This document shows, piece after piece, positions 1 to 64,000 of a DNA stretch of 64,000 bases. The translations under genes and the position numbers were made by a program. Location of the stretch: assembly GCF_016892705.1 (NCBI RefSeq), contig NZ_JAFEMB010000002.1, positions 372,001 to 436,000 of the forward strand, read 5' to 3'. Position 1 is the first letter of the stretch; the number at the start of each line of letters is the position of its first letter. The DNA comes from Microvirga pudoricolor (GTDB taxonomy: Bacteria; Pseudomonadota; Alphaproteobacteria; Rhizobiales; Beijerinckiaceae). The notes beneath the pieces were generated by a model. The model had not been told where the DNA came from. It made no database searches and worked only from the letters and a program-made list of their open reading frames with translations.

Positions 1-480
1 AACGGTCCGCTGAACCCTAAGATCGCCTGGGACGCGGTACGCCTGCGCCAGGACAAGCTCCACGCGACCGTGGCCGGATCCCTGGCGGTCGGGGATGAGC
101 CGGCCTCGCTGGAGACAGGAGTCCGGGACGCCCTGAGGGCGCTCGGACCGGTCCATGTGGAGTTGCGAGGCCTGTTTTCCGGGAACGTCAATCTCGGCCG
201 CCTGTATCTCAAGGCCTATCCGGAACGCCGGGACGGCCGGAACACCGTCCAGCAGCTCCAGCGGATCCTCAGCCGCCGAGAAACCGACCTGTACGTCGTC
301 GGCCTTTACAACCTGACCGATGACCTCACGGCCTCCGAGGCGCGCTGGCTCGATGGGCTGGTCCGCCGCTGGTGGGACCGGCCGATCCTGCAATTCCAGG
401 CCGATCACCTTTGGCTCATGTCCGCCACAGACGATCTCGTCCTGGACTCGCGGGTGATCGAGAACGTTGCCCTTACCTGA
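1..480 (+). CDS. Hypothetical protein, 5' truncated by window edge; possibly 2'-5' RNA ligase-like
   Basis: The frame is open from base 1 to a TGA at 478-480, so the start lies outside the window. About 159 residues are visible. A GTG at 70 could be an internal start, but the 23 codons before it are open and read like protein. An H-A-T-V tetrad near residue 22 resembles one HxTx motif of 2H phosphoesterases (LigT/2'-5' RNA ligase-like), and the end (ADHLWLMS, then DDLVLDSR) fits the last strand of such folds. I cannot see a second clear HxTx motif, so this assignment is tentative. It converges with creA, leaving 18 bp between the stops. Confidence 0.6.
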   Translation, partial: NGPLNPKIAWDAVRLRQDKLHATVAGSLAVGDEPASLETGVRDALRALGPVHVELRGLFSGNVNLGRLYLKAYPERRDGRNTVQQLQRILSRRETDLYVVGLYNLTDDLTASEARWLDGLVRRWWDRPILQFQADHLWLMSATDDLVLDSRVIENVALT

Positions 481-498
481 GCGCCGGGTCGCGGGCGC

Positions 499-1014
499 TC
501 AGCCCTTCAGCCAATCGCCGCATTTGGGCGGCTGCTCCGTGCCCCAGGGCATGAGCGGGACGCTGGACGTGGAGTTCTTGGGCGAGCCTTCGATGGGCCG
601 GTCGGAATAGACCATATACACCAGCGTGTTGCGCTTGACGTCGCAGCCTCGGACGATGTGCATCCGCTTGAAAATGAGCGAGCGGCGCTCGCTGAACGCC
701 TCGTCGCCCTGGCCGAACTTCTCCTTGAACCGGATGGGACCGATTTGACGGCATGACAGGGAAATGTCCGACACTTCCTCGGCCAAGCCGAGGGTCCCCT
801 TCACGCCGCCCCGCTCCGGGGTCGTGTAATGACAGGCGACGCCCTCGATGGCCGGGTCGTCGAGGCCGTACGTGGCCAGCTTGTCGTTGGGGGTCAGCGC
901 CCGCCAGACCGTGGACTTCTTGAAGATAACGTCCGGCTCCTGGGCCGCCGCAGCTCCGGCGAGCCCCACGGCCATCGCTACAGCCAACCCGATTCGTGTC
1001 CACATCCGTGCCAT
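499..1014 (-). CDS. creA: CreA family periplasmic protein
   Basis: A 171-residue protein with an N-terminal signal peptide (hydrophobic core about residues 7-22, AAAAQ cleavage region). The mature part matches the CreA family of small secreted proteins: a DVIFKKSTVW start, two cysteines in the central region (ACHYTTPERGG, SLSCRQIGPI), then RSLIFKRMHIVRGCD and a NTLVYMVYSD strand. CreA was named from the E. coli creABCD locus, but its biochemical role is unknown and no creBCD genes are adjacent. It is divergent from the DUF2865 gene across a 259-bp gap and looks monocistronic. Family assignment is confident, function is not. Confidence 0.85.
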   Translation of the reverse strand: MARMWTRIGLAVAMAVGLAGAAAAQEPDVIFKKSTVWRALTPNDKLATYGLDDPAIEGVACHYTTPERGGVKGTLGLAEEVSDISLSCRQIGPIRFKEKFGQGDEAFSERRSLIFKRMHIVRGCDVKRNTLVYMVYSDRPIEGSPKNSTSSVPLMPWGTEQPPKCGDWLKG

Positions 1015-1273
1015 TCTGGCGGTGCCTCCTCAGCTCAAGCTTCTATGTGGGTAGGCACCCGGATTTTGGCGAGTCCTTCCGAAATCGAAGGGTGCGGCGT
1101 CATCGCGGGCTCGAAGGGATTTGCCCGTCCGGCCGTATGAGGGTAAACGCGAGAGAGACATCGTGCCGTAATGGGATGGGAGGGTTCATCACATTAGGGA
1201 CACCTTCACGGCCTGAAATGACCATCTCTCCGGGAAAGAAGGCCGCAAACCCTTGGTTCGACACGACATCCCC

Positions 1274-2410
1274 ATGGCCCAGACAATCTTTTCGCGATCC
1301 CTCTTCGCCGCCGCGGCCTTCTTCCTGGCCGGCGGCGTCGCCGTGGCGCAGTCGCCCGAGTGCCAGCGCTACCGCGCCGAGCTCGCCTCGCTGGAGCGTT
1401 CCGGCGGCGGTGGCGGAGCGGCGGCCGCCCAGGCCCAGAACCAGCGCGCCGAACTCGCCCGCCTGAGCAACTATTATCGCTCCATCGGCTGCGAGCGCGG
1501 TCCCTTCGCGATCTTCAGCGGCCCGGCGCCGGCGGAATGCGGTCCGATCGGAGCTCAGCTGCGGCAGATGGAAGCCAATTACGCGCGCCTTGCCGCCCAG
1601 GCCGACATGGGCGCCGTGGAAATGCGCCGCCGCCAGCTCCAGGCTGCCGTGCAGCAGACCTGCAGCGCCGAGCCCCGCGGCTTCTTCGAAACGCTCTTCG
1701 GCGGCCCTCGAACCCAGCCGTTGCCGCCCGAGCAGCTGCCCACGGAAGACATCATCGAACAACCCCAGGAGCGGGCGCTCGGCGGACGCCGTCTCGTCTG
1801 CGTGAAGACCTGCGACGGCTCGTTCTTCCCCCTGGCCAACGCCCCAGGCGGCCGGGAGAATGCCGACGAGATGTGCCAGTCCCTCTGCCCCGGCGCCGAG
1901 ACCCGCGCCTTCGCGACCTCGTCCGGCGGCGGCGACGCCCTCGACTACGCGGTCTCCCTGTCGGGTCAGCCCTATACGTCGTTGGCCAACGCCTTCAAGT
2001 ATCGGAAGAATTTCGACGAAAGCTGCGCCTGCAAGAAGGAAAACGAGAGCTGGGCCGTCATCCTGCGCAAGGCGGAGAGCATGCTGGAGCAGAAGAAGGG
2101 CGATATCCTCGTAACGGCCGAGAAGGCCGAGGAGCTGTCGCGGCCCAAGGCTCCGGCCGCCCAGGCCAAGAAGGTCAACGACAAGAAGGCTGCTGCCGCC
2201 GAAGCCGCCGAGGCGGAGACCGCCGCCGCCGCCGATGCCGCCCCCACGGCCAGCCGGGAATCCTCCGGCATCGGCCCGCAATCGATCGAGAGCACGAAGA
2301 TCGTCGGCCAGGCCGAGGGCCAGAAGCGCGAGGTCACGGCTGGCGGCAACGCCAAGAAGACCGTTCGCGTGGTGGCTCCGGACGTGATCCCGGTGCCGAA
2401 CGCTCAGTAG
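1274..2410 (+). CDS. DUF2865 domain secreted protein
   Basis: Encodes about 378 residues from the ATG at 1274. An in-frame TTG at 1253 would add seven residues before an otherwise typical signal peptide, so I prefer 1274. The signal peptide (hydrophobic core about residues 6-18, cleavage near AVAQS) is followed by a helical Ala/Arg/Gln-rich segment with paired cysteines. The conserved DUF2865 core comes next (RRLVCVKTCDGSFFPL, then CQSLCPGAETRAF, then CACKKE). The last 90 residues are Lys/Ala/Glu-rich low complexity. The even number of cysteines suggests disulfides in the periplasm. The family is typical of Hyphomicrobiales and has no established function. No strong ribosome binding site is visible. 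A long palindromic repeat follows 24 bp after the stop. Confidence 0.82.
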   Translation: MAQTIFSRSLFAAAAFFLAGGVAVAQSPECQRYRAELASLERSGGGGGAAAAQAQNQRAELARLSNYYRSIGCERGPFAIFSGPAPAECGPIGAQLRQMEANYARLAAQADMGAVEMRRRQLQAAVQQTCSAEPRGFFETLFGGPRTQPLPPEQLPTEDIIEQPQERALGGRRLVCVKTCDGSFFPLANAPGGRENADEMCQSLCPGAETRAFATSSGGGDALDYAVSLSGQPYTSLANAFKYRKNFDESCACKKENESWAVILRKAESMLEQKKGDILVTAEKAEELSRPKAPAAQAKKVNDKKAAAAEAAEAETAAAADAAPTASRESSGIGPQSIESTKIVGQAEGQKREVTAGGNAKKTVRVVAPDVIPVPNAQ

Positions 2411-2434
2411 AGCGAGGGGCGCTGGCTCTCCCAA

Positions 2435-2551
2435 CCTCATCCTGAGGAGCCGCTTGAGCGGCGTCTCGAAGGAGGGCTCCAGCGGAGTGTTTCCAGTGCT
2501 GGCTGGAGGCATCCTTCGAGACACCCGCTGCGCGGGCCCTCAAGATGAGGG
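2435..2551. repeat. Long intergenic palindromic repeat (REP/RIME-like element)
   Basis: About 117 bp forming an imperfect palindrome. The left arm begins CCTCATCCTGAGGAGC and carries GGCGTCTCGAAGGA. The right arm carries ATCCTTCGAGACACCCGC and ends CCTCAAGATGAGGG. Related elements with CTCATCCTGAGGAGC arms are common between genes in Hyphomicrobiales genomes. It lies between the tail-to-tail ends of the DUF2865 gene and gltX, so it could fold in both transcripts and act as a bidirectional terminator or mRNA stabiliser. The right outer arm has diverged (CAAGATGAGG against CAGGATGAGG). Confidence 0.8.
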
Positions 2552-2576
2552 CGTTTGACGCTTTTGCGGCTAGGGC

Positions 2577-3917
2577 TTAAGCCGCCCGCCCCGCCAGCCG
2601 GGCGGAAGCCCGCTCAGGACCGATCAATGGCAGCAACGCCGCCAACTCGGGACCGTGGTCGAGTCCCGTCAGGGCCAGCCGCAGAGGCATGAACAGAGCC
2701 TTGCCCTTCTGGCCCGTTCGCGCCTTCACGGCCTCCGTCCAGGTTTTCCAGGTGGTCGCATCCCAAGGCGCTGGCGGAAGGAGTTCAGCCGCCGCGTCCA
2801 CGAAGGCGCGATCCTCGATGACCGGGTTCACGGGACCGCGCACCACATTCCACCAAGGCGCGGCCTCGCTCACTTTGGTCAGGTTCGTGCGTACGGCGAG
2901 CCAGAACGCCTCGCCCCCATCCGCGTCCAGGGTCTCCAAGCGATCTTTCACAGCCTCATAGGGCATCTCGTGGACGAGCTTGGCATTGAGCTGGTCCAGC
3001 TCGTGCTCGTCGAACTTGGCGGGCGCTCGCGAGATATGGGCGAAATCGATCAGCCGGGCCAGATCGTCCAGGCTGGCGACGGGCCGCACGGATTCCGCCG
3101 TACCGACGAGCACCGCCAGGGACGACGCCGCCTGAGGTTCGAGCCCGGCCTCGCGCAGGCCCGCGAGCGACAGGTGGCCGAGCCGCTTGGAAAGCCCCTC
3201 GCCACTCAAGGTCGTGAGCAGGTTGTGGTGCCCGAAGACGGGCGGGTTGCCGCCCAGGGCCTCGAAAATCTGGATCTGGACCGCCGTATTGGTGACGTGG
3301 TCCTCGCCCCGGATCACGTGGGTGATCTTCAGGTCGATGTCGTCCACGATGGACGGCAGGGTGTAGAGGTAGGTGCCGTCCTCGCGCACCAGGACCGGAT
3401 CCGACAGGGACGCGCAATCCACGTGGCACTCGCCCCGCACGAGGTCCTGCCAGGTTACGGTCTCGTGGTCGAGCTTGAAGCGCCAATGGGGACGTCGGCC
3501 CTCCGCCTCCAACTTCACCCGATCGTCGTCGGTGAGCTTCAGCCCGGCGCGGTCGTAGATCGGCGGCAGGCCTCGGGCGAGCAGGCGCTTGCGGCGGAAC
3601 TCCAGCTCCTCGGCGGTCTCGTAGCAGGCATAAAGCCGCCCGGCCATGCGAAGACGCTCGGCCGCGTCGTCATAGAGCGCGAACCGCTCTGACTGGCGCA
3701 CCACGATGTTCGGCGGAATGCCGAGCCAGGCGAGATCCGTCTCGATGGCATCGGCGTATTCCCGCTTCGAGCGCTCCAGGTCCGTGTCGTCGAAGCGCAG
3801 CACGAACACGCCGCCCTCCCGGCGGGCGAACAGGGCGTTCAGCAGGGCCGTGCGGGCATTGCCGATATGGATGCGCCCGGTGGGGGACGGGGCGAAGCGG
3901 ACGATGGGCTTTGACAT
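2577..3917 (-). CDS. gltX: Glutamate--tRNA ligase
   Basis: A class I aminoacyl-tRNA synthetase of 446 residues that charges tRNA-Glu in the cytoplasm. The HIGH-type signature is visible at residues 10-20 ([12 protein letters not shown]) and a KMSKS-equivalent near residue 240 (GEGLSKRLG). The catalytic core also shows LRFDDTD and [10 protein letters not shown], and the C-terminal third is the helical anticodon-binding region. HIGN rather than HIGG is common in one of the two GluRS types of alphaproteobacteria, many of which carry two gltX copies. The second copy is not in this window. The ATG at 3917 has a GAGG five bases upstream. A 50-bp gap separates it from nadE on the same strand. Confidence 0.95.
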
Positions 3918-3967
3918 GCGGCCTCTATGGCAAAGGGCGGCCGGGCGCGCAATGGCGCGCCGCCGGC

Positions 3968-5704
3968 CTAGACGTCCGCGCTCGCCTGTTGCGGCTTGCC
4001 GATGGCGCGCGCGAGCGCCTCATCCGGTGCGAACGCCACCCCGCCCTGGTCGCGGAACCGGTTGACGATGGGATAGCGGCGGTCCCGGCCGAAGTTCTTC
4101 TTGGTGACCTTCACGCCGGGCGCGGATTGGCGGCGCTTGTACTCGGCGAGATAGAGCAGCCGCTCGACCTTCTTGACCGTCTCCAGGTCGTGACCCATGG
4201 CCACGATCTCGGCCACGCGCATCTCCTTCTCCACGAGGCATTCCAGCACCTCGTCCAAGACCTCGTAGGGCGGCAGCGAATCCTGGTCCTTCTGGCCCTC
4301 GCGGAGTTCGGCCGTCGGCGCCTTGTGGATGATGTTCTCCGGGATCACGATCCCGTCCGGCCCCTTCGAGCCCACGGGCTTCCAGCTGTTGCGCAGGGCC
4401 GAGAGCTGGTAGACCTCGAGCTTGTAGAGGTCCTTGATCGGGTTGAAGCCGCCGTTCATGTCGCCGTAGAGGGTGGCGTAACCCACCGACATCTCCGACT
4501 TGTTGCCCGTGGTCACCACCATGGAGCCGAACTTGTTCGACACCGACATCAGGATGGTGCCCCGCGCGCGGCTTTGCAGGTTCTCTTCCGTGATATCCCG
4601 CGTGCGGCCCTCGAACAGCGGCTGCAGGATCCTCTCGAAACCCTCCACCGCGTCGGCGATGGGCAGGATTTCGTAGCGGATGCCGAGCGCCTTGGCGCAT
4701 TCGAAGGCGTCCTTGAGGGATTCCTCCGAGGTATAGCGGTAGGGCATCATGATGGCATGGACCCGGTCGGGCCCCAGCGCGTCCACCGCCATGGCGGCGC
4801 AGATCGCCGAATCGATGCCGCCGGAGAGACCCAGCACCACGCCCGGGAAGCGGTTCTTGTCCACGTAGTCGCGCAGGCCGAACACGCAGGCCGCGTAATC
4901 CGCCTCGTCGCCCTCCTCCACGGCCTCGATGGGAGCCTCGATGCAGGCCCAGCCATCCGAGCCCCGCTCCCAGACCGTGAGCGCGATCTTCTCCCGGAAG
5001 GCCGGGAACTGGCAGACCAGGGACGAATCCGCGTTGAGAATGAAGGACGCGCCGTCGAAGATGAGCTCGTCCTGGCCGCTCACTTCGTTGAGATAGACGA
5101 GAGGCAAGCGGCTCTCGGTGACGCGAAGCGCCGCGATGTTGAAGCGCTCCTCCGTCTTGCCGCGCCAATAGGGCGAGCCGTTGGGAACGAGCAGGATCTC
5201 GGACCCGGTCTCGGCGAGGCACTCCACCACGTCCTCGCTCCAGATGTCTTCGCAGATCGGCAGCCCCAGCCGGATGCCGCGAAAGCTCACCGGCCCCGGC
5301 AGCGGGCCGGGCGAGAACACGCGCTTCTCATCGAACACGCCGTAATTGGGCAGGTCCACCTTGAAGCGGATGGCGGCGATCCGGCCTTCGTCCAGGAGCG
5401 CGTAGGCGTTGTGGAGATGGTCGCCTTCCTTCCAGGGCAGGCCGATGAGGATCGCGGGGCCGCCGTCGCCGGTCTCCCGCGCCAGCCGCTCGAGGGCGGC
5501 CCGGCAGGCATCCTGGAAGGACGGTTTGAGCACCAGGTCCTCGGCCGGATAGCCGGCCAGGTAGAGTTCCGTGAACATGACGAGGTCGGCGCCGAGACGG
5601 GCGGCTTCCGCGCGCGCCTCCCGGGCCTTGGCTTCGTTGCCGGAAACGTCCCCCACGATGGGGTTGAGCTGCGCGAGGGCGATCTTGAGCGTGTTCTGGG
5701 TCAT
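3968..5704 (-). CDS. nadE: Glutamine-dependent NAD+ synthetase
   Basis: A 578-residue two-domain enzyme for the last step of NAD+ synthesis: amidation of nicotinate adenine dinucleotide using ammonia released from glutamine. The N-terminal nitrilase-fold glutaminase (about residues 1-255) shows the full catalytic triad, Glu46 (FTELYL), Lys115 (RFKVDLPN) and Cys151 (GLPICEDIW). The C-terminal synthetase has the ATP-pyrophosphatase P-loop LGLSGGIDS near residue 293, followed by [19 protein letters not shown]. Length and order fit the bacterial glutamine-dependent type. It lies upstream of gltX on the same strand with a 50-bp gap and may share its transcript. Confidence 0.96.
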
Positions 5705-5810
5705 GGGCCGGATCTAGTGCGGTCGATGGAAGGCAGCAACTGAAGGCTTCGCGGCCTCCCCAGGAAAGGCATCAAACGGCGCTCATGTTCCGCCGTGAAG
5801 GTTCAGCCCG

Positions 5811-6797
5811 TCAGGAACCCGCCTGTTCGGCCCGGCTCACCAACTCGCCTGCAACGTCGCCGATCTTGGGCATCTCCTCCTTGATGAAGGGAAGCGGGCG
5901 GCAGACCGCCAGCGCCGCGAGGCCGAAGCGGGCCGTCATGAGACCGTTGAGCACCCCCTCGCCCAGCTTGGCGGAGATACGGGCGGCGAGGCCTAGGCCG
6001 AGCACCTGCTGCATGAGGCTGTCGCCCACCGCCATGCCGCCCGTGACGGCGAGGTGGTTGAAGGCCGCCTTGGCAAGGCGCAGGAAGCCGAACAGGCCGG
6101 GGCGCCCGCCGTAGATCCGCGCCAGCGTCCTCAGAAGCCGGACCGCGGCGAAGACCACGAAGGCCACGTCCACGATGGCCCGGGGGCTCACCGCCGTTAC
6201 CAGGGAGACCTGCTTGGCCGCCCCCGCGATGGCACGCTTGGCCTGGGCGTCGAGGGGCGCCAGCAATTCGCGCTCGGCGATGGCCAGGCGGTCCTCCGCG
6301 TCGATGATCTCGCCGTCGATCGCCTTGAGGCGCGCGAGGCTCTGCGCGGAGGTCGAGCGGGCGCCGTAGAGGCCCGTGAGGTCGGAAATGATGCCCTTGG
6401 CAGCCTGGTGATCCTTCACAGCCAGGGCGTCGATGGCGGATTCGCGCAGGCGCTCGATCTTCTGCTCGCGCCAGATGCCCGAAACCTCCCGGCCGATGAT
6501 CGCCAGGAAGGCGAGCGCGGCCAGCACCGTCAGCCCCAGCGCGACCCAGCCGAGCCACGGTGCGATGGCGTAGAGGTCCGTCACCAGATTCTCGATGGCG
6601 AGGCCGAGACCCAGCAGCAGAAGGCCCGACAGGGCCGAGATCAGAACGGCCACCCAGGGCGCTCGGCGGCGCTCGCCCATGGGCACGATGGCGCCATCGG
6701 CCGCCTCGATGGCATCGAAGGGCTCGTCCGTGACGACGACGGAGCCGCTGGCGACCTCAGGATCGTCGAGGCGGTAGGCGCGGGGCTGGCGGGTCAT
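5811..6797 (-). CDS. ycjF: YcjF family (TIGR01620/DUF697) inner-membrane protein
   Basis: A 328-residue protein. The soluble N-terminus is Asp/Glu-rich, two membrane segments lie at about residues 47-70 and 82-103 (VAVLISALSGLLLLGLGLAI and LGWVALGLTVLAALAFLAII), a helical region follows, and the C-terminal DUF697-like part shows GGMAVGDSLMQQVLG and LGEGVLNGLMTARFGLAAL. It overlaps the upstream ycjX stop by 4 bp (ATGA), which implies translational coupling. The YcjX/YcjF pair is widespread in proteobacteria. In E. coli it belongs to the phage-shock (PspF-linked) and heat-shock regulons, so a cell-envelope stress role is likely but unproven. The protein ends close to an opal stop with no clear terminator. 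Confidence 0.88.
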   Translation of the reverse strand: MTRQPRAYRLDDPEVASGSVVVTDEPFDAIEAADGAIVPMGERRRAPWVAVLISALSGLLLLGLGLAIENLVTDLYAIAPWLGWVALGLTVLAALAFLAIIGREVSGIWREQKIERLRESAIDALAVKDHQAAKGIISDLTGLYGARSTSAQSLARLKAIDGEIIDAEDRLAIAERELLAPLDAQAKRAIAGAAKQVSLVTAVSPRAIVDVAFVVFAAVRLLRTLARIYGGRPGLFGFLRLAKAAFNHLAVTGGMAVGDSLMQQVLGLGLAARISAKLGEGVLNGLMTARFGLAALAVCRPLPFIKEEMPKIGDVAGELVSRAEQAGS

Positions 6798-8242
6798 GCG
6801 AGGCGGTCCCCCAGGAGAAATTCAAGCGCGCGGTCGAAGCGGATATGCGGCAGGCGCCCGAGGCGGCCCGCCGCATCCACCGGAACGACGGGCGGACGAA
6901 AGCGCGGGAAGCGCAGGGAACCGGGCTCGATGGCGCCCTGGAACACGGCTTCGGCGTGCTCGGGCAGTTCGCCCGGAAAGATTGCGGCCTCCGTTTGGCC
7001 GTCGAAGATCTCGTCGCCGATGCGCTCTCCGGCCTCCGGCACGCCCGCGACGGCCCTCAGGGTCTCGCGGCCTTCGCGCACGGTGGTCTCCCGGGTGGCC
7101 CGCACTGAGGCGAGAGCCACGGTGCCGACCCGCGCGCCTGCGGCCTCCGTGCGGCGGCTCGCCCTGTTCACGAGAAGGCGCAGGATAGCGTCGAGGCGGT
7201 CGTGGTCCGTGTGGTGGATGTGATCGGCCTTGGTGGCGGCGAACAGCACCCGGTCGGCCCGGGGCGAGAATAGGCGGGACAGGAGCGTGTTGCGGCCCGT
7301 GCGGAACGCCATGAGCACCTGGTCGAGGGATTCCTCCAGTTCGGCCAGGGCCAGGGGGCCCGCATCGATGGCGGCGAGCACGTCCACCAGGACGATCTGC
7401 CGGTCGATGCGCTGGAAGTGCTCCCGGAAGAACGGCTTCACCACATGGGTCTTGTAGGCCTCGAAGCGCCGCTCCATCAGGGCCGCGAAGCTGCCGGGCG
7501 CGATAGGTTGGCCCGGCTTCAGGTCGAGGGGTGCGAAGGTGAGCGCGGGCGATCCGGCAAGGTCGCCGGGCATGAGGAACCGCCCCGGAGGCGTGGTCGC
7601 CACCGCTTCCGGACCGGCCCGAAGCGCGACCAGGTAGGCCTTGAAGGCGTCCGAAGCCCGTCCAGCCAGAAGCTCGTCCGCCGGACCGGTGGGATCGAGG
7701 CCCGCCAGGCTCTCGCGCCACGCCGCCGCGATGGCGCGGCGGTCGGGACGGTTGCTCGCCTCGACGGTTTGGCGCGACCATCCGGCATAACCGGCATCGA
7801 GGAGCGCCAAGTCGAGCAGCCACTCTCCGGGATAGTCCACGATGTCGAGGGCGAGCGAAGCCGGGCCCGTGCGCCAGCCCGCCTTGCGCTCGTACTCGAT
7901 ATCGACCCGCAACTCGCTGATCCGGTTGGTGGATTGTGGCCAGAGCCGCTGCCCCGTCAGGGATTCCAGGTGTTCTTCGTAGGGAAATCGCGGGATGGCG
8001 TCGTCGGGCTGGTGGGCGAGGTGCGCGCGGCGGATCCGTCCCTCCGAGGAGGCGCGAAAGGCCGGCAGCGTCGTGCCCCGGGTGAGGTGATGGATCAGGG
8101 CCGTGGTGAACACGGTCTTGCCCGACCGGGCGAGGCCCGTGACGCCCAGGCGCAGGGACGGCTGGATGAGTTGGCCGGAGGCTTCCCAGACGGATTGCGC
8201 GGCGGAGCCGGCGCGGGACGCGAGGTCGGTAATCAAGGACAC
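6794..8242 (-). CDS. ycjX: YcjX family P-loop GTPase-like protein
   Basis: Encodes 482 residues of the DUF463/YcjX family. The Walker A motif GLARSGKT lies at residues 36-43. A switch-like DIVDYPGEWLLDL segment and an LFAATKADHIHHTDHDRL segment (the NKxD-equivalent TKAD) support GTPase-type nucleotide binding. It is translationally coupled by a 4-bp overlap to the membrane partner YcjF. The pair presumably acts at the inner membrane in envelope stress. The predicted start is a GTG at 8242; no ATG lies upstream in frame before the neighbouring gene. It is probably the first gene of a two-gene operon. Family assignment is firm, substrate and role are not. Confidence 0.9.
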   Translation of the reverse strand: MSLITDLASRAGSAAQSVWEASGQLIQPSLRLGVTGLARSGKTVFTTALIHHLTRGTTLPAFRASSEGRIRRAHLAHQPDDAIPRFPYEEHLESLTGQRLWPQSTNRISELRVDIEYERKAGWRTGPASLALDIVDYPGEWLLDLALLDAGYAGWSRQTVEASNRPDRRAIAAAWRESLAGLDPTGPADELLAGRASDAFKAYLVALRAGPEAVATTPPGRFLMPGDLAGSPALTFAPLDLKPGQPIAPGSFAALMERRFEAYKTHVVKPFFREHFQRIDRQIVLVDVLAAIDAGPLALAELEESLDQVLMAFRTGRNTLLSRLFSPRADRVLFAATKADHIHHTDHDRLDAILRLLVNRASRRTEAAGARVGTVALASVRATRETTVREGRETLRAVAGVPEAGERIGDEIFDGQTEAAIFPGELPEHAEAVFQGAIEPGSLRFPRFRPPVVPVDAAGRLGRLPHIRFDRALEFLLGDRLA

Positions 8243-8310
8243 GAACGGGAACCTGTCATTCTCAAGCCAAGCTCGAAGGTGGGGTCTGGAGCCGGGGGCT
8301 GCAACCCGGC

Positions 8311-9357
8311 CTAGCGGGTCTTCGTGCCCTCGCCGTCCTGGCCCCGCGCCGCGTGGGCCTTGGCGGCGGCGCGCTGGACCGCCTCTTCGATGAGAGCCGG
8401 GTCGGGACGCAGGAGGCCGAGTTCGAAGCCGGACATCGCGAGCATGATCGGCGCCAAGTTGGGGCCGGGGGTCCCGTCGGCCTCGAAGAGCTTCAGGTCG
8501 TCCTTCGGGCCGATCCCGAGGGTTTCGACCATGCGGGCCGCGTAGTTCTGCAGCCGCGCCTCATCCGGCGCGCAGGCCGCAGGCGCGGCGGCCGCTGCCG
8601 TCTTGGCGGGTGCGGGTGTCTTGGCGGGTGCCGTCGAGGCCGTGGCCCTGGGGGCGGGCTTTCGGGCCGGCTCCTGTTTCGGGGCGGGCCTCGGCTTCTC
8701 GCCCATGCCCGCCGCGATGTCCGGCACGCGGAACTGGGGCGTCTTCTGGGGTCCGATGGGGATCACCAGCGAAACACGGCCCGAGGAGCCCCCCTTCTTG
8801 GCCGGTCCGGCCGTGATGCTCACCCGGTTGGCCGCGAGATATTTGGCCCGGACCGTGCCGCCGATGCCTTTCACCGCAAGGGTCAGCCCCCCGATCCCGT
8901 TGAACAGGTTGCACTCCGCGGGCGCCCAGCGGCGCACGATGTCGAGGGCGGATTTGCGGTTGAAATCGAGATAGTAGCGCCGGAGCAGGACCGCCGCCGC
9001 ATCCGCGCCGTGCCCCGCCGACGCGAAGCCCACATGGCCTTCCGCATCGGTGCCGATCTCGCCGTTCCACTTGGCGCTCTTGATGCACCAGTAATTGTTC
9101 AGCTTGACGCAGCGCGTCACCACGGGCCGCCCGACACCGAACGCCGCCGCCAGGATCGCGACGGGCTTGGGGCTCAACGTGTCGGCCGTTTCGCTGCGCC
9201 AGTTCGTGACCTCGCGGGCATTGCTCTCGTAGCGCGCCGGCTCGGAGGCCTCCGTGGCCTCATGAGCCGCGCGATGCCGTTCGGGGGCATAGGACGTCAG
9301 GCCGGATACGGTGGCGTTTCCGGCAATGACGATCGCCATGAGGGTGTGAGACAGCAT
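8311..9357 (-). CDS. Secreted protein with phage structural protein P5-like domain
   Basis: A 348-residue hypothetical protein. The first 20 residues are hydrophobic and may be a signal peptide. Around residues 80-155 the pattern of Cys-Val-Lys-x-Asn, W-N-G-E-I-G-T-D, GHVGFASAGHGADAAAVLLR and IVRRWAPAECN resembles the small domain of phage-type structural protein P5. In those proteins the order is NPGNIR, W-x-G, a GF segment, ALxxLL and INRWAP, and the domain is often linked to peptidoglycan hydrolysis. Residues about 225-280 are a Pro/Ala/Lys linker, and the C-terminal 65 residues form a helical segment. Similarity to P5 is my pattern reading and is not proven. It is on the same strand as ycjX, with 68 bp between. 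Confidence 0.6.
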   Translation of the reverse strand: MLSHTLMAIVIAGNATVSGLTSYAPERHRAAHEATEASEPARYESNAREVTNWRSETADTLSPKPVAILAAAFGVGRPVVTRCVKLNNYWCIKSAKWNGEIGTDAEGHVGFASAGHGADAAAVLLRRYYLDFNRKSALDIVRRWAPAECNLFNGIGGLTLAVKGIGGTVRAKYLAANRVSITAGPAKKGGSSGRVSLVIPIGPQKTPQFRVPDIAAGMGEKPRPAPKQEPARKPAPRATASTAPAKTPAPAKTAAAAAPAACAPDEARLQNYAARMVETLGIGPKDDLKLFEADGTPGPNLAPIMLAMSGFELGLLRPDPALIEEAVQRAAAKAHAARGQDGEGTKTR

Positions 9358-9439
9358 GAAACGGAACGGTCCCGTGTCGTTGGGTCAGGGGCGAGTCGAA
9401 CAAGATAGGCTGCGGGAACAGATTGTCGAACGCAGGGCC

Positions 9440-9964
9440 TCAATCGTCCGAGCCGCCATCGAGCTGCGCCGGCGTCACGAAGCGTTCCAGACGGCCCTCC
9501 CCGGCCCGCAGGTCGGCCCAGCTTTCTCCGTCGAAATCGATCACCGCGAGCGCTGCGGTGGGGAATTTGGTCCGCAGCCGCTGCAACCCATCCCCATCGC
9601 CGGAGCCTGCGAGGGCCTGCACCAGCTCCTCGCAGCCGGGATTGTGGCCGACGAGCAGCACGGTCTTGGCGGGCGTGGTGATTTCCTGGAGCACCGTCAG
9701 CAACAGCAGCGCGGGCGCCGCGTAAATGGCGGGCTCGAAGCGTACCGTAACGTCACCGAGGGGCGGCTGGGCGAGATGCCAGGTTTCCCGCGTCCGGTGG
9801 GAGGGCGACACCAGCACCAGGTCCGGCGCGAGACCTTCCTCGTGGATATACTTGCCCATGAGGGCGGCCGCCTCCCGGCCGCGCGGGGCCAGCGGCCGGT
9901 CGATATCCATGACGCCCGAGGGGTTGGCGGCCTTGGCATGGCGCAGAACGAGAAGACGCGGCAT
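9440..9964 (-). CDS. SixA-type histidine phosphatase
   Basis: A 174-residue member of the histidine phosphatase (phosphoglycerate mutase-like) superfamily. The active-site RHA motif is at residues 8-10 (VLRHAKA) with phosphohistidine at His9, and the second catalytic histidine is His107 (LLVGHNPGCEEL). Supporting motifs are RPLAPRGREAA and SPSHRTRET. The short single-domain form is the SixA branch, which in E. coli dephosphorylates phosphohistidines on signalling or phosphotransferase proteins. The substrate here is unknown. It begins 3 bp downstream of the moxR-type gene stop and is therefore probably co-transcribed with it. Confidence 0.85.
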   Translation of the reverse strand: MPRLLVLRHAKAANPSGVMDIDRPLAPRGREAAALMGKYIHEEGLAPDLVLVSPSHRTRETWHLAQPPLGDVTVRFEPAIYAAPALLLLTVLQEITTPAKTVLLVGHNPGCEELVQALAGSGDGDGLQRLRTKFPTAALAVIDFDGESWADLRAGEGRLERFVTPAQLDGGSDD

Positions 9965-9967
9965 GGT

Positions 9968-10816
9968 TCAACGCCCCTCCCGGCGCGACAGGAATGCGAG
10001 TTTCTCGAACAGGCTCACGTCCTGCTCGTTTTTGAGGAGCGCCCCATGGAGCGGCGGGATGAGCTTGCGCGAGTCGCGCTCGCGCAGCTGCTCGGGCCCA
10101 ATATCTTCCGAGAGCAGAAGCTTCAGCCAATCCAGCAGTTCCGACGTGGACGGCTTTTTCTTCAGGCCCGGAACCTCCCTGAGCTCGAAGAAGACCCGCA
10201 TCGCTTCCTCGATGAGACGCCGCTTGATGCCGGGGTAGTGAACCTCCACGATCCGGGCCATGGTCTCGGCGTCGGGAAACCGGATGTAGTGAAAAAAGCA
10301 CCGGCGCAGGAACGCGTCGGGCAGCTCCTTCTCGTTGTTGGACGTGATGATGACGATGGGCCTCTGCCCCGCGCGGACTGTCTCGCCGGTCTCGTAGACG
10401 TGGAACTCCATGCGGTCGAGCTCGAGGAGCAGGTCGTTCGGGAACTCGATATCGGCCTTGTCGATCTCGTCGATGAGAAGGACGGGCCGAACATCGGACG
10501 CGAAGGCGTCCCAGACCTTGCCGCGCTTGATGTAGTGGCGGATCTCCGACACGCGCGGGTCACCGAGTTGGCTGTCACGAAGGCGTGAGACCGCGTCATA
10601 TTCATAAAGCCCCTGCTGGGCCCGCGTGGTCGATTTGATGTGCCAGGTGAGGAGCGGCGCCCCCAGCGCCCGTGCGATCTCCTCCGCCAGCACCGTCTTG
10701 CCCGTGCCGGGCTCGCCCTTCACGAGCAGGGGCCGTTCCAGCACGATGGCCGCGTTCACGGCCACGGTCAGGTCCTCGGTGGCCACATATGAATCGGTGC
10801 CTGTGAAGCGAGCCAT
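9968..10816 (-). CDS. MoxR-family AAA+ ATPase (CoxD-like)
   Basis: Encodes 282 residues. Walker A GEPGTGKT is at residues 34-41, Walker B is VLLIDEIDKAD, sensor 1 is VIITSNNEKELPDAFLRR, and an arginine-rich sensor 2 region follows. MoxR ATPases act as chaperones or metal-insertion factors together with von Willebrand A partners. The CoxD/CoxE pair of carbon monoxide dehydrogenase maturation is the best-known example. A CoxE-type VWA protein is encoded about 5 kb away (15726-16901) on the other strand instead of next door. The ATG at 10816 has AGGA five bases upstream. It heads a likely two-gene unit with the SixA-like phosphatase and is divergent from the gene at 10916. Confidence 0.9.
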   Translation of the reverse strand: MARFTGTDSYVATEDLTVAVNAAIVLERPLLVKGEPGTGKTVLAEEIARALGAPLLTWHIKSTTRAQQGLYEYDAVSRLRDSQLGDPRVSEIRHYIKRGKVWDAFASDVRPVLLIDEIDKADIEFPNDLLLELDRMEFHVYETGETVRAGQRPIVIITSNNEKELPDAFLRRCFFHYIRFPDAETMARIVEVHYPGIKRRLIEEAMRVFFELREVPGLKKKPSTSELLDWLKLLLSEDIGPEQLRERDSRKLIPPLHGALLKNEQDVSLFEKLAFLSRREGR

Positions 10817-10915
10817 TCTGTCCTATCCTTGTTGTTCCGGTCAGCCTATGCACTATCACCAGCATCCGGCAACAGCTGCGGAGTCAGCTGAAACACGAAC
10901 GAGAGGACGACGATT
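10817..10915. promoter_or_regulatory. Divergent intergenic region between moxR-type gene and PLP enzyme gene
   Basis: These 99 bp must hold both promoters and leaders. I see a ribosome binding site for each gene (AGGA on the minus strand, GAGAGGA ahead of the plus-strand ATG) but no promoter boxes I would place with confidence. Confidence 0.5.
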
Positions 10916-12202
10916 ATGGCGCCCAACCAATATCACAAGGACAAGATCGGCAACCGGAAGCTGAACCCGGAAACCCTGATGCTGGGCTACGGTTACGATC
11001 CGACCCTGTCGGAAGGCGCCGTGAAGCCCCCGGTCTTCCTGACCTCGACGTTCGTGTTCACCTCGGCCGAGCACGGCAAGGAATTCTTCGATTACGTGGC
11101 CGGGCGTCGGGAGCCGCCCCAGGGCGAGGCCGCCGGTCTCGTCTATTCGCGCTTCAATCACCCGAACTCGGAAATCGTCGAGGATCGCCTCGCGGTGTTC
11201 GAGGAGGCGGAGGCCGGCCTGCTGTTTTCGTCGGGCATGTCCGCCATCGCCACCACGATCCTGGCCTTCGCCCGCCCCGGCGACGTGATCCTGCACTCTC
11301 AGCCCCTCTACGGCGGCACCGAGACCTTGATCGCCAAGACCCTCGCCAACATGAACATCGGCGCCACGGGCTTCGCCGACGGCTGCGACGAGGCAGGTGT
11401 GCGTGCTGCCGCTAAGGAAGCCGTGGCTAAGGGCCGCGTGTCCGTCATCATGACGGAATCGCCCTCGAACCCCATGAACACGCTGGTGGACATCGACCTG
11501 ATGAAGCGGGTCGCCGACGAGATCGAACAGCAGCAGGGCCACCGTCCGATCATCGTGTGCGACAACACCCTGCTTGGGCCGCTCTACCAGAAGCCCCTCC
11601 GGCATGGGGCGGACATCTCGGTCTATTCGCTGACGAAATACGTGGGCGGGCACTCGGACCTGATCGCGGGGGCGGCGCTCGGCTCCGCCGCCCATATCAA
11701 GACGATCCGCCTCCTGCGCTCGGCCATCGGCACACAGCTTGATCCGCATTCCTGCTGGATGCTCGGCCGTTCGCTGGAGACCCTCGCACTCCGCATGCGT
11801 GCCGCGAACCAGAATGGCGAGATCGTGGCCAGGTTCCTGAGCGAGCACCCACAGGTGGCTCGCGTCCATCACCTCGCTTACCTTCCGGAAGGGTCGGCGG
11901 TTCGCAAGGTTTATGAGAACCAGTGCGACGCGCCGGGCTCCACCTTCTCGTTCGACGTGAAGGGCGGAGAGGCAGAGGCCTTCAAGGTGCTGAACGCACT
12001 CCAGGTCTTCAAGCTCGCGGTGAGCTTAGGGGGCACCGAGTCGCTCACCTGCCATCCGGCCTCGACCACGCATTCCGGCGTCCCGAAGGAAACCCGCGAT
12101 CGCCTCGGCGTGAGCGATGCGACGATCCGCGTCTCCATCGGCATCGAGCACCCGGACGACCTCGTGGCGGATCTGGCGCAGGCGCTGGAAACGCTGGGAT
12201 AA
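10916..12202 (+). CDS. Cystathionine gamma-synthase/methionine gamma-lyase family PLP enzyme
   Basis: A 428-residue Cys/Met-metabolism PLP enzyme. The cofactor lysine is Lys241 in [11 protein letters not shown]. Other family marks are [16 protein letters not shown], the SSGMSAI glycine-serine turn that holds the phosphate, PLYGGT, and the late [18 protein letters not shown] segment. Enzymes of this fold make cystathionine, cleave it, or cleave methionine. The branch with an extended N-terminus and a [12 protein letters not shown] insertion is generally annotated only as a cystathionine gamma-synthase family protein, so I do not choose between reactions. GAGAGGA precedes the ATG. An inverted repeat and possible terminator follow the stop directly. 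Confidence 0.88.
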
Positions 12203-12204
12203 CT

Positions 12205-12243
12205 CCCTCTCCCGAATGGGAGAGGGTTAGGGGTGAGGGAATG
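12205..12243. repeat. Short palindromic repeat, left copy; possible terminator
   Basis: The hairpin CCCTCTCCC-gaat-GGGAGAGGG is followed by TTAGGGGTGAGGGAATG. It begins 3 bp after the stop of the PLP enzyme gene. A copy in the opposite orientation lies at 12381-12420. This CCCTCTCCC/GGGGTGAGGG element is a common intergenic repeat in GC-rich proteobacteria and may also stop or stabilise transcripts. Confidence 0.75.
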
Positions 12244-12380
12244 CGTTGTCTCGTCGGGCACGCCTGCGCCGGTGCGGTTCGGCACTACGCTGGTTCGATG
12301 TGGCGCTCACACCCCCACCCTAGCCCTCCCCACAAGGCGGAGGGAAAGAGGTCGAGGCTCGGCGCCCTATTCTGAAACGG

Positions 12381-12420
12381 CATTCCCTCACCCCTGCCCC
12401 TCTCCCGCCTGGGAGAGGGG
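12381..12420. repeat. Short palindromic repeat, right inverted copy; possible terminator
   Basis: Begins CATTCCCTCACCCCT and runs into the hairpin CCCCTCTCCC-gcct-GGGAGAGGGG, followed by TTTT. It is the reverse complement of the 12205-12243 element with a few changes. A third, degenerate piece (CACCCCCACCCTAGCCCTCCCC) lies between them at about 12310-12331. The two outer copies face each other and enclose about 137 bp with no gene. Confidence 0.75.
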
Positions 12421-12481
12421 TTTTACCGGGTTGCCCTCCCTGGCGATTTAGAATCACAATGGGCTGAATCGGACATCATCC

Positions 12482-14344
12482 ATGGCAGCCTCCGTCGACC
12501 TGTATTCCTATCAGGAGCCGATCCTGTTCCTGGCGACGGCGGGCGTTGTCGTGCCTCTCTTCCTGCGTCTGCGCATCAGCCCGGTGATCGGCTTCCTGGC
12601 GGCGGGCGCGCTGCTCGGGCCCTATGGACTCGGCCGGCTGGTGCCGGCCCATCCCTGGCTCGACTGGGTGACGCTGACGAACCCTGACCGAACGTCGCGC
12701 ATCGCGGAGCTCGGAGTGGTGTTCCTTCTCTTCACCATCGGGATCGAGCTCTCCTGGCAGCGCCTGCGAACCCTGCGGCGCCTGGTCTTCGGGTTCGGCT
12801 CGCTCCAGGTGGTCCTGTGCGCGGCAGCGCTCGGGATCCTGGCCTATCCGCTGGTGGGCACCATCACGGGCGCGGCCCTGATCGGGCTTGCCTTCGCGCT
12901 CTCCTCCACGGCCATCGTGGTGCCGGTGCTGGCGGAGCACAAACGCCTCAACACGCCATCCGGCCGGGTGAGCTTCTCGGCCCTGCTGTTCCAGGATCTC
13001 GCGGTCGCGCCGATTCTGTTCGCCATCGCGGCCTTCGACACGAGCCGTCCCGAATTCACCGTGGCGTCCTTCGCCATCGCGATGCTGCAGGCGGTGGTGG
13101 CCCTGGTGGTGATCGTCGGACTCGGACGGATCGTGCTGCGGCCCTTCTTCCAGCTCGTCTCGGCCACGAAGAGCCCGGAATTCTTCATGGCGGCCTGCCT
13201 GCTCGTGGTGCTGGTCACCAGCCTGATCGCGGCGGTGAGCGGGCTGTCCATGGCGCTCGGCGCCTTCATCGCGGGCCTCCTGCTCTCCGAGACGGAGTAT
13301 CGCCGGGCGATCGACGCCACGATCCAGCCCTTCAAGGGCCTGCTGCTGGGCGTCTTCTTCGTGTCCGTAGGCATGAGCCTCGACCTCGCCCGCCTGTTGC
13401 ACGCGCCGGTCCTGATCCTCGTCGCGGCGTTCCTGGTGATTGCCGTGAAGGGCGTCATCATCATGGGTCTCGGCCGCGCCTTCGGGCTCGGCCGCGCCGT
13501 GTCCACGGAAACCGCCCTGCTCCTGGGGCCGGGGGGCGAGTTCGCCCTCGTGATCATCGGCGGCGCCATGGCGGCCGGTCTGATGCCGGGGGACCTGGGC
13601 CTGAACCTGCTCCTCGTCACGTCGCTCACCATGGTCCTGATCCCGGCCTTCGCGCGACTGGGGCGGCGCCTGGCGCACCGTTTCGAGCAGCGGCGCCTGC
13701 CGGACGAGATCGCGGCGGTCCCACCACCCGCCGACGAGGTGGGCCGCGTCATCATCGCGGGCTATGGACGCGTGGGCCAGATGGTCGGCGACATGCTCGA
13801 TCGCCACAAAATCCCGCACCTGGCCGTCGACCTGGATCCCGTCCGGGTCAGCCGCGAGCGCCGCCAGGGCAAGCCGGTTTATTACGGCGACGGCTCGTAC
13901 CCGGAGTTCCTGCGCGCCTGCGGTATCGATCAGGCGCTGGCCCTCGTCGTCACCCTGGACACGCGCGGCGCCATCGAGGCCGTGGTGGCGGCGGCCCGCC
14001 AGGAGCGCCCGGACATCAAGATCGTGGCCCGCGCCCGCGACGCGGCCCATGCGGCCCAGCTCTACGAGCTCGGGGTCGACGACGCGGTCCCGGAGACCAT
14101 CGAGGCTTCGCTCCAGCTCAGCGAGGCGGTGCTGGTGGATATCGGCGTGCCCATGGGCATGGTCATCGCCTCCATCCACGAGCGGCGTGACGAGTTCCGG
14201 GCCGTGCTCAAGCCCAAGGATGAAACGCGGGAGAAGAAGCCCGGTGAGTTCCGGGCCCGGCGAACCGTGGGCAAAAGGGCTCCGGCCGTGGAAGCGCCGC
14301 GGGATCCCGAACAGCCGCCGAGCCTGACGGCCTCCGCGTCCTAG
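12482..14344 (+). CDS. CPA2 family monovalent cation/proton antiporter, KefB-like
   Basis: A 620-residue integral membrane protein with a cytoplasmic regulatory domain. Residues about 1-395 carry 12-13 membrane segments of the Na+/H+ exchanger fold, including FAIAAFDTS, ALSSTAIVVPVLAEH and GPGGEFALVIIGG. A TrkA-N/RCK domain starts near residue 420 (VIIAGYGRVGQMVGDML, a Rossmann GxGxxG) and binds nucleotide or dinucleotide. KefB/KefC-type proteins export K+ in exchange for protons during electrophile stress. No kefG/kefF-type ancillary subunit gene is adjacent. The stop overlaps the convergent MFS gene stop by 4 bp. The last 60 residues are a charged tail. Ion specificity cannot be read from the sequence. 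Confidence 0.9.
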   Translation: MAASVDLYSYQEPILFLATAGVVVPLFLRLRISPVIGFLAAGALLGPYGLGRLVPAHPWLDWVTLTNPDRTSRIAELGVVFLLFTIGIELSWQRLRTLRRLVFGFGSLQVVLCAAALGILAYPLVGTITGAALIGLAFALSSTAIVVPVLAEHKRLNTPSGRVSFSALLFQDLAVAPILFAIAAFDTSRPEFTVASFAIAMLQAVVALVVIVGLGRIVLRPFFQLVSATKSPEFFMAACLLVVLVTSLIAAVSGLSMALGAFIAGLLLSETEYRRAIDATIQPFKGLLLGVFFVSVGMSLDLARLLHAPVLILVAAFLVIAVKGVIIMGLGRAFGLGRAVSTETALLLGPGGEFALVIIGGAMAAGLMPGDLGLNLLLVTSLTMVLIPAFARLGRRLAHRFEQRRLPDEIAAVPPPADEVGRVIIAGYGRVGQMVGDMLDRHKIPHLAVDLDPVRVSRERRQGKPVYYGDGSYPEFLRACGIDQALALVVTLDTRGAIEAVVAAARQERPDIKIVARARDAAHAAQLYELGVDDAVPETIEASLQLSEAVLVDIGVPMGMVIASIHERRDEFRAVLKPKDETREKKPGEFRARRTVGKRAPAVEAPRDPEQPPSLTASAS

Positions 14345-15609
14345 GCGCTCGCGCCGACCGGCATCGGACCGGACGGCGTGCGGTCCGGCATGTCGTCGGT
14401 CGTCTTGGTCTCGGGCATGAGGGTGAAGAAGATGACGAGGCCCACGGCGGCGATCCCGGCAAGCGTGAAGAACGCCGCGCTATAGCCCGCCGACACCACG
14501 ATCAGGCCCGCCACGGTGGTGCTGAGCGCTCCGCCGATCCCCTGCGCCGTGGCCACGATCCCCTGGCTGACGTTGAACCGGCCGGTTCCTTGCGTCAGGT
14601 CCGAGATGATGAGCGGAAACAGAGCCCCGAAGATGCCCGCCCCAATCCCGTCCAGCGCCTGAACGCCCACGAGCCAGTAGGGATTGTCGGAGACCGGATA
14701 CAGGGCCCCCCGCAGGGCCAGGACCCCGAGGGCGACGAGGAAGATAGGGCGACGTCCCCAGACATCGGCCTTCTTGCCCACCAGAATGGCGACGGGCACC
14801 ATGATGACCTGGGCGGCCACGATGCAGACGGACATGAGGGTCGTGCCCAGGTTCTTGTTGGCCAGCGCCAGCTTCTGGCCCACGAGCGGCAGCATCGCCG
14901 CGTTGGCGAAATGGAAGATCACCGCGCAGACCGCGAAGATCAGGAGAGGACGGCAGGTGAGAAGGACCTTGATGCCCGAGACGCTCTCGTCCTCCTGGTC
15001 CTCGCCCCGCTTCCCCTTGAGGCCACGGGCCATGTCGTGGTCGATGGCATCGGCTGGGATCGACAGGATGGCGAAGACGCTGGCGACCGCCATGGCGGCC
15101 ATGAGCCAGAAGACCGCGATCGGGCCGAAGAAATAGGCGGTGATGCCCGCGATCGTCGCGGCCGTGGCGTTGCCGGCATGGTTGAAGGCCTCGTTGCGTC
15201 CGATCCGCTTCGCGAAGGCTTTTGGCCCCACGATGCCGAGCGAGACGGCGGCCAGAGCCGGCGCGAAAATGGACCCCGCGATGCCGGTCAGCCCCTGCGT
15301 GATCGCCACGGGCAGGAAATGCGGCATGAAGGGCAGCGCCAGCGAGCCGACCGTCACCATGGCGGCCGCCACCACGATGACGAGACGCTTGAGCCGGGTT
15401 TTGTCGATCAGGGCCCCGGCCGGCGTCTGGGCCAGAATTCCGGCAATGCCGGCGATCGACATGACGAGCCCGATCGTCGCCTCGTCCCAGTGCTGGACGG
15501 TAAGCAGATAGATGGCGAGGTAGGGCCCGAGCCCGTCCCGCACGTCGGCCAGGAAGAAGTTAGCGGCGTCGAGAGAGCGCCGGGTGCGGTCGGCAGTCAT
15601 GTCTGCCAT
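14341..15609 (-). CDS. MFS transporter
   Basis: Encodes 422 residues with about 12 hydrophobic membrane segments in two halves of six. The half-to-half loop (about residues 195-215) is charged (KGKRGEDQEDES). MFS loop signatures are visible, for example GALIDKTRLKRL between helices 2 and 3 and VGKKADVWGRRPIF in the second half. The substrate is not recognisable. It converges with the antiporter gene (4-bp overlap of stop regions) and diverges from the CoxE-type gene across 116 bp, so it is probably monocistronic. Confidence 0.85.
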   Translation of the reverse strand: MADMTADRTRRSLDAANFFLADVRDGLGPYLAIYLLTVQHWDEATIGLVMSIAGIAGILAQTPAGALIDKTRLKRLVIVVAAAMVTVGSLALPFMPHFLPVAITQGLTGIAGSIFAPALAAVSLGIVGPKAFAKRIGRNEAFNHAGNATAATIAGITAYFFGPIAVFWLMAAMAVASVFAILSIPADAIDHDMARGLKGKRGEDQEDESVSGIKVLLTCRPLLIFAVCAVIFHFANAAMLPLVGQKLALANKNLGTTLMSVCIVAAQVIMVPVAILVGKKADVWGRRPIFLVALGVLALRGALYPVSDNPYWLVGVQALDGIGAGIFGALFPLIISDLTQGTGRFNVSQGIVATAQGIGGALSTTVAGLIVVSAGYSAAFFTLAGIAAVGLVIFFTLMPETKTTDDMPDRTPSGPMPVGASA

Positions 15610-15725
15610 GTCGAGGATCCTCGAAGGACGAGGACCGCCCTGGAGCGATGACGCGGATCCCGCATCTTGGTTCCAAAGACCGGTGCCGGTCTTGACGCGC
15701 GGGCCGCCATCCCCACACTGACCCG

Positions 15726-16901
15726 ATGTTTCTCAACCTTTTCACCGAATTGCGGGCGGCCCGGATCCCCGTCTCCCTGCGGGAATATCTGACCCTGCTG
15801 GAAGCACTCGACGGCGACCTCGCCGATCAGCGGGTCGACGAGTTCTATTATCTGGCCCGGGCCAGCCTCGTGAAGGACGAACGTCATTTCGACCGGTTCG
15901 ACCAGGTCTTCGGCCAGGTGTTCAAGGGGCTGGAAACCCTCGCCCAAGCCGTGGAAGGCGCCGAGATCCCCGAAGAGTGGCTGCGCAAGGTCGCCGAACG
16001 CTATCTCACCGACGAGGAGAAGCGCCAGATCGAAACCCTGGGGTGGGACAGGCTGTGGGACACCCTCAAGAAGCGCCTCGAGGAACAGAAGGGGCGCCAC
16101 CAGGGCGGCAACAAGTGGATCGGCACCGGTGGCACTTCTCCTTATGGAGCCTACGGCTACAATCCGGAAGGCATCCGGATCGGCCAGGACAAGAACCGCA
16201 ATTTCCGCGCCGTGAAGGTGTGGGACAAGCGTGAGTTCAAGGATTTCGACGATAGCGTGGAGCTCGGCGTGCGCAACATGCGCATCGCGCTCCGCCGCCT
16301 GCGCCGCTTCGCCCGGACGGGAGCCGCAGAGGAGCTCGACCTCGACGGCACGATTCACGAGACCGCCAGCAAGGGCTATCTGGACGTGCGCCTGCGCCCC
16401 GAACGCCGCAACGCCGTGAAGGTGCTGCTCTTTCTCGATGTGGGCGGGTCCATGGACTGGCACATCGAGATCGCCGAGGAGCTGTTCTCGGCTGCCCGGC
16501 TCGAGTTCAAGCATTTCGAGCATTTCTACTTTCACAACTGCGTCTACGAGAGCGTTTGGCGGGAGAATCGCCGTCGTTTCGACCAGAAGATCCCGACCCT
16601 CGACATCATCCGCACCTATCCGTCCGATTACCGGGCCGTGTTCGTGGGCGACGCCTCCATGAGCCCTTATGAGATCAACATGCCGGGCGGCTCCGTGGAG
16701 CACTGGAACGAGGAAGCCGGCGTGGTGTGGATGCAGCGCATCCTCGATCATTTCCCCAAGGCCGTGTGGCTCAATCCGTTGCCTCACGGCCAATGGGGAT
16801 ATACCCAGTCCATCGGGATGCTGCGCCAGCTCTTCTCCGATCGCATGTATCCGCTCACCCTCGAAGGGATCGACCACGGCATGCGGGAACTGACGCGATG
16901 A
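15726..16901 (+). CDS. CoxE-like VWA domain protein
   Basis: Encodes 391 residues. The N-terminal half is helical and charged. The C-terminal half is a von Willebrand A-like domain beginning VKVLLFLDVGGSM. The metal-binding MIDAS signature DxSxS is altered to DVGGS (Asp238, Ser242), with a glycine where the first serine is expected. The family (DUF58/VWA CoxE-like) works with MoxR ATPases, and the likely partner is the ATPase at 9968-10816. The stop overlaps the start of the next gene (ATGA at 16898-16901), so the two are translationally coupled. Substrate complex unknown. No coxMSL genes are in the window, so carbon monoxide dehydrogenase maturation is not implied. Confidence 0.85.
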   Translation: MFLNLFTELRAARIPVSLREYLTLLEALDGDLADQRVDEFYYLARASLVKDERHFDRFDQVFGQVFKGLETLAQAVEGAEIPEEWLRKVAERYLTDEEKRQIETLGWDRLWDTLKKRLEEQKGRHQGGNKWIGTGGTSPYGAYGYNPEGIRIGQDKNRNFRAVKVWDKREFKDFDDSVELGVRNMRIALRRLRRFARTGAAEELDLDGTIHETASKGYLDVRLRPERRNAVKVLLFLDVGGSMDWHIEIAEELFSAARLEFKHFEHFYFHNCVYESVWRENRRRFDQKIPTLDIIRTYPSDYRAVFVGDASMSPYEINMPGGSVEHWNEEAGVVWMQRILDHFPKAVWLNPLPHGQWGYTQSIGMLRQLFSDRMYPLTLEGIDHGMRELTR

Positions 16902-17494
16902 ACGCCGCCGACGCGCGCACGGACGCGGGGCCTCTCACCTACACCCAGAACCCGAAGCCCATCGGCTCCCCGATTTCCTTCGTCCTGAAGGGAAGCAAGC
17001 TCTCCGTCGATACGGGGCGCAAGCAGTACGACGTCCAGCTCGGCGCGGTCGAGGAAGTGCGGATGGTCTACGAGCCTGGACGCGTCTCCCAGCGGGTATT
17101 CCGCACCAAGATCCGCATGAAGAACGGCCGGACCTTCAGCTTCTCGTCCCTGCATTGGACCAGCATGGTCCAGGCGCAGGAGCTGGGGCCCGCCTATCGG
17201 GGTTTCACGAGCGCCTTGTTCGAGACCATCGCCAGGGCCAACCCCAAGGCGCGGTTCGTGGCCGGTCAACCGCTTTGGCGCTGGGCCGCGACGACCGCCA
17301 TCGCGGTCCTGTGCCTCGGTGCGATGGCGGTGCTGACCTGGCGAGCGCTGCAGACCGGCGCGCAATCCGTCGCGCTCATGGGCGGATTGCTTGCGGCCGT
17401 AGGCATCTGGCAGCTGGAACCCATGGTCCGGCTCAACAAGCCGCGCCGTTTCAGCCCGGACGCGCCGCCGCCCGAGCTGCTGCCGAAGATCTGA
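16898..17494 (+). CDS. Hypothetical membrane protein coupled to CoxE-like gene
   Basis: Encodes 198 residues from the ATG at 16898, which overlaps the preceding stop as ATGA. The frame is open farther upstream, but that part lies inside the coxE-like gene. The first 125 residues are soluble, with a strand-rich pattern (SFVLKGSKLSVDTGRKQ, FRTKIRMKNGRTFSF) reminiscent of a PH-like domain. Two membrane segments follow at about residues 128-148 and 155-172 (AATTAIAVLCLGAMAVLTW, VALMGGLLAAVGIW). The tail is basic and proline-rich. I do not recognise a named family. Coupling suggests a partner of the VWA protein at the membrane. It converges with the stress protein gene 12 bp away. Confidence 0.7.
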   Translation: MNAADARTDAGPLTYTQNPKPIGSPISFVLKGSKLSVDTGRKQYDVQLGAVEEVRMVYEPGRVSQRVFRTKIRMKNGRTFSFSSLHWTSMVQAQELGPAYRGFTSALFETIARANPKARFVAGQPLWRWAATTAIAVLCLGAMAVLTWRALQTGAQSVALMGGLLAAVGIWQLEPMVRLNKPRRFSPDAPPPELLPKI

Positions 17495-17506
17495 CCCCGT
17501 CGGCGT

Positions 17507-17932
17507 TCAAGTGCGGACGACGAGCACCGAAGACTTGGCGTGCCTCACGATGGTCGAGGCATTGGAGCCGAGAAGGTAGGTGGACATGGTCGGGCGGTGG
17601 GAGCCCACGACGACGAGATCCGATCCGGTCTTTTCCGCCTCGTCCAGGACCTCGTTGTAGATCGAGCCCAGGCGCACGACCGCCGAGACGCGCTCGGCCG
17701 GAAGCTTCACGGACGCGGCGATTTCGGCCAGCTTCGCCTCGGAGACGTCCTGCTGCTCCGTGTCGAAGGTGGGCGGCATGAATTCCATGTATGTGACGGG
17801 CACGAGCGAGCGCACGTAGATCAGGCGGATCGTACCGCCCGAGCTTTCGGCCAGCTCCACCGCCTTGTCGATGGCGGGCCTTGCGGCCTCGACCTCACCG
17901 AGATCGACCGGAACGAGAATCGTCTTGAACAT
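17507..17932 (-). CDS. Universal stress protein
   Basis: A 141-residue single-domain UspA fold. It begins MFKTILVPVDLGE and ends with the ATP-binding signature (VVVGSHRPTMSTYLLGSNAS, then HAKSSVLVVRT). The ATP-binding type of Usp proteins contributes to stress survival, but partners are usually unknown. It lies 23 bp downstream of a ferredoxin gene on the same strand, so the two are probably co-transcribed. It converges with the coupled membrane protein gene. Confidence 0.9.
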   Translation of the reverse strand: MFKTILVPVDLGEVEAARPAIDKAVELAESSGGTIRLIYVRSLVPVTYMEFMPPTFDTEQQDVSEAKLAEIAASVKLPAERVSAVVRLGSIYNEVLDEAEKTGSDLVVVGSHRPTMSTYLLGSNASTIVRHAKSSVLVVRT

Positions 17933-17955
17933 GGGAATCGCCTTTTTTGGGGGTT

Positions 17956-18276
17956 TCAGCTTTGGCGGGACGGGGTCTGGACCACGAGGCCGTCGAGTTC
18001 CGGACGAACGCGAATCTGGCAGGACAAGCGGGAGTTGGGCCGCACGTCAAAAGCGAAGTCGAGCATGTCCTCTTCCATGGGCTGAGGCTCGCCCACGGCC
18101 TCCACCCACTCCTCGTCCACATAGACATGGCAGGTGGCGCAGGAGCAGGCCCCGCCGCATTCCGCGTCGATGCCCGGGATGCCGTTGCGGATGGCATTCT
18201 CCATGACGGTCGAGCCCTCCTCGGCGTCGACGCTGCGCGAGGTGCCCTGGAAATCGATGTAGGTGATCTTGACCAT
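17956..18276 (-). CDS. fdxB: Adrenodoxin-type 2Fe-2S ferredoxin
   Basis: A 106-residue electron carrier. The four cluster ligands are visible: Cys40, Cys46 and Cys49 in the loop [11 protein letters not shown], and a fourth near residue 86 (RLSCQIRV). Spacing CX5CX2C with a distant last cysteine is the vertebrate/ISC-type fold. Proteins of this type donate electrons to cytochromes P450 or to Fe-S assembly. No isc or P450 gene is nearby, so the partner cannot be assigned. Start ATG at 18276. A 201-bp divergent region separates it from the lipoprotein gene at 18478, and usp follows 23 bp downstream. Confidence 0.88.
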
Positions 18277-18477
18277 ACTGAATCCCCAATCGCCCGTCCC
18301 CGGCGCCCCCTTCCCTAGCGGGCCGCGCGGCAGGCGATGCGATATGATGCTGGGGGTTATCTAGACCAAAGCTTGGCGGAAAACGAGGGCTGCTCACTCT
18401 GAACGTGGTATGAGCCGGCAACACTTGACCTTACGACATCAGCCACGCCAAGCTTCGCCGTTCAAACGGAGGGGCTC

Positions 18478-18864
18478 ATGTCGAAGATCGTTGCTGCCGG
18501 TGTCGTCGTCCTGCTCGCCGCCGCCACGGCAGGTTGTGTCACCACTGCGGTGGAGGACAAGGAGAACATGCTGGCGGCCGCGGGCTTCAAGGTGAAGCTC
18601 GCCGACACGCCGGCCAAAATCGCCAGCCTGACCGGGCTTCCGCCCCACAAGTTCGTGCAAAACACCCAGGGCGGGCAGCCGTCCTACCTTTATGCCGACC
18701 CGACGATCTGCAAATGTCTCTATTATGGCGATCAGACCGCCTATGCGACCTACCAGCAGTTGGCGGCCGAGCAACGCGTGGCGGATCGCCGGCTGATCCA
18801 GGCCACGATGCTTCAAGACACACCCTGGAACGATTGGGCGCCCTGGGGTCCCTGGTACTACTAG
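18478..18864 (+). CDS. Small lipoprotein, hypothetical
   Basis: A 128-residue precursor with a lipoprotein signal peptide. The lipobox TAGC puts the modified cysteine at residue 20 (hydrophobic core AAGVVVLLAAATAG). The mature part has a KxKLADTPAKIASL helix, an ICKCLYYG cysteine pair and an aromatic C-terminus rich in Trp and Pro (WNDWAPWGPWYY). GGAGGGG lies ahead of the ATG. Lipoproteins of this general look are frequent in Methylobacteriaceae, but I do not know a function. It is followed after 115 bp by a tiny membrane protein gene. Confidence 0.8.
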   Translation: MSKIVAAGVVVLLAAATAGCVTTAVEDKENMLAAAGFKVKLADTPAKIASLTGLPPHKFVQNTQGGQPSYLYADPTICKCLYYGDQTAYATYQQLAAEQRVADRRLIQATMLQDTPWNDWAPWGPWYY

Positions 18865-18979
18865 CCGGCGGCAATCTGCCGGGAATTTGAACGCATGCCT
18901 CGTTTCTCAACAACCAGGCATGGTAGCCTTTTGCACCGGTCTCATCTAGCATGACGTAGGTCAACGGAGGATGGGCCTG

Positions 18980-19069
18980 ATGCACGAGTTGCTTCTTCTG
19001 CTCTTCAGTCTGGCGGGCGTGTCAGCCCTGGCCGCCATCGTGAGTTCTCTCGAGAATCCCGGAGCCTAA
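18980..19069 (+). CDS. Very short single-membrane-segment protein
   Basis: A 29-residue open frame that starts MHELLLLLFSLAGVSALAAI, followed by a short polar tail ending in NPGA. The start is the ATG at 18980, with GGAGG eight bases upstream (an in-frame ATG at 18971 is too close to that site). A terminator-like hairpin follows 20 bp after the stop. The ribosome binding site and terminator make it a plausible gene, but it is too small for firm support from sequence alone. It would insert in the inner membrane. Confidence 0.45.
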   Translation: MHELLLLLFSLAGVSALAAIVSSLENPGA

Positions 19070-19088
19070 CTCGTCCTCTCATGAGAAC

Positions 19089-19109
19089 GGCCCGCCTCAT
19101 GGGCGGGCC
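19089..19109. terminator. Hairpin between convergent small genes
   Basis: Perfect 8-bp stem GGCCCGCC-tcatg-GGCGGGCC. It sits 20 bp after the 29-residue frame and 23 bp beyond the end of the Tyr/Pro/Gly-rich gene on the other strand. No T-run follows on either side, so if it terminates it is weak or bidirectional. Confidence 0.5.
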
Positions 19110-19132
19110 GAGCAATGGATCATGAGGTTAGC

Positions 19133-19486
19133 TCAGAAGCCGTGGGCCCGATTCCAGGCACGCACCTGATCCCTTGAATAAGCCCGTGGCGGGCCATAGG
19201 CGCGACGGACTGGAGCGGCCTGACGGTAGCCCCGCGGGGGCCCGTAATAGGCGCGCGGCGGTCCGTAACGGCGGCCGTAATAGCGCGGCGGCGGCCCATA
19301 GTTGCGATAGCGATGGCGCGGGGGACCGTAATAGCGGCGCGGCGGCGGGCCGTAATAGTACTGGACCGTCTCAATCCCGGCCACGACGGGCGCGGGGGCC
19401 ACGCCGACCGGCATCGGGGCTGCCTGCGCGGCGCCGAAACAGAGACCGGCCGTCACGGCACCCAAAATCCACTGACTCAACCTCAT
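19133..19486 (-). CDS. Secreted Tyr/Gly/Pro/Arg-rich protein
   Basis: Encodes 117 residues from the ATG at 19486, chosen because GGAGAG lies six to eight bases upstream and a signal peptide (LSQWILGAVTAGLCFGAAQA) follows directly. The frame is open farther upstream without a better start. The mature protein is low complexity, with repeated YYGPPR, YRNYGPPPR and YYGRRYGPP units, and ends RDQVRAWNRAHGF. Basic Tyr/Pro-rich secreted proteins of this kind are widespread in Hyphomicrobiales and have no known function. The composition suggests a surface or cell-wall associated role. Confidence 0.72.
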   Translation of the reverse strand: MRLSQWILGAVTAGLCFGAAQAAPMPVGVAPAPVVAGIETVQYYYGPPPRRYYGPPRHRYRNYGPPPRYYGRRYGPPRAYYGPPRGYRQAAPVRRAYGPPRAYSRDQVRAWNRAHGF

Positions 19487-19600
19487 CCCATCTCTCCTCG
19501 AGAACGCGACTGTCGTGCTCGAACAACAGCGTTCGCCTTGATACAGTTCCGGAGATGAACCTACGATGAGTTGAGCGTTCAGGGACGCGGAGACGGCAGC

Positions 19601-19628
19601 AAAAGAAAACCCCGGCTCTTCGCCGGGG
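19601..19628 (-). terminator. Intrinsic terminator of the LuxR-type regulator gene
   Basis: Read on the minus strand: stem CCCCGGC-gaaga-GCCGGGG followed by TTTTCTTTT. It starts 31 bp after the regulator stop and has all the marks of a Rho-independent terminator. Confidence 0.85.
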
Positions 19629-19659
19629 TCGAGATCATGCGAACGCTTGAGAGGCGACG

Positions 19660-20388
19660 CTACTGCACGCGCACCGGCGGCTCGGCGCCGGCGCGGACCT
19701 CCTCGCCCGTCGTGAAATGGTCCGAGGCCCAGAGGGCCGCCTGGGTCCGGTTGGCGGCGCCGATCTTCCGCAGGATGGACTTCACGTGCACCTTCACGGT
19801 GGCTTCCGCCAGGTCGCATTCCCGGGCGATGATCTTGTTCGGGGCGCCGTTCTTCAGATGGCGCAGGACGTCCGCCTCGCGGGGGGACAAGTTGTGGATC
19901 CGCATCCCGAGGTTCGACGTCACGGGCTCCCGGGCCTGGCTGAAGGCCGGCGGCAGGGAACGCGCCTGAGCCAGGAGCGCCCGGCCCAGATCGGACGGGA
20001 TGACCAGTTCGCCGAGCATCAGCATCTCGAGCGACTTGATGAGGGTCTCGGGCTTCATGATCATCGCGATCAGGCCGTCGACCCCTGCCTCGCGGGCCGC
20101 GATCAGCAGGCCGGCGTCGTAAGTGTCTGCCAGGAGCGCGATGCGAGCCTCCGGGCAGGCGGCTTTCGCGGCAGCGATCTGGTCCAGGGTCGCGAGCAAT
20201 TGGCCGGCGGCCTCGACGATGATCAGGTCCGCCCGAGCCGTGCCCGGATCGCCGGACGCCACCACCTCGAACCCGCCGCCCGAAAGAATGCTCTCGAGCC
20301 CGGCCCGAAGAAGAAGGTTCCTGATCTGGAGATCGACCTTCGTCTTCTGCCCTGATTGAGGGGTCGCATCGCGATTGCCGATACTCAC
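19660..20388 (-). CDS. LuxR/FixJ-type regulator with degenerate receiver domain
   Basis: Encodes 242 residues if started at the GTG at 20388, which has GGAGG five bases upstream. Earlier in-frame starts (20487, 20427) lack ribosome binding sites. The first 130 residues follow the receiver fold (NLLLRAGLESIL, DLIIVEAAGQ, ARIALLADTYD). The phosphoacceptor aspartate is replaced by Glu59, and one of the acidic pair at the start is missing. The C-terminal HTH begins LSPREADVLRHLKNGAPNKI and continues EATVKVHVKSILRKIGAANRTQA, typical of NarL/FixJ DNA binding. A kinase-independent mode is inferred. It has its own intrinsic terminator and lies next to an RTX protein gene on the same strand. Confidence 0.85.
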   Translation of the reverse strand: MSIGNRDATPQSGQKTKVDLQIRNLLLRAGLESILSGGGFEVVASGDPGTARADLIIVEAAGQLLATLDQIAAAKAACPEARIALLADTYDAGLLIAAREAGVDGLIAMIMKPETLIKSLEMLMLGELVIPSDLGRALLAQARSLPPAFSQAREPVTSNLGMRIHNLSPREADVLRHLKNGAPNKIIARECDLAEATVKVHVKSILRKIGAANRTQAALWASDHFTTGEEVRAGAEPPVRVQ

Positions 20389-20559
20389 TGTTGCCTCCGA
20401 AACCTGTGGTTTACGTACCGTTAACATATGTTGGTTCGGTTTAGCCAAGTTTCTCTGGCGCGATAGACCGCCAAAAGGGTGATTCACGCTAACTATTTAG
20501 GATTAGTATCAGGGAAGCTGTGCCGTTCATGGCATTTCTGCAAGGCCGAGCTTGCAACA

Positions 20560-20583
20560 AACCCCGGCTGGGGAGCCGGGGTT
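20560..20583 (-). terminator. Terminator-like hairpin after the first RTX gene
   Basis: Stem AACCCCGGC-tgggga-GCCGGGGTT, 45 bp past the RTX stop on the minus strand and followed there by TGTTGC. Its core CCCCGGC/GCCGGGG is the same as in the terminator at 19601-19628. A second small hairpin (GGGCC/GGCCC around 20604-20622, T-rich loop) lies between it and the stop. Confidence 0.6.
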
Positions 20584-20627
20584 CCGAAGAATGGAATGGT
20601 GCGGGCCTCTTTTTCTGGCCCAAGCCG

Positions 20628-21935
20628 TCAGATCACGAAGAAATCCTTCTCGGTGATCTTGAGGTTCTTGCCGATTCTGGCGATCTCGACCTGATCCCGG
20701 GAGCCGGACCCGTCCGGGTCGTAGAAGACGATTCCCTTCTTGGCGTCGTAGATGACCCGATCCGAGCTGTCGTGCGCCTCCGCGCCCTTCCAGAAGGCGG
20801 AAGCCTTCAGGGCGCCGGCCTTCCCGAGGTATTTGAAGACGGCGTTCTCCAGGTGGATCGTGTCGTCCCGCACGTTGAAATCAGTGATGCGGTCGTAGTT
20901 GGCCGTGTCGTCCGGCTTGGTGTCGAACACGAACACGTCCTTGCCGGCACCGCCCGTCAGGGTGTCGTTGCCGAGGCCGCCATTGAGCTTGTTGGCGCCC
21001 CCGTGGCCCACGATGAGGTTGGCGAAGGCGTTGCCCGTGAGCGCGAAGCCGCCCGTCGAGAAGAGGTTCTCGAGTTCCAGCCCGAGCGTGTGGTCGGCGG
21101 ACGCCAGAACCGTGTCGGTGCCCTCGTTGGCCAGCTCGTAGATGGTGTCGCCGGGATTGTCGACGCGGTAGGTATCGTCCCCGGCGCCGCCCAGCATGGT
21201 GTCGGCGCCCATGCCGCCGTCGATGGCGTTGTTGGCCGCGTTGCCTACGATGGTGTTGTCGGAGGAGCTTCCGGTCAGCGACAGGACCCCTGCACCGAAG
21301 GCGGCGAGGTACTCGACCTCGGACTGGGCCTCCAGGGCGTAGCTGACCGTCGTGTAGACGTAATCGTAGCCGCTCGACGGGCTTTCCAGGACGGTGTCGC
21401 CGGCATTGTCGACATAGTAGACGTCGCTGCCGTTCCCGCCTTCCATGCGGTCCGCGCCGGAATCGCCTCGCAGGGTGTCGCTGCCGTCGCCGCCGACCAG
21501 GGTATCGTTGTCCGCGCCGCCCTCGAGCAGGTCGTTGCCCGCGCCGCCGTCGAGATAGTCGTTCCCCGATCCGCCGTAGAGGCCGGCGTACCAGTAATCC
21601 CCGGTCCAGCCGAGCATCACGCCGGAGTCATTGCCGGCCCCTCCGTAGAGGATGTCGTCCCCGTCATAGCCCAAGAGGAGGTCGATCCCCGCTCCGCCTT
21701 CCAGATAGTCGGATCCAGAGGGATTGCCGGTCGGGATGGTCCAGGGCGCGTTGACCGTTCCGTCGCCCGTATAGGACGTATAATAGGACCCGGAGAGGAC
21801 GTCATTGCCCTCGCCGCCGTAGAGGGCATTGCCGGCGGCATTGCCCATCAGGAAATCATGGCCGCCGCCGCCGTAATAGTCGTCGAACGTGCCGGAGGCA
21901 TAGTCGTCGATATCGGTACCATAGAAATTCGCCAT
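20628..21935 (-). CDS. RTX-type calcium-binding secreted protein
   Basis: Encodes 435 residues from the ATG at 21935, preceded by GGGAG. The frame continues upstream, but the start MANFYGTDIDDYASG fits leaderless RTX proteins. Glycine-aspartate nonapeptides such as GGSGNDYLD, GGAGNDLLE and GGADNDTLV bind calcium in a beta roll. They are interspersed with DVYYVDNAGDTVLES modules and an aspartate-rich insert (residues 55-75). The end (DRVIYDAKKGIVFYDPDGSG, then NLKITEKDFFVI) matches the end of the protein at 60510-62057 and is the likely type I secretion signal. No hlyB/hlyD transporter genes are nearby. Function beyond secretion and calcium binding is unknown. Confidence 0.88.
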   Translation of the reverse strand: MANFYGTDIDDYASGTFDDYYGGGGHDFLMGNAAGNALYGGEGNDVLSGSYYTSYTGDGTVNAPWTIPTGNPSGSDYLEGGAGIDLLLGYDGDDILYGGAGNDSGVMLGWTGDYWYAGLYGGSGNDYLDGGAGNDLLEGGADNDTLVGGDGSDTLRGDSGADRMEGGNGSDVYYVDNAGDTVLESPSSGYDYVYTTVSYALEAQSEVEYLAAFGAGVLSLTGSSSDNTIVGNAANNAIDGGMGADTMLGGAGDDTYRVDNPGDTIYELANEGTDTVLASADHTLGLELENLFSTGGFALTGNAFANLIVGHGGANKLNGGLGNDTLTGGAGKDVFVFDTKPDDTANYDRITDFNVRDDTIHLENAVFKYLGKAGALKASAFWKGAEAHDSSDRVIYDAKKGIVFYDPDGSGSRDQVEIARIGKNLKITEKDFFVI

Positions 21936-22609
21936 CACTACACTCCCGTTGCTCGGGCCGCATCGCGCCCGGTCGTCTTCGGAAGGCTGGCCAAAACGGC
22001 CTTCACGTGATCCCTGACGCTGCAGGCAGGGACAGGGGTGGGGGAGCGGTCCTTCGCAGGCCGAGTGAATGGACACTTCATCGGATTGGCCCTCTCGCAA
22101 CAAAGCTGCCGTAACAGCTCCCGGGCAGGTTAGGCCTCGGCTCGCAGGAGCCCTGTTAGGCACTTCACACTGGCCCGGCCGACCCCCTTGGGCGTTTCGC
22201 GGGACGTGCGAGGGCGCACCCCTGCCCTATGGGAAGGTCCCAGATTTGGGAGGCGCCGGCGGCCTGGGCATAGAGTCCTGTGGAGAGTTTTGTGCGCCCG
22301 GCTCCTGCCGCGAGGAATATCCGAAGCCGTCGAAATCCTTGCCCCGCAACGGCTAGCCGTGACCCCTGGACTATGGTTAATGTCTCTTACGTTAGGTAGT
22401 TACTAACCCGTTAACGACGTTTCCAGATGCCAGGGGGGTTCGGGTTTGCAGGCCCTGCCCCAGGCACTAGAGTTATTTGCTAAGTGGCAGGTTTTCCGAC
22501 CGGAAAGCTCCGTTTCAGTTTGCTCGGCGCGCCTTATTAAGGCCCACCCGTCCGCTGGACGAGCCTTTCGACCGTTAGGCCGCATGTGTTGCGTCAGCGA
22601 GGGCGGATC
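21936..22609. other. 674-bp divergent intergenic region
   Basis: Lies between the first RTX gene (minus) and the giant coiled-coil gene (plus) and must contain both promoters. Short open frames exist (for example 22069-22356), but their composition and poor starts do not support genes. Around 22377-22415 there is an AT-richer stretch with inverted GTTAG/CTAAC sequences, including a CtrA-like site listed separately. I see no tRNA or clear riboswitch. Confidence 0.6.
22400..22415. promoter_or_regulatory. CtrA-like site upstream of the giant coiled-coil gene
   Basis: TTAC-TAACCCG-TTAAC fits the alphaproteobacterial CtrA consensus TTAA-N7-TTAAC with one mismatch. It overlaps an inverted repeat (GTTAG, then CTAAC). 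It lies about 195 bp before the ATG at 22610. CtrA controls cell-cycle and polarity genes, which would suit the proposed role of the gene, but one site read by eye is weak evidence. Confidence 0.35.
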
Positions 22610-25600
22610 ATGGCGATCGAGAACAAGAAGATGAAAGACCCGGCGGAGGCGGCCCTGTCAGCCGTCGAACAGGCGTTGAACCTGGACGACACGCAAGGCT
22701 CTCCCGTCGAGACGTCATCTCCCGAGCGCCCCGAGGAGCCCCGCCTCCCCGACGTGGAAGACCACGACTTCACGAACCGGTCTTTCCGCGACCTCGACGA
22801 AGGTCACCTTCGCTTCGACGGCGACGCCTACAAGGCGGACGAGCCCGAGCCGGCCCGCCCCTCCTACCTGGCGCCCGACCGGGACGCCGTGGCCAACGAC
22901 GACCGCCGCAATGTCGGCGTGATGCTTCAGGCGCTGCAGGTCCGTCCCTCCCGCCGCGCCTATGGATACGCCACCCTCGCCTCGCTCGCCTGGATCGCCG
23001 CCGCCGCCTTCGTTCTCTACACCCGTGGCGTCACGACGCCCGACGCCCTCCTGGCGGCCTTCTCCTACACGCAGCTCGCCATCGGGGCCTTCGTGGTGAT
23101 GGTGCCCGTGGTGTTCTTCTTCGTGGCCGCCATCATGGCCGTGCGCTCGCAGGAGATGAAGCTCGTGGCCCGGGCCGTGGGCGAGGTCGCCGTCCGCCTG
23201 GCGCAGCCGGAGAGCTTCTCCACCGACGCGGTCCTGTCCGTGTCGCAGGCCGTTCGTCGCGAGATCGCCGCCGTGGGCGATGGCGTGGAGCGGGCGCTGG
23301 CCCGCGCGGGCGAACTCGAAACCCTCGTGCGCAGCGAGATCTCGACCCTCGAGCGCGCCTATACCGACAACGAAATCCGCATCCGCTCGCTCATCGACGA
23401 GTTGGTCACGCAGCGCGAGTCCATCGTCACGAACGCGGAGCGCGTGCGCGGCGCCATCACGGGCGCGCACCAGAACCTGACGCAGGACCTCGACGCCGCC
23501 TCCGAGCGCGTGGTCGCGGCCGTTCAGGGCGCGGGCGAGCGCGTCTCCGGCTCCCTGGAACAGCGCGGCGAGCAGATCACCCAGGCCCTCGGCCGGGCCG
23601 GCGAGCGCGTCGTGGACGACATGGCCTCCCGCGGTGTCGAGCTCGTCGACCGCCTGTCCGGCGCGAGCGAGGACATCAAGACCGGCATCGCCGATGTAGG
23701 CACCACCATCACGGCCGCGCTGGAGGGCAAGGCGCAGGACATCAGCGGCGCCTTCGAGCGCACGGGCGACCTTCTCACCCGCCACCTCCAGGACGGTGCC
23801 AGCCAGGTCACCCGCACCCTGGCCGAGACCGGGCGCGGCGTGATCGATGCGCTGGCCCAGCAGGGCAGCGACGTGCGCGAGGCGTTCGAGCAGACCGCCC
23901 GCACCCTCGAGGACAGCTTCGCGGCCCGTGGCACCGAGATCACCGAGAAACTCGCGGCGACGGGCGGCGTCATCGCCGAGGACATCACCACCCGGGCCGA
24001 GGCGATGCGCGACCAGATCGCGTCCGCCGGCCTCACCGTGGGCGAAGAGCTGACGAGCCGCGGCACCCTGCTGCGCGAGCAGCTCGTGACCGCCAACACG
24101 GAGATGCTCGACGAGATCGTCGGGCGCGGGACGGCCCTGCGCGAGCAATTCGCCGCCACCAACAACGAGGTCCGGCACGAGCTGGCCACCACGGGCGCCT
24201 CGATCATCGAGCAGATCGCCACCAGCGGCGATGCCCTTCGGTCCGAGTTTTCCACCAGCACCCGCGCCGTGCTGGACGAGCTCGCCACACGCACCACCGG
24301 CCTTCAGGTCCAGCTCCTCTCCACCAGCAAGGAAGTGGTGGACGAGATCGTGGTGCGCGGCGGCGAGGTTCGCGAGCGGTTGGCCGCCACGAGCGCCGAC
24401 GTGGCCCGGGAAATCGACCTGCGCGGCGGGGAAGTGCGCGAACAGCTTCAGAACGCTGTCCGCCTGGCCGACGAATCCATCGGCAGCCGGGTCGAGGACC
24501 TGGCGAGCCGCCTGGAGACCGCGAGCCTGCGCGTGAGCGAGACCGTCACGGTGCAGGGCCAGGCCCTGGAGGGCACCCTCTCCCAGGTGGGAGAGCGCAT
24601 CACCGCGCTGGTGGGCAGCCGCGTGGAGGAATTCCAGACCGTGTTCGAGACCCGGGGCCGCGAATTCGCGGACTCGCTGGCGGTGCAGGCGGGCGAGGCG
24701 CACACCCGCCTCGCGACCACCGGCAAGGACATCGTCCTGGCCATCGCCACCCAAGGCGCGCGGGTTAACGATGCGCTGAACCGCACGGCGGAAGGGCTCA
24801 ACGAGACCGTGGGCCTGCGCAGCCGCGAGATCGAGGAGACCCTCGGCACCCGCCTGACCGCCTTCGAGGAGGTGATGACCCGGGGCGGCGAGATCGCCGA
24901 GCGGATCTCGCAGGACGTGGGCGGCCTCACGCAGACCATCTCGGGCCGTTTCGAGGAGATGGACCGCCTCATCACGGTCCAGGGCCGCACCATCGCCGAC
25001 ACCCTGGCCGAGCGCACCCGCGAGGCCACCGGCGCCATCGAGGCCCAGCTCACGGCCTTCGAGGAGCACGCCACCCGGCGCAGCACGGAGATCACCACGA
25101 ATTTCGACACCCTGGTCGAGCGCGTCGACCAGACCCTCGGAGCCCGCTCGACGGCGATCAACGAAGCCTTGGTGGTGCGCACCGGCGAAATGGCCCGCGT
25201 CATGGCCGAGGGCGGCCGCGAGGTCGCCGGCGCCCTGCAGGCCCGCGTGGACGAACTCAGCCAGGCGATCTCCGCCAAGAGCGGCAGCATCGCGGAAGCC
25301 CTGACGGCGAAGGCGGATCACATCGGCGAGGTGCTCGGCACCCGCGCGGATGAGATCAACCTCGCTCTGGGCGGCCGGGCCGACCAGATCAACCAGATCC
25401 TCACGGCCCGCTCCGAGGAGATCAACACGGTCCTGGGCAATCGGGCCGACCAGATCAACCTTGTGCTCGGCAGCCGCGCCGCCGAGATCAACGAAACCCT
25501 GGGCACCCGCGCCGAGGAGATCGCCGCGACCCTCGACCGGCGCGTGTCCGCCTTCGAGGACCGGGTGGTCAACCGCCTGGAGACCATCACGGCGGATCTC

Positions 25601-27643
25601 GACGAGAAGGGCACCCTCGTGTCCGGCTCGCTCGGCAACAAGATCGAGGAGATCGGCCGCCTGTTCGATACGCAGGGCACCTCCCTCGTCACCACGCTCG
25701 GCGAGCGCGGCGACGCGATCAGCCGTGAGGTGGCCGCCGTCAGCGATACGGCGCTGCGCAACCTCGAGCAGCGCTCGAGCGCCCTCATCGATACGCTCCA
25801 GGAGCGCAGCAACACGGTCGTCAATCTCTTGGAGGACCGCAGCGAGGGCATGCTCTCCGCCCTCCAGGACCGCACGGCGGAGCTGACCTCGGTCTACACC
25901 CAGTCGACGGAGGCCCTGCGCGTCGCCATCGACGAAGGCACGACCCGCGCCGTTTCCACGCTGGTGGGCACGAACGACCGCCTGCGCGGGGAGCTGTCGG
26001 GCGTGCTCGATCGCCTGCACGAGGCCAACCGCATCCTGCAGCAGATCGCGTCCAGCGCCACGGGCAACCTCGGCGCCATCGAGGACGGGCTATCCGGCCG
26101 CGTGGGCCAGATCGAAGGCCTCCTGGCGCAGATCGAGGCCCAGACCGGCCGCGCCTCCGAGCAGGTCGCCGAACAGGTCGATGCCCTGCGGCAGGTGTCT
26201 CAGGGCGCCGTCCAGCAGGCGAGCGACCTGGCCTCGAGCCTCGACGAGCGCAGCCGCGCGCTGGCCGAGAACACCCGCACCCAGCTCGTCACCCTCACCG
26301 AGGCGGCGGACGCCCTGGAGCGGGTCGAGCAGAGGGTCAACGCCGCCCTCGGCGGTCGCCAGAGCGCCCTCGACACCCTGCTCAGCCGCATTGGCGAGCG
26401 GTCGGAGGAGCTGGAAGCCGTCACCCGCACCTTCACGGCCCTCATCGAGGGATCGCTGCAGAACGCCGAGACGAAGGCGCGCCAGATCGGTTCCGTCCTC
26501 GCCGGCTCTGCGGAGACCACCACCGCCGCCATCGGCGAGCAGTTCGAGCGTATTCGGGCCACCACGGGCGCCGAGAGCGAGCGCACCGCCGCCGCCCTGC
26601 GCGGGGCCTACGAGCAGGCTGCCGCCGACATGACGGAGGCCCTCACCGGGGCCACGACCAAGTTCCGGGATACCATGGGCGAGCTGCGCGGCATGACGGC
26701 CCAGATCCAGCGCGAGCTGGACGCCACACGGGCGGAACTGCGCCGCGGTGTCGTGGAGCTGCCCCAGGAGACCCAGGAGACCACGGCGAATATGCGCCGG
26801 GTCGTGGCAGACCAGATCAGGGCTCTGAACGAGCTGTCGGCTCTCGTGTCCCGCTCCAACCGCGCCCTGGATGCCGCGCCGGCGGCCCAGCCGCGCCGGG
26901 TCAACGAAGCGCCCGCGGCTACGGTCGCCGTCGCGGAGGCCCGCCGTCCCGAGGCGGCACCGGTCCCGAGCGCTGCGGTCCGACCCCCTCAAGCCATGGC
27001 ATCCGCGCCCGTAGCGCCGCAGGCGATGGGATCGCATGTCCTGCCGCAACCCCTGGCGTCCTCCGCGCCGGTATCCTCCGCGCCTGCGTCCCCTGCCCCG
27101 GTGACGGCGCGCTTCGCCGAGCCGCAGATGCCGGTCGCGGCGCCGGCTCCTCGCCCCGCCCCCGAGCGCCCTGCTCCGCCGGCGGCCCGCGAGACGGCCG
27201 CCCGCAGCGGCTGGCTCTCGGACCTCCTGAACCGGGCCTCACGCGAGGAGCAGCCGGGCGTCGCCAAGAACGGGCCGCGCCATGACCGCTCCCGCATCAA
27301 CAGCCTGGAATCCTTGGATTCGATCTCGGTCGACATCGCCCGCATGATCGATCATGAGGCGGCCGTGGAGCTGTGGGATCGCTACAAGCGCGGGGAGAGC
27401 AATGTGTTCACCCGCCGCCTCTACACGATCCAGGGCCAGCAGACCTTCGACGAGATCCGCCGCAAATACCGCAGCGATCAGGAGTTCAAGCAGACCGTGG
27501 ACCGTTACGTGGAGGAGTTCGAGCGCCTGATCGCGGAGGTCTCCCGCGACGACAAGGGCTCGGCGCTCGCCAACACGTACCTGACCTCGGAAACCGGCAA
27601 GGTCTACACCATGCTGGCCCATGCGAGCGGCCGGTTCGATTGA
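22610..27643 (+). CDS. Giant hendecad-repeat membrane protein, growth pole ring protein (GPR/RgsE)-like
   Basis: About 1,677 residues from the ATG at 22610 (a GTG eight codons upstream has no better ribosome binding site). A charged N-terminus precedes two membrane segments at about residues 117-139 and 150-178. Beyond them is an extremely long helical region. Residues 385-615 are exactly 21 uninterrupted 11-residue units (RGTEITEKLAA, RGGEVRERLAA and so on). Residues 889-976 hold eight more, with near-identical RADQIN cores. A Pro/Ala linker (about 1420-1550) leads to a conserved C-terminal domain (about 1559-1677, with IARMIDHEAAVELWDRYKRG). Apolipoprotein-like hendecads with N-terminal membrane anchors are the layout of GPR of Agrobacterium and RgsE of Sinorhizobium, which form a ring at the growing pole. 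Orthology is inferred from architecture only. Confidence 0.72.
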   Translation: MAIENKKMKDPAEAALSAVEQALNLDDTQGSPVETSSPERPEEPRLPDVEDHDFTNRSFRDLDEGHLRFDGDAYKADEPEPARPSYLAPDRDAVANDDRRNVGVMLQALQVRPSRRAYGYATLASLAWIAAAAFVLYTRGVTTPDALLAAFSYTQLAIGAFVVMVPVVFFFVAAIMAVRSQEMKLVARAVGEVAVRLAQPESFSTDAVLSVSQAVRREIAAVGDGVERALARAGELETLVRSEISTLERAYTDNEIRIRSLIDELVTQRESIVTNAERVRGAITGAHQNLTQDLDAASERVVAAVQGAGERVSGSLEQRGEQITQALGRAGERVVDDMASRGVELVDRLSGASEDIKTGIADVGTTITAALEGKAQDISGAFERTGDLLTRHLQDGASQVTRTLAETGRGVIDALAQQGSDVREAFEQTARTLEDSFAARGTEITEKLAATGGVIAEDITTRAEAMRDQIASAGLTVGEELTSRGTLLREQLVTANTEMLDEIVGRGTALREQFAATNNEVRHELATTGASIIEQIATSGDALRSEFSTSTRAVLDELATRTTGLQVQLLSTSKEVVDEIVVRGGEVRERLAATSADVAREIDLRGGEVREQLQNAVRLADESIGSRVEDLASRLETASLRVSETVTVQGQALEGTLSQVGERITALVGSRVEEFQTVFETRGREFADSLAVQAGEAHTRLATTGKDIVLAIATQGARVNDALNRTAEGLNETVGLRSREIEETLGTRLTAFEEVMTRGGEIAERISQDVGGLTQTISGRFEEMDRLITVQGRTIADTLAERTREATGAIEAQLTAFEEHATRRSTEITTNFDTLVERVDQTLGARSTAINEALVVRTGEMARVMAEGGREVAGALQARVDELSQAISAKSGSIAEALTAKADHIGEVLGTRADEINLALGGRADQINQILTARSEEINTVLGNRADQINLVLGSRAAEINETLGTRAEEIAATLDRRVSAFEDRVVNRLETITADLDEKGTLVSGSLGNKIEEIGRLFDTQGTSLVTTLGERGDAISREVAAVSDTALRNLEQRSSALIDTLQERSNTVVNLLEDRSEGMLSALQDRTAELTSVYTQSTEALRVAIDEGTTRAVSTLVGTNDRLRGELSGVLDRLHEANRILQQIASSATGNLGAIEDGLSGRVGQIEGLLAQIEAQTGRASEQVAEQVDALRQVSQGAVQQASDLASSLDERSRALAENTRTQLVTLTEAADALERVEQRVNAALGGRQSALDTLLSRIGERSEELEAVTRTFTALIEGSLQNAETKARQIGSVLAGSAETTTAAIGEQFERIRATTGAESERTAAALRGAYEQAAADMTEALTGATTKFRDTMGELRGMTAQIQRELDATRAELRRGVVELPQETQETTANMRRVVADQIRALNELSALVSRSNRALDAAPAAQPRRVNEAPAATVAVAEARRPEAAPVPSAAVRPPQAMASAPVAPQAMGSHVLPQPLASSAPVSSAPASPAPVTARFAEPQMPVAAPAPRPAPERPAPPAARETAARSGWLSDLLNRASREEQPGVAKNGPRHDRSRINSLESLDSISVDIARMIDHEAAVELWDRYKRGESNVFTRRLYTIQGQQTFDEIRRKYRSDQEFKQTVDRYVEEFERLIAEVSRDDKGSALANTYLTSETGKVYTMLAHASGRFD

Positions 27644-27674
27644 TCCGACTGCCGCACTGGTATCAAGCAAGTGA

Positions 27675-27704
27675 AACGCGGCCTCCGGGTCGCGTTCTGC
27701 TTTG
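27675..27704 (+). terminator. Terminator-like hairpin after the giant gene
   Basis: Stem AACGCG/CGCGTT around GCCTCCGGGT, followed by CTGCTTTG. It lies 32 bp beyond the stop. The stem is short and the T-run weak. Confidence 0.45.
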
Positions 27705-27834
27705 TTGAAGTGAGCCAACTCAGGAACCGGGCGAGTAAAGATGCGGGCGGCCGGAAGTCTTAATCCGGGAGGATCAATACAGGGCGTCATAAATCTCGGC
27801 TAAGCTTGCATCTCCTCAATGCAGGGAGGTGGTG

Positions 27835-28059
27835 ATGGCCTACGATGCTTGGATGGACGATTTCGTGAGAGACGTGAAGGAGTTGACCTCCGATCCGGCC
27901 CAAACCCTCAACGTGAAGGCGCTGCACTCCCTCTGCGAAACGATCGAGGAGGCCAAGCGCGTCGAGGAATACGGCCAGGAGGACCTGCACCGGCTCCTGC
28001 TCGGCGCTCTCTCGCTCCCGATCCTCAGCCCAGCCCGCAAGAGCATTTTCGTCGGCTGA
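27835..28059 (+). CDS. Small acidic hypothetical protein
   Basis: Encodes 74 residues from the ATG at 27835, with GGGAGG five bases before it (two GTG codons just upstream are part of that leader). It starts MAYDAWMDDFVRDVKELTSD, is mainly helical and acidic, and ends LSPARKSIFVG. There are no cysteines, no signal peptide and no membrane segment. I do not recognise the family. It stands alone between the giant gene and a small minus-strand frame. Confidence 0.6.
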   Translation: MAYDAWMDDFVRDVKELTSDPAQTLNVKALHSLCETIEEAKRVEEYGQEDLHRLLLGALSLPILSPARKSIFVG

Positions 28060-28143
28060 GGTGGCTGAGGCGAGCCGCCCTCGCCAGGAATTCGGCGGGA
28101 GCGCGACCTCAGGCACCGTTAGGCTGACCCCGCCCGCGCGACC

Positions 28144-28329
28144 TCAGGGCGTCCCGCGCGGCGCCTCGCTCTTCGGGCAGCGGTTCTGAGGATCCGTGCG
28201 CAGCAGCTTGTAGGTCTGCTCGATCAGCTTCTTCAGGTCCCTGACGGTCTGCTCGGTGCGGATGATGGACTTCTCGGTCTCGGGAAGCGGGTCTTGGATG
28301 TTCAGCGGAGAGAATTCGAAACGGGGCAT
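28144..28329 (-). CDS. Small hypothetical protein
   Basis: Encodes 61 residues if started at the ATG at 28329 (MPRFEFSPLNIQDPLPETEK). The frame is open back to 28452, where other ATGs occur (28419 and 28452), and none has a clear ribosome binding site. The body is a charged amphipathic helix (TVRDLKKLIEQTYKLLRTD) followed by a short basic tail with one cysteine. No family recognised. It may be longer than given. It converges with the small gene at 27835. Confidence 0.4.
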   Translation of the reverse strand: MPRFEFSPLNIQDPLPETEKSIIRTEQTVRDLKKLIEQTYKLLRTDPQNRCPKSEAPRGTP

Positions 28330-28582
28330 GGGTCTGTCTGTCACTGAGGGCGTGGCCGCCTCTTGTTGATGGTTCAGACATAAACCGTCTTTCTCGCGGC
28401 GATGTGCGTTTTCGCACATGAATGTGCCAAACAGGGGCAATAGTGCTGGCATAGACGCAAACCCAGCATTGCCGAAATACGACTTTAGATCAATCAGTGG
28501 ATATATTCCCAGTCTTCAGGCAGGCGCTTGCACGACCTGTCCGCAGACAGGCCTGCAACGGCCGCAGACGGATCGGCAGGCT

Positions 28583-29242
28583 TCAGGCTGGATTCGCGAC
28601 AGGCCCGGCGGCGTCTCGGCTGGGGATCGGGGAGCGGCTGACCCAGCGCACGATGTCGAGCATCACGACGGACAGGGCCTGATCGAGGGCGCGGCTGCCG
28701 ACCTGGGCATTGATGGCCGTCACCGGCACCGAGGCTCGGAAAATGCGCCCGGCGATGATCTTGCCGTCGATGTCGCTGACGATCTTCACCGACATTTCCA
28801 CATAGGCCTCCCCGTTCGGGGTCCTCAGCTCGAAGCTGCGCAGTTCCGAGATGATCTGGGCATCCGCCACCGCGCCGCTGCTGGGGCGCGACACGTTGCG
28901 GATCTGGGAGGCGTTCTCGAAGGTGTTGATGAGGCGGGTCTGAATCAGGCTCGGGAGGCTGTCGGCCCATTGGCCGTCGCCAAGCGACGTCACCGTGCCC
29001 GAGACGTCCTTCACGACGATCTGCTGAGCCGACAGGGCCTGGAGCGCCGCAGGCGTCGCCACGAGAATCTGGCGGCCGGCCGCGCCCCGGATCTGCGCGG
29101 TCGGCGCGGACAGGTCGTAGGTGGTGGGGGTCGAGCTTGAACAGGCTCCCGCAAGGGAAGCCAGAAGCAGAACCGGCGCGAGACGGAAGATCACGCTGGC
29201 TCGTTCACCGATTTTGACTTGAGACACAGGACACCAACGCAT
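28583..29242 (-). CDS. ABC-type transport auxiliary lipoprotein (PqiC/ABC_trans_aux family)
   Basis: A 219-residue lipoprotein precursor. The lipobox LAGAC is at about residues 30-34, after a hydrophobic core (FRLAPVLLLASLAGA). The mature domain (IRGAAGRQILVATPAALQAL, then VVKDVSGTVTSL, then AQIISELRSFELRT) fits the family that assists MCE-type lipid transporters in the outer membrane leaflet. It is the last gene of the mlaE-mlaF-mlaD group, 11 bp after mlaD. Start ATG at 29242; a later GTG cannot be excluded. The tail after residue 205 is proline-rich and disordered. Confidence 0.82.
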   Translation of the reverse strand: MRWCPVSQVKIGERASVIFRLAPVLLLASLAGACSSSTPTTYDLSAPTAQIRGAAGRQILVATPAALQALSAQQIVVKDVSGTVTSLGDGQWADSLPSLIQTRLINTFENASQIRNVSRPSSGAVADAQIISELRSFELRTPNGEAYVEMSVKIVSDIDGKIIAGRIFRASVPVTAINAQVGSRALDQALSVVMLDIVRWVSRSPIPSRDAAGPVANPA

Positions 29243-29253
29243 GAGTTCAACGC

Positions 29254-30582
29254 TTACCGGCGGCCATTATATTGCGGAAGGGAAGACTGGCCACCGAAGA
29301 TAAACTGCTGTGGATTACGCTCGATGCTGCGCACCGCGCGGCTGATGTCGCCCAGCGTGCGGCGCCCCTCCACGGCCAGGGCCTCGTATTCGCGCAGGCC
29401 CGAATTGGAGAACCGGTCGAAGCCCTGCAATACGCCCGCCGAGCGGGTGTTCAGGTTGTCGGCGAGGTCCCGGATGGACTTGGCGGCCGCGCGGATCTCC
29501 TCGAAGGTGCTCTGCCCCTCCTGGCCCGAGGCCGAGCCGAGGAAGTTCTGAGCGCCCTGGAGCACCGCGTCGATCTTGTCGGCGGACGCGTTCAGCTTCT
29601 CGCTGAGGGACCGGGCCTCCACGATGATCTTGTCCACGTCCCCGCTCCGGTTGCCCAGGGTCTGGGTGAACAGGTCGATATTGTCCACCGCCCGGCCCAC
29701 CTTCGTGGCGTCGACGGCGCGGGTGATGTTGCCGAAGTCGGTGATTGCGGCATTCAGCTTCGGCCCGGCCTCGTTGAGGCTGCGCACCAGGGAGGCGGCG
29801 TCCTTCAGGGTGCTGTTGATGGCGTCTCGGTTCTCGCCCAGGGCCTGGGTGAAGTTCTCCACGTTCTCGACGATGCGGGTGACCCGGTTCTTGTCCACGG
29901 CCAGGATCAGGTCGTCCACGTTGGTGGCCAGGGTTTCAAGCTTCTCGGCCAGGGGGCCGAGGCGCTCGGCGGCTTGGCCCACCTGATCGAGGAAGCGGTC
30001 GATGCCCTCGGAATTGTCGCTGAGCGCCTGGGAGAACCGCTCCACGTTCTGCACGGTGCGGGTGATCGTTCCTTCGTTCTCCTGCACGACCCGGCCGACG
30101 AGTTCGAGCACGCTGTCGGCCCGGCGGGCGATGTTGCGGGCGGATTCCAGCAGGTCCTGGAAGTCCGAGCGGTCGGCGAAGATGGTGGGCATGGGCTGGC
30201 CCGGCCCCGCCACGAGCGGCGGAGCGTTCGGCTCGCCGCCGGTGAGCGCGATCTGGGCCACGCCCGTGAGGCCCTGGGATTCGAGCCGGGCGCGGGTGTC
30301 GGACCGGATCGGCGTCGATTTCTCGACCTGGATGATGGCGTAGACCCGGCGCGGGTCGTCCGGCAGCAGGTTGATGTCCGTGACGGCACCCACGTTCAGG
30401 CCGTTGAAGAGCACCAGCGAACCCTTGGAGATGCCCGAGACCGAGCCGGAGAACACCACCCGGATGGTCTGCTTTTCCTGGCCCCGGTCGCCGCCGCTGA
30501 ACCAGTAGACGAAACCGAAGGCCGCGGCGATGACGGCCAGGGTGAAGACACCGATCAGCGCGTAGTTGGCACGTGTTTCCAT
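29254..30582 (-). CDS. mlaD: MlaD family MCE domain protein
   Basis: A 442-residue periplasmic lipid-binding subunit anchored by one N-terminal membrane segment (residues 7-29, IGVFTLAVIAAAFGFVYWF). The MCE domain follows (RVVFSGSVSGISKGSLVLFNG through ARLESQGLTGVAQIALTGG). Beyond residue 150 is a long helical region with repeats of ENVENFTQALGEN type (NVERFSQALSDN, NIDLFTQTLGNR). This suggests a helical needle or tunnel like that of longer MCE proteins. It is larger than E. coli MlaD (183 residues). Part of a four-gene operon, 8 bp after mlaF. The Mla system moves phospholipids between the membranes. Confidence 0.9.
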   Translation of the reverse strand: METRANYALIGVFTLAVIAAAFGFVYWFSGGDRGQEKQTIRVVFSGSVSGISKGSLVLFNGLNVGAVTDINLLPDDPRRVYAIIQVEKSTPIRSDTRARLESQGLTGVAQIALTGGEPNAPPLVAGPGQPMPTIFADRSDFQDLLESARNIARRADSVLELVGRVVQENEGTITRTVQNVERFSQALSDNSEGIDRFLDQVGQAAERLGPLAEKLETLATNVDDLILAVDKNRVTRIVENVENFTQALGENRDAINSTLKDAASLVRSLNEAGPKLNAAITDFGNITRAVDATKVGRAVDNIDLFTQTLGNRSGDVDKIIVEARSLSEKLNASADKIDAVLQGAQNFLGSASGQEGQSTFEEIRAAAKSIRDLADNLNTRSAGVLQGFDRFSNSGLREYEALAVEGRRTLGDISRAVRSIERNPQQFIFGGQSSLPQYNGRR

Positions 30583-30590
30583 CGCAAACC

Positions 30591-31391
30591 TTAAGCCTCG
30601 CTCGCCTGCACGGCGCGCGCCCGCTTTCCGTGAAAATAGGATTTCAGCCAGGGATCGTCCGATGCGAGCATGGTCTCGATCGGCCCCTCGGCCAGGATCT
30701 TGCCCTTACCCAGGGCCGCGATTCGGTCGCAGACCGTGTAAAGGCTGTCCAGATCATGGGTTACCATGAATACGGTGAGGCCCAAAGTACGCTGCAACGT
30801 CGCAATCAGGTCGTCGAACTCGCCCGCCCCGATGGGATCGAGGCCCGAGGTCGGCTCGTCCAGGAACACGATGTCGGGATCGAGCGCCAGGGCCCGGGCG
30901 AGCGACGCGCGCTTGATCATGCCGCCGGAGAGCTCCGAGGGCAGCTTGTCGGCCGCGTCGGGCTGAAGGCCGACCATCTCGATCTTGAGCATGGCGAGCT
31001 CGTCCAGGAGCCGCTCGGACAACGACAGGTACTCTCGCATGGGAACCTGGACGTTCTGCTTGACGGTCAGCGCCGAGAACAGGGCGCCCTGCTGGAACAG
31101 CACGCCCCAGTGGCGCTCGATCTCCCGGCGGCCGGACGCAGAGAGCTCGTCGAGGTTCTCGCCCAACACCTCGATGGTGCCCGCGCGTTTCGGGACGAGG
31201 CCCAGGATGGCTCGGGTAAGCACCGACTTGCCCTGCCCCGAGGCCCCCACGAAGCCCAGGATCTCGCCCCGGTAAACGTCCAGGTCGAGGCCCTTCATGA
31301 TCGTGCGGTCGCCGAAGCCGACCTCCAGGTCCCGGACCCGGATGATGGCTTCGCGGTCGCGCTTGGAAACGGGATGTCGGGGATCGGCCAT
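30591..31391 (-). CDS. mlaF: Mla-type ABC transporter ATP-binding protein
   Basis: Encodes 266 residues. Walker A reads GASGQGKS, the ABC signature is LSGGMIKRASLARAL, Walker B is DIVFLDEPTSGLDPIG, and the switch histidine is in MVTHDLDSL. The MlaF-like signature LSGGM and the position between mlaE and mlaD assign it to the phospholipid transporter, not a general importer. It couples ATP hydrolysis to lipid movement through MlaE. Spacing is 5 bp after mlaE and 8 bp before mlaD. Confidence 0.92.
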   Translation of the reverse strand: MADPRHPVSKRDREAIIRVRDLEVGFGDRTIMKGLDLDVYRGEILGFVGASGQGKSVLTRAILGLVPKRAGTIEVLGENLDELSASGRREIERHWGVLFQQGALFSALTVKQNVQVPMREYLSLSERLLDELAMLKIEMVGLQPDAADKLPSELSGGMIKRASLARALALDPDIVFLDEPTSGLDPIGAGEFDDLIATLQRTLGLTVFMVTHDLDSLYTVCDRIAALGKGKILAEGPIETMLASDDPWLKSYFHGKRARAVQASEA

Positions 31392-31396
31392 GGCGC

Positions 31397-32560
31397 TCAG
31401 TACTTAATCGCGGCGAAGAACATGGCAAACAGGCCGTCCAGCACGATGACCATGAAGATCGACTTCACCACCGAGGACGTCACGCGGCGGCCGAGCGACT
31501 CCGCCGAGCCCTCCACGGCCAAACCCTCCAGGGTCGCGATGATGCCGATCACGAGGGCCATGAAGGGGGCCTTGATGAGCCCCACCAGGAAGGTGTTGAG
31601 GCTCACCGCCGCCTGCAGGCGGGAGAGGAACACGTCGAGGCTGATCCCGCCATAGACGAGGCCCGTCAGCGCGCCGCCGGCCAAAGCCGCGATGGACGAG
31701 ATGAAGGTGAGGAGCGGAAGGCCGATGAGAAGGGCCAGGATGCGCGGAACGATGAGCACTTCCATGGGGTCGAGGCCCATGACCCGCAGCGCGTCGATCT
31801 CCTCGCGCATCTTCATGGAGCCGATCTCGGCCGTGAAGGCCGAGCCCGACCGGCCGGCCACCATGATGGAGGTGAGCAGCACCGCCAGCTCGCGCAGGAT
31901 CAGGATGCCGATGAGATCCACCACGAAGGGCGTGGCGCCGAAGCGCACGAGCTGGAAGATGCCCTGCTGGGACACGATGCAGCCGACCAGGAACGAGATC
32001 AGCACGATGATGGGAACGCCCCGGTAGGCCACCTGCTCGAGCTGGTGCACCACCGCCGGAAACCGGAACCGGCGCGGGTTGAGGATCACCCGCAGAAGAG
32101 CCATCAGCAGCTCGCCCAGGAAGGCCGTCCCGCTCACCAGGTCCTTCCAGGCATCGCTGACGGTCCGGCCCACATCCACGAGAAAATCGACGAACCGGGA
32201 CTGCTTCTTGGGCTTCTGCTCCTGAAAACCCCGATAGGCGACCTCATTGAGGAGGATCTGCTGCTCCGGGCTCGCATTGACGAAGTCAGCCGCCATGTTC
32301 CGCGACCCGACCTCGTGCCTGGTTCGGTCGAGCACCCAGGCGCCCAGGGTGTCGAGGCGCTTGACGCCCGACAGGTCGATGATGAGGCGATGCTCCCCGC
32401 CCTCTTCCGTGAGTTCCTTGGCGAGGGTTTCGATCTTGCCCGAATGCTCCGCCGTCCAGTGACCGGACAACAGGGCCGACACCTCGTCCCCGGACCGCTC
32501 GATCCTGGCTTCCGGCTCTTGTGTCAGGGTGCCCTGGGCCACGGTCGAGATGTTCCTCAT
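31397..32560 (-). CDS. mlaE: MlaE family permease with N-terminal STAS domain
   Basis: About 387 residues from the ATG at 32560. The frame extends to 32641, which would overlap the divergent gene, and 387 residues is the usual size for this architecture. The N-terminal 100 residues are a STAS domain (LIIDLSGVKRLDTLGAWVLDR) that in E. coli is the separate protein MlaB. The permease follows with membrane segments near AYRGVPIIVLISFLVGCIV, LAVLLTSIMVAGRSGSAF and LALLIGLPLLTF, and the EIGSMKMREEIDALRVMGLDP coupling stretch. It lies at the head of the operon with mlaF, mlaD and the lipoprotein. No mlaC-type soluble carrier gene is present. Confidence 0.9.
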   Translation of the reverse strand: MRNISTVAQGTLTQEPEARIERSGDEVSALLSGHWTAEHSGKIETLAKELTEEGGEHRLIIDLSGVKRLDTLGAWVLDRTRHEVGSRNMAADFVNASPEQQILLNEVAYRGFQEQKPKKQSRFVDFLVDVGRTVSDAWKDLVSGTAFLGELLMALLRVILNPRRFRFPAVVHQLEQVAYRGVPIIVLISFLVGCIVSQQGIFQLVRFGATPFVVDLIGILILRELAVLLTSIMVAGRSGSAFTAEIGSMKMREEIDALRVMGLDPMEVLIVPRILALLIGLPLLTFISSIAALAGGALTGLVYGGISLDVFLSRLQAAVSLNTFLVGLIKAPFMALVIGIIATLEGLAVEGSAESLGRRVTSSVVKSIFMVIVLDGLFAMFFAAIKY

Positions 32561-32634
32561 CGGATTGATTCCGCTTGGTAATACCGTGGCCTGACGGCAT
32601 AAGTCGAGCCGAAGTTTCATAGGAATCCCGTCAA

Positions 32635-33621
32635 ATGACACGTCGTCTCGCCGTTGCCGCCGAAAGCTTTCCGATCGCGGGCAAGTTCACGATCGCGCGG
32701 GGATCGCGGACGGAGGCCGTGGTCGTGACGGCCACGATCCATGAGGATGGGGCGATCGGGCGCGGCGAATGCGTTCCCTATGCCCGTTACGGGGAGACCG
32801 TGGAGGGTGTCGTGGCCGCCATCGAGGCCATGGCGTCTCAAGTCGAGGCTGGGCTGTCCCGGGAGGGTCTGCAGGAGGCCATGCCGGCCGGGGCCGCCCG
32901 CAACGCCTTGGACTGCGCCCTGTGGGACCTCGACGCGAAGCGCTCCGGTATTCGGGCCCACGTGACAGCTGGCGTGGCGCGCCTGCCCCCCGCCACGACC
33001 GCCTACACGATCAGCCTCGACAGCCCGGACGCCATGGCGCAGGCGACCGCCAGGGCGGCGGACAGGCCGATCCTGAAGATCAAGCTCGGCGCGCCGGGCG
33101 GGGACGTGGCGCGGATCCGGGCCGTTCGCGGGGCGGCCCCCGCCTCGACCCTCATCGCCGACGCCAACGAGGGTTGGACGGAGGCCAATCTGGCGGAGCA
33201 TTTCGCGGCCTGCGCGGAGGCCGGCTTTTCCCTCGTGGAACAGCCGCTCCCGGCCAAGGACGACGGCGCCCTGAGCCGAATCGCGCGCCCGGTGCCGATC
33301 TGCGCCGACGAGAGCGTTCACGACCGGCCGAGCCTGGACCGGCTCGTGGGCCTCTACGACGCCGTCAATATCAAGCTCGACAAGACCGGTGGCCTCACCG
33401 AGGCGTTGGCCCTGGCCGAGGCCGCAGAAGCGAGGGGGCTCGCGCTCATGATCGGCTGCATGGTGGGAACGTCGCTGGCCATGGCGCCTGCCTTGGTGCT
33501 GGCGCCGCGGGCCCGCTTCGTCGATCTGGACGGGCCGCTTCTCCTCGCCCGCGATCGGGAGCCCGGTCTGGCCTATGAAGGAAGCGTGGTCTATCCGCCC
33601 GAACCGCCGCTTTGGGGCTGA
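32635..33621 (+). CDS. dgcA: L-Ala-D/L-Glu-type dipeptide epimerase of the enolase superfamily
   Basis: A 328-residue enolase-superfamily protein of the muconate-lactonizing subgroup. Catalytic marks are the KxK pair (ILKIKLG), metal ligands in DANEGW, VEQPL and CADES, and the second-half lysine in NIKLDKTGGL. The family converts L-Ala-D-Glu-type dipeptides from murein recycling. In Rhizobiales this branch is often called DgcA, an N-acetyl-D-glutamate racemase, so the exact substrate is uncertain. The ATG at 32635 has a poor ribosome binding site. It is divergent from mlaE, and its last 31 bases overlap the MFS gene on the other strand. Confidence 0.85.
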   Translation: MTRRLAVAAESFPIAGKFTIARGSRTEAVVVTATIHEDGAIGRGECVPYARYGETVEGVVAAIEAMASQVEAGLSREGLQEAMPAGAARNALDCALWDLDAKRSGIRAHVTAGVARLPPATTAYTISLDSPDAMAQATARAADRPILKIKLGAPGGDVARIRAVRGAAPASTLIADANEGWTEANLAEHFAACAEAGFSLVEQPLPAKDDGALSRIARPVPICADESVHDRPSLDRLVGLYDAVNIKLDKTGGLTEALALAEAAEARGLALMIGCMVGTSLAMAPALVLAPRARFVDLDGPLLLARDREPGLAYEGSVVYPPEPPLWG

Positions 33622-34775
33622 GCCCTCTCCATCCGAAGCGCGACGAGCGTCAGGACAAGGCCGGCGACGCCCAGGGGGACCATGGCGGCAAACACCATGG
33701 AGCCCGCCGCCCGGTAGATCGCGCCGCTCATCACCGTTGACGCCACCATGATGAGAGCCGAGATCGAGCCGTAGAGGCCCTGGGCCCGCCCCCTCGCCTG
33801 CAGCGGCGCCATGGCGGTGAGCGCCGCGATGGCGCCCAGGTGCGAGGCGCCGAACGACAGCCCGTGCAAGGCCTGCAGCACGAACGTGGTGGCCAGACCC
33901 GGCTGGGAGGCCATGATCGTGAACCGGAGGACGGCGGTGGCCGAGCCCAGGAGGATGAGCAGCAGGCCGCCGGAGCCCCGGCCGACGAAGCGCCCTAGCC
34001 AAAAAAAGACGCCGATCTCCGCCACGACTCCCACGGCCCAGAACGTGCCGATCACGGTGTCCGAGAACCCAGCCGACTGCCAGTAGATGCTCCCGAAGGC
34101 ATTGAGCGCGCCGTGGCTCCCCTGGGTCAGCGCCGCCCCCGCCATCATGATCCACAGGGCCACGGAGAGCCGAACTTTCGGCGGTCCGCCCCGCGAAGCG
34201 GCGTCCGGCGCCCGGATGACGTCGTTCTTCGGAATCGCCGCGATCGTCGCCAGGATGCCGAGGATCGGAATCAGGGCCAGGGACCACACCACGACCTCGA
34301 TGCCGAACAGACCGATGAGATAGCCCGCCACGATGCTGGCCGCCAGGAACGCGACGGACCCGAACGCCCGGATGCGCCCGTAATCGAGGTGGCGGTGCTT
34401 CTGGATCTCCAGGGTGGTGACGAGATCGTTGGCAGGAATCACCACGGATTGGCCGACCGAGATCGCCGCGACCAGGAGCCCGATGAGTATCCCGTCCGTC
34501 GTGAGCGCCAGGAGCCCGTAGCCGATCACCTGCGCCAGATAGAACCCCACCAGCAAACTGCGGGCGCTGACGCCCCGGTCCGTCAGGCTCAGCATGGGAG
34601 CCGTCACGAGCACGCGCACCACGATGGGGATGGCCATGATGACCCCGATGGCGGCGGGTGTCAGGGTCTTGCTCTGGAGCCAGAGCGGGAAGAATGGCAA
34701 ATAGAACCCATGGGTCAGGAAAGCGGCCGCGTGAAGAGACCCCAGGCGGGCACCGAGTGCCTTCGGCATGGACAT
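33591..34775 (-). CDS. MFS transporter of the HcaT/MFS_1-like type
   Basis: About 394 residues from the ATG at 34775, with GAGG twelve bases upstream (an earlier ATG at 34817 would add 14 residues). Around 12 membrane segments are seen, starting SLHAAAFLTHGFYLPFFPLW, a pattern of the 3-phenylpropionate permease (HcaT) and LacY-like branch of the MFS. The protein is hydrophobic throughout. The C-terminus runs 31 bp into the dgcA-like gene on the opposite strand. The substrate is not evident, and the neighbouring epimerase does not settle it. Confidence 0.82.
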   Translation of the reverse strand: MSMPKALGARLGSLHAAAFLTHGFYLPFFPLWLQSKTLTPAAIGVIMAIPIVVRVLVTAPMLSLTDRGVSARSLLVGFYLAQVIGYGLLALTTDGILIGLLVAAISVGQSVVIPANDLVTTLEIQKHRHLDYGRIRAFGSVAFLAASIVAGYLIGLFGIEVVVWSLALIPILGILATIAAIPKNDVIRAPDAASRGGPPKVRLSVALWIMMAGAALTQGSHGALNAFGSIYWQSAGFSDTVIGTFWAVGVVAEIGVFFWLGRFVGRGSGGLLLILLGSATAVLRFTIMASQPGLATTFVLQALHGLSFGASHLGAIAALTAMAPLQARGRAQGLYGSISALIMVASTVMSGAIYRAAGSMVFAAMVPLGVAGLVLTLVALRMERAQPQSGGSGG

Positions 34776-34914
34776 GGCGGCAAGATACCTCTCGGACGGA
34801 GCCAGCCCTGGAAACATCGGTTAATGAACAATGTTCAGGGCTTGAGGCGTCGCGGGCTTTCCAGACAGTGAAGGGATCGGGAATCAGGATCCCAACGGGA
34901 CAGGCGTTGATATC

Positions 34915-35436
34915 ATGCCGGACGACAAGGCACAGTTCTCTCTCAACACGGCCGATTACGACGCCATCGAGGCCGCCGTGATGGAGACCGAGCGGGGCCG
35001 GTGGTTCCTGAGGGAGTTCGCCCGCCGCAACCGCAATGCCGACAGCACCGTGATCCTCAAGGCGCTCGACCACCTCAACCGTCTGATGAAGGAACGCGCC
35101 GCGCAGGCGCCCTCTTCCCCGGCGGATAGCTCGGCCGATCAGAGCCGACGGGTTCTGCGCGAGGCCGCCGCCGGGATCCGCCGGGCGGCGAGCCAGATCC
35201 AGGAGAGGCGCGAGGCGCTCGACCTGCCGCATGAGGACGGGCTTCCGGGCCCCGGAACCGCCACCCTGCGGCCCATCGACGACGTCCTCCACGTGCTCCG
35301 GGGGATGGAGGAGAAGATCACGGCCCTGCTGGCCTCCCTCGACAGGATCCCGGGCGACGTGCGCGCAGCCGAGATCGCCCGCCTGAAAAGCGAAATGCTC
35401 CGAGATACCGAGCCGAGCGTACCCTACCTGATGTGA
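34915..35436 (+). CDS. Hypothetical soluble protein with RGRWFLREFARRNR motif
   Basis: A 173-residue helical, charged protein. The N-terminal third carries YDAIEAAVMETERGRWFL and EFARRNRNADS, a motif seen in many uncharacterised alphaproteobacterial proteins of chemotaxis or regulation neighbourhoods. A disordered Pro/Ser stretch separates it from a C-terminal helical part (RPIDDVLHVLRGMEEKI). No signal peptide or membrane segment. I do not assign a function. The ATG at 34915 is divergent from the MFS gene with 139 bp between. The downstream gene is separated by nearly 190 bp. Confidence 0.6.
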   Translation: MPDDKAQFSLNTADYDAIEAAVMETERGRWFLREFARRNRNADSTVILKALDHLNRLMKERAAQAPSSPADSSADQSRRVLREAAAGIRRAASQIQERREALDLPHEDGLPGPGTATLRPIDDVLHVLRGMEEKITALLASLDRIPGDVRAAEIARLKSEMLRDTEPSVPYLM

Positions 35437-35624
35437 GGCCGCTCCAGCCCATGCGCCGGGCACAGGGGCGGCATCCGAAGGCCGGCCTTCTCTGAATCGC
35501 GCGGCCGTGCTTGGGTGCGAGGACGTCAGGCAGGCCCGGCCGGTCCGGTCCATGCCCCACAAGAATCCTACCAGGGTGGAGGTCGTTCCGTCAGGACTGT
35601 GTCCGCCCGTCAGCGCGGCCCGTC

Positions 35625-36560
35625 GTGAACCCTCTCCTTGGCATATCGCTGAAAGTCCTCTCGGCCTTCGCCTTCACCCTCATGTCGGCTGGGCTGAAGA
35701 TCGTGAGCGACCGCTATCCCACAGGCCAAATCGTCTTCTTCCGGTCGTTTTTCGCCCTGATCCCGCTCCTGGCCTGGCTCAGCTGGCAGGGCTCCCTCAT
35801 CCATGCGATCCGGACCAACAACGTGACGGGCCACTTCGTGCGCGGCTTCATCGGCACGGTGGGAATGGCCTTGAGCTTCTCGGCCCTCTATTACCTGCCG
35901 CTGCACGACACGATCGCCATCGGCTACGCGGCGCCGCTCATGGTCGTCATCCTGGCCGCCGTCTTCCTGAAGGAAAAGGTGCGGGCCTATCGCTGGACCG
36001 CCGTCGCCGTCGGGTTCGTCGGCGTGATGATCATGCTCTCGCCCTATCTTGGCCAGTCCGCCCTGTCGGGCGACCTCATGGCGGCGTCCTCCATCGGGGC
36101 GGGCCTTGCCCTTATGGCGGCGTTCACGAGCGCCGGCGCGGCGATCCAGGTCCGCCGCCTGACGCAGACGGAGAAGACCGGCGCCATCGTGTTCTACTTC
36201 TCGGTCATGTCCGCCTTCTTCGGCCTCCTCACCATCGTGCTGGGCTGGAAAATGCCTCCTCTGGACGATTTCCTTCTCTTCCTGGCCACTGGGATCCTGG
36301 GCGGCATCGGCCAGATCCTGATGACGCAGAGCTACCGGCACGCGGATGCCTCCATCATCGCGCCCTTCGAGTACACCACGATGATCTGGGCCATCCTGTT
36401 CGGCTGGTTCCTGTTCGGCGACCTGCCGGGCTGGACCGTGGTGGCAGGCGCCATCATCGTCGCGGCCGCCGGCCTCTTCGTCGTCTGGCGCGAACGCCAG
36501 CTCGGCCTGATCCGGGTCAAGGAGATGGCCGCATCGGCCCAACAGCGCTCCAGCGGCTAG
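35625..36560 (+). CDS. EamA/DMT family transporter
   Basis: About 311 residues from the GTG at 35625 (the frame opens at 35511, but the leading 38 residues look non-coding and no strong start exists). Two EamA repeats of five membrane segments each are visible: first FAFTLMSAGLKIVSDRYP to GVMIMLSPYLG, second SVMSAFFGLLTIVLGW to VVAGAIIVAAAGLFVVW. DMT carriers of this size export small metabolites such as amino acids or nucleosides, but the substrate is unknown. It resembles the carrier at 55176-56108 and could be its paralogue. A tandem repeat lies 11 bp beyond the stop. Confidence 0.85.
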   Translation: MNPLLGISLKVLSAFAFTLMSAGLKIVSDRYPTGQIVFFRSFFALIPLLAWLSWQGSLIHAIRTNNVTGHFVRGFIGTVGMALSFSALYYLPLHDTIAIGYAAPLMVVILAAVFLKEKVRAYRWTAVAVGFVGVMIMLSPYLGQSALSGDLMAASSIGAGLALMAAFTSAGAAIQVRRLTQTEKTGAIVFYFSVMSAFFGLLTIVLGWKMPPLDDFLLFLATGILGGIGQILMTQSYRHADASIIAPFEYTTMIWAILFGWFLFGDLPGWTVVAGAIIVAAAGLFVVWRERQLGLIRVKEMAASAQQRSSG

Positions 36561-36570
36561 AGCCAGGCCG

Positions 36571-36610
36571 GATTCTCGCCTGGGATTCTCGCCTGGGATT
36601 CTTGCCCAGG
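36571..36610. repeat. Three tandem 13-bp units
   Basis: GATTCTCGCCTGG occurs twice in direct succession at 36571 and 36584. A third copy with two changes (GATTCTTGCCCAGG) starts at 36597. It lies between the DMT carrier and the XRE regulator and runs into GC-rich hairpin-forming sequence (CGCCCCGCCGGGC). Confidence 0.6.
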
Positions 36611-36654
36611 CGCCCCGCCGGGCTTCTTGACCCTACGGCCGTCTTGACCCAAAA

Positions 36655-36695
36655 CCGTTCCGAGGAACAAACGAATGTTCGGTTTTACGGAACGG
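36655..36695. promoter_or_regulatory. Nested inverted repeats ahead of the XRE-cupin regulator
   Basis: CCGTTCCG at 36655-36662 pairs with CGGAACGG at 36688-36695. Between them GAACA-aa-CG-aa-TGTTC at 36665-36680 is a second palindrome. The end lies 10 bp before the ATG at 36706. Such symmetry suits autoregulation by the downstream helix-turn-helix protein. Confidence 0.45.
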
Positions 36696-36705
36696 GTGAT
36701 GGGTC

Positions 36706-37323
36706 ATGGGCGTCGAGGGTAAGGAGCGTCACCGCGAGCTGGAATCCGGCGCCCAGGTGCTGTCGGGCCACATGGGCAAGACAATCCAGCGGCTGCGCAA
36801 GGCCTACAACCTCTCCCTGTCCGAACTCGCGGAGCAGTCCGGCGTCGCCAAGTCGATCATCAGCCAGATCGAGCGCAACGAAACCAATCCGACGCTCGCG
36901 ACCATCTGGCGCCTGAGCCAAGCCCTCGACGTTTCCATCGAGCGGGTCCTGGCCACCAGCGACGAGGAGCCTTTCATCGAGCGGTCGTCGCGCGCCGACA
37001 CGCCGATCCTCGTGTCCGAGGATGGCAAGATGCGCCTCGCCATCGTGGGCTGGATCAAGACGATCGAATGGCTGCAATGGTACGACGTCCAGTCGGATCC
37101 CGGCGGAGAGCTCGATTCCGACGGCCACCAGCGCGGCTCGGTGGAGTGCCTCTCCGTCATCGACGGCGAGTTCGAGGTCGAGATCGGCGATTCCGTCCAG
37201 CGGGCGAAAGCCGGCGAAACCCTGCGCTACCGCTGCGACCGCCGGCATATCGTCCGCTGCGTCGGCGCCGTGCCCGGCCGGGCCACGATGGTCTGCATCC
37301 TCAAGGCCGCCGTGATGGATTGA
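36706..37323 (+). CDS. XRE-family regulator with C-terminal cupin domain
   Basis: A 205-residue repressor-like protein. The helix-turn-helix lies at about residues 23-80 (IQRLRKAYNLSLSELAEQSG, then SIISQIERNETNPTLATIWR). The C-terminal half is a cupin-like sensor domain (GSVECLSVIDGEFEVEIGD and RYRCDRRHIVRC). Proteins of this layout sense small ligands, and PuuR of putrescine catabolism is one example. The regulated genes here are unknown. The candidates are its own gene (inverted repeats upstream) and its neighbours. It converges with the acetyltransferase gene 14 bp away. Confidence 0.85.
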   Translation: MGVEGKERHRELESGAQVLSGHMGKTIQRLRKAYNLSLSELAEQSGVAKSIISQIERNETNPTLATIWRLSQALDVSIERVLATSDEEPFIERSSRADTPILVSEDGKMRLAIVGWIKTIEWLQWYDVQSDPGGELDSDGHQRGSVECLSVIDGEFEVEIGDSVQRAKAGETLRYRCDRRHIVRCVGAVPGRATMVCILKAAVMD

Positions 37324-37337
37324 GCCCGGTTGAGGCG

Positions 37338-38093
37338 TCATGGCCTCGGCACGCTGCGCTCCAAGGCGGGCGACGGGACCAGCTTGCGCACTTTCAGGCC
37401 CTCCTCGTCGCGAAGCAGCAGCCGGCGCGTCGGATCGATGCGCGGCAGGGTATCGCCCCGGCATTCGATGAGATCGAGCATGGCGTCCGGACGGTCGAGA
37501 GGCAGTTGGACATCGTCCGACAAAAGGCCGGGCCAGTCGAACTCCCACCAGCGGGCCTGCCCGAGCCGCTCGACCAGGGCGTCAGCGAACCGATAGCGCA
37601 CGATCCGCGCGGGGTTGCCCACCACGATCGCATAATCCGGAACGTCCTTCGGCACCACCGCGCCGGCGCCGATCACGGCACCGTTGCCCACCTTCACGCC
37701 CGGCAGAAGGCGGGCGCCCGCACCGATCCAGACATCGTGGCCGATGACCGTGTCGCGAGCATAGCCCTCGAAAGCCAGCGGCGGCCGGTAATCCATCAGG
37801 TTCTTGAACGGGTTCTGGTACGGGAACGGGTTCGTGGAGAGCCATCCTATGGGATGGGCGCTGCCCTGGAGCTGGGCGTGGGGGCCGATGCAGCAATAGC
37901 GGCCGATAGACGTGCGATGGATTTCGGCATGCGGCGCCGCATAGGAATAGGCGCCGAACTCGCACCGGTAGAGATTGGTGCCGGGGTAGATCCTGACCGG
38001 GCGCTCCCAGGCGAAACTTCCCTCGAACTGCCCTTCCAGGTCGAGACCGTGCTCGAACAAAGCCTGGCGCACGTGGCCCCCATTCCCTGACAT
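37338..38093 (-). CDS. Hexapeptide-repeat O-acetyltransferase (CatB-related)
   Basis: Encodes 251 residues. A left-handed beta helix is seen in hexapeptide repeats between about residues 60 and 160 ([32 protein letters not shown] and [14 protein letters not shown]). The NPFKNLM insert and the [13 protein letters not shown] close fit the CatB-related O-acetyltransferase/xenobiotic acyltransferase group, which uses acetyl-CoA. The C-terminal 75 residues are a helical extension. The start ATG at 38093 has GGAG nearby. A perfect 18-bp palindrome ends 14 bp upstream. The acceptor cannot be named. Confidence 0.82.
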
Positions 38094-38107
38094 CTCGGCT
38101 CCGGAGC

Positions 38108-38125
38108 GATATGAAATTTCATATC
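38108..38125. promoter_or_regulatory. Perfect 18-bp AT-rich palindrome ahead of the acetyltransferase gene
   Basis: GATATGAAATTTCATATC reads the same on both strands. It ends 14 bp from the start codon, overlapping the likely promoter and leader region. In GC-rich DNA this is a strong candidate operator for a dimeric repressor or activator not encoded next to it (the XRE-cupin gene is the closest regulator). Confidence 0.55.
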
Positions 38126-38212
38126 CCGTTCTACCAGAGGCGGGCCTCTTGAACAGGCGAAAACGGCTGGCGGGCGCGTGGCCCGGCGTTCCATTCGGCG
38201 ACCGTGACGGTC

Positions 38213-39142
38213 CTATGGCGCCTTGTAGGCCGGGCGCTTCGGCAGGGAGAGCAGGTACTCGGCCATGGCGGCGCGATCCTCATCCGTGAGCTGTGCCGTG
38301 TTCCGCACCACGTCGCCCATGGGACCGCCGACCGTGTCGTAATTCGGCGTCTCGCCGGTCTTGAGCAGGTTGGTCAGGTCGTCGACGGTCCAGCCGCCGA
38401 TCCCGGACGCGTCGGGCGTGATGTTGGGCACGGTGCCGCGCCCCTCCGGATCCGGCCCGCCCGAGAACCTCCGGTCGGCCACGATCGCGCCGGCGAGGTT
38501 GCGCGGGCTGTGGCACTCGGCGCAATGGCCCGGACCGTTCGTCAGGTAGTCGCCCCGATTGAGGCTGGCGGACTTCGCGGGATCGGACTCGAAGACCTTG
38601 CCGTTGAGGAAGGCAAGCTTCCACAGGCCGACGCCCCGGCGGATGTTGTAGGGGAAGGGAAGCTCGTGCGGCTTTGCCCGCCCCTCGACGGCCGGCAGGG
38701 TCATGATGAAGGCGAACATGTCGGCGACGTCGTCCGGCTTCATGCGCTGGTAGGACGTGTAGGGAAAGGCCGGATAAAGGTGCTGGCCATCCGGCGTCAC
38801 GCCCTCGCGCATGGCGCGGACGAACTGCGCCGGCGTCCAGGCGCCGATGCCGTCGCTCTTGTTGGGCGAGATGTTGGGCACGTGAAAGGTGCCGAAAGGC
38901 GACTTCAGCGCGTATCCACCACCGAGCCGGGTTTTGTCGTCCTGGCCAGGCACCGCGTGGCAGGACGTGCAGCCGCCCGCATAAAAGAGCTCGCGGCCAT
39001 TAGCGAGATCGGGCGCCCGGTTCGCGGTCAGAGCCAAGTTCTGGCCGCGAACGAGATCGTATGTGCCGGGGGACGTGAGCGCCCAGAAGCCCGCCGCTCC
39101 GAGGAGAACGAGAACGAGCAAGACCAGGAACGCTCTACGCAT
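38213..39142 (-). CDS. Membrane-anchored dihaem cytochrome c
   Basis: A 309-residue protein with an N-terminal membrane anchor or signal (residues 1-22). Two haem c attachment sites are visible, CTSCH near residue 58 and CAECH near residue 206, each followed by a Met-containing segment (for example FPYTSYQRM, with the axial ligand inferred). It resembles the cytochrome subunits that serve periplasmic alcohol or gluconate dehydrogenases, but no dehydrogenase gene is near. It follows the cytochrome c' type gene on the same strand with 40 bp between, so the two probably form an operon. Periplasmic electron transfer is inferred. Confidence 0.87.
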
Positions 39143-39182
39143 GCCGTTATCCTCGGAGCCGCGCGGTCAGGCGGACCGCGCG

Positions 39183-39611
39183 TCAGCTCTTGCGGAATGT
39201 TTTATGGCACGTGCCGCAGTTTTCGAGGACCTTCGGCATGGCCGCCTTGAAGCTGGCCTCATCCTTGATGGAAGCGAGCGCCGCCTTGGAATCGTTGGCG
39301 AACTGGACGAAGAGACCGTCGAACTCGGCTTTCTTCTCCCACACGGCCGGGAGGGCCTTCGAATCGCCCGCGTCCGATCCCGGCGGGAAGAGGGGCGGTG
39401 CCTTCTGGGATCCGTCGACGAAGGTGTTGAGCGCCGTCTGGACCTGAGCGAGATCGAAGGGCGCCTGGCCGCGCAGCATGCCGGAGACGGTGCGGACCTG
39501 GCCGCCGAAGGACTTCATGATGGCCTGGCGCTGCTCGATGACGTTGCCCTGTGCCCAGGCCGCCGCGACACCGAGGCCCAACAGGCCCGCAACTAGAACC
39601 ACACGCTTCAT
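39183..39611 (-). CDS. Cytochrome c' (c-556 type)
   Basis: A 142-residue precursor from the ATG at 39611, with AGGGG eight bases upstream (the frame continues upstream in unrelated sequence). The signal peptide (KRVVLVAGLLGLGVAAAWAQ) precedes a four-helix bundle. The single haem site CGTCH lies near the end (about residues 132-136, ENCGTCHKTFRKS), as in cytochrome c' and c-556. These proteins bind NO or carry electrons. It is first in the pair with the dihaem cytochrome. Confidence 0.87.
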   Translation of the reverse strand: MKRVVLVAGLLGLGVAAAWAQGNVIEQRQAIMKSFGGQVRTVSGMLRGQAPFDLAQVQTALNTFVDGSQKAPPLFPPGSDAGDSKALPAVWEKKAEFDGLFVQFANDSKAALASIKDEASFKAAMPKVLENCGTCHKTFRKS

Positions 39612-39726
39612 CAAACTGCCCCTTCGGCTGCTTCGCTGCCGGAGGATTATGCATATCCGCCGCGGGCTGGATATCGATTCCTGTCGCTTTTCCGGGAGGT
39701 TAGACACAGACTTTAGAACACATCCA

Positions 39727-39757
39727 TGTGAGCCAGAATGTGAGCCTCCTGTGAGCC
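39727..39757. repeat. Three direct TGTGAGCC repeats
   Basis: TGTGAGCC occurs at 39727, 39739 and 39750, with starts 12 and 11 bp apart, close to one helical turn. They lie about 115-145 bp upstream of the cytochrome c' gene start (which is transcribed to the left) and between that gene and the rhodanese gene stop. They could be regulator binding sites. Confidence 0.45.
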
Positions 39758-39784
39758 CGCCTATGAGTTTGACGGGGGTGAAAC

Positions 39785-40105
39785 CTAACGCTGCACCGGT
39801 TCTCCGGCGGCCGCCCAGTCCTTGAAGCCGCCCTTGTAATGCTCCCGCACGTCGCGCCCGGCCGCTTGGGCCAACTCCATGGCGCGCACGGATCGGACGC
39901 CGGCCGCGCAGGAGAAGACGATGCGCCTGCCCTCCGGCAGGGAGGCCGGATCGAAGGTCGAGAGGGGATGGGAGACCGCGCCGGGGATATGACCCATGGC
40001 GAATTCGTGCGGTTCGCGGACGTCGACGAGAAGGAATGACTGGTCCGCCATGCCCCTCTTGACGTCGTCGCGGGTCAGGTCGATGGGGCCTTGGAATGCG
40101 TTCAT
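39785..40105 (-). CDS. Single-domain rhodanese
   Basis: Encodes 106 residues from the ATG at 40105, with AAGGAG eight bases upstream (12 codons upstream are open without a start signal). It carries the rhodanese fold with LVDVREPHEFAMGHIPGA and the active-site loop Cys66-Ala-Ala-Gly-Val-Arg, which accepts sulfane sulfur from thiosulfate or persulfide. The sequence ends in GFKDWAAAG, as is usual. It is near the cytochromes but separated from them by 173 bp. Role in sulfur relay is inferred only. Confidence 0.87.
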   Translation of the reverse strand: MNAFQGPIDLTRDDVKRGMADQSFLLVDVREPHEFAMGHIPGAVSHPLSTFDPASLPEGRRIVFSCAAGVRSVRAMELAQAAGRDVREHYKGGFKDWAAAGEPVQR

Positions 40106-40178
40106 GAGGGTTCTCCTTGCCGACACATAAGCATCCGGCAAGGAGGCACAACAGGGCCCGTCGGCCGGTTTTTAAGGA

Positions 40179-40628
40179 TTACGAAGTCAGCGGCGGGATC
40201 CGCAGGACCCAGCCCGGCTGGATCAGATCGGGATCCTTCACCGGTGGGGTATTGGCCTTCACGATCTCGGTGTACTTGGCGCCCTTACCCTTGCCGTAAT
40301 GCTTCTCGGCGATCTCCCAGAGGGTGTCACCCTTCTGCACAGTATACATGGTGGATTGCTCGGCGGGCTTGGTCACCTGGAGTTCGCTGGTATCCACCTC
40401 GGCGACCCCGTAGGTGTTGCCGAGCGACAGGATGATCTTCTCGGCTTCCTCCTGGCTCATGGCCTGACCGGAGAGCTTGACCTTGTCGCCTTGCACGTCG
40501 ATGCCGAGCTTGGTCGAATCGAAGCCGTGGCCGTCGACCTCCTTCTTGAGGGCGTCGGGCGTCGCCGCCTGTGCGCCGCCGCCGAAGATCTTGGCTCCCG
40601 CTTCCTTGATGAATTTGAACAGACCCAT
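40179..40628 (-). CDS. ygaU: BON-LysM domain protein (potassium-binding Kbp/YgaU-like)
   Basis: A 149-residue protein. The N-terminal basic helix is followed by a BON domain (VDGHGFDSTKLGIDVQGDKV and a SLGNTYGVAEVD strand) and a C-terminal LysM (MYTVQKGDTLWEIAEKHYGK, ending LIQPGWVLRIPP). E. coli YgaU (Kbp) has the same order and binds K+ in the cytoplasm. Similarity to LysM peptidoglycan-binding domains was the older reading. No signal peptide is present. The start ATG at 40628 has GGAG nearby. A hairpin lies between it and the puuE-uraD gene upstream. Confidence 0.85.
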   Translation of the reverse strand: MGLFKFIKEAGAKIFGGGAQAATPDALKKEVDGHGFDSTKLGIDVQGDKVKLSGQAMSQEEAEKIILSLGNTYGVAEVDTSELQVTKPAEQSTMYTVQKGDTLWEIAEKHYGKGKGAKYTEIVKANTPPVKDPDLIQPGWVLRIPPLTS

Positions 40629-40651
40629 CGGGCGTCTCCTCTTTCCGGATA

Positions 40652-40676
40652 CCCAGCGGCCTAGCTTGCCGCTGGG
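40652..40676 (-). terminator. Hairpin between puuE-uraD and the BON-LysM gene
   Basis: Stem CCCAGCGGC-ctagctt-GCCGCTGGG (nine pairs), 33 bp after the puuE-uraD stop and 24 bp before the next ATG. No T-run, so it may be a weak terminator or a leader element. Confidence 0.5.
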
Positions 40677-40708
40677 GGAAGAGACGCGCGAATCCGTGCC
40701 GGGTTCCC

Positions 40709-42151
40709 TTAGGCGAGGTTGGAGAAGACATCCGCCAGGGATGGAAGCCGATCCTTCAGGCGTAGGAGGGCGATCAACTCGATCTGAACGACGGCGGTCT
40801 CGAACTCCGTTTCAGGATCGTTCTGAAGACGCTCTTCGAAAGCGTCCAGGATCTCGTCCTTGGACCGACCCTTCACGGCCATGATGAACGGGAAGCCGAA
40901 CTTGCGCTGATAGGCGTCGTTCAACGCCAGGAAGCGGTCGCGCTCCTTCTCGGTCAGGCTGTCGAGACCGGCGGAAGCCTGCTCGGACTGGGAATCCTCC
41001 GTCAGGTCCGCGAGCTTCAGGCGGCCGGCGAGGTCCGGATGGGCCCGGATGAGCGCGAGCTTCTGGTCGCGGGTCGCGCCCGACAGCACGTGGACCAGGG
41101 AAGCATGAAGCCCCTCGGCGGTGTCCTGAGCCGAGGTCAGGCCCGCCTCATGGGCCTTCTCGGCAATCCAAGGCGAGCGCTCGAAGATGTCGCCGTAGAG
41201 CTCGACGAACATGGCCCGGCTCACGGTGCTGGGCTTCAGGTCGACGGGCCGGTGGCGACGGATCCAATGGCGGGCGATGTCGATGCGCCGGGCGACCCAT
41301 ACATCCTCGTGGGACGCCACGTAATCGAGAAAGCGCGCCAGCGCCGCCGCGCGGCCCGGACGGCCGACGAGGCGGCAATGCAGCCCCACCGACAGCATCT
41401 TCGGGGCGGTCTCGCCCTCCTGGTAGAGGGTATCGAAGGAATCCTTCAGGTAGGCGAAAAACTGGTCGCCGGAATTGAAGCCCTGGGGCGTGCCGAACCG
41501 CATGTCGTTCGCGTCGAGCGTATAAGGCACGATGAGTTGCGGTCCCTTCGGGCCCGGCTCCCAATAGGGCAGCTCGTCCGCGTACGAATCGGCGCTGTAG
41601 AGAAACCCGCCCTCCTCCGCCACGAGGCGGTTGGTGTGCTCGGAGGTCCGGCCCGTGTACCAGCCGAGCGGGCGCTCGCCGGTCACCTCCGTGTGGATGC
41701 GGATAGCCTCGCTCATATGGGCCCGCTCCTCCTCCGAGGAAAAGTCCCGGTAGTCGATCCACTTCAGGCCGTGGCTCGCGATCTCCCAGCCCGCCTCCCG
41801 CATGGCGGCGACCGCCTCCGGGTTGCGTTGCAGGGCGGTGGCGACGCCGTAGACCGTCACGGGCATGTCGCGCTCGGTGAACATCCGCCACAGCCGCCAG
41901 AACCCGGCGCGGGAGCCGTATTCGTAGATCGATTCCATGCTCATGTGGCGCTGACCCGGCCAGGGCGCGGCGCCGACGATCTCGGACAGAAACGCCTCGG
42001 AGGCCCGGTCGCCGTGGAGGATGTTGTTCTCTCCCCCCTCCTCGTAGTTGATCACGAACTGCACCGCGATGCGGGCTCCGTTCGGCCAGCGCGGATCCGG
42101 CGGGTTGCGCCCGTAGCCGATGAGGTCCCGGGGATAGGTGGTGTCGGCCAT
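40709..42151 (-). CDS. puuE-uraD: Bifunctional allantoinase (PuuE)-OHCU decarboxylase (UraD)
   Basis: A 480-residue fusion. Residues about 1-308 are a polysaccharide deacetylase-like allantoinase of the PuuE type (starts ADTTYPRDLIGYGRNPPDPR; VNYEEGGENNI-like acidic loop; SHGLKWIDY; RPLGWYTGRTSEHT). Residues about 312-480 are 2-oxo-4-hydroxy-4-carboxy-5-ureidoimidazoline decarboxylase (LYGDIFERSPWIAEKA, HPDLAGRLKLADLTEDS, NDAYQRKFGFPFIMAVKGRS). UraD makes S-allantoin and PuuE opens the ring. The start is the ATG at 42151, 2 bp after the uraH stop. Such fusions are known. The order is not the order of the reactions. Confidence 0.92.
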   Translation of the reverse strand: MADTTYPRDLIGYGRNPPDPRWPNGARIAVQFVINYEEGGENNILHGDRASEAFLSEIVGAAPWPGQRHMSMESIYEYGSRAGFWRLWRMFTERDMPVTVYGVATALQRNPEAVAAMREAGWEIASHGLKWIDYRDFSSEEERAHMSEAIRIHTEVTGERPLGWYTGRTSEHTNRLVAEEGGFLYSADSYADELPYWEPGPKGPQLIVPYTLDANDMRFGTPQGFNSGDQFFAYLKDSFDTLYQEGETAPKMLSVGLHCRLVGRPGRAAALARFLDYVASHEDVWVARRIDIARHWIRRHRPVDLKPSTVSRAMFVELYGDIFERSPWIAEKAHEAGLTSAQDTAEGLHASLVHVLSGATRDQKLALIRAHPDLAGRLKLADLTEDSQSEQASAGLDSLTEKERDRFLALNDAYQRKFGFPFIMAVKGRSKDEILDAFEERLQNDPETEFETAVVQIELIALLRLKDRLPSLADVFSNLA

Positions 42152-42153
42152 GT

Positions 42154-42507
42154 TCAACTGCCTCGGTAGGTCGAATAGCTCCAGGGCGAGACCAGCAGCG
42201 GGACGTGATAATGCCCGTTCGGCTCTGCGATGGAGAAGCGGATCGGCACGAGATCCAGGAAGGGCGGGTCGGCGGCGTCCGTGCCCAGGGAGCGGAAGTA
42301 TTCGCCCACATGGAAGACCAGCTCGTAGGACCCTGTGCGGAAGGTTTCGGCGGCCAGAAGCGGCGCGTCCGTCCGGCCGTCCACGTTGGTCTGCGTGGCG
42401 GCAACGGACCGACGATTCTCGCCTTCGATCATGAACAATTCGACGGTCACGCCGCTCGCGGGACGGCCGTGGGAGGTGTCGAGAACGTGGGTGGACAGGC
42501 GCCCCAT
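42154..42507 (-). CDS. uraH: 5-hydroxyisourate hydrolase
   Basis: A 117-residue transthyretin-related enzyme from the ATG at 42507, with AGGAGA just upstream. The signature elements are [14 protein letters not shown] at the start, the arginine-containing [12 protein letters not shown] and the C-terminal YRGS tetrapeptide, with [19 protein letters not shown] before it. It hydrolyses the unstable 5-hydroxyisourate produced by PuuD to OHCU. It is directly upstream of puuE-uraD (2 bp) and divergent from puuD across 176 bp, so one region may control the pathway. Confidence 0.94.
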
Positions 42508-42683
42508 GGAATCTCCTCGGATCTGAGGCGGCAAATGTCCCCGCCCCCGCCGGAGAGGTCAAGCGCCGCCGCCGGGCTCCGTCCTATGGGCAGGCTTCGC
42601 TGAAAAAGCAGGCAGCCGGACCTTTCGCAACGGGTCCGGGCATCCTAGTGTGCCGTCTTCCTGCCACGTTTGTCCCGAGTTGC

Positions 42684-43910
42684 ATGATCGACCCGCAGAT
42701 TTCCGAATGGATCGGCCAGATTGCCCGATGGGTTCACGTGATCACGGCGATCGCATGGATCGGCTCATCCTTCTACTTCATCCATCTGGATCTTTCGTTG
42801 AGAAAGCGGGACGGCCTCCCGGAAGGGGTGAGCGGCGAGGCCTGGCAGGTCCATGGCGGCGGCTTCTACAACATGCGCAAGTACATGGTGGCGCCGCCGG
42901 AACTGCCGAAGGAGCTGACCTGGTTCAAGTGGGAGAGCTACGCGACATGGCTCTCGGGCTTCTTCCTGCTGGTCTGGGTCTATTACCTGAACGCGGACCT
43001 CTACACGATCAGCCCGGCGATCCGGGCCCTCGCGCCGTGGCAGGCGGCCGCCATCGGCATCGGGGGCATCGGGTTGAGCTGGCTCGTCTACGAGGGCCTG
43101 TGCCGGACGCCGCTGGGCAAGAGCGACCTGGCGCTCGGGGCGGTGCTGTTCGTCTATATTCTCCTGGCGGCCTGGGCCTTCACGCATCTGTTCAACGGTC
43201 GCGCCGCCTTCCTCCATACAGGCGCGATGATCGCCAACTGGATGTCGGCCAGCGTGTTCGCCATCATCATCCCGAACCAGAAGAAGGTGGTCGCGACCCT
43301 GCTGGCGGGCGGCACGCCGGACCCACGGCTCGGCAAGGAGGCCAAGCTCCGATCGACCCACAACAACTACCTGACCCTGCCGGTCATCTTCCTGATGCTG
43401 TCGAACCACTACCCCCTGGCATGGTCCTCCCGCTACGCGGTCGCCATCGTGGGCCTCATTGTGATCGCGGGCGCGGTGATCCGGCATTTCTTCAACAGCC
43501 AGCACGCCGGCAAGGGCTCGCCCTTGTGGACCTGGGCCGTGGCGGCAATCTGCATCTGGCTGGCAGTGTGGCTCTCCATCCTGGGCAAGCCGGGCTACCA
43601 GAACAGCGCCGAGGCCCCGGCCGCCATCACGCCGCAGACCATGACGGCCTCCTTTGATGCCGCCGTGCTGGCGATCCAGTCCCGCTGCTCCATGTGCCAT
43701 GCCGCCGAGCCGGCCTGGGAGGGCATCCCGGTCGCGCCCAAGGGCGTGTTGCTCGACACGCCGGAAGAAATCGCCCGGCATGCGGGCGCCATCCGGGTCC
43801 AAAGCGTGCTGACCCACGCCATGCCGCCCAACAACATCACGGACATGACCCTGGACGAGCGCCGGGCCGTGGCCGCATGGCTCGCCCAACGGGACGCCGT
43901 TCTTCGCTGA
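42684..43910 (+). CDS. puuD: Membrane urate oxidase PuuD with C-terminal cytochrome c domain
   Basis: Encodes 408 residues from the ATG at 42684 (the frame opens 12 codons earlier without a better start). About eight membrane segments (IARWVHVITAIAWIGSSFYF, FFLLVWVYYLNADL and later ones) carry the DUF989/PuuD catalytic core with conserved histidines (WVHVIT, FIHLD, STHNNYLTLP). The C-terminal domain has a haem c site CSMCH near residue 344 and MPPNNITDMT as the axial region. PuuD oxidises urate to 5-hydroxyisourate, passing electrons to the respiratory chain. The gene is divergent from uraH and precedes the GlcG-like gene by 37 bp. Confidence 0.92.
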   Translation: MIDPQISEWIGQIARWVHVITAIAWIGSSFYFIHLDLSLRKRDGLPEGVSGEAWQVHGGGFYNMRKYMVAPPELPKELTWFKWESYATWLSGFFLLVWVYYLNADLYTISPAIRALAPWQAAAIGIGGIGLSWLVYEGLCRTPLGKSDLALGAVLFVYILLAAWAFTHLFNGRAAFLHTGAMIANWMSASVFAIIIPNQKKVVATLLAGGTPDPRLGKEAKLRSTHNNYLTLPVIFLMLSNHYPLAWSSRYAVAIVGLIVIAGAVIRHFFNSQHAGKGSPLWTWAVAAICIWLAVWLSILGKPGYQNSAEAPAAITPQTMTASFDAAVLAIQSRCSMCHAAEPAWEGIPVAPKGVLLDTPEEIARHAGAIRVQSVLTHAMPPNNITDMTLDERRAVAAWLAQRDAVLR

Positions 43911-43947
43911 TACTTCGTTTCATCCACAAGACTAAAGGAGGACCCCT

Positions 43948-44382
43948 ATGTCCGCGCTGACCCTCGACCACGCCCAGACCATCGTGACGGCCGCCCTGAA
44001 AACCGCCCGCGACAAGGGATTCAAGCCCCTGTCCGTGGTGGTCTACGACGACAGGGGCGCCCTGAAGGCTGCCGCCTCGGAGGATGGTACGAGCCTGAAA
44101 CGGGCCGAAATCGCCCTGGGCAAGGCCTATGGGGCGCTTTCCCTGGGGGTGGGCTCGCGCGCCATTCACAAGATGGCGACCGACCGGCCGTATTTCGTGG
44201 CGGCGGCCTCCCACGTGGTCGGCGGCCTGATGGTCCCAGTCCCGGGCGGGGTGCTGATCAAGGACACAGCCGGGGCGATCCTTGGAGCCGTAGGGATTTC
44301 GGGCGATACTTCGGACAATGACGAAGCGGCCGCGACTGCCGGGATCGAGGCCGCCGGATTGGTTTTCGATACGGGAGCCTAG
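43948..44382 (+). CDS. GlcG/HbpS family protein
   Basis: A 144-residue protein with AAAGGAGG ahead of the ATG. It starts MSALTLDHAQTIVTAALKTA and contains SVVVYDDRGALKAA, AEIALGKAYGAL and GGVLIKD, ending GISGDTSDNDEAAA, typical of the GlcG/HbpS fold. HbpS-type proteins bind haem, while GlcG lies in glycolate operons. Its place just after puuD suggests a role in urate metabolism or in protecting against its peroxide by-product, but this is inference. No signal peptide. Likely in the puuD transcript. Confidence 0.85.
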   Translation: MSALTLDHAQTIVTAALKTARDKGFKPLSVVVYDDRGALKAAASEDGTSLKRAEIALGKAYGALSLGVGSRAIHKMATDRPYFVAAASHVVGGLMVPVPGGVLIKDTAGAILGAVGISGDTSDNDEAAATAGIEAAGLVFDTGA

Positions 44383-44470
44383 CCTATTGGATAAGACCTA
44401 AACTGTCGCGGCTGCAACAATTGGACTGGACTCAGCGGCCGTTCTGGACAAGGAAGGAGACAAGATCACG

Positions 44471-44493
44471 CTCCCGGGGTACAACCACGGGAG
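44471..44493. other. Hairpin in the leader of the oligopeptide-binding protein gene
   Basis: CTCCCG-g-GGT-aca-ACC-a-CGGGAG folds into a nine-pair stem with one mismatch. It lies 43 bp before the ATG at 44536. It could be a 5' stabilising structure. No riboswitch family is recognised. Confidence 0.35.
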
Positions 44494-44535
44494 AGGATAC
44501 CCTCGCCAACAACCTCAATAAAGGGGACGAGCCAC

Positions 44536-46122
44536 ATGTCATCTTGGTTGAAACGTACCGCTCTCATGAGCGTCGCCACCATCGCCCTCATGGGCGCCGC
44601 CCAGGCGGAAGTGGTCTATAACCGCGCCAATTCCGGCGAGCCGGAAACCTTGGACACCCACAAGACCTCGACGGTCCAGGAATCCCACATCCTGCGCGAC
44701 CTCCTCGAAGGATTGGTCACCTACAACGCCAAGGGCGAGGCCGTTCCGGGCCAGGCCACGAAGTGGGAGATCAGCGACGATGGCAAGACCTACCGCTTCA
44801 CCCTGCGCGACGGCATCAAGTGGTCCAACGGCGACCCGGTGAAGGCGTCCGACTTCGTGTTCTCGTACCGCCGCATCATCGACCCGGCGACGGGCGCGAA
44901 ATACGCCAACATTCTCTACCCCATCAAGGGTGCGGAAGCGGCCAACAAGGGCCAGGGCAAGCTCGACGATCTCGGCGTCAAGGCCATCGACGACAAGACC
45001 CTCGAAATCACCCTCGAGCAGCCGACCCCCTATTTCGTCGAGCTCCTGACCCACCAGACCAGCCTGCCGGTTCATCCGGGCTCCGTCGAGAAGTTCGGCA
45101 AGGACTTCGTGAAGCCGGGCAACATGGTCTCCAACGGCGCCTACAAGCTCGCGGAGTTCACCCCGAACTCGCACATCAAGCTCGCCAAGAACGATCAGTA
45201 TTACGACGCCAAGAACGTCCAGATCGACACGGTGATGTACTACCCGACCTCAGATTTCGCCGCGATGGTGCGCCGCTACGAGGCGGGTGAACTCGACACC
45301 ACGGACGATCTACCGGCCGACCAGATGAAGTCGATCAAGCAGAAGTTCAAGGATCAGGTTCACCTCGGCCCCTGGCTCGGCACCTGGTACCTCGTGGTCA
45401 ACTCCTCCAAGGCTCCGTTCAGCGACGTGAAGGTGCGCCAGGCGCTCGCCATGGGCGTCGACCGCGAGTTCATCGCGGAGCAGATCTGGGGTGAGACCAT
45501 GCAGCCCGGCTATTCCTTCATGCCGCCGGGCCTCGGCAATGCGGGCGAGCCCGCCTATGCGGACTTCAAGGAAACCTCGCCGATCGACCGCGAGGAGAAG
45601 GCCAAGGCCCTCCTCAAGGAAGCAGGCTTCGGTCCGGGCAAGCCCCTGAAGGTCGAAATCCGCTACAACACGACCGACAACAACCGCAACACGGTTGTGG
45701 CGGTGGCCGAGCAGTGGAAGAACATCGGCGTCGAGACGTCCTTCATCAATACGGACGGCAAGACCCACTTCGCGCATCTGCGCGACGGCGGCGACTTCGA
45801 CGTCGCCCGCTACGGCTGGATTGCGGATTATTCCGATCCGAACGGCTTCCTGTTCCTGCTCAAGAGCGACAACAAGGGCTTCAACTACGGAAAGTACAAC
45901 AATCCGGAGTTCGACAAGCTTCTCGACGACGGCGCCAAGGAAATGGACCTGAAGAAGCGCGCCGACATCATGCAGAAAGCCGAGGCGATCCTGGCCAAGG
46001 ACATGCCCTGGATTCCGATCATGTACTACGGCAAGAGCCACCTGATCTCGCCCAAGATCAAGGGCTTCGAGCACAACACGCGCGGCGTCTACCCGACCCG
46101 GTTCCTGTCGAAGACGCAGTAA
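44536..46122 (+). CDS. oppA: Oligopeptide ABC transporter substrate-binding protein
   Basis: Encodes 528 residues. A signal peptide (KRTALMSVATIALMGAAQA) is followed by the SBP type 5 fold: VYNRANSGEPETLDTHKTST, FTLRDGIKWSNGDPVKA and DFVFSYRRIIDPATGAKYAN, ending in PWIPIMYYGKSHLISPKI. This is the periplasmic receptor of an oligopeptide/dipeptide importer. The exact ligand is unknown; being near urate genes does not prove a purine substrate. A strong hairpin follows 14 bp after the stop, before the permease genes, which is typical of binding proteins made in excess. Confidence 0.9.
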   Translation: MSSWLKRTALMSVATIALMGAAQAEVVYNRANSGEPETLDTHKTSTVQESHILRDLLEGLVTYNAKGEAVPGQATKWEISDDGKTYRFTLRDGIKWSNGDPVKASDFVFSYRRIIDPATGAKYANILYPIKGAEAANKGQGKLDDLGVKAIDDKTLEITLEQPTPYFVELLTHQTSLPVHPGSVEKFGKDFVKPGNMVSNGAYKLAEFTPNSHIKLAKNDQYYDAKNVQIDTVMYYPTSDFAAMVRRYEAGELDTTDDLPADQMKSIKQKFKDQVHLGPWLGTWYLVVNSSKAPFSDVKVRQALAMGVDREFIAEQIWGETMQPGYSFMPPGLGNAGEPAYADFKETSPIDREEKAKALLKEAGFGPGKPLKVEIRYNTTDNNRNTVVAVAEQWKNIGVETSFINTDGKTHFAHLRDGGDFDVARYGWIADYSDPNGFLFLLKSDNKGFNYGKYNNPEFDKLLDDGAKEMDLKKRADIMQKAEAILAKDMPWIPIMYYGKSHLISPKIKGFEHNTRGVYPTRFLSKTQ

Positions 46123-46136
46123 GCTCGCTTTGAGAC

Positions 46137-46175
46137 GAGGGATGGCCTGTCGCCGGGCCATCCCTCTTATTTTTA
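46137..46175 (+). terminator. Intercistronic terminator/attenuator between oppA and oppB
   Basis: Perfect 11-bp stem GAGGGATGGCC-tgtcgccg-GGCCATCCCTC followed by TTATTTTT. It lies within an otherwise continuous transport operon. Partial termination here would give more binding protein than permease. This is the best intrinsic terminator on the plus strand in this part of the window. Confidence 0.85.
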
Positions 46176-46209
46176 ACCGGCCGTTTGGCCGTCACGCGGA
46201 GAAGCCCTC

Positions 46210-47130
46210 ATGCTCTCCTTTATCGGGCGTCGCCTGCTATCGGCGATTCCGACGCTTTTCGTCATCATCACCATCTCGTTCTTCCTGATCCGGCTCGCGC
46301 CGGGCGGCCCGTTCGATCTCGAACGTCCGCTGGAGGCGAAGGTGATGGAGAACCTGAACCGGATCTACAAGCTCGACCGCTCGCTGTTCGAACAGTACCT
46401 GCTCTATCTCGGCGCGGTGGTGCGGGGCGATTTCGGCCCCTCCTTCATCATGCGCGACTTCTCCGTGCGCGAATTGTTCGCGCAAGGATTGCCGATCTCC
46501 ATCACGCTCGGGTCCCTCGCCATCGGCCTTGCCATCCTGGTCGGCGGCACGCTTGGCGTCACGGCGGCCCTGCGCCAGAACACGGTCGCGGACTACATCG
46601 TGACGGGCCTCGGCGCCATGGGCCTCACCATTCCCAATTTCGTCGTGGCGCCGATCTTCCAAATCGTCTTCGGCCTCACGCTGGCCTGGCTGCCGCTCTC
46701 GGGCTGGAACGGCGGCGCGCCGCGCAACCTCGTCCTGCCGGTGATCGTTCTGGCCCTGCCGCAGATCGCCGTGATCGCCCGCATGACCCGCGCGGCCATG
46801 ATCGAGAACCTGCGCTCCAACCATATCCGCACCCTGCGTTCGCTCGGCCTGCCGACCCGCGTCGTCGTCGGCCATGCGCTGCGCGGCGCGGCCCTGCCGG
46901 TCGTGTCCTATCTCGGGCCCGCCGCCGCCGCTCTCCTTACCGGTTCTGTCGTCGTCGAGACGATCTTCGGTCTGCCGGGCATCGGACGCTATTTCGTGGA
47001 AGGCGCCCTCAACCGTGACTACACCCTCGTCATGGGAACCGTCGTGGTGGTGGCCGTCTTCGTGCTTCTCTTCAACCTCGTGGTCGATATCCTCTACGCC
47101 CTGATCGATCCGCGCATTCGCTTCGATTGA
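46210..47130 (+). CDS. oppB: Oligopeptide ABC transporter permease OppB
   Basis: A 306-residue membrane protein with six membrane segments: FIGRRLLSAIPTLFVIITIS at the start, ITLGSLAIGLAILVGGTLG, VTGLGAMGLTIPNFVVAP and later ones. The coupling EAA-type loop is AMIENLRSNHIRTLRSLGLP, ending in the VVSYLGPAAAALLTG segment. It forms the import channel with OppC. RBS ahead of 46210 is CGCGGAG. The next gene starts 8 bp after its stop. Confidence 0.92.
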   Translation: MLSFIGRRLLSAIPTLFVIITISFFLIRLAPGGPFDLERPLEAKVMENLNRIYKLDRSLFEQYLLYLGAVVRGDFGPSFIMRDFSVRELFAQGLPISITLGSLAIGLAILVGGTLGVTAALRQNTVADYIVTGLGAMGLTIPNFVVAPIFQIVFGLTLAWLPLSGWNGGAPRNLVLPVIVLALPQIAVIARMTRAAMIENLRSNHIRTLRSLGLPTRVVVGHALRGAALPVVSYLGPAAAALLTGSVVVETIFGLPGIGRYFVEGALNRDYTLVMGTVVVVAVFVLLFNLVVDILYALIDPRIRFD

Positions 47131-47137
47131 GGTCGCC

Positions 47138-48274
47138 ATGGCCGAAGGCGCCGTTCTCCCCGTCGAGACCCTGAAGGACACCGTCGTCGGACGCTCCCTC
47201 TGGGTCGAAGCCCGCTCCCGCCTGCTGCGCAACAAGGCCGCCGTGGTCAGCATCGGGCTCCTGCTCTTCATCGCCATCGCCTGCATCTTCGGACCGTTCG
47301 TGACGGGACATCCGTTCGACCGGGTCTATCCGGATTACGTGCGCGTGCCCGCGAGCCTTGAGTCCTACCCGAAGGCCGACCAGGTCGAGCCGCAGATCGA
47401 ACGCATCGGATCCCGCGTTCGCGGCAAGCCGGAAAACATCACCGTCACCGGCGACACCGTGCGGGTGACGCTGGTAGGCCAGCGGCCCATCGACGAGCGC
47501 CTCCTCGCCTATTTCGAGCGCTCGGACCTGTTCCAGGCCGCCAAGGTCGTGGAGCGGGCCGATGAGGGCCGCAGGCTCGTCGTCGACGTGCCCCTGAAGA
47601 AGCAGTATTTCTTCTTCGGCACGGACACCAACGGCCGCGACCTGCTCACCCGCACCATGAAGGCGGGCCAGATCTCGCTTGCCATCGGGTTGCTCGCCAC
47701 CTTCGTGGCCATCCTCATCGGCGTCGTGTACGGCGCGACCTCCGGCTACATGGGCGGCAAGGTCGACCTCGTCATGATGCGCATCGTGGACGTGCTCTAC
47801 TCGCTGCCGTTCATTTTCTTCGTGATCATGCTGGTGGTGTTTTTCGGGCGCAATTTCGTGCTCATGTTCATCGCGGTCGGCGCCGTGGAATGGCTCGACA
47901 TGGCCAGGATCGTGCGCGGCCAGACCCTGTCCATCAAGCGGCAGGAATATGTGCAGGCCGCCGAGGCGCTGGGCGTCGAGACGCGGGGCATCATCCGCCG
48001 CCACGTGATCCCCAACACGCTCGGCCCCGTCGTGGTCTACATGACCCTGCTCGTGCCGAAGGTGATCCTCCTGGAGAGCTTCCTGTCGTTCTTGGGGCTA
48101 GGCGTGCAGGAGCCCAACACCAGTCTCGGCGTGCTGATCTCGGAGGGCGCCAAGAACATCCAGGGCGCGCCGTGGATGCTCATCTATCCGTCCATCACGC
48201 TGGTGACGATCCTGTTCTGCCTGAACTTCATCGGCGACGGCCTGCGCGACGCCCTCGATCCGAAGGACCGCTAG
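47138..48274 (+). CDS. oppC: Oligopeptide ABC transporter permease OppC with periplasmic insert
   Basis: Encodes 378 residues, longer than the usual 300. The first membrane segment (about residues 32-52, AAVVSIGLLLFIAIACIFG) is followed by a large periplasmic loop of about 110 residues (52-165). It contains strand-like segments (NITVTGDTVRVTLVG, RRLVVDVPLKKQYFFFG) not present in E. coli OppC. FGTDTNGRDLLTR then leads to five more segments and the EAA loop (EYVQAAEALGVETRGIIRRH). The insert could contact OppA. The gene is 8 bp after oppB and 1 bp before the ATPase gene. Confidence 0.9.
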   Translation: MAEGAVLPVETLKDTVVGRSLWVEARSRLLRNKAAVVSIGLLLFIAIACIFGPFVTGHPFDRVYPDYVRVPASLESYPKADQVEPQIERIGSRVRGKPENITVTGDTVRVTLVGQRPIDERLLAYFERSDLFQAAKVVERADEGRRLVVDVPLKKQYFFFGTDTNGRDLLTRTMKAGQISLAIGLLATFVAILIGVVYGATSGYMGGKVDLVMMRIVDVLYSLPFIFFVIMLVVFFGRNFVLMFIAVGAVEWLDMARIVRGQTLSIKRQEYVQAAEALGVETRGIIRRHVIPNTLGPVVVYMTLLVPKVILLESFLSFLGLGVQEPNTSLGVLISEGAKNIQGAPWMLIYPSITLVTILFCLNFIGDGLRDALDPKDR

Positions 48275-48275
48275 C

Positions 48276-49916
<1,641 letters not shown>

Positions 49917-49952
49917 GGAACAAGCCGCCCGGACGTGGATTGATTCCGCGTC

Positions 49953-51530
49953 ATGGCAAAGCTCGCGACCTATCGCGCCAAGCGCGACTTCACCAAGACC
50001 TCGGAGCCGAAGGGTACAGCGCCCCGCCGGTCCGGGGCATCGTTCGTGGTGCAGAAGCACGACGCCTCCCGCCTGCATTACGATTTCCGGCTCGAGCTGG
50101 ACGGCGTGCTCAAAAGCTGGGCCGTCGCCAAAGGCCCTAGCCTCGTGCCCGGCGACAAGCGCCTCGCGGTCGAGGTCGAGGACCACCCGGTTTCCTACGG
50201 CGACTTCGAGGGCACGATTCCCGAAGGCCAGTATGGCGGAGGAACGGTCCTGCTCTGGGACCGGGGCACCTGGGAACCGGAGGGCGACCCGGCCGAGGGG
50301 CTGGAGAAGGGCCGCCTCACTTTCTCGCTCTCCGGCGAGAAGCTGAAGGGCGTTTGGCATCTCGTGCGCATGAAGCCGCGCCCCCGCGAGAAGCAGCCGT
50401 CATGGCTTCTGATCAAATCCGAGGACCGGTATGCCCGAAGCGCGGACAATCCCGACATCCTCGAGGAGGCACCCCTGTCGGTGAAAACCGGCCGGGATCT
50501 CGACGGCATCCGGGGCACGCCGAAGACGGCAGCCAAGACCCCTGCGCGGAAATCCGCCGCGAAGGTCGCGTCGAGAAAGTCCCCTCCGGAACCTGCGGCG
50601 AATAAGGCTCCAACGAAGCCCGCTGTGAAGGCCCCCCCTTCCGTGGACGTGGCCGGCATCGCCCTCACCCATCCGGACCGGGTTCTATGGGAGGATCAAG
50701 GCCTCACGAAGCGGGATCTGGCCGAGTTCTATGTGAGCATCGCCGATTGGCTTCTGCCTCACGTCATCAACCGCCCGCTCACCCTGGTGCGCTGCCCGTC
50801 TGGGACGGGCAAATCCTGTTTCGTGCAGCGTCATTCCTGGGCTGGGCTATCGGACGCGATCCAGCGCAAGACGTTCAAGACCGGGGGCGAGACGGAAGAG
50901 GTTCTCCATGTGAAGGATATCCAGGGGATCGTTGCCTTGGTCCAGGCGGGCGTTCTGGAAATGCATGTGTGGGGATCGAAGGCCGACGACATCGACCGGC
51001 CCGACCGTCTGATCTTCGACTTGGATCCCGGCGAGGGGGTCGGCTGGACGCAGGTGGTCCAAGCTGCCCTGAGCGTGCGCGAGCGCTTGCGGTCCCTGGG
51101 CCTGGAGAGCTTCGTGAAGGTGACGGGCGGCAAAGGCCTTCATGTGATCGTGCCGCTGACGCCCAAGGCCCCATGGAAGGACGCCCTCGACTTCACCCGC
51201 ACGCTTGCGGAAGCCATGGCGGCGGACGAGCCCGATCGCTACACGACCACCTCGGTCAAAGCGGAGCGCGAAGGCCGGATCTTCATCGACTACCTGCGCA
51301 ACAATCGGGAGGCCTCCGCTGTGGGAGCCTATTCGACGCGGGCCCGCGAGGGAGCGCCCGTGTCGGTGCCGGTCGGCTGGGACGAGTTGACGGACCGGCT
51401 GAAACCCAACGGCTTCACGGTCCGAAATCTGGACCGGCGTTTAAAGGTTCTGCGCAGCGACCCGTGGGCGGATCTGGAAAGGGTCGAACAGGTGCTGCCG
51501 AAACCGACAAGGCGGGCTGGGAGCCGATAG
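49953..51530 (+). CDS. LigD-like protein with phosphoesterase and polymerase domains but no ligase domain
   Basis: Encodes 525 residues. The N-terminal 3'-phosphoesterase domain (about 28-175) has catalytic His36, His42 and Asp44 (KHDASRLHYDFRLE) and His78 (VEDHPVSYGDF), followed by GTIPEGQYGGGTV. The C-terminal primase-polymerase domain (about 240-515) has Asp356 and Asp358 (IFDLDPGEG) and Asp446 (IFIDYLRNN), and begins with LTHPDRVLWEDQGLTK. Between them, about residues 185-235 are an Ala/Lys/Pro-rich linker where full-length LigD has the ATP-dependent ligase domain (about 300 residues). No Ku gene is nearby. The frame is intact, so this is an architecture, not a pseudogene. Confidence 0.9.
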   Translation: MAKLATYRAKRDFTKTSEPKGTAPRRSGASFVVQKHDASRLHYDFRLELDGVLKSWAVAKGPSLVPGDKRLAVEVEDHPVSYGDFEGTIPEGQYGGGTVLLWDRGTWEPEGDPAEGLEKGRLTFSLSGEKLKGVWHLVRMKPRPREKQPSWLLIKSEDRYARSADNPDILEEAPLSVKTGRDLDGIRGTPKTAAKTPARKSAAKVASRKSPPEPAANKAPTKPAVKAPPSVDVAGIALTHPDRVLWEDQGLTKRDLAEFYVSIADWLLPHVINRPLTLVRCPSGTGKSCFVQRHSWAGLSDAIQRKTFKTGGETEEVLHVKDIQGIVALVQAGVLEMHVWGSKADDIDRPDRLIFDLDPGEGVGWTQVVQAALSVRERLRSLGLESFVKVTGGKGLHVIVPLTPKAPWKDALDFTRTLAEAMAADEPDRYTTTSVKAEREGRIFIDYLRNNREASAVGAYSTRAREGAPVSVPVGWDELTDRLKPNGFTVRNLDRRLKVLRSDPWADLERVEQVLPKPTRRAGSR

Positions 51531-51606
51531 GGCTTGGGGACGGGGTCCTGTGAGGGAACGCGGGACCCAGGCTTCCGGCGGGTTCACGCAGCCCGAGACA
51601 TCCGCT

Positions 51607-52242
51607 CTAGAACACTGGCGCCTGAATGCCTTCTGCTTCGAGAGCGGCCTGGACGGCCGGCCGCGTCAGGACGCGGTCGGCAAGCGCCTTGAGATTGGGC
51701 ACCTCCCGGGCCGGACGCGGCATGAAGCGGCTCCAGCGCATCAGCATGAACAGGAACGGATCCGCGGCCGAATAGGTATCGCCGAGAAGCCACGGCTTTT
51801 CCCCAAGCTGTCCGGAAATGAGGTCGAACATGCGGTCGAGGCGTTCGCCGGCCTTCCGCTTCACGCTCGGCACCGCGCTGTCGTCGTCGGCATGCTGGTC
51901 CGGATAGAACCATGCCCGGAACTCCGCCTGCGGGGTGTTCGACAGGTGGATCATCCACTTGTAGAACTCCGCTCTTTGCGGGCTGCCCACCGTCGGCGCG
52001 AGCCCCGCTTCCGGAAACTTGTCGATGAGATGGAGCACGATGGCAGCGGTCTCAAACAGAACGAGATCGCCATCGACGAGCACCGGTATGCGACCGTTCG
52101 GGTTGAGCCGCCGGTATTCCTCGCTGTGCTGCTGGTCCTTCGCCCGATCCACATAGCGAAGCTCGAAATCCGCACCGATCTCCCGCAGGATGATGTGAGG
52201 GAGAAGGCTTGCATTGCCGGGATGATAATAGAGCGACAGCAT
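51607..52242 (-). CDS. Glutathione S-transferase
   Basis: A 211-residue GST. The N-terminal thioredoxin fold starts MLSLYYHPGNASLLPHIIL and holds the cis-proline GRIPVLVDGD and FETAAIVLHLID. The C-terminal helical domain includes PWLLGDTYSAADPFLFMLMR. The active-site residue could be a serine in the NASLL loop, as in zeta/beta-like classes. Cytoplasmic detoxification or redox role is inferred. It converges with the LigD-like gene and diverges from the PPK2 gene. Confidence 0.9.
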   Translation of the reverse strand: MLSLYYHPGNASLLPHIILREIGADFELRYVDRAKDQQHSEEYRRLNPNGRIPVLVDGDLVLFETAAIVLHLIDKFPEAGLAPTVGSPQRAEFYKWMIHLSNTPQAEFRAWFYPDQHADDDSAVPSVKRKAGERLDRMFDLISGQLGEKPWLLGDTYSAADPFLFMLMRWSRFMPRPAREVPNLKALADRVLTRPAVQAALEAEGIQAPVF

Positions 52243-52360
52243 GGGAATCCTCGGATTTCAGCCGCTCGTAAGCCAGGACAGGCGCCCCTGTAAAGCTTGA
52301 CCGGGTCTCCCCTTTCGTCGAAGCGGCCCTATTGTTCTGCTCCTGACCGGAGGGCACCGC

Positions 52361-53182
52361 ATGATCGACGCGAAGGACCTGATCGAACGCTACCGCATCG
52401 AGCCGGGGAGCCGACCCCGCATCAAGGATCGGGACACCCGCGACGAAAAGCTCTTCACCGACGAGAAGGCCACGAAAGGCGAGACGAAGGAGATCGCCAA
52501 GGACATCAACCATTGTCAGGACGCACTCTACGCCGAGGGGAAACGCGCGCTCCTGGTGATTCTGCAGGGCACCGATACGTCCGGCAAGGACGGGACGATC
52601 CAGGCGGTGTTCGGCTATACGAGCCCGCTCGGCGTGCAGGTCACGGCTTTCAAGAAGCCGAGCGAGGATGAACTCGCGCATGACTACCTCTGGCGCGTGC
52701 ACGGCTGCTGCCCCAAGCGCGGCTTCATCGGCGTGTTCAACCGCTCGCATTATGAGGATGTGCTCGTCACAAAGGTCCACGGCCTGGTGGACGACGATGT
52801 GGTCGAACAGCGCTACAAGCAGATCAACGATTTCGAGCGGATGCTCACGGAAAACGGCACGAGGGTGCTCAAGTTCATGCTGCACATCTCGAAGGCCGAG
52901 CAGAAGGAAAGGCTCCAGGCCCGCCTCGACGAGGCCGACAAGAACTGGAAGTTCAACCCCAGCGACCTGGAGGACCGCAAGCACTGGGACGCGTTCGAAG
53001 ACGCCTACGAGTCCATGCTGCGCCATTGCTCGACCGACTGGGCGCCCTGGCATGTGATTCCCGCCGACCGGAAATGGGTTCGCAACGCCGCCATCGCGGC
53101 CATCGTCCGGGCGACCCTGGAAGACATGGCGCCCGCCTATCCGGCCGTGAGTTGGGACCCGAAGTCGATCAAATTCGAGTAA
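52361..53182 (+). CDS. Polyphosphate kinase 2 family protein
   Basis: A 273-residue PPK2-type kinase. The Walker A loop GTDTSGKDG is at residues 70-78 and the Walker B-like FIGVFNRSHYEDVLV lies farther on. The short single-domain form with QGTDTSGKDGTIQ resembles class III PPK2 (nucleotide phosphotransferase) rather than the longer class I. Such enzymes transfer phosphate from polyphosphate to nucleoside mono- or diphosphates. Class assignment by motif is tentative. Divergent from GST with 118 bp between. A universal stress gene follows. Confidence 0.87.
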   Translation: MIDAKDLIERYRIEPGSRPRIKDRDTRDEKLFTDEKATKGETKEIAKDINHCQDALYAEGKRALLVILQGTDTSGKDGTIQAVFGYTSPLGVQVTAFKKPSEDELAHDYLWRVHGCCPKRGFIGVFNRSHYEDVLVTKVHGLVDDDVVEQRYKQINDFERMLTENGTRVLKFMLHISKAEQKERLQARLDEADKNWKFNPSDLEDRKHWDAFEDAYESMLRHCSTDWAPWHVIPADRKWVRNAAIAAIVRATLEDMAPAYPAVSWDPKSIKFE

Positions 53183-53258
53183 TCGTCCCTGGCCCCAAGG
53201 ACGCAAGCTTGGCCTTTTGTCGGGTGATGGCTTGATTGGAAGGCGGATGAGGACGACA

Positions 53259-54104
53259 ATGACGGGTATGAAGAATATCCTCGTCCCCATCGAAGATCAC
53301 GGCGTCGTCGAGCCCATCCTCGAGACGGCGCTCATGCTGGGTCAAGCTTTCGGAAGCTACATCGAAGGCATCGCCATCACGTCGGATTACCCGGTCGTGC
53401 TGCCGGTCGACATCGCCATTGGCGTCCCCTCGCCGTATTCGCCCGAGAACCGGGCCGACATGGCCCGGGCCTGCCAGGAGCGGTTCGAGTCCTACATGGT
53501 GACCCGGAACGTGCCCAGGGCCTCCTCCCACACGCCGGGCTTCGGGTTCAACTGGCGTCAGAACGAGATGGTGGAGGATACCTTCCTGGGCGGCTACGGC
53601 CGCGTCTTCGATGTGACCGTGGTCGGTCGGCCGGACGGCGCGACGGGACACACGCGGCTGTCGACCGTGGAATCGGCCCTGTTCGAAACCGGACATCCCG
53701 TCATCGTGGCGCCTCCGTCGCGTCCGGGCACGATCGGCACCACGATCGTCATCGCGTGGAACCGCAGCACCGAAACGGCCCGCTCCGTCCAGGGCGCCAT
53801 GCCGCTCCTGGCGCGGGCCAGCCGCATCGTGGTTCTCGAGCTGGAGGGTTGGGGGTCGTCGGGCCCGTCCGGGTCGGAACTGGCCAGGGCGCTGCGGATG
53901 CACGGCATGAACGCCGAGACCCTGATCGCCCACGACCCGTCCAACCGGCCTGGCGAGGCCATCCTGTCCGAGGCCTCCGCCCTGGGCTGCGACCTGCTGA
54001 TCAAGGGCGCCTACACGCAAAGCCGCCTGCGCCAAATGTTCTTCGGCGGGGCCACGAGCCACATCCTGGCCCATACCACGATCCCGGTTCTGCTGGCCCA
54101 TTAG
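53259..54104 (+). CDS. Universal stress protein, two-domain
   Basis: About 281 residues from the ATG at 53259, chosen because GAGG lies six bases upstream (in-frame starts at 53217, 53247 and 53268 are alternatives). The N-terminal Usp-like fold begins MKNILVPIEDHGVVEPIL. The C-terminal half has a second Usp-like domain ending in the ATP-binding signature (LIKGAYTQSRLRQMFFGGAT, then HTTIPVLLAH). The layout is a tandem UspA protein. It lies between the PPK2 and lactonase genes on the same strand with short gaps and might be co-transcribed. Confidence 0.83.
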   Translation: MTGMKNILVPIEDHGVVEPILETALMLGQAFGSYIEGIAITSDYPVVLPVDIAIGVPSPYSPENRADMARACQERFESYMVTRNVPRASSHTPGFGFNWRQNEMVEDTFLGGYGRVFDVTVVGRPDGATGHTRLSTVESALFETGHPVIVAPPSRPGTIGTTIVIAWNRSTETARSVQGAMPLLARASRIVVLELEGWGSSGPSGSELARALRMHGMNAETLIAHDPSNRPGEAILSEASALGCDLLIKGAYTQSRLRQMFFGGATSHILAHTTIPVLLAH

Positions 54105-54118
54105 CGGTGGATGCAATC

Positions 54119-55051
54119 ATGACGCCCCATGCCGACACGATCCGGGATCCCGCCCTCGTGCTCGAAGAGAGCTTCCGCAGGCTCGTAAATGGTACTGCCC
54201 GCCTCGAAAAGGTGGCGACGGGGTTCCGGTGGGCCGAAGGACCGGCCTATTTTCCGGCCTCCCGCACGCTGGTCTGGAGCGACATCCCGAACGACCGGAT
54301 GATGCGCTACGACGAGGTGTCCGAGACGGTGCACGTGTTCCGGTCGCCCTCCCACTTCTCGAACGGCAACACGATCGACCGGCAGGGGCGGCTGGTGACG
54401 TGCGAGCATGGTGAGCGGCGGGTCACCCGCACGGAACATGACGGGTCCATCACGGTTCTGGCAAGCCACCACCAGGGCAAGCGCCTCAACAGCCCCAACG
54501 ACGCCGTGGTGCGCCACGACGGATCGATCTGGTTCACGGACCCGGCCTACGGGATCGATTCGGACTACGAGGGCCATAAGGGCGAGAGCGAGATCGGCGC
54601 CTGCCACGTCTATCGGATCGATCCCGGAACGGGCGACGTCACGGTGGCGGCGAACGACTTCGTGCGCCCCAACGGCATCGGGTTCTCGCCGGACGGCAAC
54701 CGCCTTTACGTGGCCGATACGGGTGCCAGCCACGCCCCGGACGGCCCCAGGCACATTCGGGTCTTCGATGTGAGCGAGGACGGGCGCCTGAGCGGCGGCG
54801 ACGTCTTCGCGACATGCTACAATGGGATGTTCGACGGGTTTCGCCTCGATGAGGACGGCCGGGTCTGGACCAGCGCCGGCGATGGGGTCCACTGCTATGA
54901 CCCGGACGGCACCCTGATCGGCAAGGTCCTTGTGCCGGAAGTCGTGGCCAACGTGGTGTTCGGCGGGCCACGGCGCAACCGCCTCTATATCTGCGCGACC
55001 ACGTCCCTCTACTCCATTCTCCTGTCGGTGAAAGGCGCCAAGACCTTCTAG
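54119..55051 (+). CDS. SMP-30/gluconolactonase family protein
   Basis: About 310 residues from the ATG at 54119 (a GTG four codons earlier is possible). A six-bladed beta propeller of the SMP-30 type with calcium/metal ligand motifs: ATGFRWAEGPAYFPASRTL, RLNSPNDAVVRHDGSIWFTD, RPNGIGFSPDGNRLYVADTG and FDGFRLDEDGRVWTS. It probably hydrolyses a sugar lactone. It lies 14 bp after the stress protein gene. A stem-loop with terminator-like form follows the stop. Confidence 0.87.
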   Translation: MTPHADTIRDPALVLEESFRRLVNGTARLEKVATGFRWAEGPAYFPASRTLVWSDIPNDRMMRYDEVSETVHVFRSPSHFSNGNTIDRQGRLVTCEHGERRVTRTEHDGSITVLASHHQGKRLNSPNDAVVRHDGSIWFTDPAYGIDSDYEGHKGESEIGACHVYRIDPGTGDVTVAANDFVRPNGIGFSPDGNRLYVADTGASHAPDGPRHIRVFDVSEDGRLSGGDVFATCYNGMFDGFRLDEDGRVWTSAGDGVHCYDPDGTLIGKVLVPEVVANVVFGGPRRNRLYICATTSLYSILLSVKGAKTF

Positions 55052-55066
55052 CCCGGCGGAGCCATC

Positions 55067-55097
55067 GGGACCGCGCGAGCAGGCGCGACGGTCCCTT
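55067..55097 (+). terminator. Hairpin after the lactonase gene
   Basis: GGGACCG-cgcg-agcagg-cgcg-a-CGGTCCC: seven outer and four inner pairs with one bulge, followed by TTGCG. It lies 15 bp past the stop and has only a weak T-run. Confidence 0.55.
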
Positions 55098-55175
55098 GCG
55101 TCCAACGGACAGGTTGTGCGTGCGAACCGATTGGATCATGTAGGGCGCGATTGTCAGACTTGGCCCGAGCCCATC

Positions 55176-56108
55176 ATGTCCGCCCCGACCGTGACCCATA
55201 CCACGAAGAACCCGGCCTTGCCCTCGGCCGCCCTCCTAGGCATCGGTCTGATGCTTCTGGGCACCTTCATGTTTGCCCTGAACGACGCGATGGGCAAATG
55301 GCTCGTCGGCACTTATTCGGTGGGTCAGGTGCTCCTCCTGCGCAGCATCGCGGCCCTCGCGGTGCTGCTGCCGATCATGTGGCACCGGAAGGCGTCCTTC
55401 CGGATCCCGTCCAAGCCGGGCCTGCATTTCCTGCGAATCGTGTTCTCGACCATGGAGGTGGCGTGCTTCTACTGGGCCGTCACCTACCTGCCCCTGGCGG
55501 ACGTGATGACGTTCTACCTGGCAGGTCCGATCTACGTGGCGGCCATCGCCTATTTCTGGCTCGGGGAGCGCCTGGACAGAACCCGGATCGCGGTCATCAC
55601 GGTCGGGTTCATCGGTGTGCTCATCACCCTGAGGCCCTCGGGCGCGACCCTGACCCTCCCCGCCCTCGTCGCCCTGACAGGTGGCCTGCTCTACGCCCTG
55701 CTCATGATCGCGACACGGAAACTGAAGGATACTCCCGACACGACCCTCGTTCTCTGGCAGACCCTGGGCGCCCTGTTCATGGGAGCGGTCTCCGTGCCGT
55801 TCGGCTGGGTGACGCCCGGCGCGGTCGACTTGGCCGGGCTGTTCCTGCTCGGCATCGTGGCGATGACGGCCCATATCTGCGTCAATCGCTCCCTCAAGCT
55901 CGCTCCGGCCTCCGTGGTGGCGCCGTATCAGTACACCCTGATCGTCTGGGCCATCGTGCTCGGGTATCTGGCCTTCGGCGACATCGTCGGGTTTTGGACG
56001 CTGATCGGCGCGGCGGTGATCTGCGCGGCCGGCATTGCCCTCATGTTCCTGGAGCACCGGGCCAGTCGCAAGGCCGACATCGACCCCCCGGTTCTTCCCG
56101 AAGCGTGA
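55176..56108 (+). CDS. EamA/DMT family transporter
   Basis: A 310-residue membrane protein with two EamA repeats of five membrane segments: LLGIGLMLLGTFMFALNDAM to ITVGFIGVLITLRP, then VALTGGLLYALLMIATRK to LIGAAVICAAGIALMFLEH. Start at the ATG at 55176 (20 codons upstream are open without good signals). The DNA between the lactonase and this gene contains a terminator-like hairpin, so it is probably transcribed alone. Exporter of an unknown small molecule. Confidence 0.87.
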   Translation: MSAPTVTHTTKNPALPSAALLGIGLMLLGTFMFALNDAMGKWLVGTYSVGQVLLLRSIAALAVLLPIMWHRKASFRIPSKPGLHFLRIVFSTMEVACFYWAVTYLPLADVMTFYLAGPIYVAAIAYFWLGERLDRTRIAVITVGFIGVLITLRPSGATLTLPALVALTGGLLYALLMIATRKLKDTPDTTLVLWQTLGALFMGAVSVPFGWVTPGAVDLAGLFLLGIVAMTAHICVNRSLKLAPASVVAPYQYTLIVWAIVLGYLAFGDIVGFWTLIGAAVICAAGIALMFLEHRASRKADIDPPVLPEA

Positions 56109-56172
56109 TCGTCAGGCCTCGACTTTTGGTAAGCACGGCATAGGTTCCCCAAAGTTAAGCTTGGAGGACTCG

Positions 56173-56394
56173 ATGCGGATTTCAGCTCTCGCGGCGGCAG
56201 CCCTGATCACGGCGGGACTGTCTGCCTGCAGTCAGGGTCCTGCACCGGGCGTTTTTCCCGCAACCGACATCGCCCCTCCACCGTCCTTGAGCGGCACGGT
56301 GCGGGCGCCCAGCGCCCCGGCGGTCGCGGCGCGTCCCGCGCGCACCGGCACGGCCCCACAGCCCCGCCGGCCGCTCGAGGTTCCTCGCCGGTGA
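56173..56394 (+). CDS. Small proline/alanine-rich lipoprotein
   Basis: Encodes 73 residues from the ATG at 56173, with GGAGG five to six bases upstream. The signal peptide (RISALAAAALITAGLSAC) ends in the lipobox LSAC. The mature part is low complexity (APAVAARPARTGTAPQPRR). It lies 64 bp after the DMT carrier. No function known. Proline-rich lipoproteins may cross the periplasm or coat the outer membrane. Confidence 0.62.
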   Translation: MRISALAAAALITAGLSACSQGPAPGVFPATDIAPPPSLSGTVRAPSAPAVAARPARTGTAPQPRRPLEVPRR

Positions 56395-56510
56395 GTTCGG
56401 CACCCCGCGTTTTTGTGAAGTCCGCCGGGGCTGAAAGGCGGGCCCATCGCATTGCTTTACCCAAGGGAAGAATGCGACTCCTCGGCCCTGGAATCAAACC
56501 TGAGGTCGAC

Positions 56511-56816
56511 ATGAAAACCGCGTTCTTCGCCTGCCTGACGATCGCCGCCCTGACGGCGGGGCCCGCCTTCAGCGCGGATGCCGTGCAGGAGGAGACCCTG
56601 GACGCGTTCCGCTCGCAGGCTCATTCCGAGCAGCGAACCTATTACCGGGAGCATCGGCTTCGGGCCTACAGCGCAAGCCGTGCGGGACTTGAGCAGGGTG
56701 CGACCTGCGTAACCGAGAAGCTGGTGTGCTGGATCGCCGAACCTCTGTCGAGCGGCGATGCCTGCTCTTGCGCGAGTCGCCGCTTCGGCACCCTTCAGGG
56801 TCTGGTGGGAGGCTAG
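56511..56816 (+). CDS. Small secreted cysteine-containing protein
   Basis: Encodes 101 residues from the ATG at 56511, with GAGG five bases upstream (the frame is open before it in non-coding sequence). The signal peptide (KTAFFACLTIAALTAGPAFS) is followed by a helical acidic and tyrosine-containing region (FRSQAHSEQRTYYREHRL), then four cysteines (TCVTEKLVC and DACSCASR). The CTAG at 56813-56816 also holds the stop of the gene on the other strand. No family recognised. Confidence 0.6.
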   Translation: MKTAFFACLTIAALTAGPAFSADAVQEETLDAFRSQAHSEQRTYYREHRLRAYSASRAGLEQGATCVTEKLVCWIAEPLSSGDACSCASRRFGTLQGLVGG

Positions 56817-56956
56817 CCCCTCGGCGTCTGGTTGGTGCAGCTTTTCGTGCCTTCGAACTTCGGCATGTTGATGTTGAAATCGCCGCACTTGTCGCAGGCC
56901 GCGACCGTCAACGTGATGGCGATGGCGCCCATGACCCGGATCGCGCGTTTCAACAT
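56813..56956 (-). CDS. Very small lipoprotein
   Basis: A 47-residue open frame read directly from the sequence. MLKRAIRVMGAIAITLTVAA is the signal peptide, and the next residue is the lipobox cysteine (VAAC), followed by DKCGDFNINMPKFEG and a short tail with a third cysteine. AAGGGG lies seven bases upstream of the ATG. Its stop shares the CTAG sequence with the stop of the convergent gene ending at 56816. The complete lipoprotein signal plus a ribosome binding site make it a credible gene, though tiny. Confidence 0.58.
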   Translation of the reverse strand: MLKRAIRVMGAIAITLTVAACDKCGDFNINMPKFEGTKSCTNQTPRG

Positions 56957-57076
56957 GCTGGCCCCTTGCCCGTTCCGGGCGCTTTCCACATGGGGACCGG
57001 TATAAAGGGTTTCCGGTCCGGACGGAACCGGGGTCGTCGCTCACCCCGGCGATGCCTGCCGGGATGGTTGACGCCC

Positions 57077-58159
57077 TCAGGCAGCCCGCGTCGCCGTCTC
57101 CGGGATACGGTCGTGGACCAGGTCGTTGATGAAGCCGAGTTTTCGGATCATGGCGGGTGAAAGCACGAACGGGTAGAGATCCGCGATCCCCATGCAGCGA
57201 TTGATCCCGTTGAGCGCGAAGGTCATGGGCAGCCACGTGTCGACCAGAACGTCGATCGATTGATGCTCGTACGGGTCGAACGTGACCCTCGCGGTCAGAA
57301 GCCCCGATTGATCGAGGTCCGGCCGAACGTCGACATTGAACGCGCGGGCCATTTCCAGGGTGTCGACGATATGGAGATAATGGGCCCAGGTCTCCGCGAA
57401 ATCCTCCCAGGGATGGGTGGCCGCATAGGCGGTGACGTAGTTCTCCTGCCAGTTTGGCGGCGGACCCATCCTGTAATGCTTCTGCAACGACTCGCCATAG
57501 TCCACCCTGTCATCGCCGAAGATCGCCCTGCAGGCTTCGAGCCTGCCGCCATCGCGTACGAGCCGGTCCCAATAATAGTGCCCGACCTCGTGGCGGAAAT
57601 GCCCGAGCAGGGTGCGGTAGGGCTCGCCCATCGCGGTTCGCCGCCGCTCCCGTTCGGCGTCGTCGGCTTCGACGAGGGCGATGGTGATCAGGCCCTCGTC
57701 GTGGCCGGTCATGACCTTCGGGCCTGACTCGGGGGGTGGATCGGCGGGAAAATCGAAAACCAGGCCGTTTTCCTCTGATTCCTGCCGGGTCAGAAGCGGC
57801 AGGCGGAGGCGCAGGAGCGTGTAGAACAACCGGTGCTTGGCCGCCTCCATCTTCTGCCAGGCGAGCCCATTCTCAGGCTGCGACAGGTTCGGAACGATCC
57901 TGTTGTGGCGGCAGGCGAGGCAGAAGAGGTCGTGCGATTCTGCCGGAACGAGCCAATTGCAAACGTCCGCCTCCGCGTTGCTGCAGAACCGGTAGAGAGG
58001 TCGGGGATCCGCCATCGCCTCGAAACCGTGATCGCGTGGCGTGAGAGCCGAGAGTTCGCTCCGGTCCGGCAGGTAACCCAAACCGAAACCGCAGCGCTCG
58101 CATCGCCTGTTCTCGAAATAGAGAAGCTGGCCGCAATTCTGGCATTGGAACAGTTTCAT
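57077..58159 (-). CDS. Zinc-ribbon and metallopeptidase domain protein
   Basis: A 360-residue protein of the putative zinc-binding metallopeptidase (Peptidase_Mx) family. The first 30 residues form a zinc ribbon with two CxxC pairs (CQNCGQLLYF and CERCGFGLGY), and CLACRHNR follows later. The peptidase motif HEVGHYYW has His190, Glu191 and His194, with the third ligand region in the WENYVTAYAATHPWEDF/AETWAHYLH stretch. No signal peptide, so it is probably cytoplasmic. The family is widespread in soil proteobacteria without a known substrate. Confidence 0.85.
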   Translation of the reverse strand: MKLFQCQNCGQLLYFENRRCERCGFGLGYLPDRSELSALTPRDHGFEAMADPRPLYRFCSNAEADVCNWLVPAESHDLFCLACRHNRIVPNLSQPENGLAWQKMEAAKHRLFYTLLRLRLPLLTRQESEENGLVFDFPADPPPESGPKVMTGHDEGLITIALVEADDAERERRRTAMGEPYRTLLGHFRHEVGHYYWDRLVRDGGRLEACRAIFGDDRVDYGESLQKHYRMGPPPNWQENYVTAYAATHPWEDFAETWAHYLHIVDTLEMARAFNVDVRPDLDQSGLLTARVTFDPYEHQSIDVLVDTWLPMTFALNGINRCMGIADLYPFVLSPAMIRKLGFINDLVHDRIPETATRAA

Positions 58160-58497
58160 GGCGCTGCGGGGTGAATGCGGTGATGGTTGGGTCGCCCACC
58201 AACACGGCCATGCCAGTTTTGTTCCGTCCCGTTGCCGCGCGCGATAGCTCGGCAGCCCAGGAACAGGAGAGGGTCTCTCAACCGAAGGTCAAGGATGACA
58301 AGACGTGACCACTTTTAGGCTGCATCGCAAGGGGCAAAGACCCGTCCAGCAGCCGAAGACAAGCGAGATTCCCGCAAGACCCCCTCTGTTCGGAGGGCGC
58401 GCCATTCCCCAGGGTAAGTTACACCATCCATGCAGGGCCTCGCCTGGGCACTTGCGGCACATCTTGGCCTCCAGAACAGCAGGCAGGGAGCATGGGG
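58160..58497. other. 338-bp intergenic region
   Basis: Lies between the metallopeptidase gene (minus) and a small plus-strand gene. Short frames on both strands (such as 58305-58553) are not supported by start signals or composition. I see no repeat, hairpin or RNA gene. Confidence 0.5.
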
Positions 58498-58719
58498 ATG
58501 ACGGACGACGAAATCGAAGCGGTCGCATCAGCGTTCTATGCCGTCGAGCATGAAGCCGGGAACTGGCAGCGCGCGCCCGAAATGCTGAAGGAGGCTTTCC
58601 GCATGGAGGCTCGCGTCGCCATCGCGGCCTGCAATGAGCATTATCTCGGGGCGCAATCCGAGACGTTCGATCAGCACTGGCAGGTTCCGGCCTCCGCAGG
58701 TTCCCGCTACCTGCATTAA
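58498..58719 (+). CDS. Small protein sharing an N-terminal module with the gene at 62193
   Basis: Encodes 73 residues from the ATG at 58498, with GGAG seven bases upstream (ATG at 58492 is too close). It starts MTDDEIEAVASAFYAVEHEA and continues with a helical region and a short tail (QHWQVPASAGSRYLH). The first 40 residues match the N-terminus of the protein at 62193-62828 (EIEVIARAFYE, GWDREPETIK, FREKASAAI). Function unknown; the module may be a helical interaction domain. Confidence 0.62.
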   Translation: MTDDEIEAVASAFYAVEHEAGNWQRAPEMLKEAFRMEARVAIAACNEHYLGAQSETFDQHWQVPASAGSRYLH

Positions 58720-58815
58720 CCCTATCCGATTTTCATCCCGGAGGAGCGTCGTTTTCCTTACCACCGCCACGGAGCGCCGTTAAAGGATGCGGTCGGCAGC
58801 GGGGATGAGGACGCG

Positions 58816-59070
58816 ATGGCGGCGAACGGGATGTGGCTGGTCAATGACAGGACGAAGGACCGAATCCTTCTGGCTCGATACTATCCGGGCTCGGGATGGG
58901 TTCCCCATATCGACTTCGAGGCTCATCTCGTCGAGGCTTTCCAGGCGGACCATGGCCACCGTCTCTTCCGGCCGGCTCCAGAGGGCTCGACGGACTGGCG
59001 CATCGAGTACGACAGCGCTTCCCTTCCGGTACAGGAACCCCAGCCTCTGCTGAAACGACGGGCTCTCTGA
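58816..59070 (+). CDS. Small hypothetical protein
   Basis: Encodes 84 residues from the ATG at 58816, with GAGG about seven bases upstream. It begins MAANGMWLVNDRTKDRILLA and contains a pattern of strands and aromatic residues (RYYPGSGWVPHIDFEAHL). There is no membrane segment or signal peptide. I do not recognise it. It is separated from the preceding small gene by 96 bp. Confidence 0.5.
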   Translation: MAANGMWLVNDRTKDRILLARYYPGSGWVPHIDFEAHLVEAFQADHGHRLFRPAPEGSTDWRIEYDSASLPVQEPQPLLKRRAL

Positions 59071-59675
59071 GGCGCCGGCATCGGACAAACGTTAACCATA
59101 CCTCATGATTTCCGGGCCTTGAGCCGGTTGTCCTGGTGCGTGGCGTCGGGATCGGGCGCATGCTGGCTTCTCTGGGCTGGCGCGCATCCCGCCGGCAGGT
59201 TTGGCCACCCTCGCCCGGCTCGGGCTCAGAGCCAGACGTGCGCCGGCCTAGGGGCCGTCCTCCCCGGCTTTTTTGGGATTTTCCATGGAAAAGGTGGGGC
59301 CGCTGTCTCCAACGGCCCCCAGTAAGAAGCGTCGCCATGGCACGACTGCGGCGGGGGCGACAGCGTGGAGGCGGCTCCGTCGCATCCGCGAGGGAGGCAC
59401 CGTGGCGGATGGTCCGTCACAGGGCTTTCCGCGGGAAGCAGGCCGCGATCGGCGGCCACATCCTCAATAGCGCATCGCTCACGTCCCACCGCATTCCCAT
59501 TCGGGTCAGGCGAGCTATGGACATGAGCTAAAGCTTTTTCTCATAAACCCCTTTCAGGCTAACCAGCTTTTTGAGATGGGCCGCCGAAGGGGCATGGCCT
59601 GCCCGTTTGGCGCCCGACTTAGGTCCGGAAGACCACGACCCCAAAGTCGCCGCACTTCCGGCCAATCGTGGCGGG
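59071..59675. other. 605-bp intergenic region
   Basis: Long frames here (for example 59136-59531) are rich in Arg, Trp and Gly and lack start signals, so I do not call a gene. It contains a perfect 14-bp palindrome TTTTCCATGGAAAA (59279-59292). Just after it is a GGGGCCG/CGGCCCC hairpin (59296-59319) with T-rich sequence on its minus-strand side that may terminate a leftward transcript. Nothing else is recognised. Confidence 0.5.
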
Positions 59676-60074
59676 ATGGACCAATTGATCTCCGACTATG
59701 CCCCCCTTGCGATCGTGGCCGTCCTGGCCCTGTGTGTTTTGTGGGTGGTGATACGCATTCTCGGCGCGCTCTTCCGGCGCCGGCCGGAGCGTCAGGATCC
59801 CCCCATGGAGGCGGCGACCATCGCCCCCTCCCGTCAGGAGCCTCGGCTCGTCGCCGAGGCCGCCCCGGTCTCGGCGGCGCGCCCCGATGCAGCCGATCTG
59901 CGGAACCTGCAGGAGAGCATCGACCGCCTCGCGCAACAGGTATCCCTGTTGGAACGGCGCTTGGGTGAGCGTTTCCCCGATCCGGGAGCGCTCCCGGGGG
60001 AAGCGATCACGAGCAGCCGATCGAGCCGCGAAGCTTCCCCTGAGGCACCCATCATCCCTGGGGACAGGGTTTGA
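59676..60074 (+). CDS. Small membrane-anchored protein with C-terminal coiled coil
   Basis: Encodes 132 residues from the ATG at 59676 (frame open for 35 codons upstream without a start signal). One membrane segment lies at residues 9-31 (PLAIVAVLALCVLWVVIRIL), then a basic turn (FRRRPERQ), a Pro/Ala-rich linker, and a coiled-coil helix (LRNLQESIDRLAQQVSLLER) at about 85-104, ending in a disordered tail. No named family; not close enough to PspB to call it so. It is followed by the AT-rich island. Confidence 0.55.
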   Translation: MDQLISDYAPLAIVAVLALCVLWVVIRILGALFRRRPERQDPPMEAATIAPSRQEPRLVAEAAPVSAARPDAADLRNLQESIDRLAQQVSLLERRLGERFPDPGALPGEAITSSRSSREASPEAPIIPGDRV

Positions 60075-60509
60075 GGTACCGACCACGCCAATCCTCCAGG
60101 ATGCGAAAAGGGTAGCTTGGCATTTGCAACCTGAGGTGAAATGACGGGATGCCTCGGGCCCTACATCGAATGACATCATAAGATAATTTTTGGTGTCTCG
60201 ACGATCGAGTCCATAATGAGTTCCTGTCGCCGAAAGAGCCATTCCGTAAACATCTAGCATTCATTCTCGACTATAACTTTTACTTTAACTCACTATACAG
60301 ATCAGTAAGAAACTTGTCCTGAAGTTATCTGACAATATATCGGATAAGTATGTCAGCCGATAGTTCATTTACAATAAGTTGCGGCGCGAATATACTTCAA
60401 AATATACATTGTTATACTTTTCACATTTTTGTGAAAAGGAATTTGGTTGTATTTCCGAACTGATACGGCGTCCTAGGATTGAAGTAGTTCATTCAATCTG
60501 GAGTAGATT
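60075..60509. other. AT-rich 435-bp intergenic island
   Basis: From about 60170 to 60500 the sequence is much richer in A and T than its surroundings, for example TATACTTCAAAATATACATT. It lies just upstream of the second RTX gene and probably holds its promoter. A perfect inverted repeat CTTTTCAC-attttt-GTGAAAAG lies at 60417-60438. No open frame is supported. Confidence 0.65.
60417..60438. promoter_or_regulatory. Perfect inverted repeat upstream of the second RTX gene
   Basis: CTTTTCAC and GTGAAAAG around a six-base AT loop, 72 bp before the ATG at 60510. It could be a regulator site or a transcript hairpin. Confidence 0.5.
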
Positions 60510-62057
60510 ATGAGTCTGCTTGGTGATCTCCTTGGCATCGTCGACGACGCACTCCCGCTCGGCCCTGTCCTCGACCCGACCCTCGGCACCGTCGTCGATA
60601 CGGTCGATGACCTTCTGCCCGTCACGGACGACCTTCTGCGAACCCTGGGAAGCATTCTGACGCCCGGAAGCGGCGTCGATCTGGTTGAGGGCCTCCTGAC
60701 CACGGTCAACGACCTGATCCCGCTCGATCCGACGGGTCAGGACCGCATCATCATCGATGCCGGTCAGGTTCTGTACGTCGACGCCAACGGGAATCAGTCG
60801 CTCCTGAACATCGACGCGACGCTGCTCGGCCTGGATCCGGCGGTGCTCACGGCCGGCCTGCACATTCTGCGCGGATCGAACCTCCTGGACGTGCAGATCG
60901 GCTCTCCTCTGCTCGCCAACCTCATCAGCGGCGGTGACGGCGATGATACGCAGACTGGCGGCGGCGGAGACGACACGATTGGCGGCGGCGGCGGCAACGA
61001 TACGATCGATGGCGGCGACGGCAACGACATGATCTCCGGCGATGCCGGCAACGACACCATCAACGGCGGCGGCGGCAACGACATCATCGCCGGCGGCGAC
61101 GGGGACGACAGCCTCTCAGGCGGGTTGGGCAACGACATTATCGGAGGAGGAGCCGGCAACGACACGCTCAACGGCGATGACGGAAACGACCTCCTGGCTG
61201 GCGGCGACGGCAACGACATCCTCAACGGAGGTCCGGGCAACGACACCCTCGACGGCGGGACCGGTGCCGATACGATGACCGGCGGCACGGGTGACGACGT
61301 CTACTTCGTCGACAACCCAGGCGACCTGGTGCTTGAGGCGCCTAACGCCGGAAACGACAGCGTCTATTCGTCCATCGACTATACGCTGACGGCCAATGTC
61401 GAAAACCTTTACCTCACCGGCGGAGCCTATCAAGGATCCGGCAACGCGCTCAACAACGTGATCTACGGCACGGCCACGAACAACCTCATCTACGGCTATG
61501 GAGGGAACGACACGATCAATGGCTTTGCGGGCAACGACCGGATCTATGGCGGCGCCGGCAATGACAGCGTCGTCGGCGGCGACGGCCAGGACATTCTTTT
61601 CGGAGACAGCGGAAGAGACATCATCAAGGGCGGCGCCGGAAACGACCGTCTCTACGGGGGAAGCAACAACGACTCGATCTATGGCGGAGCGGGCAACGAC
61701 TTCCTCTATGGCGGCACAGGACAAGACAACCTGTTCGGCGGCGCCGGGCGCGACCACTTTGTATTCAACACACAACCGACGGGCTCTAACGTCGATCGTA
61801 TCCGAGACTTCAAGCTCGAGGACTCGATCTACTTGGAGAACGCGATCTTCCGTGGCCTTGGCGCACGAGGTTTCATGGATGCCGAAAGCTTCTGGATCGG
61901 CACGGCCGCTCACGACGCGTCGGATCGCATTATCTACGATAGTCAGGCCGGACGCCTCTATTACGACGAGGACGGCACCGGGGCCGCGGGCCAAGTGCTT
62001 TTTGCCACGCTGTCCAAGAATCTCGCTCTGACCAACAAGGACTTCTACATCCTCTAA
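60510..62057 (+). CDS. RTX-type calcium-binding secreted protein
   Basis: A 515-residue secreted protein with GGAG eight bases before the ATG. The N-terminal 130 residues are Leu/Asp/Val-rich ([20 protein letters not shown]). The first RTX block (about residues 141-266) holds 14 nonapeptides (GGDGNDILN type). A spacer ([20 protein letters not shown], then [18 protein letters not shown]) precedes a second block of 10 (about 329-418). The C-terminus ([20 protein letters not shown], ending [11 protein letters not shown]) matches that of the protein at 20628-21935 and is probably the type I secretion signal. A strong terminator follows. No transporter genes nearby. Confidence 0.9.
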
Positions 62058-62063
62058 CAGACC

Positions 62064-62091
62064 GGGCGCCCCTCCCAAGGGGCGCCCTTTT
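62064..62091 (+). terminator. Intrinsic terminator of the second RTX gene
   Basis: Perfect 10-bp stem GGGCGCCCCT-ccca-AGGGGCGCCC, starting 6 bp after the stop, followed by TTTTC. Clear Rho-independent form. Confidence 0.9.
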
Positions 62092-62192
62092 CACAGATTT
62101 CCTTACGCGCGAACGTTCAAGAGGCAGGGGCACTCCGACGCATGTGGATCGTCGCCGAACCGTTCCCGGCGAGAAGGACGTCAGGTGGTGGC

Positions 62193-62828
62193 ATGATGGA
62201 TGAAGAGATCGAGGTCATTGCGCGCGCGTTCTATGAGACGGGCGATGACGCCAGGGGCTGGGACCGGGAACCCGAGACCATCAAGTGCCTCTTTCGGGAG
62301 AAAGCCTCCGCGGCCATCCTCGAAATCGATCGCGTTCCGGTCGACGACACCGCGAGGCTGTCCTTTCTACCGGTGAACTCTTGCTACAGCCATGTGTTCG
62401 ACGGCAGCGTACCGTCATCGGTTGACCCACATGTGCCAGCCATCGTGCCACGTCGTCAGTGGGCAACGAATGCTGCACCATCCGGCTTCATGGCGGTCGT
62501 GTCAGGACGGAGCATTGTGTTCGAGTTTGCCGACCAAGGGTTTCACCGCTGGGTCGGAAGACGTCGGCTGATCGGGCGTAGCGCCGTCGAAGCCTTGCCC
62601 GAGTGGCGATCCGAGGGACTGATTGAATTGATCTCAAAAGCATTCCGCACGGGTCGGACTTTGACCGTGCGCGGCCTCCCCGTCGTCTGTCGCTTGCCGG
62701 TCCAAGGAACGCGTCGCGACACGCGTGTCGACGTCGTCTGCACCCCTGTGCGCGGCTTCGACAACGCGTTGATCGGCGTCATGATCGAGGGTCGTGAAAT
62801 CGAAAGCGCGGGCCTGCCGCTGCAGTAA
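62193..62828 (+). CDS. PAS-like domain protein with the shared N-terminal module
   Basis: About 211 residues from the ATG at 62193 (the frame opens at 62142; no strong ribosome binding site at either). The first 45 residues (MDEEIEVIARAFYETGDD, then GWDREPETIKCLF) match the small protein at 58498-58719. The C-terminal half (about residues 100-205) looks like a PAS fold: FEFADQGFHRWVGRRRLIGR, ALPEWRSEGLIELI, FRTGRTLTVRG and VDVVCTPVRGFDNALIGVMI. PAS domains sense small molecules, light or redox state. No output domain is present. The tRNA gene follows on the other strand. Confidence 0.68.
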   Translation: MMDEEIEVIARAFYETGDDARGWDREPETIKCLFREKASAAILEIDRVPVDDTARLSFLPVNSCYSHVFDGSVPSSVDPHVPAIVPRRQWATNAAPSGFMAVVSGRSIVFEFADQGFHRWVGRRRLIGRSAVEALPEWRSEGLIELISKAFRTGRTLTVRGLPVVCRLPVQGTRRDTRVDVVCTPVRGFDNALIGVMIEGREIESAGLPLQ

Positions 62829-62944
62829 ATTGCCGGCGCACCGCAGAACAGCCCATCGTTTGCCGAAGCAAGCACGGCCGTATCGCGGCCGCCTCCACGA
62901 CGAAACCGCTCTACTTCCGAAACCACCGAAATCTTTGGAAAGAT

Positions 62945-63020
<76 letters not shown>

Positions 63021-63077
63021 ATCGCCCTGAGGCGAGGCCCCAAGGGATGTTCCCCTGAGGTGGCGTGCATTTAACAA

Positions 63078-63411
63078 ACCGATTTGGTTCTGTCCACCCT
63101 CGGGGCAGAATTTTTGTCGATTTTAGGAGTGTGTCGTTCACCGGCCCCGCACGCATCTCCGGTGGTGAAGCTGCGTGCCGGCACGCGCTCGTTTCACGGT
63201 CGGTGATGGCATGCCTTCACGTGCACGATGGCGCCTCACGGGACAGGCCCCGCCGGGAGACGTGCCGTCGATCTTCGACAATACGGCTACCGTCGTTCAC
63301 CGGATGCTCTTAGGACTTTATGCCTTAGTGCTGCGGCCGAGGCGATTGATATGTCACCCGGCGTCCCGCTCTCACGGGAGGCCGGATGATCGTTGGGTCA
63401 AGGGTGCGCCG
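63078..63411. other. 334-bp intergenic region between tRNA-Lys and leuA
   Basis: Holds the upstream region of the tRNA gene. Near 63367-63392 it has an imperfect hairpin (GGCCTCCCG-tgagag-CGGGACGCC, read on the minus strand) that may end leuA transcription. An open frame at 63065-63313 lacks a start signal and protein-like composition. I see no repeat or small RNA that I recognise. Confidence 0.45.
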
Positions 63412-64000
63412 TCACTCCGCCGCATGCTGCGCGTGAAGTCTTGCGCCCCGGCTCATCAGCTTGTTCAGGGCCCCGAGATAGGCCTGGGCCGAGGCCACGA
63501 GGGTATCGGGATCGGCCGCACGGGAGGTGACACTGCGATCGTCCGCCGAGAGGCGGACGGAGACCTCGGCCTGGGCGTCCGTGCCCTCGGTCACCGCATG
63601 GACCTGATAGAGCTCCAGCACTGCCTCGTGGGGCACCAGCGCCTTGATGGCGTTGAAGGTGGCGTCCACCGGACCGTTGCCCTCCTGCTCCTCGATCACG
63701 ACCTTGTCGTCGACCTGCAGGCGCATGGTGGCGCGCTGCGGGCCGCGCGTGCCGGCCACGATGGACAGAGAGATCAGCTTGATGCGATCATTGGCCATGG
63801 CGATGTTCTGATCGACGAGGGCCTCGATATCCTCGTCGTAGACATGCTTCTTGCGGTCGGCCAATTCCTTGAAGCGCACGAAGGCGTCCTCGAATTGGTT
63901 ATCGCCCAGCTCATACCCCATGTCTTTCAGCTTGCTGCGGAAGGCGGCGCGGCCGGAATGCTTGCCCATGACCAGGGACGTCTTGGACACACCTACCGAT
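63412..64000 (-). CDS. leuA: 2-isopropylmalate synthase, C-terminal part (5' end beyond window)
   Basis: The frame is open to the window edge on the minus strand; the visible 195 residues are the 3' end of leuA. LVMGKHSGRAAFRSKLKDMG is the typical late part of the TIM-barrel region. After it comes the helical linker (DRKKHVYDEDIEALVD) and the regulatory leucine-binding domain (ISLSIVAGTRGPQRATMRLQ, then EGNGPVDATFNAIKALVPHE, then VHAVTEGTDAQAEVSVRL). LeuA condenses acetyl-CoA and 2-oxoisovalerate in leucine synthesis. The actual start is outside the window. The C-terminal tail is short and ordinary. Confidence 0.93.
   Translation of the reverse strand, partial: SVGVSKTSLVMGKHSGRAAFRSKLKDMGYELGDNQFEDAFVRFKELADRKKHVYDEDIEALVDQNIAMANDRIKLISLSIVAGTRGPQRATMRLQVDDKVVIEEQEGNGPVDATFNAIKALVPHEAVLELYQVHAVTEGTDAQAEVSVRLSADDRSVTSRAADPDTLVASAQAYLGALNKLMSRGARLHAQHAAE

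Follow-up and report, generated by a model that had tools for sequence, protein, structure and literature searches.

An orthologue of the polar growth protein GPR/RgsE in Microvirga pudoricolor: a hendecad coil, its length among relatives and a linked Hpt gene

The window analysed here, a 64-kb (64,000-nucleotide) stretch of the Microvirga pudoricolor genome, carries on its forward strand (22610–27643) an open reading frame for a 1677-aa protein, an orthologue of GPR of Agrobacterium tumefaciens and RgsE of Sinorhizobium meliloti, recognised by N- and C-terminal matches to RgsE and by the family PF01442. The conserved upstream neighbour of this gene (gpr) encodes a universal stress protein (usp; 17507–17932, reverse strand, PF00582), and on the other side, convergent with gpr, lie Mla/Mce-type lipid transport genes (28583–32641, reverse strand; PF03886, PF02470 and PF02405). 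The interval between usp and gpr (17933–22609) is the site of an Hpt gene in related genera; here it holds no Hpt and is occupied instead by genes for an RTX calcium-binding protein and a LuxR-type regulator (19133–22163), the RTX protein having a match in the flank of only two of the 37 Microvirga loci found among the best 80 of 438 relatives. A long open frame of 1101 aa also runs antisense inside gpr (22715–26020, reverse strand), and is most likely a by-product of high GC content and repeats.

The protein is composed, in order, of two N-terminal membrane helices, a coil of ~1140 residues that is mainly hendecad, a Pro/Ala-rich linker and a C-terminal helical domain; the two membrane segments, linker and conserved terminal domain had all been anticipated in the original prediction. 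Both helices align with RgsE, the second (residues 160–178; 23087–23143) having a hydropathy of 2.87, and the first (residues 118–136; 22961–23017), which is Ala-rich and the weaker of the pair, a mean of 1.58 over 19 residues, under the threshold of 1.6. Together with the start of the coil this membrane hairpin makes up a conserved N-terminal region (residues 105–325; 22922–23584), delimited by the RgsE match and an alignment of 24 proteins. Between two conserved anchors the coil covers residues 247–1383 (23348–26758; 1137 residues), and is followed by the linker (about residues 1421–1545; 26870–27244), evident in the translation, and the C-terminal domain (residues 1559–1677; 27284–27640), which matches RgsE, is present throughout the order and is predicted to be all-helical (pLDDT 75, pTM 0.65). 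Comparison of this domain with solved structures gave no relative, with a best E of 0.35 by sequence and 0.47 by fold, the latter from the model of pLDDT 75.

Hydrophobic periodicity over residues 231–1440 peaks at 3.66 residues, the hendecad value being 11/3 (3.667), with a power of 65, where 300 shuffles reach at most 11.5. Beyond about residue 1040 the best period drops to ~3.6, and the end of the coil therefore departs from a pure hendecad pattern. Residues 385–615 (23762–24454) form exactly 21 consecutive 11-residue units, as had been noted at the outset, with I, L, M, V or F at position 5 in 21/21 and at position 9 in 21/21, and a summed hydrophobic fraction of 2.0 (at most 1.05 when the stretch is shuffled 2000 times). 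A second run, at residues 889–976 (25274–25537), is indeed eight units long with positions 6 and 10 hydrophobic in every unit, but its description as having near-identical RADQIN cores was slightly too strong: R..(E/Q)IN is found in five of the eight units and RAD(E/Q)IN in three of those five, the first two units being less alike. At the DNA level, a tandem-repeat finder detects a decayed 33/66-bp array in this region (25329–25522; 64–70% matches), whereas elsewhere the coil has mostly diverged beyond its reach. PF01442 (apolipoprotein A1/A4/E) matches nine stretches of the protein, scoring 164.7 bits against a cut-off of 90. A relationship to the ZorA-like (Zorya) motor tail was considered and rejected, as the three NCBIfam scores (26 vs 100, 16.8 vs 700 and 15.6 vs 190 bits) are far under their cut-offs and the matches are confined to the coil.

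Orthology was established against a 2,089-aa S. meliloti protein, annotated as ‘kinesin’ on a 3.7-Mb record (L064, CP090106.1), which, judging by published length and domains rather than by locus tag, is RgsE (SMc00190, 2,089 aa; PMC7327166), and which itself scores 257.8 bits for PF01442, above the cut-off. The label on this record is plasmid pSymB; with rgsE, cytochrome bc1 and fol genes on it, it has the look of the chromosome or of a replicon given the wrong label. The N-terminal region is 44% identical to this protein over 227 aligned columns (single-comparison E 1e-59); for the C-terminal region the identity is 62% over 135 columns (66.7% over 111 aa by tblastn). The original prediction of a GPR/RgsE counterpart, which had set in advance a lack of similarity at the two ends as one of its refutations, is supported by these matches. 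As a counterpart the protein is not novel but an addition to an established family: RgsE homologues have already been reported from every Rhizobiales family (PMC7327166), and 80% of bacterial PF01442 proteins are reported to be from Rhizobiales (PMC8262873).

Of 61 relatives, the own genome among them, 60 carry the C-terminal domain, as do 284/297 genomes sampled from the order, generally with one match each; across the class, relatives occur in 106 of 289 genomes, and there is also one Sphingomonas plasmid record. The top rows among the best 80 of 438 relatives are Microvirga, at 87–92% identity. The family survives strong genome reduction, since genomes of ~0.9 Mb (G519, locus L106; G400; G612) retain a short GPR-like gene of ~640–680 aa.

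Because the proteins of close relatives differ in length, coil length was taken as the distance between the anchors LER-AY..NE (residue 247) and LP.E....MRR (residue 1384), a measure that needs no alignment and is free of alignment bias towards 11-residue gaps. Both anchors were located in all 38 Microvirga and all 15 Bosea-type proteins (among the best 80 of 438 relatives), 7/9 from other f1 genera and 30/71 of the remaining loci; among 60 further loci the proportions were 7/10 (f35g40), 3/7 (f24g67), 2/3 (f42g92) and 5/5 (f41g46), with the rest complete. Coil lengths from 763 to 2333 residues were seen. The window coil, at 1137 residues, is 4 mod 11, as are 34 of the 38 in Microvirga, where 11 distinct lengths range from 1016 to 1705; the other four are 0 mod 11, which is 7 more. 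Bosea-type coils repeat this pattern, with 13/15 at 5 mod 11 and 2/15 at 1, again 7 further on. Differences between pairs, which are not independent when all pairs are counted, are multiples of 11 in 474/610 cases for the Microvirga coil, 57/682 for the N-terminus and 20/648 for the tail, the corresponding counts in Bosea being 75/101, 0/86 and 3/101. In a mixed Pseudolabrys-like set of several genera the coil count is 26/138, with lengths in the classes 1, 8, 4 and 0 mod 11, each 7 from the next; over wider evolutionary distances the mod-11 classes spread.

Among the 60 further genes, multiples of 11 account for 65/114 pair differences in the coil, 8/113 in the N-terminus and 7/118 in the tail over all groups. 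The rule is complete in f36g41 (18/18), f11g101 (9/9) and three f42 genera (10/10), partial in f20g20 (20/35) and f50g55 (6/10), and not followed in f35g40 (2/21), f41g46 (0/8) and f24g67 (0/3). Most of the sampled genera show quantised coil lengths, and three depart. Two of these have further peculiarities: in f41g46 (L241–L245) the coil changes in steps of 40 residues (33+7) and there is no clear stand-alone Hpt gene, and in f35g40 (L203–L212) Hpt is upstream of gpr and in the same orientation in 10/10 genomes. In nearest-neighbour alignments over ten groups, multiples of 11 make up 107/148 indels in the coil, 4/128 in the N-terminus and 1/257 in the tail (flanks pooled, 5/385). Per 1000 aa, in-frame indels that are not multiples number 0.40 in the coil vs 6.4 in the N-terminus and 13.0 in the tail, 16 to 32 times rarer in the coil, a contrast that is partly one of helix vs disorder, since the flanks are disordered and more tolerant. 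Of 41 such coil indels, 39 were assessed for helical phase (first 14 lengths per group), and 25 of these fall within 45 degrees of whole helical turns, vs 9.8 expected. None of the titles and abstract openings listed by literature searches reports quantised coil length, and the word ‘hendecad’ is absent from the main text of PMC8262873 and of PMC7327166.

In most relatives, a small stand-alone Hpt gene is located upstream of gpr on the opposite strand, as in S. meliloti, where it matches PF01627 (L064, 5084–5452, divergent upstream of rgsE); the linkage is seen in most of the loci L038–L057, L066–L075, L087–L093, L138–L186 (non-Microvirga) and L187–L246. Counted by strand and distance, 97/122 other Hyphomicrobiales loci have Hpt divergent from gpr and no more than 1.3 kb away: 19/21 in a first set that includes two Rhizobiaceae, 9/9 in other genera of the window's family, 32/33 in the non-Microvirga part of the best 80 of 438 relatives, a selection that leans to Microvirga and Bosea, and 37/59 in the last set. 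L056, L214 and 10 of the 43 non-Microvirga loci in that selection, whose upstream sequence is short, were left out of this tally. Widening the limit to 5.5 kb upstream brings the linked loci to 111/122. The remaining 25 of the 122 comprise 14 with Hpt farther away or on the same strand (four f35g40 loci within 2 kb on the same strand; eight at 2.5–5.5 kb, of which six are same-strand f35g40 and two divergent f20g20; and the divergent L180 at 5.2 kb and L232 at 2.1 kb) and 11 in which none was found upstream (L045; L054, with 1363 bp upstream only; four f50g55; five f41g46). Weak matches do occur in two f41g46 genomes, some of them scoring 22 bits in short frames (192 and 134 aa). In other orders Hpt is divergent in 7 of 20 loci, a count that leaves out the 873-aa neighbour with an Hpt match at L105.

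The phospho-accepting His is retained in 66 of 69 Hpt proteins. Two Hpt-like genes without it, one with Leu in its place beside a 774-aa GPR-like protein of Sphingomonas (L065, 8015–10339) and one with Trp (L093, 4719–5111), perhaps represent a binding-only form. Hpt–gpr linkage, too, is reported in none of the titles and abstract openings listed; Hpt is absent from the main text of PMC8262873, and both Hpt and phosphotransfer from that of PMC7327166.

In Microvirga the linked gene has been lost. No Hpt was detected in the 64-kb window, nor in the window's own genome at E ≤ 0.001; none lies beside gpr in the 37 Microvirga loci among the best 80 of 438 relatives, and a stand-alone Hpt gene is present in 0/36 Microvirga genomes, the weak matches in 16 of these being to frames of 745–1021 aa. 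The same search succeeded in 11/11 genomes of other genera in the same family. The loci L076–L086 and the other Microvirga set derive in part from the same genomes, and their counts have not been added together. A decayed relic was sought and rejected: the best E among six-frame peptides covering up to 3 kb upstream was 0.17, vs 1.9e-24 to 1.4e-32 at three control loci. Gene order (usp, (hpt), gpr, mla genes) is otherwise common to Microvirga and Bosea, with usp upstream in 36/37 Microvirga and 15/15 Bosea-type loci (among the best 80 of 438 relatives) and the Mla/Mce-type genes matched downstream in 14/15 Bosea-type loci. The usp-to-gpr gap measures 415–758 bp in 34/36 Microvirga loci; the other two have 1482 and 2092 bp, the window 4.7 kb, and the 15 Bosea-type loci 821–2661 bp. 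As the gap is mostly shorter than that of Bosea and the flanking order is shared, Hpt has been deleted in place in Microvirga, leaving no recognisable relic. Similar losses are seen in f18g18, f41g46 and four of five f50g55 genomes.

The 11-residue steps could arise from slippage of 33-bp repeats with no selection on register, which would yield unit steps for free; a 33/66-bp array does exist in the window, and tolerance in the disordered flanks accounts for part of the contrast with the coil. Slippage would not, however, remove the other in-frame indels, yet these are 16 to 32 times rarer in the coil, and over most of its length the coil has diverged beyond what the tandem-repeat finder registers. 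Slippage as the sole cause is thus judged unlikely; DNA slippage of 33-bp units is a likely source of length variants, and the pattern as a whole reads as selection keeping side-by-side packing in register. As units are gained or lost whole, length can change with that packing preserved. A closer contest concerns the Hpt gene, which could be a passive neighbour held in place by a shared promoter region and with no link to GPR function. Its repeated loss while gpr stayed (Microvirga, f18g18, f41g46 and four of five f50g55 genomes) is what this would allow, and the same-strand gene of f35g40 indicates that a head-to-head arrangement is not needed. Set against this are divergent adjacency in 97/122 loci, linkage within 5.5 kb in 111/122, recurrence in other orders (7/20) and the conserved phospho-accepting His (66/69). 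A passive neighbour remains a substantial possibility, if a little short of an even one, and the role of Hpt in the pole machinery, suggested by gene order, is put forward as a candidate.

Two further alternatives concern the protein itself. Most of it is coil, it adjoins Mla-type lipid transport genes, and PF01442 gives matches, none above its cut-off, in 7/14 control genomes, as might be expected if the protein were simply a generic coiled coil or an apolipoprotein-like lipid coat whose likeness to GPR ended with the repeat pattern. This was rejected as highly improbable: the similarity to RgsE is specific and non-coil at both ends, and the C-terminal domain is spread over the order, usually with one match per genome. 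The other possibility is that of a true family member with a different job in Microvirga, such as that of a landmark for polarity in the manner of Caulobacter TipN. The role of the family may vary, since relatives extend to genomes of other orders and occur in 106/289 over the class; an alternative role outside Rhizobiales is raised by Krol et al. (PMC7327166), similarity to TipN has been published (PMC8546619), and Microvirga lacks the Hpt neighbour. On the other side, Microvirga belongs to the order, has a C-terminal domain 62% identical to that of RgsE, and is without true MreB, so that a different job here appears quite improbable. In the window's own genome, which is 99.99% complete, the three matches to the MreB profile are an HSP70, FtsA and an HSP70-type protein; two of them pass the MreB cut-off, yet score far higher for their own families. 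The MreC profile stays under its cut-off in this genome.

The reading preferred here, and held with good confidence, is that of a Microvirga GPR/RgsE orthologue whose register-keeping coil would be assembled at the pole, with an Hpt input that probably operates in most relatives and has been dispensed with in Microvirga. The hairpin of two membrane helices would form an inner-membrane anchor, from which the ~1140-residue coil, ~170 nm if fully extended, is proposed to self-associate in register in the cytoplasm, while the Pro-rich linker would present the helical C-terminal domain to the growth machinery as a docking site. Self-assembly, docking and placement at the growing pole are inferred from experiments on GPR and RgsE (PMC8262873, PMC7327166); published deletions have shown the C terminus and apolipoprotein-like coil of GPR to be required for function (PMC8262873). 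By orthology, ring formation, polar localisation and polar growth may be expected in Microvirga, the protein assembling at the growing pole and keeping wall synthesis there in a cell that lacks MreB. Over evolution, coil units would be gained and lost whole, with register kept. In most relatives the neighbouring Hpt protein probably feeds a phosphorelay signal into the pole machinery, without which Microvirga would work.

GPR is a candidate organiser of the confinement of wall synthesis to one pole in MreB-less polar growers. The quantised coil length offers a direct test of molecular packing, by comparing 11-residue with out-of-phase deletions; the natural length variants allow testing of whether coil length sets ring size; and the linked Hpt, with whole genera that have lost it, provides a testable candidate link from phosphorelay signalling to the growth pole. 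A broader and more speculative proposal is of a register-locked, length-adjustable scaffold, in which Hpt is the ancestral regulator and Microvirga a natural knock-out of the Hpt input. In such a scaffold selection would let the coil change mainly by whole 11-residue (occasionally 7-residue) units with neighbouring molecules staying in phase, and since they must do so, coil length would set the size of the pole structure in each species. Hpt, upstream and usually head-to-head, would tie a cell-cycle phosphorelay to the site of wall growth.

Of the named systems, RgsE is closest in design, with the same pair of membrane helices at the N-terminus, an apolipoprotein-like coil, a Pro/Ala linker and homologous ends. 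It differs in having a longer coil (1574 residues vs 1137 between the same anchors) and an Hpt gene beside rgsE, where none lies beside gpr in the window. GPR (Atu1348, 2,115 aa), which is reported to be 42% identical to RgsE (PMC7327166) and was compared through it, has the same architecture as published (PMC7327166, PMC8262873) and is ~440 aa longer than the window protein, in keeping with the expectation of a protein shorter than GPR. A link to TipN (882 aa) of C. crescentus does not count as a new finding, the similarity being already in print (PMC8546619). Likened by description, TipN is a membrane protein with a large cytoplasmic coiled coil that marks the new pole, but it is under half the length of GPR and acts in a cell that keeps MreB. 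FilP and Scy have a part in the polar growth of Streptomyces and are not known to have a membrane hairpin. They too are coiled coils with hendecads (PMC9858780), from an unrelated lineage.
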